In this document: positions 1 to 39,509 of the stretch, piece by piece | Position numbering within the stretch: the first letter of the stretch is position 1 | Layout of the letters: each line of letters begins with the position of its first letter | Assembly (NCBI GenBank): GCA_014240385.1 | Contig: JAAZXA010000016.1 | Location: 1 to 39,509, forward strand | Direction of reading: 5' to 3' | Length of the DNA stretch: 39,509 nt | From: Methanobacteriota archaeon | GTDB taxonomy: Archaea > Thermoplasmatota > Poseidoniia > Poseidoniales > Poseidoniaceae | Notes under the pieces: generated by a model | Told to the model about the DNA's origin: nothing | The model's input: only the letters and a program-made list of their open reading frames with translations | Database searches by the model: none | Made by a program: the position numbers and the translations under genes

Positions 1-80
1 ATCGCATAGCCTGGCCATTGCGCCGGATTGCTAATCCGGTGGGTCTACCCACGGGAGTTCGAATCTCCCTCATCGCGCCA
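1..80 (+). tRNA. tRNA-Ser(GCT), 5' end cut by window start
   Basis: Class II tRNA read by eye. The anticodon stem is 23-27 with 35-39, and the 7-base loop carries anticodon GCT at 30-32, which decodes AGC/AGU serine codons. A long variable arm pairs 40-43 with 48-51, as expected for serine. The T stem is 53-57 with 65-69 around loop TTCGAAT. The acceptor 3' strand is 70-76, discriminator G77, and CCA is encoded at 78-80. The window begins at tRNA position 7, so the first six acceptor bases (predicted GCGATG by complementarity) lie outside. No intron is seen in the visible part. Confidence 0.93.
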
Positions 81-190
81 TGTGTAAAAACGCGACACTG
101 AACCGCTATACGTGTGTAGAAAAAATAGGGTGTTTTTGCGGTGCAAGTGTTGGCATAATAGGTAAATACCGGAAGGTTTGATGGGGGGGC
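81..190 (+). promoter_or_regulatory. Intergenic leader of the lipoprotein gene with TATA-like element
   Basis: A T5 run at 133-137 follows the tRNA and could help end its transcript. An AT-rich stretch at 154-168 resembles an archaeal TATA element and lies about 23-37 bases before the ATG at 191. A run of G at 184-189 just before the start could act as a ribosome binding site. All of this is by eye and tentative. Confidence 0.3.
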
Positions 191-2404
191 ATGAAGCCTA
201 ACGCAGTTGCACTGCTTTTCTGTTTAATGATGATGATATCCTCACTCGCCGGATGTACCGGTCAATCTAATCAAGACGATATGGATGAAGATACTGCTTC
301 GATTGCTGATGACCCTTGTCCAGATTATGACCCTGAATTCCCAGATTGCGACTGGTACTGGGACGATGATGGCGACCTTGTAATGAACGATGTTGACCTT
401 TGTTCAGACACTGACGTTGGAGTACTTGTCGATGATAGAGGATGTGAAATAACGGATGCTGATGCTGATGGAGTGTCAGATGATGCAGATCAATGTCCAA
501 ACACACCTGCTAATGCTACCGTTGATGCTACTGGCTGCGAAGTGATTGCAGACGCTGATGGCGATGGTGTTGCTGACAGCGATGACCAATGCTCAAATAC
601 GCCTGCTAATTCTACCGTTGATACAAATGGGTGTGTGTCGCCAACTGTAGATTCTGATGGCGATGGTATGCCCGATAGTTGGGAAATCCAACATAACCTT
701 GATCCAAATGATCCCTCGGATGCTGATGGGGTCAGCGACGATTGGGTTTTACTCAACGATATAGACAATGATGGTTTAAACAATCTTCATGAATATTTAA
801 ACTCAACAGACCCCAATGATTCTGATACCGATAATGATGGCATGCCTGATGGATATGAAATAGCCAGAAGAGATGATGCTGCAGGAATAACTGGGTCTAT
901 TTCAACAATTGAAAACTGCTCCTGTTACAATCCATTGGTTAATGATAGCCAACTTGACATTGACAATGATAACCTTTCAGCTCTTGATGAATTTGAACTC
1001 GCATCAAACCCATTTTCAAACGATACTGACGGTGATGGTCTACCAGATAGTTGGGAGGCGATGTTCGGGAGCGAAGGGTTGGAATCAACTTACTGGCCAG
1101 TTTACGGTTCCAACTGGTTTAATTCAAGCACTGACTGGAATAATACAACAATACACCACATATTAGATCCTAACAGTATCGTCGAAGACCCAGACAACGA
1201 CGGATTTCCAAACAACTGCGAATACAAATTCGGAACAGACCCCCTCATTAACAATTCATTCCCCGGTCAAGGGCAACTGTTTGATTGTCCAGATACTGAT
1301 GGCGATGGCTGGAATGATTACTTGGAAATTATTCTCTCTTCTGACCCCTTAATAGGGTCAATTATGCCACCTGATTCCGACGGAGACGGAGTTACTGATG
1401 CATGGGATAGTTTTCCAAATGACAATACTGAATGGCATGATAACGATAACGATTCCATCGGAGATAATCTCGACACTGATGATGATAATGATGGGGTTGT
1501 TGATACTCTAGATATGTTTCCAAATGCGACAGGCTTTTGGATTGACATCGATGGTGATGGAACACCTCACAACGGTAACGACCCTCACGATTGGTTAAAT
1601 TCATCTGGCATTGGAGCCATGATTCTAAATTATGTAATGGTTGGATTCGTCGATGGGCACGAATCTTATTGGATTAGTGATTCACCGGACTGTCCATGCT
1701 ATGCCTATTATTACACAAGCACACCAGATATTATTTGGACTGATGGACATGGTTCCAGTATCGAGAGTGTTAGTAATTTACCAAATGTTGAGAGAGTTCT
1801 TTCAGCGATGGGAATGGGGATAGAAAATCTATCCACAACTACTGAGACGATGAATCTTGGAACGGATACCGAAGGCGTGGAGTGGACTTACGACAACGAC
1901 ACTCGAATCGAGTGGAGGAATTACAGCTCCACTACTTCGACGATGTACCTTGATGACTTTCCTATTTTCCATGTCAATACATCTCTAGAAATGTATCTTG
2001 ATTATACAAACCTCATGTTATCAATGGGCCAAAACCCAGTTGAGTTGTGGGGTGAATCTTCTGTATCTCCAATTTATCAATTTGGAGAAGAGAGTTACAA
2101 TCTTATGACCAAAACATTGTATCAAGCATTTGTCTATGACCTCGGTGAAAATGGTTTGAACTATTCCTTCGAATCACAAAACTCAATCATTCAAAATACA
2201 TACACTTGGGATGCTAATGAACCTGCTAACAAAACCACACTTCTGGAATCAATTCTGCAGCAAACTGACTCCCCAATGCATGCAGGATTGTACGATAGCA
2301 TCACCACAAATCTAACAGAGCAACAACCAGAGGAAGAGAATCAAACACTTATGACATCTTCTCGCTCCTATTCTAGTGAAGGGACAACATACCGTGATGA
2401 CTAG
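191..2404 (+). CDS. Secreted lipoprotein with thrombospondin-type-3-like Ca-binding repeats
   Basis: 737 aa. An N-terminal signal peptide ends in a lipobox (S-L-A-G-C, Cys22), so the protein is probably lipid-anchored on the cell surface. Residues 58-150 hold three Cys-containing repeats of 31-32 residues (Asp-rich, one C before and one GC after an NTPAN-like stretch). Residues 153-460 hold further DxDGDGxPDxWE-type loops typical of thrombospondin type 3/EF-like calcium binding. From about residue 465 to the end is a domain I do not recognise, rich in Tyr, Trp, Asn and Thr, with no terminal membrane segment. The first ATG is preceded by a G run and the lipobox fits this start. The role (adhesion, polymer binding or scaffold) is not shown by the sequence. 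It is a single gene, with the next gene on the other strand. Confidence 0.8.
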   Translation: MKPNAVALLFCLMMMISSLAGCTGQSNQDDMDEDTASIADDPCPDYDPEFPDCDWYWDDDGDLVMNDVDLCSDTDVGVLVDDRGCEITDADADGVSDDADQCPNTPANATVDATGCEVIADADGDGVADSDDQCSNTPANSTVDTNGCVSPTVDSDGDGMPDSWEIQHNLDPNDPSDADGVSDDWVLLNDIDNDGLNNLHEYLNSTDPNDSDTDNDGMPDGYEIARRDDAAGITGSISTIENCSCYNPLVNDSQLDIDNDNLSALDEFELASNPFSNDTDGDGLPDSWEAMFGSEGLESTYWPVYGSNWFNSSTDWNNTTIHHILDPNSIVEDPDNDGFPNNCEYKFGTDPLINNSFPGQGQLFDCPDTDGDGWNDYLEIILSSDPLIGSIMPPDSDGDGVTDAWDSFPNDNTEWHDNDNDSIGDNLDTDDDNDGVVDTLDMFPNATGFWIDIDGDGTPHNGNDPHDWLNSSGIGAMILNYVMVGFVDGHESYWISDSPDCPCYAYYYTSTPDIIWTDGHGSSIESVSNLPNVERVLSAMGMGIENLSTTTETMNLGTDTEGVEWTYDNDTRIEWRNYSSTTSTMYLDDFPIFHVNTSLEMYLDYTNLMLSMGQNPVELWGESSVSPIYQFGEESYNLMTKTLYQAFVYDLGENGLNYSFESQNSIIQNTYTWDANEPANKTTLLESILQQTDSPMHAGLYDSITTNLTEQQPEEENQTLMTSSRSYSSEGTTYRDD
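455..640 (+). repeat. Two tandem 32-codon repeats inside the lipoprotein gene
   Basis: Two adjacent copies offset by about 96 bases encode the Asp-rich unit with a central NTPAN-type motif and two cysteines. A more diverged third unit lies just upstream (about 362-454). The identity extends to DNA level (for example CCTGCTAAT and TCTACCGTTGAT or CTACCGTTGATG in both), indicating fairly recent duplication. Confidence 0.7.
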
Positions 2405-2628
2405 TTGTAAGGTACCCGTTACATCGGCGCGGTGAGCGCGACCCTTGCAAAATAACCAAGAAGTCTAACGGAATAAACTTCATCACTTTTTGGTGTTGCG
2501 GGAAATGTGGTTCATTCTTAGCAATCGCTCAACGCTCCGATACAATTTCCCCCACGTGAGTAATCTCATTAACGCTAATAGACATGTTCTCACCTCAAAA
2601 CTACAGTTTTTTAGGGTTCACAAATGAG
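2405..2628. other. Intergenic region between convergent genes; possible gene remnant
   Basis: No convincing gene. A plus-strand frame stays open for about 53 codons (2402-2558, stop TGA near 2556) and encodes a Cys-rich WCCGKCG stretch, but it has no start codon. On the minus strand an ATG at 2585 has a good GAGGTGAG ribosome binding site but reads only 18 codons to TGA. CGCG/CGCG near 2430-2442 could form a small hairpin, and a T6 run lies near 2607-2612. The region may hold a decayed gene or only transcription termination signals. Confidence 0.35.
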
Positions 2629-3813
2629 TTAGAACGAATATCGCAAGATTGCGATTATATCCTTGCATTGCTGTTCACTTAGGTCTGATGGCAAGCGGAT
2701 GTCCAACAGTCCTTTCATCACCTCGTCGGTATTCTCCATTTTTTGTCCAGGCAGGTAATTCCAATGATGATAATTGCTTGTGAATCCGCGCGCTTGGGGA
2801 TCTCCAAACCATTTGATATTGAGAGCGAGGGATTTGGCAGTGGCTAATGCAGTGATAATTTCGTCTTCATCGCGCGAGCAGAAAAATTGTATTGAAGTAG
2901 GCGCTGGTTGTAGGTGCGGGCTGATATTAGGTAGGCTCAATCCGTTTATTTCTTGGATGCCAGAGGCGATTTGTGCGTACACGCTATTCCACGCGGCAAT
3001 TTTTTCTCTTAATATTGGAAGTTGTGAAGAAACTAAAGCGGCACTGATTTCGTTCAGGCGCAATGAAAAATTTGGTGTTGTTGCTACCCACTTGTCAAAC
3101 ACTTCGCTTGGAGGTCGAGCCAAATGTTGCTCATAGAGCATATAACTTCCAGACATGAGAATAGCTTTGGCGGCAATATCTTCATCATCACAGAGGATGA
3201 TTCCACCTTCACCCCCGTTCACTTGCTTGAAAGTCTGCAATGAAAAGCAACTAACATCACCGAGAGTTCCCATATCTTGATTTTTCCATTTTGCCCCCAT
3301 CACATGAGCGCAATCCTCGATTAAAGTAAGGTCATTATCTTTTACGACCTGCATGATTTCATCCATATTTGGAATATGGCCGCGCATGTATGATAACAAG
3401 AGAATTTTAGCTCCCGTGGTTTTTATCGCATATTTTAGTGATTCAATATCGATAACCAAATCAGCGGTAGTGTCGAGTAAGACTGCCTCACAAGAACTGT
3501 GTTCAATCGCACTTGGAACTGGGGCAAGAGTGAATGCGTTGAGCATTACAATATCGCCACTAGTTGCTCCGGCTGCCTTGAGGGCAATGAACAGTGCCGA
3601 GCCCCCTGAATTAACCGCTATTGCGTATTTTTTTCCGAAAAAATCAGCAAATTCTCGCTCTAATTGAGCCACAGCAGAATCGCTGCCTTGCCCTTCACTA
3701 TAGCGGAATAAGTTGCCCGAATCTAGTAATGTAGCCACTCTATCCTTGCCGCTTTGCGGAATTTTAGCGACCGAAGTCAAAGAAAAGTCCAACGCCTTGG
3801 GTGGAATGGCCAT
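2629..3813 (-). CDS. DegT/DnrJ/EryC1/StrS-family PLP aminotransferase (paralog 1)
   Basis: A pyridoxal-phosphate enzyme of the sugar aminotransferase family, which usually moves an amino group from glutamate to a keto-sugar nucleotide. Numbering from an upstream ATG at 3855, the cofactor-binding Asp is D181 (EDCAH) and the Schiff-base lysine is K210 (FSLQTFKQVNGGEGG). The NSGGSALFIAL segment near 82-92 is the usual phosphate-binding start. I chose the ATG at 3813 because TAGGAG sits just upstream, whereas the ATG at 3855 has no such site. The length of about 394 aa is normal. It shares many segments with the gene at 5783-7030 (SYMRGHxPNMD, EDCAH), so the two are paralogs. Divergent from the TupA-like gene. 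The substrate is unknown. Confidence 0.88.
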   Translation of the reverse strand: MAIPPKALDFSLTSVAKIPQSGKDRVATLLDSGNLFRYSEGQGSDSAVAQLEREFADFFGKKYAIAVNSGGSALFIALKAAGATSGDIVMLNAFTLAPVPSAIEHSSCEAVLLDTTADLVIDIESLKYAIKTTGAKILLLSYMRGHIPNMDEIMQVVKDNDLTLIEDCAHVMGAKWKNQDMGTLGDVSCFSLQTFKQVNGGEGGIILCDDEDIAAKAILMSGSYMLYEQHLARPPSEVFDKWVATTPNFSLRLNEISAALVSSQLPILREKIAAWNSVYAQIASGIQEINGLSLPNISPHLQPAPTSIQFFCSRDEDEIITALATAKSLALNIKWFGDPQARGFTSNYHHWNYLPGQKMENTDEVMKGLLDIRLPSDLSEQQCKDIIAILRYSF

Positions 3814-3917
3814 GCTGCTCCTACGGCTAAAGTGTTGAAATGATTTTGCATCCAACGGTTTTTCTTAGCGCGGAAACTGCTATGGTGGGCATGCCTTAGC
3901 GCTCGATGGGTGATAGG
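3814..3917. promoter_or_regulatory. Divergent promoter region, aminotransferase 1 / TupA-like gene
   Basis: About 100 bases between two divergent starts must hold both promoters. Minus strand: TAGGAG precedes the ATG at 3813. Plus strand: GGTGAT, a full match to the archaeal anti-Shine-Dalgarno, sits three bases before the ATG at 3918. No clear TATA box was picked out by eye. Confidence 0.4.
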
Positions 3918-4844
3918 ATGCGTTTGCCATTTAGTCCAGTGATTCATCCGTGGCACGAAGAGATTTCAGACGACCCCAAATTGATTAGTGAGTTTATCGT
4001 AAAGTCAATGCATGACGATCGTAATCCACTAATGCCGATTATGGAAGACAAATATGCTGCACGTGAATATGTATTGGAAAAACAAGCATGCCAAGTCACT
4101 GAGTTATTTCATTGGACTCAAGAGCTACCAATTAGATTACCTTGGGAAAAATTGCCCAAACGCTGTGTCATTAAGACCAATCATTGGTCGGGAGATGGGA
4201 TTTTCATCATGGATGGTGGTGAAGAACCGATTTCGGGAGTGAAAAAGGATATGGAAATTCAGGAGATTTATCGCGTGGTAAGAGATAATCGCGACCAAGA
4301 TGGTAACCGCTGGTCAAACCGAAAAATCGAGCGCAAATTGGGCCGGCTTGTCAAGCGTAAATATCCCTTCAAATACGAATGGGCAGTAAGGGCGATAAAG
4401 CCAGCAGGAGTCCTTGTTGAAGAGTTGTTGTTGACCGAAAAAGGCACGACTGCAGATGATATTAAAGTCCACTGCTTCTTTGGTAAAGCCGGTTTTATTC
4501 AATATGAAGTGGGTAAGTTTACCAGCGTGAAGCAAAATCTCCACGACCCAATAAGCGGTGATTTTATTCCCCAAACCGAGAATCGGAAATGGCCACCAAT
4601 TGATGAAATTAACAACCTAAGAGAGCATTTTGGGGATGAAATGTTCGACAATATTGTTTCAGCAGCCGAGAAATTATCCACCGAAGTAGCCTATGTTCGC
4701 GTCGACTTATTTATGGTAGATTCCTCGATTTATTTCGGTGAATTTACCTTTTATCCGCGCACCGGAGAAAAGCAATCTAAGGAATGGGAAGAATTAGGTG
4801 GAAAATTGTGGCAACAAGGGTTGGCACGTTCAAAGGCGCCCTAA
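3918..4844 (+). CDS. TupA-like ATP-grasp protein
   Basis: About 308 aa, resembling the TupA-like ATP-grasp family found in capsule, teichuronopeptide and exopolysaccharide loci. Visible hallmarks are IKTNHWSGDG near residue 88, a central VLVEELLL segment, DDIKVHCFFGKAGFIQYE, and the C-terminal pair YVRVDLFMVD and FGEFTFYPRTGE, which match the metal- and ATP-binding acidic strands of ATP-grasp folds. Members are thought to join a carboxylate to an amine or sugar at ATP cost; the exact reaction is not known. I prefer the ATG at 3918 over 3906 because GGTGAT stands immediately upstream. Its 3' end overlaps the convergent hydrolase gene by 15 bases. No signal peptide, so cytoplasmic. Confidence 0.8.
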   Translation: MRLPFSPVIHPWHEEISDDPKLISEFIVKSMHDDRNPLMPIMEDKYAAREYVLEKQACQVTELFHWTQELPIRLPWEKLPKRCVIKTNHWSGDGIFIMDGGEEPISGVKKDMEIQEIYRVVRDNRDQDGNRWSNRKIERKLGRLVKRKYPFKYEWAVRAIKPAGVLVEELLLTEKGTTADDIKVHCFFGKAGFIQYEVGKFTSVKQNLHDPISGDFIPQTENRKWPPIDEINNLREHFGDEMFDNIVSAAEKLSTEVAYVRVDLFMVDSSIYFGEFTFYPRTGEKQSKEWEELGGKLWQQGLARSKAP

Positions 4845-5741
4845 CCATTCGATACACTTGGCTCGCATACCCTCTGTCTCAAGATGACCGACATCTTCGC
4901 GATATAGGTGCCATGAATCTTGCGACCCCATCTCTGCATAGACTTCCTTTAGATGATTATCAATAATATCTAACCCCTTGGGGGGAGTCAAAATATCTTG
5001 TAGCCCCGCACATGAAAGATGCATTCTCGGAGCGATTAAAGCATTTATTTCAGCGCTGCTAGTATGCAATAGCAAATTTGGCACATAGTAGTAAATTGCA
5101 TGTCCATCCATGTCGCCATTCTCGACCAAGGTGTTGAATTCGGTAAGGCAACAAATATCGATACACAGTTTGATTCTATCATCCAATGCAGCATGCCACC
5201 AAGCCATTGTCGAACCCAAAGAAATCCCCATCGTGCCGATGCGTTGTGGATCGATGAAATCGAGATTCTCAAGCCAATCTAGTGCTCGTACATTATCGTA
5301 AACCATCCTGCCCCACAAGACTTGACCAATCCAAATCATGCGTTTGAACAGGGAAGATTCTGATTGGCTTGCTCTTCCCCCAAAAGCCCACATGTCGATA
5401 CATAATACGACAATTCCCATTTCACACAGAACATTTCCCCAATGTGGCTCAAGTAGTGCAGGGCGACCCTCTAGGATTTCTTTTCGGCCGATATGGTAGC
5501 GACTGCCGTGGGCGTGATTGTAGACCATGGCAGGTGCGGGTGAAGAGGAGTTTACGCCATCTGGGATTAGCAAAGTTGCGGGAACATCCTGTTCACCATT
5601 TAATTTGAGAATCCACTCTTCTTGTCGGAATCCTACGTGAGTGATTGTTTCAACTAGAGTTCCGCTAGGCTCTCCCCCTGCGTCGGGGATATGGCCGAGT
5701 AGCTGCCATAGCAAATCTCGTAACTCTGTCGAATTGCGCAT
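4830..5741 (-). CDS. Alpha/beta hydrolase, dienelactone-hydrolase/acetyl-esterase-like
   Basis: 303 aa, full length for the fold. An oxyanion-region NHAHGS motif is at 75-80, the nucleophile elbow GISLGS holds Ser174, a likely acid is the Asp of QDILTPP near 245, and the C-terminal VGHLE gives His286. No signal peptide or membrane segment, so cytoplasmic. Relatives are carboxyl-ester or peptidyl hydrolases with unknown substrates. It sits 41 bases downstream of aminotransferase 2 on the same strand, so the two are probably cotranscribed, and it belongs to the DegT/TupA cassette. No strong ribosome binding site precedes the ATG at 5741. De-acylation of a glycan or conjugate is an inference from context only. 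Confidence 0.78.
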   Translation of the reverse strand: MRNSTELRDLLWQLLGHIPDAGGEPSGTLVETITHVGFRQEEWILKLNGEQDVPATLLIPDGVNSSSPAPAMVYNHAHGSRYHIGRKEILEGRPALLEPHWGNVLCEMGIVVLCIDMWAFGGRASQSESSLFKRMIWIGQVLWGRMVYDNVRALDWLENLDFIDPQRIGTMGISLGSTMAWWHAALDDRIKLCIDICCLTEFNTLVENGDMDGHAIYYYVPNLLLHTSSAEINALIAPRMHLSCAGLQDILTPPKGLDIIDNHLKEVYAEMGSQDSWHLYREDVGHLETEGMRAKCIEWLGRL

Positions 5742-5782
5742 GTAATCGGTAAAGGAGCGCTCTCAGTTATTGAGATTTCGTT

Positions 5783-7030
5783 TCAACCATTATTGATATA
5801 ATCGAGAATATCAATAATGACTTGGGCGATAATATCCATCTCGCTATGCCCGAGATGGGGTTGAAGTGAAAGATCGACTGCAGATTCAATGTTTTGCACA
5901 GTTTCGGGTAAGTTTACTTGCTCAGCACCATTCAAATATTTCCATTCTCGGAAATCACGGGCGTTGCGGCCGGAGCCAAATATTTGCACCCCGAGGCCTT
6001 CCTGAATCATCAATTGGACAAATGATTCGGCTTTCTGAAGAGTTAGGTCGACGGTATGAAACTGCATTGTGTCGCAGAAATAATCAGCCTTAGGATGTGG
6101 TTTTGGAATATTGAGATTGGGATGTTGCCCAATCAATGATTCAAGGTATTGGTGATTACTACGGTGGATTTTTCGGATTTCTGCTAAACGTGGAATCTGT
6201 GGGCGCAATATTGCTCCGGTAATCTCACTCATACGCATTGAGTATCCAGGGATGTGATTCTGCAAATCACTCATCATTTGTGGATCCATACCGTGGTGGC
6301 GGTCCCAACGGCCCTCGTATGAGCCGGCATAGAGCAGTGCTTTAGCGGCTAGAGTTTGGTCATTAGTACACAAAATCCCTCCCTCGCCTGAGGAAAGTCC
6401 CTTACTAGATTGAGTTGAAAAACAAGCGATATGACCAAAATTACCTAATGGGATTCCATCCCAATAAGTCATGTATGCATGGGCACAATCTTCGATGAAG
6501 AATAAATCATGTTTGCGGACAACCTCCATCACTGCATCCATATTGGGCACGTGGCCTCGCATGTAGGACATCAGTAGAACTTTAGCTCCCGATTCAACCA
6601 CCTTTCGTTCGAGATCAATTGCTGAGAGCCCCCATTCATCGGTCGATTCTACGAACACAGGAGTGGCTCGGATGTGATGAATCGCTGAAGGTACAGCGGT
6701 GAAAGTAAAGGCATTAGAGAGGACTTTGTCACCGGTTTTTACGCCCGCCAAATTGAGGGCTATGAACATCGCTGCACCGCATGAATTGACACCTAAGGCA
6801 TAGTTAGTGCCGAGATGTTCGGCAAATTCACGCTCAAATAATGAAACGTGAGAATTGGTTTTATCCTTGTGCTGATAGCGATACATCATACCATCACGCA
6901 TTGCTTCAACCGCGTCGGTGATTCCACTTTCTGGAGCGGACTTGAATGCTTTGATATTGAAATCAATTATTTTCTCGCCACCTTCGACGACCAATTTCCT
7001 GCTCCTGCCCGGCATTTGACCCATCTCCAT
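5783..7030 (-). CDS. DegT/DnrJ/EryC1/StrS-family PLP aminotransferase (paralog 2)
   Basis: 415 aa. PLP residues are D181 (EDCAH) and Schiff-base K210 (STQSSKGLSSGEGG), exactly the numbering of the longer reading of paralog 1. It conserves SYMRGHVPNMD and a LDYINNG C-terminus. Unlike paralog 1 it has the standard SSK lysine context and carries FGSGRNARDF near residue 355, where paralog 1 has FGDPQARGF, a likely substrate-contact loop. Alternative ATGs lie at 7024 and 7015; I kept the first. The gene is probably the head of a two-gene unit with the hydrolase. Likely role: amination of a keto-sugar nucleotide for a surface glycan; substrate unknown. Confidence 0.88.
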   Translation of the reverse strand: MEMGQMPGRSRKLVVEGGEKIIDFNIKAFKSAPESGITDAVEAMRDGMMYRYQHKDKTNSHVSLFEREFAEHLGTNYALGVNSCGAAMFIALNLAGVKTGDKVLSNAFTFTAVPSAIHHIRATPVFVESTDEWGLSAIDLERKVVESGAKVLLMSYMRGHVPNMDAVMEVVRKHDLFFIEDCAHAYMTYWDGIPLGNFGHIACFSTQSSKGLSSGEGGILCTNDQTLAAKALLYAGSYEGRWDRHHGMDPQMMSDLQNHIPGYSMRMSEITGAILRPQIPRLAEIRKIHRSNHQYLESLIGQHPNLNIPKPHPKADYFCDTMQFHTVDLTLQKAESFVQLMIQEGLGVQIFGSGRNARDFREWKYLNGAEQVNLPETVQNIESAVDLSLQPHLGHSEMDIIAQVIIDILDYINNG

Positions 7031-7130
7031 TGGCGACTAATGCGAACCCGTATTCAATGCTTCTCCGAACCTAATCTTCAACTAATTCAGTAAAGCATGA
7101 TTGTCATCAGTGCTAAAAAAGCGTGAAAAC

Positions 7131-7385
7131 TCAAGATAAGTGAGGGTCGACATCGATTGGAATCAAATGATTCTCATACTCGTAAAGAGCAATCTTCAGT
7201 GGGTCCAATACAAAGCGGAGATTTGCTTCTTCAACACCGTAAAGTGAAATTAATTCTGACTTGAATGCCTCGCGAAGAAGGTCTTCAGAAACGTTAAGGG
7301 GAGCCCCCATTCCAATTTGTAGTGCTCTTGCACCGATAATACGGGCTCTCTCGAAGCGGGTGTGTGGTTTTGCTGGCTTGACCAT
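7131..7385 (-). CDS. rpoK: DNA-directed RNA polymerase subunit K (Rpb6/omega homolog)
   Basis: 84 aa from the ATG at 7385. RpoK is a small polymerase subunit that stabilises the assembly of the large subunits. The family signature [21 protein letters not shown] is nearly complete (broken here as [14 protein letters not shown] then QIGMGAP), followed by [11 protein letters not shown] and a terminal IPI motif. GGTGAG four bases upstream selects the ATG at 7385 over the in-frame GTG at 7394. It is divergent from ctaA and lies about 100 bases upstream of aminotransferase 2 on the same strand. A 30-residue insertion-like stretch between the two motifs is slightly longer than in some homologs but not unusual. 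Confidence 0.93.
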
Positions 7386-7513
7386 GGGGCTCACCTGTCT
7401 TCCCTAAGGAAGGCAGTCCGGCCGACCAGCGGCCCTCTATTGAAACCATCGCTAAGAGGAGAACGTAGGTTGCTTGGCATATGTTGATGAACGGAATACA
7501 GGAGCGCTGGGTG
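7386..7513. promoter_or_regulatory. Divergent promoter region rpoK / ctaA
   Basis: About 130 bases separate the divergent starts. GCATATG near 7477-7483 is a TATA-like candidate for ctaA. Inverted CTTCCCTAAGGAAG at 7398-7411 is a 14-base perfect palindrome-like element just upstream of the rpoK start and could be an operator or a leader hairpin. Confidence 0.35.
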
Positions 7514-8590
7514 ATGAGAGGTAATGGAGACTGCGACAAGATGTCGCGCCTGCCTTTGGGAGTGATGGTTACAGGCCTACTAATTCTCGTCATTGGAGGC
7601 TATGTTCGCATCAGTGATGCAGGTGAAAGTTGCCCAGATTGGCCAACATGTTTTGGAGAAATCCACCCTTTTGTTTCAGGCGAAGAACAACAACAATGGT
7701 GGGCAGATAACCCCGGGGAAGCGGATTCACGACACAGCCTTGAACCTGACTTTACCTATGATACAATGCAAATCTTCTCTGAATGGTTCCATCGGTTGTT
7801 AGTAGGAATTGTTGCTATTCCAGTTCTGTGGAACTATCTTCATGTTCGTTCTAGAAGAAAAGAATTGGGAGACGATATGGTTGGAATAGCCTTTGCAGGA
7901 GGAATATTGTTGATATTGCAGGCGATTGCTGGATATGTAACAGTCAAGTTCGATAATGCAGATTGGTCTGTTGCCCTTCACTTAGTGCTGGCAGTTTGTT
8001 GGATTTCCATCTATATTTGGCAGTGGTTGTTATGGAGAGCAAGGACTGGAGACAAAGATAAAATCAATGATGTTTCGGTGGAATTCGCACTAAAATCAAT
8101 CCCGCTCCTTCGCCAACTTGCAGGTGCAGTTCTACTACTTCTTGTGTTAGGAGCCTGGGTTGCATCGACGGCGGGTGGTAATTATAATTCGGGATGTAGT
8201 ACTGGTTTTTCCTCTGGCTGGCCAAAATGTCTCGATATGTGGTTTCCAGCATTTTCTAGCATGGGCATCATCGTCCAAATGTTTCACCGAATAGGAGCCT
8301 TAGTAATTGGCGGGATTTTGATGTGGGGAGCAGTTCGCCTGCGCGAAAAAGTGAGAGAATATGGTACCGGAGAGGTTCTAGCACGCTTTGTTGAAGCAGG
8401 TACTGGACTTTGGTTACTCAATGTGATGATTGGTGGGGTCTACATAATATCAGCAGGGGCCGATGGATTTATTGAAATATTATCACTATTGCATTTAATA
8501 TTCGGTGTCAGTTCTTTCCTTGCCGTTATGACTGCACTGTTGATTTGTAGAGTGGCAGTAATGGAACCAATAACAACAGAGGAGGAGTAA
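7514..8590 (+). CDS. ctaA: Heme A synthase (COX15/CtaA family)
   Basis: Integral membrane enzyme that oxidises the C8 methyl of heme O to the formyl group of heme A for aa3-type terminal oxidases. About 8 membrane segments are visible. The first segment ends in IGGYVRISDAG followed by CPDWPTCFGE, the typical Cys pair loop. Heme-ligand histidines are apparent in EWFHRLL, VALHLVL, MFHRIGALV and SLLHLIFG. The start is uncertain: in-frame ATGs at 7481, 7514 and 7541; 7514 and 7541 each have an upstream GGAG, and 7541 puts the first helix at the usual distance. Adjacent to ctaB with a one-base gap. It implies an aerobic heme-copper oxidase elsewhere in the genome. Confidence 0.92.
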   Translation: MRGNGDCDKMSRLPLGVMVTGLLILVIGGYVRISDAGESCPDWPTCFGEIHPFVSGEEQQQWWADNPGEADSRHSLEPDFTYDTMQIFSEWFHRLLVGIVAIPVLWNYLHVRSRRKELGDDMVGIAFAGGILLILQAIAGYVTVKFDNADWSVALHLVLAVCWISIYIWQWLLWRARTGDKDKINDVSVEFALKSIPLLRQLAGAVLLLLVLGAWVASTAGGNYNSGCSTGFSSGWPKCLDMWFPAFSSMGIIVQMFHRIGALVIGGILMWGAVRLREKVREYGTGEVLARFVEAGTGLWLLNVMIGGVYIISAGADGFIEILSLLHLIFGVSSFLAVMTALLICRVAVMEPITTEEE

Positions 8591-8591
8591 T

Positions 8592-9572
8592 ATGACTTCT
8601 GATGCTGAACCAAGGCCTCCCCTGCCGATAATTTGGATTCGTTTGATGAAGTTGAGAGTCATTGTCCTCTTGCAGATAACTGCGATTTGTGCTGTATTAG
8701 TCCACGATTTATTAGACCGTAAAGGTGTCATCGATGGTGGTGGACGTACTTGGTTAGATACTCTTGAAACTAGTTTTTGGGTATTCCTTGGAGGAACACT
8801 TTCTGCAGGCGGTTCGAATTCAATCAACATGTGGTTTGATTACGATATTGATGCAGGAATGCGCCGAACCAATACCCGTCCCGTTCCAATGGGTTGGATA
8901 TCTCGAGAGCATGCTCTAGTGTTTGGAATAATCATCGCCATTCTTGGAACCTTCGTTCTTTGGCAAGTTCACTGGAAAGCCGGATTTTGGACGGGTTTCT
9001 CGGTTTTATTTTATGTATTGATCTATACGATTTGGCTTAAGCGTAGGAGTCCATACAATATCGTCATTGGGGGCATTGCAGGAGCGACACCGCCCCTGAT
9101 TGCTTGGGCTGCGGCTGCATCTACTACACTTTCAGGAAGTAATCCCTTTGACCTTGGCTCCCCTGTACCATGGATGCTTTTCTTGTTGATTTTCCTTTGG
9201 ACACCACCTCATTTCTGGGCCTTGGCTCTTTATCGCCATGGGGAATATGGAAAGGTTGGCGTTCCGATGATGCCTGATGCCAAAGGTCCACATCGAACTT
9301 TGGTAGAATCAAAGATATATTGTGTACTGTTGATTCTACTGGCAGTAATTCCGATCATCTGGTCTGGCTATGGTATTGGATGGCCTCTTTCTGTAGTGGT
9401 CGCTGGGTTGGGGATTTGGTATGCGTCTACTGTTTGGGCAATTGATGCTGATGAAGCATTGGATGAGAATCAAAGAATGCCCAAAGCATTCCATTCTTTC
9501 ATGGCCAGTTTGAAATATCTGGCATTGATGTTTATTGGAGTAGTTATTGTGGCTGCTCAACCTTGGCTATGA
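8592..9572 (+). CDS. ctaB: Protoheme IX farnesyltransferase (heme O synthase)
   Basis: UbiA-superfamily membrane prenyltransferase that adds a farnesyl group to protoheme IX. The first Asp-rich motif is NMWFDYDIDAGMRRTNTRP near residues 77-95, the classic NxxxDxxxD prenyl-diphosphate site with the heme-enzyme RTxxRP extension. LKRRSPYNIVIGGIAG and TPPHFWALAL are also typical. 326 aa, about 8-9 membrane segments. Its GGAGGAG ribosome binding site lies inside the 3' end of ctaA, showing translational coupling. It converges with the tryptophan dioxygenase gene with a single intervening base. Confidence 0.95.
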   Translation: MTSDAEPRPPLPIIWIRLMKLRVIVLLQITAICAVLVHDLLDRKGVIDGGGRTWLDTLETSFWVFLGGTLSAGGSNSINMWFDYDIDAGMRRTNTRPVPMGWISREHALVFGIIIAILGTFVLWQVHWKAGFWTGFSVLFYVLIYTIWLKRRSPYNIVIGGIAGATPPLIAWAAAASTTLSGSNPFDLGSPVPWMLFLLIFLWTPPHFWALALYRHGEYGKVGVPMMPDAKGPHRTLVESKIYCVLLILLAVIPIIWSGYGIGWPLSVVVAGLGIWYASTVWAIDADEALDENQRMPKAFHSFMASLKYLALMFIGVVIVAAQPWL

Positions 9573-9573
9573 G

Positions 9574-10647
9574 TTATGCAAATCCATAAAACTCGGGGTT
9601 TTCTACATCTGAAATTTCGCTTCTTTTCACAAGAAGGGTGCGTACTTCCCAAAGGTCAGTGAATATCCTAGGCTTTGTTGTCATATCGAGATAGTCTACC
9701 CCTGATGTGCCTCCAGTACCAACTCTACGGCCTATCATACGCTCTACCATGCGCGCATGGTGGTGCCTGAAGAGTAGCAATTGTTGTTCTAGTTCTACGA
9801 TGCAATCTATCAGGGCTCTTGGCCAAGACAGTAATGGTAATTCTCGATAAGATTCTATGAATAAGAGACCTGCTCTATGTCTACTAATATTGCCTTCAGG
9901 AATTAGGAACTCTGCCGCTGCTTGTTGAGATTTTGAGAACCCCTCTTCCACCTTTTCAATATTTGGAGTACCAAGACTGATGTGTCTTGCCAATGAATCT
10001 GCATCGTGTTTGGACATTGATTCTAGGTGACTGCCGATGAAGGTGGAGACAACGGTCTCATCATCCTCATCGCTTGGGACTGAACCATTGATTGGTGTTC
10101 TTGCTAACCAATTAGTTAGGACATCCACTAAGGTATCTTCAGAACTAACCTGTAACAACCGTTGCCATGCTTTTTCCCCATCTTCAGATTCACTTGCTAA
10201 CTTCTTAAAATGTGCAAGGGGGTCCATGCCACCAGGGCGATTTTTCTTATCGAGACCAAGAATAATTTCCAGATGGCGCATTTGGAAAGATTCGAATCCG
10301 GAGGCTGTACCTAAGTCATCCCGGAATGCCAAGAAGCCTTGAGGGCTGAGAGTTTCCATTACCCTCCATTGAGATTGCATCAATTTGAGAATTTCAATAG
10401 TTCTTCTGAAATGTTGAACAACGATTGGAATGTCACTTTCAGGGACTTGTTCTTTGGATAGTAAAGATTTGGCCGTAGTCAACTCATTTATGATAAGTTT
10501 AAACCACAATTCAAAGGACTGGTGGACAATAATGAAATGCATCTCATCATGAGTTATTTCTCGTCCAGATGCGGTCCCACCATCTTGTAGGGCAAGCATC
10601 TGATGTAGGTGCAGATACTCGGAATAGGTGATACGTTGCTCCGCCAT
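9574..10647 (-). CDS. kynA: Tryptophan 2,3-dioxygenase
   Basis: Heme enzyme that opens the indole ring of L-tryptophan with O2 to give N-formylkynurenine. The N-terminus has YSEYLHLHQML and the substrate/heme region HEMHFIIVHQSFELW (here with D in place of the first residue: HDEMHFIIVHQSFELWFK). Proximal heme ligand is His297 in FRHHHARMVERMIG, followed by GTGGTSGVDYL, which closes on the substrate amino and carboxylate groups. 357 aa is longer than many bacterial forms (about 280-300) and closer to animal ones. Cytoplasmic. No kynurenine formamidase or kynureninase is in the window. No clear ribosome binding site; the transcript may be leaderless. Confidence 0.95.
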   Translation of the reverse strand: MAEQRITYSEYLHLHQMLALQDGGTASGREITHDEMHFIIVHQSFELWFKLIINELTTAKSLLSKEQVPESDIPIVVQHFRRTIEILKLMQSQWRVMETLSPQGFLAFRDDLGTASGFESFQMRHLEIILGLDKKNRPGGMDPLAHFKKLASESEDGEKAWQRLLQVSSEDTLVDVLTNWLARTPINGSVPSDEDDETVVSTFIGSHLESMSKHDADSLARHISLGTPNIEKVEEGFSKSQQAAAEFLIPEGNISRHRAGLLFIESYRELPLLSWPRALIDCIVELEQQLLLFRHHHARMVERMIGRRVGTGGTSGVDYLDMTTKPRIFTDLWEVRTLLVKRSEISDVENPEFYGFA

Positions 10648-10706
10648 GTGATGCTGCTAGTGATGAAAGGACATGAGCCTTTTCACAAACATGTATGAAA
10701 CAAGGC

Positions 10707-11819
10707 TTAGGAGAGTATGTCTGTCAATACTCCTTTTTCCATTGCTCGCTTGATTGAGCGGGCGATTCTGCGGCCGGTAGACATTCTCCATTCATTGATA
10801 TCGGAATATGATGAACCGCCAACGAAGGGGTTCGAACCTGCAACAATTCGGGCGCTTATTTCGAATACTTTGAATTCCAATTGGTCTGTAACAATTGTCT
10901 CAAGGCAAAATGGTCCAAGCATCCCTCTTGCACCTTCTTCTAATTCGAAAGAAGAGGCGACAACTCCTTCTGCTAATTTGAATGCTTCAGGCAAGAGACT
11001 TTCTCTTATTACAACAGGTTGGTTACCAGTTACTACGAAAGATGGCTCTAATTCCATCTCTCTTAAATCACGCAAAGAACCGAGTTTGTAAAACTCATCA
11101 ACATTGCTTTCATCGCGTCTATCCATCGACATTAATTCCAATCTGCCGAGGTTCTTTCCAGCATGGCTTCCGACCCCTTGAACTTGAAAGCCATCATCTG
11201 CAGTTGGATCGAAAAAGAAATGTAAATAATAACGGCAACCAAGCACGTATTCCTGAATTGTGAACTCTTCTTCAAGGAGGGCATTTCTTCTAAAATCTCG
11301 GTAATTCCTAGCGATAAAATATCCGCGGCCACCTTTGGCACCAGCGTATTTGACGATAACGGGGCCATCAATATCGTGAGGGTCGACGATTAACTTGGGC
11401 ATGGTACAGCCACCCGCCTCCAACCAATCACGCTGAGATTGGCGACTCGACTCATGCTTGAGGATACCCCGGTTACCAAATGTGGGAACCTCTAAATTTC
11501 GGAAGTTTTCAGCCCCAAGGTATTCGACTAATGAGCCATGAGGAATGATGATGACATTACGTTTCCGAAGCCATTCGGCTTGATCTAGTAATTCTCTATA
11601 ATCCTCAAGCATTAACCATTCATCAGGTTCAGCTCCAGGGAAAGCCTTGTAGTAACGGCGACGGTTTTCACCAACTGCAATTCCAAGTGTTTTGAAGCCC
11701 TCTGCGCGGGCTCCATGAAGTATCTGAAGAGAGGAATGAGAGGCTATTACTCCAATGGTTATCGAAGTGGAATCATAGCCCGCCAGCCAAGCTGCCAGCT
11801 CATCTTGGCTTATTCCCAT
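10707..11819 (-). CDS. purP: Formate-dependent AICAR formyltransferase (FAICAR synthetase, PurP)
   Basis: Archaeal ATP-grasp enzyme that makes FAICAR from AICAR, formate and ATP in IMP synthesis. About 370 aa from the ATG at 11819; an in-frame TTG at 11861 exists but the family begins at the ISQDELAAWLAGYD segment. Visible marks are IASHSSLQILHGARAEGF, the ATP-grasp glycine loop KYAGAKGGRGYF, and a C-terminal FEISARIVAGSNPF. Same strand as its neighbours, but with 45-60 base gaps, so an operon is possible rather than certain. Confidence 0.94.
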   Translation of the reverse strand: MGISQDELAAWLAGYDSTSITIGVIASHSSLQILHGARAEGFKTLGIAVGENRRRYYKAFPGAEPDEWLMLEDYRELLDQAEWLRKRNVIIIPHGSLVEYLGAENFRNLEVPTFGNRGILKHESSRQSQRDWLEAGGCTMPKLIVDPHDIDGPVIVKYAGAKGGRGYFIARNYRDFRRNALLEEEFTIQEYVLGCRYYLHFFFDPTADDGFQVQGVGSHAGKNLGRLELMSMDRRDESNVDEFYKLGSLRDLREMELEPSFVVTGNQPVVIRESLLPEAFKLAEGVVASSFELEEGARGMLGPFCLETIVTDQLEFKVFEISARIVAGSNPFVGGSSYSDINEWRMSTGRRIARSIKRAMEKGVLTDILS

Positions 11820-11905
11820 ATAGCCGGCTTCCGTATTCGCTCTAATACGGTTGCGATGCAAAGCCTTGAATTACCAGTATTTTATTGGGTGCTTAGAACT
11901 GCAAC

Positions 11906-13726
11906 TTAATGGATTTCAAACTCAAAAACAGACCTAATTGGTTCTGTAGAACTTATTTTTCCTTCCCAAGCAGATATACTTCCCTTTTGATTCAAAATTA
12001 TAGTGAATGGAGTGGGGTCTCGTGTCCCCAAGCCAAATCTCTTCCGGAAGTACGAGACACTGACTTCATATTTCCCAACGGGTGGTTTTGCGTGCCAAAT
12101 AATATGTTCAATAGGGTTCTTTGAGACTTTATTTGAATTCATTGCAACTACTAATTGTCCACCGCATGGAGAATATTGCGTATCTACATTAATGGTGTTT
12201 CCGGCAGGTGTACTTAGGTGTAGGTCTAAGTCATTTTTATTATTCCAAATAAGACTAACTTCCCAATCTGTCCTCTCAGCACCTTGGCCCTTTAAGCGCT
12301 TTTCGAATTCATCTAACAATGCTGAACTGAGTTTCATTTCAGTACCGATTGGCAAAAGGTCAAACTTTTCAGTTTCACTTTCGGACGGTACAGATGATAT
12401 TTCTTCGGTTTCGGATTCAGCTTTTTCTAATTCTTCAATATTTCTTTCTATATTATCCTTCCAAACCTGCTTCAGTCCTGTTGGGATTCCCTCAAGATTA
12501 ATATTCTGATATTCTTCAATAGTAGATGCATTTGCAATGTCTACTTTTACTCTCTCAAGAGGAGTTTTAGCTTCAGGAGCAGATGGTTCCACTTCAAGAG
12601 CATCTAACTCTACTTCAGGAGCAGATGGTTCTACTTCAAGAGCATCTGGTAAATATTCTACAACTTCATCACTTATTGAAGCCTCATCCTCAACGATATC
12701 AGACTCTATACCTAACTCACTTAGTAAATCATCAAATGATTCTACATTTGAATCACCCTCTTCTGAGTGAAGTGGTTCCTCTGATACTAACATTTCCTCA
12801 AGGCTTTCAGGGGACTCATCGGTTATCGATTCCGCAATGGGTTCTGTATCAATCACCTTATGTAATTCCTTAGCCATATCTGTCGCTTCTTCAAAACTAT
12901 CTTCATTTGTTAGAGCTTCTGACAAAATTTCTTGAGCTTCATCACTTAGTGATATCTCATCCTCAACAAGATTAGACTCCCTTATTATATCATCAAATGA
13001 TTCTAAATTTTGGAGTTCAAGGAAACGTCCTTGCGAATGTTCCATTAAACTCTTCATTTGTTCTTCGTTAATTCCTACAAATTCGATTTTATCAAGTTCT
13101 TCAGTTGTTGATGCTGCATCAATGAGTGCCCATGCTTCTGAATATGAACTTGCGTTGAATCTCTCTAATGCTTCATCCTTAGCCTCTTTTAATGATGCTC
13201 TTTGTTCTTCATTGACACCTGAAATAATGGTGCCTTGAATTTCTGTAGCCCTAGAGGCAGCCGCGATTTTCTCCTTCAATTCATTATATTTCGTTGCTTG
13301 TTGAACATCTATGTTGGCACCTAATATTTCATCCAAACGTTGAGTTTCATTTTCATCAAAACCAGAATAATCTAGGTCTTCAATCTCTTCTGGAGAAGTT
13401 GCAAGAATTAGCATCTGTTTCATATCTTCAAAACGGGCTTCTTTTGCTTCTTGTTCGGCAAGTTTTTCTAATTCTTCAATATTTCTTTGTATATTCTCTT
13501 CCCAAACTAACTTCAATCCTGCTGGGATCCCTTCAAGATTAATCTCCTGGTATTCTTCAATAGTAGAAGCATTTGCAATGTCTACTTTTACTCGCTCAAG
13601 AGAAGTTTCAGCTTCATATCCTTCACGCTTATTTAATTCAGGCATAGTGAATTCTGCAATATGTTTGATTGGGTCTCCTAGAGAAAGAGATTCTGTGTAC
13701 TCTTTTATCTCACCGCCGGCATTCAC
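11906..13726 (-). CDS. Distal part of split DUF2135/YfaP-like protein: helical repeats plus C-terminal domain
   Basis: 606 aa if read from GTG at 13726, but this frame continues upstream without interruption to the TGA at 13805-13807 and is most likely the second half of the gene that starts at 14668. Residues 1-31 finish the first DUF2135-like domain. Residues 42-240 hold four related helical units of about 45 residues (pattern: I/L-x-x-A-x-T-x-E-E, then G-I/V/F-N/D-E-E, then L). Residues 240-388 are very acidic with two DDL/DDI...VEDE(A/I)S(I/L)SDE segments and an ALEVEPSAPE tandem. Residues 389-435 repeat 42-88 almost exactly. Residues 487-606 are a complete DUF2135/YfaP-like beta domain (SLIWNNKNDLDLH, CGGQLVVAMN, PPVGKYEVSV). 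Independent translation would need internal initiation. Confidence 0.7.
   Translation of the reverse strand: MNAGGEIKEYTESLSLGDPIKHIAEFTMPELNKREGYEAETSLERVKVDIANASTIEEYQEINLEGIPAGLKLVWEENIQRNIEELEKLAEQEAKEARFEDMKQMLILATSPEEIEDLDYSGFDENETQRLDEILGANIDVQQATKYNELKEKIAAASRATEIQGTIISGVNEEQRASLKEAKDEALERFNASSYSEAWALIDAASTTEELDKIEFVGINEEQMKSLMEHSQGRFLELQNLESFDDIIRESNLVEDEISLSDEAQEILSEALTNEDSFEEATDMAKELHKVIDTEPIAESITDESPESLEEMLVSEEPLHSEEGDSNVESFDDLLSELGIESDIVEDEASISDEVVEYLPDALEVEPSAPEVELDALEVEPSAPEAKTPLERVKVDIANASTIEEYQNINLEGIPTGLKQVWKDNIERNIEELEKAESETEEISSVPSESETEKFDLLPIGTEMKLSSALLDEFEKRLKGQGAERTDWEVSLIWNNKNDLDLHLSTPAGNTINVDTQYSPCGGQLVVAMNSNKVSKNPIEHIIWHAKPPVGKYEVSVSYFRKRFGLGTRDPTPFTIILNQKGSISAWEGKISSTEPIRSVFEFEIH
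12422..12562 (-). repeat. Direct repeat copy B (partner at 13463-13603)
   Basis: 141 bases encoding a 47-residue helical unit; the partner copy lies 1041 bases away at 13463-13603. By eye 40 of 47 residues are identical, and long stretches are identical at DNA level (for example around ATTTGCAATGTCTACTTTTA). This indicates an intragenic duplication much younger than the other helical units. Confidence 0.8.
12571..12646 (-). repeat. 42-base tandem repeat (EVEPSAPE-type linker)
   Basis: A 42-base unit begins at 12571 and again at 12613, the second copy matching for about 34 bases with one difference. It encodes a 14-residue acidic, Pro/Ala-containing linker between the acidic region and the second long repeat. 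Confidence 0.75.
13463..13603 (-). repeat. Direct repeat copy A (partner at 12422-12562)
   Basis: Partner of the unit at 12422-12562: the same 47-codon module with LERVKVDIANASTIEEYQ shared exactly between the copies. Confidence 0.8.
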
Positions 13727-13807
13727 AATAACAGTGAAGCGGCAATGCTTTTTGGTTCTCCTTTTTGGATGATGCTTGTAAAAATGAACGTAGGCCTTGT
13801 AGACTCA
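13727..13807 (-). other. In-frame TGA and 26 following codons joining two halves of one gene
   Basis: On the minus strand the frame reads ...GEGAPP, TGA at 13807-13805, then VYKAYVHFYKHH and 14 more sense codons into the GTG at 13726. The sister domain at the far end of the same frame reads AKPPVGKYEVSVSYF. A Gly codon is expected at or beside the TGA, and GGA to TGA is one base change. No frameshift is involved: 13804 to 13727 is exactly 26 codons. TGA ends several other genes here (such as aspartate kinase), so it is a normal stop in this genome. Confidence 0.85.
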
Positions 13808-14668
13808 AGGGGGCGCACCCTCTCCCCAGACAACATTCTCAACAGGACGTTTTGATTCAGCACGCACATTCATGTCAACATCGAGTTCTCCGCCACACTT
13901 TGAAAGCCGATTCCCACCGTGAATTCTCTCGCCACTTGGACATAAGATATGCAAATCAAGGTCATTGCGGTCATTCCACATCAATGAAATTTGTACTTCG
14001 CCTCCTTTTGCACCTTCACGTTCAAGTCTTTGCTCGAGTTCTTTTTGGGTATTTTCGTCCGCTTCGAAACCTTCGCTTTCAGTTTCTGGTTGGCTTTGGA
14101 CTTCGAAGTTTCTTTGGGCCTCCATCGCTAACATGTTTTCCTGACGAACTTCTTCATCGGCAATTCTAGCAGAATTCTCTTCCACCTCTAATAATCGTAA
14201 GCGCTCTTCTTCTTCCTTTCTCTTGGCTTCCATCTGTTTTTTGAAATTCTCTAACTCAAGACGCTCTTTTTCTTTTCTTGCTGCATACACCTCTGCCTCC
14301 TTTTTTTGCTGTAATGCTTCTTTTTCAGCGGCATCCTTGATACTTTCGATAATCTTCTGCTTTCTTTTTGCAATAATTGCCTGTTCTTCAGCAGCTTCTT
14401 TTTCCTCTTGTAATCGTAATTTTTCTAACCTTGCCTCGCGGCTTTCCATCAATTCCATCAAGATTCTGTTGAATTCGTGGCGGGCGTCTGTGAAGGTCAA
14501 GTCCTCTTTCACTTTTTCTTTCCCCTCATCATGCAAGGTAAAATCCATAGATTCTTCGCGCTGACGAATGATAAATGGTAATGACCTTTCGCGGATTGCT
14601 ATGGTGGCAACCCCATAGGCAAAACCACCTGCCAAGACTCCAAGTAGAGTCCAATCCACCCAAGGCAT
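13805..14668 (-). CDS. Proximal part of split gene: membrane anchor, coiled coil, truncated DUF2135-like domain
   Basis: 287 aa from the ATG at 14668; an in-frame ATG at 14689 adds seven residues. I prefer 14668 because a GGGGGG run precedes it by two bases. One N-terminal membrane segment (WTLLGVLAGGFAYGVATIAI) is followed by a long Glu/Lys/Arg-rich coiled coil (about residues 65-195) and then the first half of a DUF2135/YfaP-like beta domain (SLMWNDRNDLDLHILCPSGE, CGGELDVDMN). The domain is cut by TGA right after GEGAPP, while the remaining strands are encoded in frame downstream. As it stands the product would end in half a domain. Third gene of the ABC ATPase-permease operon, with a 28-49 base gap. 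Confidence 0.75.
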   Translation of the reverse strand: MPWVDWTLLGVLAGGFAYGVATIAIRERSLPFIIRQREESMDFTLHDEGKEKVKEDLTFTDARHEFNRILMELMESREARLEKLRLQEEKEAAEEQAIIAKRKQKIIESIKDAAEKEALQQKKEAEVYAARKEKERLELENFKKQMEAKRKEEEERLRLLEVEENSARIADEEVRQENMLAMEAQRNFEVQSQPETESEGFEADENTQKELEQRLEREGAKGGEVQISLMWNDRNDLDLHILCPSGERIHGGNRLSKCGGELDVDMNVRAESKRPVENVVWGEGAPP

Positions 14669-14689
14669 GACCCCCCTTAGGGGGGGCAT
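14666..14689 (-). promoter_or_regulatory. C-run/G-run hairpin over the ribosome binding site
   Basis: On the minus strand, ATG is followed by seven C, then TAA, then six G, TC and ATG. The C and G runs can pair as a six-base GC stem with a three-base loop. The G run is also the apparent ribosome binding site of the ATG at 14668, so folding would hide it. This may limit translation of the coiled-coil gene relative to its permease neighbour. Confidence 0.4.
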
Positions 14690-14717
14690 GGCACAATAAA
14701 CCTACGCCGGCAGAAAG

Positions 14718-17117
14718 TTATGAAATATCCTTAGATTGTTCGATTAAGTCCATTTTATTTATTCTCCATATTCCGATTGGAGTGGTTAAGATTGCCGCAA
14801 TAAGCACGTAAAGGACGATTTGGCCAACAATCCACCAGTTGACTAAGAGTGGAAGATGGAAGGCCCAAGTTGAAAACTCAGCAGATAATGCCGTGGCCAA
14901 AAAATAAGAGGAAAATGCACCAACTATGCCACCAAGTAATCCAATAATCACATGCTCGATGAGTAATATTTTCGTCAATGTACCTCGAGATGCACCTAAG
15001 ATTCTCAATGTAGCGAATTCGGTATCACGCTCACTTAAATTAATCAATAAGGTATTGAGTAATATTGCCAAGGCAATAGACCATCCAACGAATAACATTA
15101 CAGCCATAAACCCTGCTTGAGTTTCCATTAACTCATCTATTGATTCCTGCATTTCACGGCTACTCGTTATCGACCAAGAAAATCCTCGTAATTCATCATC
15201 GATAATTCCTTCTTCATGCTGTAGCCAAATAAGGTTCGCACCCATTTCTGTAGCGGCTTCAAAATCGCTAAGATGCATACTCATGGTTCGCATCATTTCA
15301 GAAGTTGTGCCGACGATTTCAACTTCCATGGTTGTGGCGCCAAAAACAATATATTGCTTTTCTCCAATTTCCCAATCCAAATGCAAAGCCATTCCTTCAT
15401 CAATCAAGACTTGGGCAGGGTTTGCACCTACCATTGGTAATTTTCCAGAGGCCAAGTCAGTTGTTCTCAAGGCATTTGGCGAGGTGGAGATTTCATCCAT
15501 TGCAAGAATCATGAATGGTCTTTCATCGCCGCTAGCATTGGCAAAATATCTAGCTACAAATTGCGATCCTTCTATCTCATTTGAGTCAACCCAAGCAGAA
15601 ATGGAATCATTATTCCAAGGTAGGTATGAAATTTCGCTATCCCATTTATTTTGGACACTATTTGCATCATTGAAGGCGGCTTGAATTGAGGCCATCATCA
15701 ACATTGTACTTCCAGTTAGAATCAAGGCCATACCAAGGGCCAGAATAGTTACTGCTAATCTCTGTGGTTTACGGAAAGTTGAACGCACTCCTAGGCCCAT
15801 CGTTGGTGGTAATGAGTTGGTTAATTTCGCCAACCATTTTGCTGGTTTTTTGCCATTCCCTTGGCCCATTACATCCAAGGGCATCAAACGGCTGGCCTTC
15901 ATGGCCGGCCGTATTCCAAATACTAAGACAATAAAAAGAACTGCTGACCATATTTTCAACAATAGGTCTGGGTAATGATTTATTTTGACAATTGGAATGC
16001 CAAAGAAACTGAAATACCATGAAGTTAATCCTTCTGAGCCAAATGGACTAAGGGCAAGCAGTAAACCAAGTGAGGAACCAATTACTCCAAGGAGCAAAGG
16101 GGTCATCATGTAATCCAATAAGATTTGATTTCGAGGGACTCCCAGTGTCCTCAAGACTGCAATTTCACGCGCTTGGCTGCGTACCATTCGGTCCATACTG
16201 ATAGCAATAACAAGGCCTGAAACCACCGCCAAAACGATAGTAAATAGCGGCAGGGATTTCTTTGACCCTTCAAGGTCTTGGCGCAGTAATTCGACGGAAT
16301 ATATTGAACCTCTATCTCCAACCTGAACCGTCTCAATTCCTGAAATTGATAATTGCTGCAATAATTCAGCCTTCAGTGGTGAAAGTGCAATACCCTCATC
16401 CTCACTAGTATCTTGTAAATCATAGTCGGGCTCACCTTCAAGGTCGACAAGTAATCTATTTCTTGAATTTGCATCAATGCCGGCCATTGAAGTCAATTCT
16501 TCGACCGGTAAATACAGCACAGCATAACCTCCTTGCTTAGGAAATAATCCACCCTCTGGTACGTAGAATAGATGTTCTGGGCTAACTGCAAGTCCAGATA
16601 GTGTCAAGTTATGTTGGCTGTCTCCAATTAAAATAGTGAAGTTATCGCCAACTTCAAGTTTCATGTATTCCGCAAGATGGTCATCTAATACCACTTCTCC
16701 GGCTTCCTCTGGCCAATGACCTGAGGTGTAATACAACTTGTTGACTTGGCCTGATTCAAAACCATGTAATTTTGCCGATGCCCATTTGGAATCTTCATCT
16801 AGAAAAAAGGCAGACATACTCAGCCTTGCTTCACAAGAATTGATTGGCAGTCCCTGCTGGGAAGCAAATGAGCTAAGGTTTGAACAGGCATTATCGAAAG
16901 ATGAAGCCGGATAGAAAGTGCCCTTTGAATCGGCAAATAAATCTCCAAGATTAGTTTCTGCATACATATCCTGGTATACACTATCGGCATTTCTCGTATG
17001 TTCTGCCATACTTATGGACAGCCAAGTTGCCAAGGTTATCAAAAAGAGAACCATGAATACTCGTAATTTTATTCTCCATAAACTGCGACGTAACCGCTTA
17101 AAGAGCAATTTTCTCAT
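14718..17117 (-). CDS. FtsX/MacB-type ABC transporter permease
   Basis: 799 aa, two FtsX-like halves. One membrane segment near the N-terminus (VFMVLFLITLATWLSI) precedes an extracellular domain of about 250 residues. Three to four segments follow from about residue 293 (FTIVLAVVSGLVIAISM...), a middle helix after a second LAVTILALGMALILTGSTMLM junction and second extracellular domain, then three C-terminal segments. The REIAVLRTLGVPRNQILL and EFATLRILGASRGTLTKIL motifs after helices are the typical coupling helices. Start at ATG 17117: AAGGAG lies upstream and overlaps the stop of the ATPase gene. Likely mechanotransmission or lipoprotein/peptide export, not import; substrate unknown. Confidence 0.88.
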   Translation of the reverse strand: MRKLLFKRLRRSLWRIKLRVFMVLFLITLATWLSISMAEHTRNADSVYQDMYAETNLGDLFADSKGTFYPASSFDNACSNLSSFASQQGLPINSCEARLSMSAFFLDEDSKWASAKLHGFESGQVNKLYYTSGHWPEEAGEVVLDDHLAEYMKLEVGDNFTILIGDSQHNLTLSGLAVSPEHLFYVPEGGLFPKQGGYAVLYLPVEELTSMAGIDANSRNRLLVDLEGEPDYDLQDTSEDEGIALSPLKAELLQQLSISGIETVQVGDRGSIYSVELLRQDLEGSKKSLPLFTIVLAVVSGLVIAISMDRMVRSQAREIAVLRTLGVPRNQILLDYMMTPLLLGVIGSSLGLLLALSPFGSEGLTSWYFSFFGIPIVKINHYPDLLLKIWSAVLFIVLVFGIRPAMKASRLMPLDVMGQGNGKKPAKWLAKLTNSLPPTMGLGVRSTFRKPQRLAVTILALGMALILTGSTMLMMASIQAAFNDANSVQNKWDSEISYLPWNNDSISAWVDSNEIEGSQFVARYFANASGDERPFMILAMDEISTSPNALRTTDLASGKLPMVGANPAQVLIDEGMALHLDWEIGEKQYIVFGATTMEVEIVGTTSEMMRTMSMHLSDFEAATEMGANLIWLQHEEGIIDDELRGFSWSITSSREMQESIDELMETQAGFMAVMLFVGWSIALAILLNTLLINLSERDTEFATLRILGASRGTLTKILLIEHVIIGLLGGIVGAFSSYFLATALSAEFSTWAFHLPLLVNWWIVGQIVLYVLIAAILTTPIGIWRINKMDLIEQSKDIS

Positions 17118-17122
17118 AGGAA

Positions 17123-17935
17123 TCACTCCTTTTCTGAAATTGTATCCTTTACTTTATTGACCACATCGGAAAACATTTTTCCCGCTTTGGATATTCCATC
17201 CTTTACTATCTCAGTTGTTTCTTCGACTGCTGACTTCACGGCCCCTGAGGCGGTAGCCATCTCTCCTATATCATCAGAAATTAAATGGCCACTATCGAGT
17301 TTGAGAACCCGTGTTGCATATTTACACAAACTTTGATCGTGAGTTACAAAGATAGTAGTTATTCCATGTTCTTTGCAGGCTTTAGATAGAACTTTCATTA
17401 TTTGGCGGGTTGTTTCTGAATCCAAATTGCCAGTTAACTCGTCTCCAAGTAAGAGGCGGGGTTTTTTCGCTAGGTTTCCGGCGATTGCTACGCGCTGTTG
17501 TTGGCCTCCTGATAATTCACTTGGAAAGCGGTCTTCCATCCCCTTAAGGCCCACAGATGCAAGAATTGAACGGGCTTCGTCTTCATTTGATTTGCCCGAA
17601 ATTTGTTGTAATAATAAGACATATTCCAAGGCTGTCAAATCTGATAAGAGGTTGAAAAATTGGAAAATATAGCCGATTTTTTCTCTTCTGAAAGTGGTCA
17701 TCTCCTCTGACTTTTCACGAGGGACGCTTTGATCCATGAAATAATATTCACCAGATGTGGGTTTATCAATTGCTGAAATGCAATTTAGAAGAGTTGTTTT
17801 TCCAGAACCAGACGGTCCGAGCATGGCGATAATTTCACCTTCTTTAATGGACAAATTAATTTCATCAAGGGCCTTAACCTCATGCTCTCCTTGACCAAAA
17901 TATCGGCTCAAGTTTTTCATCCGAATCAATTCCAT
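17123..17935 (-). CDS. ABC transporter ATP-binding protein (LolD/MacB type)
   Basis: 270 aa. Walker A GPSGSGKTT at 40-48, Q-loop Gln92, signature LSGGQQQRVA at 141-150, Walker B with D165 and catalytic E166, switch His199. The usual DEPTGNLD is DELTGNLD here, with Leu for Pro. After the core fold comes an extra tail of about 45 residues (from about 224) with an alternating hydrophobic/charged pattern, probably an amphipathic helix that may touch the membrane or the coiled-coil partner. GAGGGG precedes the ATG. The stop TGA lies within the ribosome binding site of the permease gene, five bases before its ATG. Cytoplasmic energy subunit of the exporter. Confidence 0.93.
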   Translation of the reverse strand: MELIRMKNLSRYFGQGEHEVKALDEINLSIKEGEIIAMLGPSGSGKTTLLNCISAIDKPTSGEYYFMDQSVPREKSEEMTTFRREKIGYIFQFFNLLSDLTALEYVLLLQQISGKSNEDEARSILASVGLKGMEDRFPSELSGGQQQRVAIAGNLAKKPRLLLGDELTGNLDSETTRQIMKVLSKACKEHGITTIFVTHDQSLCKYATRVLKLDSGHLISDDIGEMATASGAVKSAVEETTEIVKDGISKAGKMFSDVVNKVKDTISEKE

Positions 17936-18033
17936 TACTGCCCCTCAAACCAATTGTGAAGAGAGTTAGCAAAGAACTTATTGATGAAAAGGCGAGTAGT
18001 AGCCTTGAAGAACAGTAGCCCCCATTTGGAAGC

Positions 18034-18690
18034 ATGCGCGAAGTACGACTTACATGGTCTCCCGAAAATTTAGCAGAAACTGAATTCGCAGGAATCTGCC
18101 AAGCTTGTGAATCTTTGGAAGTTCTCGGGCATCTCGATGTAGCCGATGATGGGATTCGTCAATTAGTCAAAGTGAAATTTATTGATGGTAAAGGAATTGA
18201 TGACCTCGATGCTCTAGATTACATCACTGTTGAAAGTCCACTTCCACCTAATCAATATCCGGAAGTTGGAGGTGAAGGTTACATAGTCATTACCAATAAT
18301 CATTCATTATCCACTAATGCTATCTTAATGCAGGATATCACTGTACTTCCCCCCTATAGACTAGGACAGGAAGGAATGGTCATCAATGTACGAGGACTAC
18401 CCTCTGGAGTCTCAACATTTGTCAAATTAGCACGTGAAATTCTACCTCCAGATAGCATCGCAGTAACTGTTGGAAAAGAAGTTGAAAAAGGCTTGGCAAA
18501 TATCCTAACCGATAAACAACGGCAGGCATTGAAGTCTGCAGTGTCGGCTGGATGGTTCGAAATACCTCGTAAAATCAGCCTCAAAGAATTATCAGAGCTG
18601 ACTGGAATCTCGAAAAGCACCTTGGGTGAACACCTCGAAAAAGCCACTTCTATCACCATGAAATGGTTGGCTGGAAGCCAACAAATATGA
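18034..18690 (+). CDS. HTH_10 (bacterio-opsin activator type) transcriptional regulator
   Basis: 218 aa. The C-terminal 55 residues match the HTH_10 domain: LTDKQRQALKSAVSAGWFEIPRKI then LKELSELTGISKSTLGEHLEKA (quoted in parts), the usual tail of archaeal Bat-like regulators. The N-terminal 150 residues form a mixed alpha/beta region without recognisable PAS or GAF motifs; it may bind a ligand. The gene is divergent from the ABC operon and 38 bases upstream of aroA' on the same strand, so it may regulate the aromatic amino acid operon; that is inference. No cysteines or histidines suggest a metal site except two Cys near residues 22 and 25. Confidence 0.85.
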   Translation: MREVRLTWSPENLAETEFAGICQACESLEVLGHLDVADDGIRQLVKVKFIDGKGIDDLDALDYITVESPLPPNQYPEVGGEGYIVITNNHSLSTNAILMQDITVLPPYRLGQEGMVINVRGLPSGVSTFVKLAREILPPDSIAVTVGKEVEKGLANILTDKQRQALKSAVSAGWFEIPRKISLKELSELTGISKSTLGEHLEKATSITMKWLAGSQQI

Positions 18691-18728
18691 TGCACAGGTA
18701 TTGAAAGAAGAAGCCCTTGGTGATTTTC

Positions 18729-19499
18729 ATGCACGCCCAAAGATTACAACGTCTTCTTCCAAAAGGCAAGGCAATCTGGATACCTATCGATCATGGGGTG
18801 TCATCTTGGCCGGTATTGGGGTTAGGAGACATTGGAGAATTAATTTCCGATTTGAAATCTGGTGGAGTTGATGCAATTATCGCTCACAAAGGGATTGTCA
18901 GCGCACATAATGAAGAGGTTCCAATGATGATGCATATTTCTGCTTCTACAGTTCACGGAGGAAAACACTCTGCTGATAAAGTGCTAGTTGGAAGTGCCGA
19001 AGAAGCACTATCAAGAGGGGCTATTGGCGTTAGTGTACAAGTGAATCTTGGTGATGAATACGAGCACAAGATGTTGGAAAGGTTAGGCAAAGTTTCTGAG
19101 GATTGCCACAGACTAGGATTGCCATTATTGGGGATGATTTACCCGCGTGGCTCAGGCTTGCAAATCAAAGGAGATGCCACTGCAGGGGCTGCTCATGCGG
19201 TCAGATTGGCGTGGGAGTTGGGCTGCGATGCGGTAAAGACCTCTTGGCCAGGTGACAAAGATGCATTCGCAGAGATGGTCAAAGCCGCTCCAATACCTGT
19301 ATTAATTGCCGGCGGTGAAACAGAAGGTGACTTCAAACAAGTTCTCAGAATTGTTAGAGATGCAATTTCACAAGGCGGAGCCGGTGTTTGTATGGGTAGG
19401 CAAGTTTTCGGCAATAACAACCCAAGAAATTGTATTCGCGCCCTGAAAATGTTGATTCATGATGGTGCCTCATTTGAGCAAGCATGTGAGGTATTGTAA
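18729..19499 (+). CDS. aroA': 2-amino-3,7-dideoxy-D-threo-hept-6-ulosonate synthase (ADH synthase)
   Basis: Class I aldolase-fold enzyme of the archaeal shikimate route; it joins aspartate semialdehyde with a 6-deoxy-5-ketofructose phosphate donor. Visible family marks are PIDHGVSSWPVLGL near the N-terminus, AIIAHKGI, MIYPRGSG, DAVKTSWPGD with the Schiff-base lysine, and IAGGETEGDF. About 256 aa. I chose the ATG at 18729 over upstream TTG and GTG because GGTGAT lies five bases before it. The TAA overlaps the next ATG as TAATG, a coupled start for aroB'. Cytoplasmic. Confidence 0.93.
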   Translation: MHAQRLQRLLPKGKAIWIPIDHGVSSWPVLGLGDIGELISDLKSGGVDAIIAHKGIVSAHNEEVPMMMHISASTVHGGKHSADKVLVGSAEEALSRGAIGVSVQVNLGDEYEHKMLERLGKVSEDCHRLGLPLLGMIYPRGSGLQIKGDATAGAAHAVRLAWELGCDAVKTSWPGDKDAFAEMVKAAPIPVLIAGGETEGDFKQVLRIVRDAISQGGAGVCMGRQVFGNNNPRNCIRALKMLIHDGASFEQACEVL

Positions 19500-20461
19500 T
19501 GCAAGTTTGGCTTGACTGTCGTCATCAAAATGAACCGGCCTCCATGATAGATGGGGTAGACTTTCATCTAAGTCAAGATAATTCTCCTGGCCCTCTTATC
19601 AATGTTGATAACCAAGAAGGCCAAAATCAAGCCCGAGCCCTTATCGGTTCAGCAGACTGGCTAATCATTGAAATGGCGGATTGGGTAATGATTCCACTAG
19701 AAAACTTAGTGGCTGCTGCAGATGGTGGACCTACAAAAATTGCTGCTTGTATCAATTCAATTGAACAGGCTCAGGGTGCTGCACATGCTTTGCAAATAGG
19801 TGTAGATGCCTTGATAATAAAAGACCAAAATAAAATGTTAGAAGCAGCACTGATAGCAAAGTCTCAGAGGTTTGAAAATACAATTAGTGAATCACAGTCG
19901 ATAGACAAGAATCATGGAGAGTTGACAAAAATCAAAATCACTGAAGTTAAGAATGGTGGGGTTGGAGACAGAGTTTGCCTTGATTTGACATCCCTACTTG
20001 AAATTGGAGAAGGGCTATTGATCGGTTCAAGTTCTGCCTCTATGGTGTTAGTTCATGGAGAGACTTTGCAGAGTGAATTTGTTCCTACCAGGCCATTTAG
20101 AGTCAATGCTGGTGCTGTGCATGGCTATGTTTTGATGGCTGATGGTAGTACTCAATACCTATCTGAATTGAAAGCTGGAGACTTGCTCAGAGTACAATCT
20201 GCAAATGGGGAATGGCGCTCAGCAAGCCTTGGGAGAGTGAAAATTGAAAGGCGTCCACTAATATTATTGAGATGGATAGATGAAAATGATAATGAAGCAC
20301 AAGCACTCTTCCAACAAGCGGAAACGGTCCGTTTAGTCGATATTTCGTCCCTGCCAAAATCAATCACAGAAATCACAATTGGACAGAAGTTATTGGCGTG
20401 GAGTGAACAAGGCGCAAGACATATAGGCAGTAAAGTAAATATGAAAATTGAGGAAAGGTGA
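19499..20461 (+). CDS. aroB': 3-dehydroquinate synthase, archaeal type II
   Basis: NAD-dependent enzyme that deaminates and cyclises the ADH synthase product to 3-dehydroquinate. 320 aa. The central block VCLDLTSLLEIGEGLLIGSS, then LVHGET and RPFRVNAGAVHGYV, is diagnostic of the archaeal type. The N-terminus starts with QVWLDCR, close to the family's VWxxx opening. The start is one base inside the aroA' stop. GGTGA at its own end serves as the ribosome binding site of aroK. The classical bacterial AroB fold is absent. Confidence 0.93.
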   Translation: MQVWLDCRHQNEPASMIDGVDFHLSQDNSPGPLINVDNQEGQNQARALIGSADWLIIEMADWVMIPLENLVAAADGGPTKIAACINSIEQAQGAAHALQIGVDALIIKDQNKMLEAALIAKSQRFENTISESQSIDKNHGELTKIKITEVKNGGVGDRVCLDLTSLLEIGEGLLIGSSSASMVLVHGETLQSEFVPTRPFRVNAGAVHGYVLMADGSTQYLSELKAGDLLRVQSANGEWRSASLGRVKIERRPLILLRWIDENDNEAQALFQQAETVRLVDISSLPKSITEITIGQKLLAWSEQGARHIGSKVNMKIEER

Positions 20462-20465
20462 GTAA

Positions 20466-21362
20466 ATGGCAAGGTTAGGAAAAGGTGCTGCTAACGGTGC
20501 TTGTAGCCTACTTCATGCCGCTGGACTTGGTTATGGAGCCAGTCTTGCCCTCGATTTACCTGTAGTCGTCACATTACTTGACAAAGTAAGTAGACGTGAA
20601 CTTGATGACCCTGATAACTTACTTGCCGCAGTTTTGGAATCTTGGACTAGGGCCGGTCATCAACTGCCAGCGGGCGAGTTACATTGGAGCGTGAAGAGTG
20701 AAATTCCACCGCGCCAAGGTCTGAAATCTTCAGCCGCAGTATCCATTGCTGCTCTACGGGCCTTATGTCAAGCAACTGGAAAAACATTGGCTAATTCTGA
20801 TTTAGTTGACATGGCTGCAGACTCACAAATACGAGCCGGAGTCTCCATAACTGGCAGTATCGATGATGCATGGGCTGCTGCTGAAGGAGGGTGGAAGTTA
20901 ATCGATTCAAGCCTTCCTGCTGCTGAAGGAGTCCTATTAGAAAGCCCTGGACCCGCAGCAGAAGATTGGGACCTATTGATAATTCTAAGAGGCGATAGAA
21001 CAGAAAAACCTGATCCCGAAACTTTAGCTTGGCATCAAGAAGGATTCCAGCAATCATTGAGTGCCTTGGAAAGAGATGATGCGCTAGTGGCAATTACTTG
21101 GAATGGGCGCTCGATGGTATCTGTTCTCAGTGACATGGATGGAAGGCGACTGACAAATGATGCCTTTCTTAACGGTGCAAGAGCGGCTGGAATCAGTGGC
21201 TCAGGGCCTGCAATCATAATATTCAGCCCTGCGGTTTCAAGACCAACTTTGGATCGACTAAAACAGATTGTGGCCCGACAAAAAGATGTTGAAGTACGTG
21301 AAGTGAAAATTATCAATTCAATTATTTCTGAAAACGAAGAAGACGTGCAGGCAAATGATTGA
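20466..21362 (+). CDS. aroK: Shikimate kinase, archaeal GHMP type
   Basis: 298 aa member of the GHMP kinase superfamily, unrelated to bacterial P-loop AroK. It phosphorylates shikimate at O3. The ATP loop is PPRQGLKSSAAVSIAAL near residues 77-93, the N-terminus has GAANGACSLLHAAGLGYGAS, and a third GHMP motif GISGSGPAIII is near 263. Four bases separate it from aroB'. The missing steps between dehydroquinate and shikimate, and EPSP synthase, are not in this window. Confidence 0.92.
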   Translation: MARLGKGAANGACSLLHAAGLGYGASLALDLPVVVTLLDKVSRRELDDPDNLLAAVLESWTRAGHQLPAGELHWSVKSEIPPRQGLKSSAAVSIAALRALCQATGKTLANSDLVDMAADSQIRAGVSITGSIDDAWAAAEGGWKLIDSSLPAAEGVLLESPGPAAEDWDLLIILRGDRTEKPDPETLAWHQEGFQQSLSALERDDALVAITWNGRSMVSVLSDMDGRRLTNDAFLNGARAAGISGSGPAIIIFSPAVSRPTLDRLKQIVARQKDVEVREVKIINSIISENEEDVQAND

Positions 21363-21395
21363 ATCTAAGAATCATTTCCCAAGCCTTGAATCAGC

Positions 21396-22460
21396 ATGTC
21401 GATGAGGCTAGGTGAAAGCATCAGTACCACTCTCTTTGGGGAGAGTCATGGGCCCGCAGTCGGTGCTTTACTAGAGGGAATTCCAGTTGGAACACCCATC
21501 GATGAGGACTATCTCAAAAGTGAATTAGAGCGGCGAAGACCTGGTTCAGGAATATCCTCCTTAAGAAAAGAAAGTGACGCCTGTGAAATACTCTCTGGAG
21601 TTCACCAAGGAAAGGCAACAGGAGGTCCAATTCTATTACTAATAAGAAATTCAGATAGTCGCTCATCCGATTACTCATTTTTGCCTAATCAACCTCGGCC
21701 AGGACATGCCGACTTACCTGCCATGCTCAACAGTGATGGCTTTGCTGACCCACGGGGCGGAGGGGCAAATAGTGCAAGACTGACAGCAGGATTAGTCGCA
21801 TCAGCGAGTCTGTGTCAAGCCCTACTAGATGAACAGAATATCTCTATTATTGCCCATGTAGGAGCAATTGGTAAGATTGTATCAGAAAAGGGCCCAAGTA
21901 TTTTGATGGATGATGAAGCAAGTCAAAGAGTCCGTTGCTCAGATCAAAAAGCAGCGAAAGAAATGTTTGAACTAGTATTAGAAACTAGAAAATCAGGTGA
22001 TTCAATAGGCTCGAGAGTGGATATTGAAATCAAAGGCCTTACCCTTGGCTTTGGAGCGGGATGGTACAGAGGACTTGAACCTCTTCTTGCTCATGCCTTG
22101 ATGGCAATTCCTGGTGCAAGAGCTGTGGAATTCGGAATGGGAGCAAAGACTGCTGAGGCATATGGCAGCGAATACAATTTACCATGGTATCTCAAAGATG
22201 GGGAACCAACAACTGATGGTGATGGAGCATTAGGAGGGATGGCAACCGGTGCGCCACTAATAATTCGGCTAACTTTGAAACCACCTAGTAGTATTGCAAA
22301 AGAACAAATCACCCTAGATCTCTCGACTGGTGAACAGAATTCATTGAACGTCAGGGGAAGGCATGACCCTGTTCTTGGCCCTAGAGCGGTGCCAATAGCA
22401 GAAGCAACGGTGAAATTAGTCATCAGTGATATGCTTCAGAGGTGTGTAAAAGATGAGTGA
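21396..22460 (+). CDS. aroC: Chorismate synthase
   Basis: 354 aa. FMN-dependent 1,4-elimination of phosphate from EPSP to give chorismate. Motifs: TLFGESHGPAVGALLEG at the N-terminus, GHADLPAMLNSDGFADPRGGG near 108-128, RDPVLGPRA-like (HDPVLGPRAVPIAEA) near the C-terminus. ATGs at 21396 and 21402 are both possible. The 3' end overlaps aspartate kinase by eight bases. It carries the flavin-binding residues expected for the family, and reduced FMN must be supplied by another enzyme. Confidence 0.95.
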   Translation: MSMRLGESISTTLFGESHGPAVGALLEGIPVGTPIDEDYLKSELERRRPGSGISSLRKESDACEILSGVHQGKATGGPILLLIRNSDSRSSDYSFLPNQPRPGHADLPAMLNSDGFADPRGGGANSARLTAGLVASASLCQALLDEQNISIIAHVGAIGKIVSEKGPSILMDDEASQRVRCSDQKAAKEMFELVLETRKSGDSIGSRVDIEIKGLTLGFGAGWYRGLEPLLAHALMAIPGARAVEFGMGAKTAEAYGSEYNLPWYLKDGEPTTDGDGALGGMATGAPLIIRLTLKPPSSIAKEQITLDLSTGEQNSLNVRGRHDPVLGPRAVPIAEATVKLVISDMLQRCVKDE

Positions 22461-23712
22461 TTGGGTTATTCACAAATTTGGAGGATCTTGCCTCAGAATC
22501 CCAGGTGACATTATCAAAATAGAACAACGAATCCATGAATCATTTGGCAAACCTGTCGTAGTTGTCTCGGCACTATGGGGGGTAACTGACCGGTTGTTGA
22601 GGGCAACAAGGGAGCCTTGGCAATGGTCAGGGTTGGTCAATGACTTACGAAGGCAACATTCTAGGTTTATTCCACGAGTTGTACAAGAACCATTGTTTGA
22701 AGAAGTTCTCAAACACCTTGCAGAGGACCTATTATCACTCTGCCATGAACCAATGAATGATACAGTAAAAGCCTCGGTACTTGCTAGTGGAGAAAGGCTT
22801 GCTAGCATTACTCTCTCAACTGCATTAAGAGAAAAAGGCCTTGATTGTAGACCAATAGGTGCAGATGAATTAGGAATAATTATCGCGGGAAATGGTGCAA
22901 CAATAAACCTCGAAGCGACAAGTAAGTTGTTAAATCTAGAAAAATTAAGTGAAGGCATCCCTGTAATCAGCGGCTGGTTTGGCAAGAACATTAAGGGGGA
23001 AATAAAAGTCTTAGACCGAGGAGGAAGTGATCTTTCAGCCGCAGCAATTGCAAGAATCCTCGATGCAAAACAAGTTGTCCTGTGGAAAGATGTACCAGGG
23101 GTCCTCTCAATCAGCCCTCGTTGGGGGATTGAATCGAATACCATTCCATATTTGGGCCATGAAGAGGCATTGGCATTAGCAAGGGCAGGTGGAATTATCC
23201 TGCATGCATCATGTATCGAGCCACTCAAAGGTACAGGCATTCCTTGTATTATTCGCTCTTTGCATGATGATTCTGCCAAGACCATGATTGGACCAGACAT
23301 GAAAACTGAAAACAAAGGAGTAACTGCGATTTCATGTGTACCTGGGATGATTCATTATTCCATCAACGTAGATGGGCATCGAACCGCTTCGATATTAGAT
23401 TCCTTGCTCAACTTACTGAAGGGTGAAGCGGTCAAGGTGTGGAGTCTCTCGGCAGGCGAAGGGTACATTGCGATGTTCATTCCATCTTCTATGGCCAATG
23501 TTTTGGAGAAGACGATGGAATCTATTGATGTCAAGTGGCAGAAAAGTGAAACTGCATCCTTGATTTCCCTTATTGGTCGTTCGATTGAAATAGATATTGA
23601 AAACATATTACACTGCATCCAAGAAGAATGTGCATTGCATATGTTAACTGATGAAGAAGACCTTCAAGGGCTAATGCTGAGGCTAAGCAAGAAATTCAAA
23701 CTCATTTCTTGA
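22453..23712 (+). CDS. lysC: Aspartate kinase
   Basis: 419 aa. Makes aspartyl phosphate, the precursor of aspartate semialdehyde. The opening HKFGGSCL is the ATP-binding motif; LDRGGSDLSAAAIARILDA and LWKDVPGVLSISPR are the amino acid kinase core; EEALALARAGGIILHASCIEPL ends the catalytic part. A regulatory ACT-like region follows from about residue 278, so feedback control is likely. The gene starts inside aroC (overlap of eight bases), with GAGGTG upstream. Its place here makes sense because the first archaeal shikimate step uses aspartate semialdehyde. Ends with TGA, two bases before the convergent membrane gene. Confidence 0.94.
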   Translation: MSDWVIHKFGGSCLRIPGDIIKIEQRIHESFGKPVVVVSALWGVTDRLLRATREPWQWSGLVNDLRRQHSRFIPRVVQEPLFEEVLKHLAEDLLSLCHEPMNDTVKASVLASGERLASITLSTALREKGLDCRPIGADELGIIIAGNGATINLEATSKLLNLEKLSEGIPVISGWFGKNIKGEIKVLDRGGSDLSAAAIARILDAKQVVLWKDVPGVLSISPRWGIESNTIPYLGHEEALALARAGGIILHASCIEPLKGTGIPCIIRSLHDDSAKTMIGPDMKTENKGVTAISCVPGMIHYSINVDGHRTASILDSLLNLLKGEAVKVWSLSAGEGYIAMFIPSSMANVLEKTMESIDVKWQKSETASLISLIGRSIEIDIENILHCIQEECALHMLTDEEDLQGLMLRLSKKFKLIS

Positions 23713-23714
23713 AT

Positions 23715-24644
23715 TCAGTCGCGGCTCTCTCTCCACTTCTGAAGACGGCGTGGAAGGTTAACTGCAAACATTAGACCAACCAAAAGGAAAACAAAGAGAC
23801 TACCCAAAGCAACCCCATAAACTGAAATTAACTCCACACTTTCTTCCATCCTAACTGCAGTTTCAGAAGAAAACAATCTGACAACAGCAGGAATAATCGT
23901 ATTGATTGACAATACTACAGCCGCTAAACCTCCAGCAATTATTGGATTAATCACTAGACTACGGTGATATTTGCTGATGATTCTCTTAACATTCATGACA
24001 TATACTTCATTTGTACGAATACTTGTATCTAACATGCTGAAGCGGATGACTCCATTTGTTAATTCAAAATACATGACAAGAAGAACTGCATAAACGACAA
24101 CCAAGACTGTTGCCAACCAAGGATATGTTGCCAAGTCAAACCAGTCACCGCTAAGAGTTAGTTTACTGGAGGCAAAACGCATTGCTGAGAGTATGAAAAG
24201 AACATACGAAGCCAATAACCAGCGTGTATCTCTTGACATTGTACCCCAGAGTCCAGTTCCAGTTGCTGCCAAGATAATTGCTGAATGTAGTAAGGTTGCA
24301 CCACCAATGCTTCCGAAAGCCAAGTACCAGATGGTACCTTGAGGAGGAGTTACAATCCATGTGATTAATCCTAATGCAACTAATATTGCATATGCTCCTA
24401 GTTGGAGAGTCTGAACCATCTTATCAGCTGGAAGGAACTTATGCTTGGGAACGATAGGTCCACCGAGTAATGCCTCAATGAATCCAGGAATGTGGACTTC
24501 AGGAATAGCATCTTCTGGAACTTCAGAACCAGAATTCATTTGACCGGCTGCCTTTTTTCTACTTGGTGCAGAGGAGCGGACAACTTTGCCATCATATAGA
24601 TGAGCAGTGTCTGAACGCTGTTGTGGTGGTGCTGGTGCGGCCAT
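23715..24644 (-). CDS. Polytopic membrane protein, last gene of the MoxR/DUF58 array
   Basis: About 309 aa, not recognised as a named family. The N-terminal 80 residues are Pro/Ser/Lys-rich and probably cytoplasmic. Six membrane segments are visible near residues 86-101, 108-130, 145-160, 178-196, 240-262 and 277-298, with a basic loop (VKRIISKYHRS) between segments 4 and 5 and an Arg-rich C-terminus. ATG 24644 is favoured since GGAG lies upstream; GTG at 24653 is the alternative. It lies 12 bases after DUF58, so cotranscription is likely. A scaffold or membrane partner of the MoxR system is inference. Confidence 0.7.
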   Translation of the reverse strand: MAAPAPPQQRSDTAHLYDGKVVRSSAPSRKKAAGQMNSGSEVPEDAIPEVHIPGFIEALLGGPIVPKHKFLPADKMVQTLQLGAYAILVALGLITWIVTPPQGTIWYLAFGSIGGATLLHSAIILAATGTGLWGTMSRDTRWLLASYVLFILSAMRFASSKLTLSGDWFDLATYPWLATVLVVVYAVLLVMYFELTNGVIRFSMLDTSIRTNEVYVMNVKRIISKYHRSLVINPIIAGGLAAVVLSINTIIPAVVRLFSSETAVRMEESVELISVYGVALGSLFVFLLVGLMFAVNLPRRLQKWRESRD

Positions 24645-24656
24645 TCTTCTCACTCC

Positions 24657-25970
24657 TCAGAATCCTCTGGCTCCGGCCAGTGCGGTCGATAAGAGCATAT
24701 CAGGCTCCCAATCCATGATATTTACACCCATTCCACGTAATTCACTCATCAGAACATCGCGCTCGGTCTTCATCACTTCATAGCCGGTGCGATCGAGGCG
24801 CTTGGCGTCAAATTCAAACTCAAGGCTTGAAGGTGAAAGTACAGTTACATCGAAATCACGGGCTCTGAAATCTCTCAAAGCACTGACAATGGTTGGGTCA
24901 CTTTCAAGGTTTGACATGACGATAATTGGACTGCCTTTATTGATATGAGGAAGGATTCGGTTTACTACAACCTGCAATGGTGTATTTCCTCGGGCCATTG
25001 CTCCAGCAAGTTTTGTCAAAATGACATATAATTGCTTCTTGCCGGTATCTCGGTCTACAGAAACCACTTCATCTCCATAGACAATAAGGCCCACTGAATC
25101 TCTTCTCGATAAGAAGTAACGAGCCAATGAAGCAGATGCTCTAGTAGAGTAAACTAACGCATTACGACTAACAGGGCCTGTTTCTGAAACCGCCCGACCA
25201 TCGACTATCAGGATAATATCCGATACCGCGTCTCTTTCTCTTTCATTGACCATTAACTTACCACTGCGAGCATAGGCATTCCAGTTGATGGCTCTAAATG
25301 AATCACCATCGAAATACTCACGTAGACTGTAGAACTCTGAACCGGGACCCGGTTGGCGGATGTTAACAGCACCAGTGAAAATCTTTGGCACCTTGCTCTT
25401 GACGAAAGTATCCTTCAAGTCTTCCATCTTTGGGAAAACCAAGAAATCATCATAAACGTGTAGCTCCTTTTCTTTGTGGAATAGGCCAAAGGTATCCTGA
25501 ATTCGAATTGCCACTGGCCCGATACTGTAGAAACCACGTAATGGGCACTCTACGGTGTATTCAATGAACGTTTCACGACGTGGTCCTAGTTCCATCAAAA
25601 TGTAATTTGCACCTTTCTTGATGCGCATGACTTCAGGAACTCGGTCTCGAACTTCTAGGATCTTAGGTAATGCTGAATGGTTTTGCATTCGTAAAGTGAT
25701 TTCAACTTCACCATCCTCAAACACTCGCGCCGCCGAGAGTTTTCGCATGGCTGAAACGTTAGAGAGAGCAACCCCTTCCTCTCCCATCCATTCATCCATA
25801 CGTCGACCACTAGCAGCGACATCTGCGTGTCCAGCGAATAATGCAGCATAAGTCAAGAAGACAAATATCACGACTGCAACGGTAACTAACTGCGAATTAC
25901 GCAATGTTAACCCGAGCAGATACATGCTAACCGCCAGACTTCCCAATAGGGCTGACTTACGAGACCACAT
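24657..25970 (-). CDS. DUF58 protein (MoxR partner, von Willebrand-like)
   Basis: 437 aa. Two N-terminal membrane segments (residues about 5-22 and 30-46), then a beta region of about 150 residues, the DUF58 hallmark REYFDGDSFRAINWNAYARS near 217-236, and a vWA-like C-terminal domain beginning with DIILIVDGRAVSE, whose MIDAS-like DxxxS is present in modified form. DUF58 proteins accompany MoxR ATPases and are thought to be chaperone substrates or adaptors. AAGGAGGTGA precedes the ATG strongly. Follows moxR by 36 bases on the same strand. Confidence 0.92.
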   Translation of the reverse strand: MWSRKSALLGSLAVSMYLLGLTLRNSQLVTVAVVIFVFLTYAALFAGHADVAASGRRMDEWMGEEGVALSNVSAMRKLSAARVFEDGEVEITLRMQNHSALPKILEVRDRVPEVMRIKKGANYILMELGPRRETFIEYTVECPLRGFYSIGPVAIRIQDTFGLFHKEKELHVYDDFLVFPKMEDLKDTFVKSKVPKIFTGAVNIRQPGPGSEFYSLREYFDGDSFRAINWNAYARSGKLMVNERERDAVSDIILIVDGRAVSETGPVSRNALVYSTRASASLARYFLSRRDSVGLIVYGDEVVSVDRDTGKKQLYVILTKLAGAMARGNTPLQVVVNRILPHINKGSPIIVMSNLESDPTIVSALRDFRARDFDVTVLSPSSLEFEFDAKRLDRTGYEVMKTERDVLMSELRGMGVNIMDWEPDMLLSTALAGARGF

Positions 25971-26006
25971 CGTGCTTCACCTCCTTCGTTTTGAGTCTTC
26001 ACTTAC

Positions 26007-27158
26007 TCAGACAGTTGGTACAGGTACTTCACGCAAGATTGCTTGAACTACCTCTCCAGGTTCCAGACCCTTGATCTGGTGCTCTGGCTTGAGAATTAGC
26101 CTGTGTGCGATTGCTAGTTCGGCGATGGACTTGACGTCGTCTGGTGTGACGAAATCACGGCCACGCATTGCTGCTGCTGCACGGCTGGTCTTGAGAAGTG
26201 CTTGTGAACCACGAGGAGATGCTCCAACAAGCACTCTTGGGTCTTCACGTGTTCTTGCGACACATTCTACCATGTACATTCGGATGGCAGGATCAACGTA
26301 AACATCTTCACAGGCTTGTTGCATAGCGATAACACGCTGTGGGTCAGTGATAACATCGACATCTACTGCGTCCTTTCCTCGTGCAATACGACGAGAGAGA
26401 ATTTCATCCTCATCCGCTCGGTCTGGGTAGCCAACACTCATCTTGAACATGAAACGGTCCAACTGAGCTTCTGGAAGTGGGTAAGTACCCTCTTGCTCCA
26501 CAGGGTTCTGAGTTGCCATTACGATGAATGGTGCTGGCAACTTGTGAGTTACTGTACCGATGGTGACTTGCTTCTCTTGCATAGCCTCCAAAAGAGCCGC
26601 TTGGGTCTTTGGTGGTGCACGGTTGATCTCGTCAGCCAATAGTAGATTACAGAATAGAGGTCCTGGTTTGAAGGTAAACTCTCCCTTCTTCGCATCGTAG
26701 ATGTTGGTTCCAGTAATGTCTGCTGGTAGTAAATCTGGAGTGAATTGAACACGCTTGAAGTCACAACCTAACGCATCAGCGAAGGTGTTGGTCATCAAGG
26801 TTTTTGCAAGACCAGGATAATCTTCGAACAGTAGGTTTCCATTGGATAAGATGTTGACCAAAACATTCTCAATCACGTGGGCTTTTCCAATAATTACTTT
26901 CTGTACTTCGGCACTTATTGCTTGGCCGATTGCACCGACTGCTGCCAAGCGCTCTCGCACTTCAGGGTTGCTTTGGTGTTTCGGTTGGGCTGGAGCCTGA
27001 GCCTGTACTGGTGCTGCTGCGACTGGTGCTGCTGGCATAGGTGCAGGCATTGGTGCTGCAGGCATAGGTGCAGGCATTGGTGCAGGCATTGGTGCTGCTG
27101 GCGCTGGTACTGGCGGGGCTGGGGCGTTCGGCTGTGGGGCTGCTGGGGGGGGTTGCAT
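26007..27158 (-). CDS. moxR: MoxR-family AAA+ ATPase with Pro/Ala/Met-rich N-terminus
   Basis: 383 aa. The first 60 residues are a low-complexity Pro/Ala/Met tract not found in most MoxR proteins. Then EVQKVIIGK begins the AAA+ core; Walker A is PGLAKT at 115-120, Walker [16 protein letters not shown] near 172-186, sensor [22 protein letters not shown], and arginine finger region ASPRGSQAL. MoxR proteins are ATP-driven chaperones that help insert cofactors or assemble complexes. GGAGGAAAG sits before the ATG. It stands between DUF4350 and DUF58 genes in one array that begins with molybdenum hydroxylase genes. Confidence 0.94.
27025..27102 (-). repeat. 27-base tandem repeat encoding the Pro/Ala/Met tract of MoxR
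   Basis: Two near-identical 27-base units at 27034-27060 and 27061-27087 with partial flanking copies, encoding (M)PAPMPAAP-like units. Such a tract expands and contracts easily, so its length is likely to vary between strains. Confidence 0.75.
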
Positions 27159-27182
27159 TTTTCTTTCCTCCTTGTTTTATTT

Positions 27183-28778
27183 TCACTTACCCCAACGTCG
27201 AATCGCCTGCAGATGCTGACGAAGTTCTTCTGGGGTAAATATACGGTTCTGGCTATATGCCAATTCGACCAAACGTGGGTCACGAATCAAAGCCTGCACT
27301 TCAGCAGGTGCTTTTATTGCCATCTGATCCTTTGTCAAGTCATGGAAAATTCTAACCTTTTCCATCAATGCTTGACGTACTCTCATTTGGTATTGATTTG
27401 GATCAATTTTCTCAGGTCTTTCCCTAAAGCGGGTTAAGTCGAAGACGTGGCGCCAATTTTCTTTTTCTGGAACCACCATAATAGCAATTGATAGTAGTGC
27501 TAATAGATTGAGTACAATCAACCATTTCAACCAAGCATCTGAAGTTAGTAGGACAATTGCCCCCATCGCCTCAGTAAATGGAGCGGTTAAGGTACTTGTA
27601 ACATGCCTTGATTCATCAAAGACAACGTAGAATTTTTCTGGGTGGAGTTTAATCAAACTTGAAAGTTCATCATTGTCCTGCTCACTCATGTCATGAATCA
27701 ATTCAGCGAAATAAGCACCATTGCCCTTCCATAATGATTCACCATTTAACTCCGCATTCCAACAAGTGTGATTCAAATAAACCAAATCAGATTGGCACTG
27801 ATCTTTTCCAGTAGACTTGGCGATTGCTTCATCCCATAGGTGGTCTGCTAATGCATCATCATTTGAGACAAAAACAATGCTACCAGTGACTGAAATTTCA
27901 TCAAGCCGAGCGCCTCCACTACCTGGGATTGCATCCATGACCTCAATGCCGGGGTAATCAATTCTGATAATTAGCCCAGTTTGGCCTGCTCCAAGTTTAA
28001 TATTGAGAGTGCTGGTCAAATCACCTGTGCCAGTCCTATCTTGGTAAGCAGAATCAGAAGCGGTTGCTAAGACCTTTACATCTCTGCGAATATCTTCTTC
28101 CTCTCCAATTCCAGGACCTAATACCTGAATCGCAGTTGGGCTGCGCATCAAAACAGGCATTCGGCAGTTATCGGTTTTATGCTCAAGTAGATTATCAGAT
28201 GTGCAACCTGTACCCATTTCCAAAGCATTCATTTCTGACACATCTTGATTGATACTAGCAACTGTCCATACATTCTTTTGATTTTGAGGTGCCTGTGTGC
28301 CGGCCTTGTCTCCTCGGTAATGTTTGACTTCGTAGAATTGGTCCATATCCATTACTGGAAATTGGAAGAACTGTACTCCGAACTGGGCTGCAACTTGCTG
28401 GGCATTACTGGAATCGGCTGCTAAGATGACCTTGCCTCCCTTGTTGGCTACGAAATCGTGAATCGCTTCTGCTTCTGCTTGATCAAATGGCTTTTCAGGA
28501 GCAACGATAACCAAAGTAGTTCGGTGAGGCTCTCTCCAATCATTTACTAACATTGGAGTGGACATTGTATTGGCAATGGTGTATTTACCCAAGGAATCTC
28601 GCATTGCCCCAAGTTGTTGATATTGGTAATCACCATCAGCCTCAACAACATAGGCACTGTAAACAGTCTGCTTATCGCTACTAGCAAACAAGATTAGCGA
28701 TGTGGAAACTAAGATTGAAACAACTAATCCAACAGCCAACCAAGTCTCTAGACGAACGCCTTGCTTTTCTTCTGACAT
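27183..28778 (-). CDS. DUF4350-like membrane protein
   Basis: 531 aa. Membrane segments near residues 12-31 and about 415-440 frame a large extracytoplasmic part that starts with a GATase-like/DUF4350 segment (TTLVIVAPEKPFDQAEAEAIHDFV, then GGKVILAAD, quoted in parts), as found beside MoxR and DUF58 genes in many archaea and bacteria. A Cys-bearing region (about 180-215 and 335-345) may form disulfides. The C-terminus (from about 440) is cytoplasmic and helical, with a KAPAEVQALIRDPRLVELAY stretch. GGGAGGTGA precedes the ATG. Gap to moxR is 24 bases. Function unknown. Confidence 0.8.
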   Translation of the reverse strand: MSEEKQGVRLETWLAVGLVVSILVSTSLILFASSDKQTVYSAYVVEADGDYQYQQLGAMRDSLGKYTIANTMSTPMLVNDWREPHRTTLVIVAPEKPFDQAEAEAIHDFVANKGGKVILAADSSNAQQVAAQFGVQFFQFPVMDMDQFYEVKHYRGDKAGTQAPQNQKNVWTVASINQDVSEMNALEMGTGCTSDNLLEHKTDNCRMPVLMRSPTAIQVLGPGIGEEEDIRRDVKVLATASDSAYQDRTGTGDLTSTLNIKLGAGQTGLIIRIDYPGIEVMDAIPGSGGARLDEISVTGSIVFVSNDDALADHLWDEAIAKSTGKDQCQSDLVYLNHTCWNAELNGESLWKGNGAYFAELIHDMSEQDNDELSSLIKLHPEKFYVVFDESRHVTSTLTAPFTEAMGAIVLLTSDAWLKWLIVLNLLALLSIAIMVVPEKENWRHVFDLTRFRERPEKIDPNQYQMRVRQALMEKVRIFHDLTKDQMAIKAPAEVQALIRDPRLVELAYSQNRIFTPEELRQHLQAIRRWGK

Positions 28779-28808
28779 GTTTATTTCACCTCCCTCAACA
28801 ACAGCAAT

Positions 28809-28892
28809 CTACACCGTGCTGCTTCGCCGAGTGAAATACCACTCAAATAGGTTGCCCATCAATGGTCGCATGAAAAATAATGTATCAAACAT
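28809..28892 (-). CDS. Small 27-residue ORF coupled to the preceding gene
   Basis: Reads MFDTLFFMRPLMGNLFEW and then YFTRRSSTV to TAG at 28811-28809. Its ATG shares a base with the stop TGA of the secreted-protein gene (TGATG), the layout used elsewhere here for coupled genes. It fills most of the 113-base gap before the DUF4350 gene. The middle is hydrophobic and aromatic and the end is basic, which would suit a short membrane-associated peptide. It could instead be the tail of a lost membrane gene. No family recognised. Confidence 0.45.
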   Translation of the reverse strand: MFDTLFFMRPLMGNLFEWYFTRRSSTV

Positions 28893-29890
28893 CAAGTTAG
28901 GATATCATCTCGCCTAATTATTGCTACCCAACTAATAATGAAGATAGTTAACCATGCGGAAATAGAAGGAAGGAAATTGCCTTTCGTTCCATCATCAGTT
29001 GAACTATCATCACCACCTGCTGGCGTAGTATCATTACCTCCTGAACCAGATGAAGAGCCTGCATTCGAACTTGATGATGAACGTACTTCTAAAGATAGAC
29101 TATCACTCACGCTTGCCCCTCCATCGCTTATTGCTTTCAAAGTGATAACACATTCAGTTGTAGGATGGCTGGAAGATGCTTTTGCTACAAACATCCCTTC
29201 TGCAGAAGAGCCGGGCAATACTGCTTGGGAGAGGCTATCATCAATCTGGGTTGATAATTGTGGGCATCCACCTATTGTAAAGGGGCTTTCTGTTTCTGTC
29301 AACTTTAATTTATCATTCTTATTTCCAAAGTTTGTCAATTCAACTTTAATTTCAGTTTCTGTGCCTGCCAATAATGGCACATCTTCATCAATAATATCTG
29401 CCATCATTATTGCAACGCGTGGAACTTTTGTGTCTGCTTCTATGGTTTGTGGAGTGGATGGTAATTGCAAATCTTCTTGGGCGATGATTCTGAGGCCATG
29501 AATGGTGCCTTCGGCGATATCATTCAATGAACCCGCTTCTAAGGTGACTTCGAAAGTCTTGTTGCTATTGCCCCCCACTGCGACTGATTCATCTAAATCA
29601 ACTTCAACCCAATTGAATTCTCCTTCGTCTTCGTGGTCAGCCTCAAACTCAAGACCTATGTTTAGGTCAGTTGGTCTGGTATTTTCGATGTAGAATTCAA
29701 AAGTTATAATGCCTCCTTTATCCCACCAATCAGAGGAGTTTTTGTCATCTGTGGGTTCAAGCAAAGTGGGAGATGACAAGTCCTCTACCCAATCGATTGT
29801 CCAATTTGGTACCTCAATATCTTGTGCACTAGTTGCCGGAATAAAAACTCCCATTAACATCAAGACTATTAGGATTATTTTGCTTTTCAT
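28892..29890 (-). CDS. Secreted, C-terminally anchored CARDB-like protein
   Basis: About 332 aa. A cleavable signal peptide ends near TSAQD. Two immunoglobulin-like beta regions follow (FEFYIENTRPTDLNIGLEF and ETEIKVELTNFGNKNDKLKL), resembling CARDB/NEW3-type adhesion or scaffolding domains. A Ser/Gly/Asp-rich linker near 275-305 leads to a C-terminal membrane segment (ISAWLTIFIISWVAI) and a short basic tail, so it is displayed outside and anchored at the C-terminus. Start ATG 29890 with GGAG formed by the end of the hydroxylase gene; its stop TGA is five bases before the ATG. Two Cys near 210 and 245 may pair. Role unknown. Confidence 0.72.
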   Translation of the reverse strand: MKSKIILIVLMLMGVFIPATSAQDIEVPNWTIDWVEDLSSPTLLEPTDDKNSSDWWDKGGIITFEFYIENTRPTDLNIGLEFEADHEDEGEFNWVEVDLDESVAVGGNSNKTFEVTLEAGSLNDIAEGTIHGLRIIAQEDLQLPSTPQTIEADTKVPRVAIMMADIIDEDVPLLAGTETEIKVELTNFGNKNDKLKLTETESPFTIGGCPQLSTQIDDSLSQAVLPGSSAEGMFVAKASSSHPTTECVITLKAISDGGASVSDSLSLEVRSSSSSNAGSSSGSGGNDTTPAGGDDSSTDDGTKGNFLPSISAWLTIFIISWVAIIRRDDILT

Positions 29891-29895
29891 TTTTT

Positions 29896-30876
29896 TCACT
29901 CCTCAAATAGCGGGGATATTGCCCTCTTTACTAGCACTGGCAACATTTTACGACGGTATGCAGGTGGGAAATAGGTGTTATTGACTGGCTTTACCTCTTT
30001 TCTGATGGCTTGACCTAATGCTTTGATGCTGTCCTTTCCTTGCCAGTTTTCCAAGGCATCTTCGGCTTGTTCTTGATGGAAAACTGGAATGGATTCACAA
30101 CCTGTTGTTGCTATTCTCAAGCCTTGTAATTCATTTCCGGCTCCTTTCCATGAAACGGCAACACCTGCTTCAGGGAAATCCCAAGATTCTCTCAAACATA
30201 ATTTCTCATATTTGCCATCCCAGTCTGCAGCATCATCTGGAAGCGTCAAGTGGCTGACTATTTCTCCGTCAACGAGGACATTGCGTTTCATTCCATCCAA
30301 CTCAAAGAATTCATTCAATGGCATCGATCTTTGACCAGCGGGTGAAATGAGGTGAATGCTTGCATCGAGACACATCAAAGCAGGTGCTAAGTCGGCCTGA
30401 TAAGTTGCAACACAGAGAGTATTTTGATTTGGAATAACTCGACAATCAGCACCTGTATCACAATCACACTTGTGGCACCATTCGATTGAGCGGCGCCATT
30501 CTTCGCTTTGGTTAAACCAAAAGCAACGGGTATCAAGGCAAATATTTCCGCCAACTGTGGCTTGTCTGCGAATTAGCACAGATGCAACACTGCCTGCAGT
30601 TTGTCGCAAGAGTGGGTGTGAATTTGTATCCTCAACTAGGTCATGTAACTTGACCATGGCGCCGATATGAGTTGCTGTGAGGGTCTTCATTTCCTTGATT
30701 GAGGCCAATGAAATGACGTCATTCTGAGTGTTTAGGTGCCATTTGTAATTTGGCAGTAAATCTGTGCCGCCGGCAATCCAGTCGAACTCCTTGCCATCTG
30801 CTTGCAAAGTTCCTGCAGTATCCATTGCTTCCTCAATACTAGTTGGGGTGTGTAAGGTGAATGGAGGGACGCGCAC
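29896..30876 (-). CDS. hcrB: Molybdenum hydroxylase FAD subunit, 4-hydroxybenzoyl-CoA reductase beta type
   Basis: 326 aa. The FAD-binding fold of the CO dehydrogenase/xanthine dehydrogenase medium subunit: AGGTDLLPNYKW near 35-46 and ATVGGNICLDTRC near 106-118. An inserted segment carries Cys at 113, 118, 134, 137, 139, 145 and 155. Cys118, 134, 145 and 155 fall where the 4-hydroxybenzoyl-CoA reductase beta subunit holds a [4Fe-4S] cluster; ordinary xanthine dehydrogenases lack this loop. Start is GTG overlapping the large-subunit stop as TAGTG, with GGTGAT five bases upstream. The substrate is unproven; an aromatic or CoA-linked one is the best guess. Confidence 0.88.
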   Translation of the reverse strand: MRVPPFTLHTPTSIEEAMDTAGTLQADGKEFDWIAGGTDLLPNYKWHLNTQNDVISLASIKEMKTLTATHIGAMVKLHDLVEDTNSHPLLRQTAGSVASVLIRRQATVGGNICLDTRCFWFNQSEEWRRSIEWCHKCDCDTGADCRVIPNQNTLCVATYQADLAPALMCLDASIHLISPAGQRSMPLNEFFELDGMKRNVLVDGEIVSHLTLPDDAADWDGKYEKLCLRESWDFPEAGVAVSWKGAGNELQGLRIATTGCESIPVFHQEQAEDALENWQGKDSIKALGQAIRKEVKPVNNTYFPPAYRRKMLPVLVKRAISPLFEE

Positions 30877-33662
30877 TAAGCATCACCTCGGTAGCGCCGC
30901 TCAACATGCTTCCATGCCTTAGCAGCACGCTTGTTATCATCCACTAAATCCTCTTGAGTGGGAGTTATTGCCTCCCTCCAACCATCATCCTGTTCAGAAA
31001 GAGGACGTTCAGGATCAAAGCCGAACAATACTCCATTTACATAGGGCGAACGGTCCTTGAGTAAGTCTCTCTCAAGGTCTCGCTGAGCGTGTTCATCGGC
31101 TCGTTGAGCGATAATCTCCTGAAGAGGAGAAGGAGTAAAACTTGGATTTGGTAAGTCCATCGGCTCATCAATCCCCATCGCCTTGCATTTCTTTTCAATC
31201 AATTTGTGAACTCTATCGGGAGTTAGTGGCAATTCATTGGGCCGGATTCCGATTGCATCGTAGACGGCATTACAAACTGCAGGAAGAATTGGTAGAAGGG
31301 GCCCTTCACCTGCTTCTTTAGCCCCGAAGGGTCCTTCTGGGTCGTTGCTTTCAACAATTATTGGAATAACTTCGGGCATTTCGTGAATACTCAATATCTT
31401 GTAATCTAATAAATCAGGATTCAGTAGGTTTCCATCCCGCCCATACTTCATTTCTTCAGATAAAACCTGTCCCATTCCCATATGGCAAGAGCCGATGATT
31501 TGACCTTCTACCGCGAGTGGATTTAGGGCCTTTCCACAATCATGAGCAGCCCAAGCTTTGACCACTTTGATGAATCCTGTTTCAGCATCAACCTCGACCT
31601 CTGCAACATAAGCCGAGAATGAATATGCTGGAGCCAAACCTGCGGCAGCACCTTTGTGAACTCCACCCATTGGAGGAGTTCGGTAAGAGCCGGTGGCGAT
31701 TAGTGAGCCTGAATCTGCCTGTGCCTTATGGCAGGCTTGAAGCCAAGAAACACCTATTGCAGGGTCGTGTTTGTAGTAAACGCGACGGTCACCCAATACC
31801 AATTGGTCAGGATGGTAGCCCGTCAATTCCCATGCAGCATTGAGTATTTTATCGCGCAAATCGATAGCAGCACGAATGGCTGCATTAGCATTCATGAAAG
31901 TAACTCGAGAAGAATATGAGCCTAAGTCAACTGGTGATGTATCACTTTCTTTTGAACGAACTCTAATCATGTCCAATGGCAAGGCTAGAACTTCACTAAC
32001 GGCTTGAGCAACTGCGGTATCAGAACCTTGGCCGATTTCAGCGGCACCGGTGTGAATTGTAACTCCGCCATCCATGTCGCATTGTAGGTGAACGGTTGCA
32101 TGCGGGAAATTCTCAGGGTCCCAATGAATTGGTAAACCTGAACCTGAAATAAAGAAACCACAGCCAACTCCGATGCCTCTGCCAAATGGCATCTTTCGGA
32201 ATTTCTCATCCCAACCAGATTGTTCTCTAACTTTGGCAAGGCATTCCCTCATCCCCGTAGAAGTTATCCTGAATCCCGTAATTGTTCGTGAATGTGGAGG
32301 TAAAAGGTTTGCAAGCCGGAAGGTCATTGGGTCAACACCTAATTGCTCTGAAACAGCGTCGATTCCAACCTCAACTGCACAGCGACTGTTGACAGCGCCA
32401 TGACCGCGCATGGCTCCACTTGCAGGCTTATTTGTCCAGACTCGAGCGCCGGTATAGTGGAATCCTCCAATCTCATAGGGCGAGGTGTGGAGGACACCAT
32501 TGTAGTAAGTGGTAACATGGCCAAATGAAGCAAAAGCACCTCCGTCGATTAACGCATCAGTCTCAATTCCAGATATCCTCCCCTCATCATCAGCGAAGAC
32601 GCCCATTTGAATGCGGGAAGGATGTCGACCTCGGTTAATCCAGTAGACTTCCTCTCTATCAAAGCAAATACGTACAGGGCGACCAGATTTACGAGCCAAG
32701 ATAGCAGCACACATTTCATGAGGGAAAGGATCTGATTTACCCCCGAAGCCACCGCCAACAAAGGTGCGGTGGACATTTATCTGGTGCATTGGAATGTCCA
32801 AGACTGAAGATAGTGCACGGTGTAGATAATGTGGTACTTGTTGAGGAGAATAAACAGTCAAACGTCCAGATGGGTCCCAGTGAGCGACGACTGCATGAGG
32901 CTCTGTAAAACCGTGGTGTACGCCAGCAAAGGTCCAATCTTCCTCACTAGAAGCGGTAGCATTCTCCATTCCAGAAAGGTTTCCAAATTGCTGGAAAACT
33001 CGCTTTTGTACATTTGATTCACCAATATGATACTTGCCTCGGTCATGAATTGGGTGTTCAGAATCCTCCAAACCTTCTTCCATATCATGAATTGAATCTA
33101 GAACTTCATATTCCACTTTTATCAGTGAAAGTGCTTCAATAGCAGTCTCCTCATCTATTGCTGCTACACAGGCTACCAAATCACCGATATGACGAACCTT
33201 ATCTTGGGCCATTGCATGTTCATCCTTGGTCACTGGAAGTACACCGAAGCGGTTGACTGAATCTGCTCCTGTCGCAACTGAAACTACTCCGGTCAATGCC
33301 TCGGCTGCAGATGTATCGATATTCTTGACCAAAGCATGATGATGAGGTGAACGCAAAATCTTTGCAATCAATTCGCCGGGTAATCTGATATCATCGCCAT
33401 ATTTTGCTTGGCCAGTCATTTTCCAATTAGCATCTATAAGAGGAGTTGGTTTTCCTATTGATGTCCCAGTAATGTGGCGGTCGTGGACGTGAGGGCCTCG
33501 TGGTTGACTCTTCTGACCTCCTGTGCTTTTTGGGATATGTTTGATATCCTGTAGGCCACTAATGGGATCTGAGCCGCCACTTCCTGGCACTCCGAAATCC
33601 TGTTGCCCAGCAACCCGATTACCATCTGAACGGGTCTTGCTGAAGTCTACTTTCTTAGCCAT
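30876..33662 (-). CDS. hcrA: Molybdenum hydroxylase large (molybdopterin) subunit, HcrA/XdhA family
   Basis: 928 aa, longer than the usual 760-800. An N-terminal tail of about 75 residues, Gly/Ser/Lys-rich, precedes the standard core (GKPTPLIDANWKMTGQAKYGDD). Core motifs: GGGFGGKSDPFPHEM, GAMRGHGAVNSR, AEIGQGSDTAVAQ, SYSSRVTFMNANAAI, and GPFGAKEAGEGPLLP with catalytic Glu near residue 786. A charged C-terminal extension of about 80 residues follows. The core binds molybdopterin cofactor. Both extensions are unlike standard members and could serve assembly with MoxR or partner proteins (inference). GAGGTG precedes the ATG, nine bases after the small subunit. Confidence 0.9.
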   Translation of the reverse strand: MAKKVDFSKTRSDGNRVAGQQDFGVPGSGGSDPISGLQDIKHIPKSTGGQKSQPRGPHVHDRHITGTSIGKPTPLIDANWKMTGQAKYGDDIRLPGELIAKILRSPHHHALVKNIDTSAAEALTGVVSVATGADSVNRFGVLPVTKDEHAMAQDKVRHIGDLVACVAAIDEETAIEALSLIKVEYEVLDSIHDMEEGLEDSEHPIHDRGKYHIGESNVQKRVFQQFGNLSGMENATASSEEDWTFAGVHHGFTEPHAVVAHWDPSGRLTVYSPQQVPHYLHRALSSVLDIPMHQINVHRTFVGGGFGGKSDPFPHEMCAAILARKSGRPVRICFDREEVYWINRGRHPSRIQMGVFADDEGRISGIETDALIDGGAFASFGHVTTYYNGVLHTSPYEIGGFHYTGARVWTNKPASGAMRGHGAVNSRCAVEVGIDAVSEQLGVDPMTFRLANLLPPHSRTITGFRITSTGMRECLAKVREQSGWDEKFRKMPFGRGIGVGCGFFISGSGLPIHWDPENFPHATVHLQCDMDGGVTIHTGAAEIGQGSDTAVAQAVSEVLALPLDMIRVRSKESDTSPVDLGSYSSRVTFMNANAAIRAAIDLRDKILNAAWELTGYHPDQLVLGDRRVYYKHDPAIGVSWLQACHKAQADSGSLIATGSYRTPPMGGVHKGAAAGLAPAYSFSAYVAEVEVDAETGFIKVVKAWAAHDCGKALNPLAVEGQIIGSCHMGMGQVLSEEMKYGRDGNLLNPDLLDYKILSIHEMPEVIPIIVESNDPEGPFGAKEAGEGPLLPILPAVCNAVYDAIGIRPNELPLTPDRVHKLIEKKCKAMGIDEPMDLPNPSFTPSPLQEIIAQRADEHAQRDLERDLLKDRSPYVNGVLFGFDPERPLSEQDDGWREAITPTQEDLVDDNKRAAKAWKHVERRYRGDA

Positions 33663-33671
33663 AAAAACACC

Positions 33672-34271
33672 TCAGCGTGCATCACCCGGAGGTAATGTTG
33701 GCTCGTCTGGACCGATTGGATGTGGGTCAGAAGATGGGTTTGTCAAGTTGGCTGTTTGGTTTCCATTTTGTTTTATTTCAGCAGCCATTCTAATTGAATC
33801 AACTATTGGTTGGTAGCCAGTACAACGACATAGATTCCCTTCTATCGCACACTTTATTTCCTCATCGGTAGGGTTTGGATTCTGTTCAAGGAGGGCGGAT
33901 GAAACCACAAGGAAACCCGGCGTACAAAAGCCACACTGGGAGCCTCCTGCCTTGGCGAAACAGGTCTGAACTGGATGCAGGTGGTGAGTGTCTGCCAAGC
34001 CTTCAACAGTGGTAATCATAGCACCTCTCGCCTCCTCCGCCAAGATTAAGCAAGAAAGACGAGGCTGGCCATTGACCAATACTGCACAACAACCACAAGT
34101 ACCCATATCACAACCGCGCTTAACACCCAGTGTTCCTGCTTGGTCGCGTAGTACATCAAGAAGGATAGCATTGGATTGAACTAACAACTCCTGTTGTTGG
34201 CCGTTGATTTTTGCTGACCAACTTTGCGAGGCAGAAGTTGGTAGCATGCTGACGTAATTTTCATCCACCAT
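33672..34271 (-). CDS. hcrC: Molybdenum hydroxylase small [2Fe-2S] subunit, HcrC/CoxS family
   Basis: 199 aa. Plant-type ferredoxin cluster Cys54, 59, 62 and 74 (RGCDMGTCGCC ... SC) and the second helical cluster Cys113, 116, 148 and 150 (QCGFCTPGF ... NLCRCTGYQPI) are complete. The two clusters pass electrons from the molybdopterin site towards FAD. About 30 residues of Pro/Asn-rich tail follow the fold, more than in typical small subunits. It is the first gene of the long minus-strand array and is divergent from the thioredoxin lipoprotein gene. Confidence 0.93.
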   Translation of the reverse strand: MVDENYVSMLPTSASQSWSAKINGQQQELLVQSNAILLDVLRDQAGTLGVKRGCDMGTCGCCAVLVNGQPRLSCLILAEEARGAMITTVEGLADTHHLHPVQTCFAKAGGSQCGFCTPGFLVVSSALLEQNPNPTDEEIKCAIEGNLCRCTGYQPIVDSIRMAAEIKQNGNQTANLTNPSSDPHPIGPDEPTLPPGDAR

Positions 34272-34393
34272 CCTTCGTCTCCAAGGACGAGGAGAGGTGC
34301 TTTACTCTTCATTCTTCTTCATCCTCAACCAGTTTAACTTCTTAATCTAAGAGTCGGTAAAATTGATATCATACAACGTCCTAATCAATATTA
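34272..34393. promoter_or_regulatory. Divergent promoter region, hydroxylase array / thioredoxin lipoprotein
   Basis: 122 bases between two divergent starts. A TATA-like AATTGATATCATAC at 34361-34374 lies 20-33 bases before the plus-strand ATG at 34394, which has no ribosome binding site, fitting a leaderless transcript. On the minus side a T/C-rich plus-strand stretch near 34300-34325 means an A/G-rich upstream region for the hydroxylase promoter. Confidence 0.4.
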
Positions 34394-34879
34394 ATGCGTA
34401 GCATATTTGTGTCAATCGCCGTTTGTCTAATGCTTATTTTTCCCGGCTGTCTTGGTGGTGAAGATGGAGATCCTTTTCCTGATTTTAGTTTTACTGGGGA
34501 TGACGGTGAAAAATACTCCAAAGATAGCCTAGAAGGTGAGAAATATATCATCCACATTTCTGCAAGTTGGTGCCCTCGGTGTTTCAAGACAATGCATAAT
34601 ATCAGTGCTGCACTAGATGGAGAAAATTACCTAATTATCAGCAGTGATGAGGGGGATAGGGATATTATTCAGTCATGGCATAATAAGGTAAATGAATCTA
34701 ATAATAGCAATGACATCAAGGCTCCATTCGCAGTTTTACCTGATTTAGCATCTACCCTCGAAATAGATGCAATGCCGACAATTTTCCTCATCAGTGAGGA
34801 AGGTAATATAATTGCTAAACATGAGGGTGATATGACCATCCATTCTGAAATCTTAGAGTTCTATAACCAAGAATTGTGA
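34394..34879 (+). CDS. TlpA/ResA-like thioredoxin lipoprotein
   Basis: 161 aa. A lipoprotein signal with FPGC (Cys19) anchors it outside the membrane. The thioredoxin fold has active-site Cys60-Pro-Arg-Cys63 (SASWCPRCF) and the cis-Pro turn AMPTIFLI near 133. Such proteins reduce or oxidise disulfides in exported proteins and cytochrome-like maturation. Unlike classical TlpA it carries an Arg between the Cys pair, which should tune the redox potential. 62 bases upstream of the subtilase on the same strand. No ribosome binding site. Confidence 0.85.
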   Translation: MRSIFVSIAVCLMLIFPGCLGGEDGDPFPDFSFTGDDGEKYSKDSLEGEKYIIHISASWCPRCFKTMHNISAALDGENYLIISSDEGDRDIIQSWHNKVNESNNSNDIKAPFAVLPDLASTLEIDAMPTIFLISEEGNIIAKHEGDMTIHSEILEFYNQEL

Positions 34880-34941
34880 ATTTACATAGAACAGACATCT
34901 TCAAAGCAATTATCAGGTGGGGTTGAACCGAGGAATACATC

Positions 34942-36840
34942 ATGCGGACCCTTAAGCAACTTGCAAGTCTTGTCTTAATTCTCACTTTTCTATTGCCGAC
35001 ATTCGCAGCACTGAGCACCATCCCTTCAGTAGTTGCCGAAGAATCAACAGAGCAAGTTGGATGGTGGGTAGATACAACCGTGGACCGCAATAAAAACGGT
35101 ATTGGAGATATGGTTGAATTGCATTTAGACAATGAGATATTCCTCGATGGGGCAAACACACTTCCCGTAATTGTAGACTTCGACCACACACCCACAGATG
35201 CAGACATCGAGATGCTATACCGAGAAGTCGGTCTTGAAGTTGAATGGAATCTCCACATGATTGATGCGGTTAGTGGCAGAGTCCATACTCAGGACCTTCT
35301 CACTCTGCGCGACTTACCTGGTGTTATTATGATTGAATTAGATGGAATTCTTGAAGTTGAGATGGCGGAAGTAGTTCCTGTTCACGGAGTCGACATTGTC
35401 TGGGATGAAACTGGTTATGATGGATCAGGAGTTTCAGTTGCAATTATCGACACTGGAATCGATGCATCTCACGTTGGTTTAGATGACCTCGATGATGATA
35501 ATTCAACCGACGACCCTAAGGTAATCGCATTCTACGATGTTGTCGGTGCTCCAAATGACATGAATGGCACAACTACTCCATATGATGACCATGGACATGG
35601 AAGCCATTGCGGAGGTATTACGGCTGGTACAGGAGCGCCAGATTATGTCAACATCGGCGTTGCGCCTCAAGCTAATCTGGTTGGCGTCAAGGTACTCGAT
35701 GGGGGAGGAAGTGGTTCCTTTGCTGGCGTAATGGGTGGAATGCAGTGGACTATCGATGTTCGTTACAAATATAATATTCGTTCTGCAAGTATGAGTCTAG
35801 GTGGACCAGGGGCCATCGAATGGACAAGTAGTGAGGAAGACAGTGTTAATCGCATGGCCAATGAAATGGTACGTTCGGGAGTCGCTCTCTTTATCGCAGC
35901 CGGAAATACCGCAGTCTCAGCACAAATTGGAACGCCGGGGAGTGCAGAGGATGTAATCACAGTGGGAGCCTTAGACAAAGATACAAAGATTGCCGTTTAT
36001 TCCAGTCAAGGACCAACTGAAGAAGGAAGAATCAAACCAAATATTGCCTTTGTAGGTTCAAATGTCATGTCAGTAGAAGCAAATAGCGGCAATGGCTACA
36101 CTGGAATGAGTGGCACAAGTATGGCAACCCCAGGGGCAGCAGGACTTGGTGCATTGATGTCTCAAGCAAACCCCGAATTGTCTCCATTTGATATGCGAAA
36201 TATCATGCAAGAAACTTCAACCTATCGCGAGTGCCATTACATGCTGGCAAACGAACCTTGTCCCGAAGATTTAATCCCAAAGAATCGCCAAAATAATGTC
36301 TATGGGCATGGCCATGTAAATGCTCAGCCTGCTGTAATGGAAGCGGCTCAGAGAGTCTATGAATTGGATATGAATATTGCAGTAAATGTGACAACAGGAA
36401 TGGGTTCAGATAACAAAATTCACCTCGATACTGGCGATGAAATCGAAATTTCCCTCAACAAGCAAGTGGAAACTATTCAATGGAGAAGCAATCATTTGAG
36501 AGATAATTGGGCGATTTTACATAATTATGATGGGGAGTTTTCTGCAACCATTAGCCATCATGACATTATGCATCAATTGGAACACCTACCAAATATCGAC
36601 CTGCAAGGAAACCATTCAATCTCCATCCGCGCCTTAAATGGTACTGTATCTTCGCCAATAACAACCATCAATATTCACTTGATGGGAGAAATGGGTGATT
36701 CTGCATTACCAGAAACTCAATCTTCTTCCTTCTCAAATCTTACTTGGGTTGGAATTATTATTGGAATGAGTGGACTATTATTCACTGTCGGTATGCTCTT
36801 CGGCCGCACTCGCCAAGATGATATCGAAAGCCCACAATGA
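34942..36840 (+). CDS. Secreted subtilisin-like serine protease (S8), C-terminally anchored
   Basis: 632 aa. Signal peptide of about 32 residues, then an inhibitor-like pro-region (about 70-145, LPVIVDFDHTPTDADI), then the S8 catalytic domain: Asp170 (IIDTGID), His219 (DHGHGSHCGG), oxyanion Asn322 (AAGN) and Ser393 (GTSMATP), all in order. A C-terminal beta domain of about 150 residues ends in a single membrane segment near 610-625 and a short charged tail, so the enzyme is held at the cell surface. GAGGA precedes the ATG. Likely role: breaking down extracellular protein, in keeping with a heterotrophic marine archaeon. One Cys in the His motif (HGSHCGG) is uncommon. Confidence 0.93.
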   Translation: MRTLKQLASLVLILTFLLPTFAALSTIPSVVAEESTEQVGWWVDTTVDRNKNGIGDMVELHLDNEIFLDGANTLPVIVDFDHTPTDADIEMLYREVGLEVEWNLHMIDAVSGRVHTQDLLTLRDLPGVIMIELDGILEVEMAEVVPVHGVDIVWDETGYDGSGVSVAIIDTGIDASHVGLDDLDDDNSTDDPKVIAFYDVVGAPNDMNGTTTPYDDHGHGSHCGGITAGTGAPDYVNIGVAPQANLVGVKVLDGGGSGSFAGVMGGMQWTIDVRYKYNIRSASMSLGGPGAIEWTSSEEDSVNRMANEMVRSGVALFIAAGNTAVSAQIGTPGSAEDVITVGALDKDTKIAVYSSQGPTEEGRIKPNIAFVGSNVMSVEANSGNGYTGMSGTSMATPGAAGLGALMSQANPELSPFDMRNIMQETSTYRECHYMLANEPCPEDLIPKNRQNNVYGHGHVNAQPAVMEAAQRVYELDMNIAVNVTTGMGSDNKIHLDTGDEIEISLNKQVETIQWRSNHLRDNWAILHNYDGEFSATISHHDIMHQLEHLPNIDLQGNHSISIRALNGTVSSPITTINIHLMGEMGDSALPETQSSSFSNLTWVGIIIGMSGLLFTVGMLFGRTRQDDIESPQ

Positions 36841-36895
36841 ACTTTCATCCGGCCTAACCTTGAAGGAGTGAACCGGTCTATTACGACTGATTGTA

Positions 36896-39509
36896 ATGCC
36901 AGCACCTGTAGCACCCCCTAGGCGCCCAAATGCAAGAAAGCCAGTTTCTATTGCATCAGGTAGACTAACAAACCCTGCCTCTGTAATCAATCCAGATTCT
37001 GCATCTGATGAAAATGAATTAGTGCAATTGCAGGTATCTGGGGAAATTCCACTAGCCGAGCGCTTGGCACAATTTTGGCTATTCGGAGTGGCGATGTTGG
37101 GTCTCTGGGGTGGATTATTCTACATCGCCTTCACTCAAGGTGAAACAAATGGGCGCTTCCTGTTGCTTGGAATCGGTGGATTGGCAACGGCAGCAGCCTT
37201 CATTTGGGTAGTCGAGCAACAACGTCGAAAGCATGGTGAATTAGCCCTAATGCATGATTATATCCTTGGAATGGGGTTATTCTTTGCTGCTGCAGGTCTA
37301 TTTTGGGGATTGCGCTATTTGATGGCGATTGCTGCAGACCCATCTGGACCTCTAAATTGGACTTGGTTAGTTGATGGTGATCGTCCATACACAGAAAAAG
37401 AATGGTATCCCGGGGCTAGAGGCGTTGCAGTCAATGGCGTTGCTGCTTTAGCACTTGGTCTGGTAAGTTGGTGGTATCTGAAAGTAAAGGAAACCGGAAC
37501 AGGAATGCTGTCTTGGTTTGTAGCAGCAATAACCCCATTTGCTCTAATGATAGTTGGCTTAGGAACATGGATAGACTGGTCAAATGGGGGAGTATCCTAT
37601 GAAATAGGAGTGACAATCGTCGGTTTGAGTATTCTTGGAATGTGGATAGGAGTTCAAAGTAATCGGGCCTTGGTATTCTCGGTAGCGGTAGTACTTGCCT
37701 CCTTTATGCCGATAATCTATGAGTTAGTCAACGATGGCAGTGGTAGTGCTCTTTCGCTGATGGTATTCATCATCTTTGCACAGGGATTACTAGCCATCAC
37801 GCCACAATTGGCTAAAGCACAGCATTTGGTAGAAAGAGCCTCTCTTGGATTGGTCCTTGCCGCCCTAATCGCAATGGCGTGGATGACTGGTGGCGACTTG
37901 ACTTTACACCTTGGACCAAAAAAGTTCAAACCTGAACATTGGTTATCTGGTGCTGCGATTCTTTGGATGTCTCTGCTGATTGGTTACATGAAGGCTGTTC
38001 ACATGAAGAGAGTTCCATGGATGCCTGTTGGACTGGCTTTTGCACTCTTCCTTATCCCTTCCCCCTCCAACCAGTTAACTTGGTTTATAACCTTAGGAAT
38101 GATTCCATATTTGCTTTGGAAACCCGGTAGCAGAGCTTGGGTCAGGCATGCAACCTTCGTTTGTGCTGCCTTCGCCTTCTTGATTGCTGACTGGATGAGC
38201 CATGCCGAAAGCATCGGGGATGGGCAATTCTGGGGAACTATTGAAGGACCGCTAATTCAAATTATCCCATTGGCCTTACTCGGAATAGGAGAATGGGCAA
38301 GGAGAATAAATCGGATTTCTGGCAACGCATTCAGGTCTGGAATGGTATTGGTCGTTCTTTCACCTTCTATGCTGATTAATGCTAACAGTCTGATTCCGTG
38401 GGCCTTTGCAGCCTATCTATTAGCCGTAGCATATGAATCGATGAGCAAAAAAGCAGATAATCTTGCCCAGCGTAAGGAAGCATCCCTGACAATTCTAACC
38501 AGCCTTGTCTTGACAACACTCTTGGCTGCAACAGACAGGTTGGAAATAACATGGTCGGGAATGCCCGAATTTCAAGGTTTTAATCTAGTATTGCTGATTA
38601 TTGCTGCTGCCTATTATTTGCTTGGAATGAAGAGTAAAGTCGAGGAATTAGACCTCGGACATTTCAGTGCAATGGCTGTAGCAAGTGGAGCAAGCGAAAC
38701 CATTTTTGACCCTAAAACTGGGATATATACAATCAAAAAAGAAAAGAAAGAAGAAGACCCTGAAAATCCTGCTTGGTTAGACAAGGGTTGGGGTAGAGTT
38801 GCACAAATCAGCATTATTGGGCCTCTTCTCTTATTCGCAATTACTTTGGCAAGTATTGATGCCGATGGACTGGTAAATGGCTATTGGGTTCTTGCCTTGG
38901 CAATACCAGCGGCTATCCTAATCTATGAACTGGTGAAGATGGAGGATATCAAGGCGGAATCACGGGCCATGGCTGTTTGGACAATGTTCTTGATTTCACT
39001 TCCAATCTCAATTCAATTGAATGATTATGTCTTTAGCAATAATTCACAAACAACTCTGAAAGTTTCTCAATTACTATTTGACTTCATTCTCCTACTCGGA
39101 CCAGTAGTAATTCACCAGATGATGAAAAGGGGACTATTTGGAGAGGTATTGCATTCAAAGAAAGCAGACCTTGCCACACTAATCGGTTTACTCGCCTTAG
39201 GATTATTAGATACAACAGGTGGATTAGCTTTCTTCACCTTATTCATTATCGTCGCATATAGAACCGTCGCCCATAGGTTGAGTTCTATGGCATATCTGAC
39301 AAGCATCTCATTACTCTTGATGTCAACAAGGCCTGGAATGGAATCAGGAATTCTAATGCAATTGTTCAGAGATACAGCCTTGGAAGAAAGTCTACTAAGC
39401 ACTGGGTGGATGTGGATATTCCCCGTTTCTCGAATTATCGGTTGGTTAGGTGCAGGACTTGCACTGATGATGTTGGCTAGAATCATCCAAGACAGAAGAA
39501 GTCCTCCCG
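36896..39509 (+). CDS. Large polytopic membrane protein, 3' end beyond the window
   Basis: Translated by hand: open from ATG 36896 to the window end, 871 codons without a stop. The first 55 residues are Pro/Arg/Ser-rich and cytoplasmic. Then come roughly 20 or more hydrophobic segments in close series with short loops, and one charged loop near residues 590-640 (KKEKKEEDPENPAW). No catalytic motif was recognised; the series of paired short-loop helices resembles DUF2339-like polytopic proteins, but that is weak. The upstream GGAG is 28 bases from the ATG, so translation may be leaderless. In-frame TGA at 36869 rules out an earlier ATG. Confidence 0.8.
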   Translation, partial: MPAPVAPPRRPNARKPVSIASGRLTNPASVINPDSASDENELVQLQVSGEIPLAERLAQFWLFGVAMLGLWGGLFYIAFTQGETNGRFLLLGIGGLATAAAFIWVVEQQRRKHGELALMHDYILGMGLFFAAAGLFWGLRYLMAIAADPSGPLNWTWLVDGDRPYTEKEWYPGARGVAVNGVAALALGLVSWWYLKVKETGTGMLSWFVAAITPFALMIVGLGTWIDWSNGGVSYEIGVTIVGLSILGMWIGVQSNRALVFSVAVVLASFMPIIYELVNDGSGSALSLMVFIIFAQGLLAITPQLAKAQHLVERASLGLVLAALIAMAWMTGGDLTLHLGPKKFKPEHWLSGAAILWMSLLIGYMKAVHMKRVPWMPVGLAFALFLIPSPSNQLTWFITLGMIPYLLWKPGSRAWVRHATFVCAAFAFLIADWMSHAESIGDGQFWGTIEGPLIQIIPLALLGIGEWARRINRISGNAFRSGMVLVVLSPSMLINANSLIPWAFAAYLLAVAYESMSKKADNLAQRKEASLTILTSLVLTTLLAATDRLEITWSGMPEFQGFNLVLLIIAAAYYLLGMKSKVEELDLGHFSAMAVASGASETIFDPKTGIYTIKKEKKEEDPENPAWLDKGWGRVAQISIIGPLLLFAITLASIDADGLVNGYWVLALAIPAAILIYELVKMEDIKAESRAMAVWTMFLISLPISIQLNDYVFSNNSQTTLKVSQLLFDFILLLGPVVIHQMMKRGLFGEVLHSKKADLATLIGLLALGLLDTTGGLAFFTLFIIVAYRTVAHRLSSMAYLTSISLLLMSTRPGMESGILMQLFRDTALEESLLSTGWMWIFPVSRIIGWLGAGLALMMLARIIQDRRSPP

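Follow-up and report, generated by a model that had tools for sequence, protein, structure and literature searches.

Among archaea, recoding of UGA as selenocysteine has been reported in Methanococcales, Methanopyrus and Asgardarchaeota (PMC9723677). The gene described here shares an in-frame UGA with such archaeal selenoprotein genes, but it differs from them in that neither tRNA-Sec nor SelB scored over the cut-off, no ortholog carries the UGA, and the codon falls at an invariant glycine. The locus compares more directly with a nonsense lesion in a draft MAG, whether an error or a young pseudogene, as it combines a private stop, open orthologs, no other lesion and a constrained downstream frame; we found nothing in this gene that distinguishes it from such a lesion. 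The domains of the encoded protein recall DUF2135 (PF09906), on which a limited literature search found no paper, and the β-sandwiches of subtilisin-type C-terminal jelly-roll and P-domain proteins.

The window, that is the whole stretch of DNA that was analysed (39,509 nucleotides), is contig 76 of an assembly of 1.51 Mb in 96 contigs that is 83% complete. Positions 14668-11906 of its minus strand constitute one reading frame with a single internal stop, a TGA; this frame opens at ATG 14689 or ATG 14668 (Table 1). We read the locus, with a probability of about 0.93, as one ordinary Poseidoniales (Marine Group II) gene that a private, very young, non-functional change has disrupted in this assembly. 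A single G-to-T substitution, confined to this assembly, would have turned an invariant GGA (Gly) into TGA.

Table 1. Features of the interrupted gene, in window coordinates.
Feature	Position	Strand	Basis or remark
Whole interrupted gene	11906..14689	(-)	intact orthologs L032 and L033, same syntenic position
In-frame TGA	13805..13807	(-)	site of an invariant Gly; both same-genus orthologs have GGA
Pre-stop open frame, 294 codons counted from ATG 14689, ending within domain A	13808..14689	(-)	translation
Post-stop open frame, 632 sense codons and TAA (11908-11906), without further stop or frameshift	11906..13804	(-)	
Domain A, DUF2135-like β-sandwich, cut by the TGA	13630..13990 (approximate limits)	(-)	
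Domain B, second copy, intact	11909..12266 (approximate limits)	(-)	
Internal direct repeat, copy 1, ~154 bp, 88% identical	13463..13616	(-)	does not include the TGA
Internal direct repeat, copy 2, ~154 bp, 88% identical	12422..12575	(-)	

Read by eye, the sequence of the intact protein runs from an N-terminal hydrophobic segment through a highly charged, coiled-coil-like stretch to domain A, and then through a helical and acidic middle, which contains the internal repeat, to domain B. A profile built from the two domains found two copies in many relatives. In a structure model of the uninterrupted ortholog L032, domain A was predicted to be all-β with a pLDDT of 91. Neither sequence nor fold searches of the PDB with domain A gave a match with E ≤ 0.001; the best Foldseek match was C. 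difficile CspA (probability 0.92), and weak profile matches were obtained to P_proprotein and, among PDB entries, to subtilisin-like proteases. The predicted all-β sandwich and these weak matches liken domain A to the subtilisin-type jelly-roll and P-domain β-sandwiches, whereas no protease domain was found in this protein. The description "DUF2135-like" in the first-pass annotation was fair as a statement of resemblance, with matches in 13 of 23 domain copies at E ≤ 1 (best E 4.4e-5), but the resemblance is distant, since the score of the whole intact protein, 17.3 bits, stays below the gathering score of 22 and no more than 17 of the 48 profile positions are covered by its match. The full-length ortholog had no Pfam match over the cut-off. 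From sequence, the domains thus appear at best to be distant relatives of DUF2135.

The same anatomy was seen across a family of Poseidoniales proteins (L003-L033), in which a membrane segment and a charged coiled coil are combined with either one or two β-sandwich domains that are DUF2135-like and have invariant L-W-D-L-G-W-P-G-Y positions. Judging by this anatomy, a structural, scaffold or binding role is the most probable one for the intact protein, which would be tethered by its single N-terminal membrane segment and have a charged coiled coil as stalk and one or two β-sandwiches as binding modules. This family of membrane-anchored coiled-coil proteins is barely described. As the TGA lies inside domain A, the interruption does not create a natural single-domain relative.

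We compared the locus with 59 relatives and with public genome contigs; family matches were present in 42 of the 59 genomes, and no relatives were found among viral contigs. Two full-range orthologs of the same genus were recovered, L032 in genome G002 and L033 in genome G005, both with conserved gene order and 89-91% DNA identity to the window in this region. The L032 frame is 982 amino acids from stop to stop without interruption. The L033 frame is likewise uninterrupted over at least 922 amino acids before running off its contig, and the C-terminal part of the gene sits at the end of a different G005 contig. At the same locus there is therefore an intact ortholog without the stop, and because both frames are uninterrupted at this place, the two open reading frames of the window are not chance neighbours. 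Both orthologs read GGA (Gly) at the column of the TGA, and the 42 distinct domain copies collected from Poseidoniales all have glycine in that column. The stop thus occurs in this assembly alone, at a residue that is otherwise invariant. Among six genomes of the genus that were compared, none was from the same species as the window, the nearest being 91% identical at the locus. The L032 record, JAOMAZ010000015.1, is titled 'Deltaproteobacteria bacterium isolate AH-558-G13', yet it is ~90% identical to and syntenic with the Poseidoniales contig, and a contig with the same content (C7) belongs to the same-genus genome G002; the organism name on this record looks wrong.

These comparisons bear out most of what the first-pass annotation had proposed. 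Its two reading frames do lie in one frame, parted by the TGA and 26 sense codons, with coordinates and alignment correct on translation, and a recount returned the same 632 open codons. That they are one split gene was confirmed by the orthologs, open at the site, as was the single-base change from GGA; the glycine that it expected in a duplicated domain is the one conserved in all 42 copies, with two copies in many relatives.

The sequence past the TGA still bears the marks of recent purifying selection. When the window was compared with the intact orthologs, dN/dS was 0.19-0.20 in the part preceding the stop and 0.32-0.34 in the part following it; the two intact orthologs, compared with each other, gave 0.18 and 0.35, respectively. 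In the post-stop part of domain A the value was 0.057. Nonsynonymous and synonymous changes after the stop numbered 54:43 on the window branch, and the two intact branches together had 55:50 (Fisher p = 0.67). Neither relaxed constraint nor a further lesion was seen there. Using the local mutation spectrum, ~7.7 further stops would be expected after the TGA on a wholly neutral branch, and none was observed. The 95% range for the neutral fraction of the window branch is wide (-0.45 to 0.51). Inactivation partway along the branch is compatible with the substitution counts alone, but the lack of any further stop makes it less likely. With no second lesion and no relaxation, a pseudogene here is at most very young; the base change is young or not real.

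As an alternative, two genuine genes might be read after a split, the second beginning at GTG 13726 or later, and the GTG together with later in-frame ATGs would provide starts; we regard this as very improbable, as the split falls within one β-sandwich domain at its invariant glycine, the GTG is itself mid-domain, the stretch from the TGA to the GTG (exactly 26 sense codons) is as conserved as the rest, and relatives have a single gene. The ortholog comparison called for in the first-pass annotation likewise returned one open gene with GGA and not two. The promoter and ribosome binding site considered at 13726 were also sought, and there was no sigma-70-type promoter match for a second gene, the model being bacterial and weak for an archaeon, and no Shine-Dalgarno-like motif just upstream of the GTG.

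Programmed readthrough of the UGA, through selenocysteine or a near-cognate or suppressor tRNA, would give a regulated short and long protein, and the 632 downstream codons are indeed open and still constrained. A very recent change explains that constraint equally well, however, and the TGA is absent from orthologs, with neither TGA nor Cys at the site in relatives. The check for tRNA(Sec) gave no match above the curated cut-off in this genome, where absence by itself is not conclusive in an assembly 83% complete, or in 20 relatives, and the same 21 genomes gave none for SelB. Sub-threshold matches to both are uninformative, as every control genome has them as well, and most of those to SelB cover the N-terminal GTPase part common to other translation factors; the SelB-wing_2 model, also without a match, recognized only E. 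coli among the controls and is a weak test for archaea. The RNA after the stop is unremarkable, as 100 bases around the TGA folded no better than shuffles (z = -0.17). We thus consider readthrough even less probable than two genes, and equally so a species-specific, population-level UGA switch that makes a short form, with the membrane coiled coil, and a long form with both domains. Genome-wide reassignment of TGA to an amino acid has nothing beyond the open frame in its favor and is refuted by stop usage: of 23 conserved window genes, 16 end in TGA, which makes it the most frequent normal stop and agrees with the first-pass view that global recoding is unlikely, and mid-gene stops are missing from the conserved genes sampled in other parts of the assembly. 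Of the three options listed in that annotation, sequencing or assembly error and recent nonsense mutation both stand, while programmed readthrough is unlikely in view of a private change, an invariant glycine and no selenocysteine machinery over the cut-off.

In favor of the preferred reading, a single gene with one private change, neither close ortholog carries the TGA and the gene has no other lesion. Within this reading we lean slightly toward a consensus base error or a minor-strain base in the metagenome, and give a genuine, very recent nonsense mutation a little under even odds; this division is our own judgement. A genuine mutation would end translation within domain A; the product would be a membrane-anchored fragment made up of the coiled coil and half a β-sandwich, and the 632 downstream codons would probably be untranslated. 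The lesion is of consequence chiefly for annotation, since automatic pipelines would call two genes for what is a single gene in this lineage. The broken copy adds nothing new on decoding.

The assembly is not generally lesion-ridden. Of the syntenic window genes only this one is interrupted, and the other stops reported in the window comparison sit in frames that overlap longer genes on the opposite strand. In a sample of about 95 further genes, from stretches of the assembly compared with the sister genome G005, there was no true mid-gene stop; the leftover stops lay near the 5' ends of over-extended frames or in apparently non-gene frames. This low lesion rate speaks somewhat against a generally error-prone consensus. 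A second candidate for an interrupted gene (L068/L098) was rejected because its frame runs antisense to a genuine gene. Misassembly driven by a repeat was also rejected as the origin of the TGA, since the site lies outside the 154-bp internal repeat. The repeat is probably hard for assemblers, since the G005 contig ends within its own copy of it.

Neighbouring genes in the window encode a DUF1246/DUF1297 protein, which we take to be PurP-like and archaeal, a tryptophan dioxygenase, an ABC transporter ATPase and an FtsX permease. At window positions 36899-37250, the start of a gene cut by the right end of the window is frameshifted in G005 (contig C1, ~21625-21806) relative to the window, the conserved blocks being separated by about 64 versus 78 unaligned bases.
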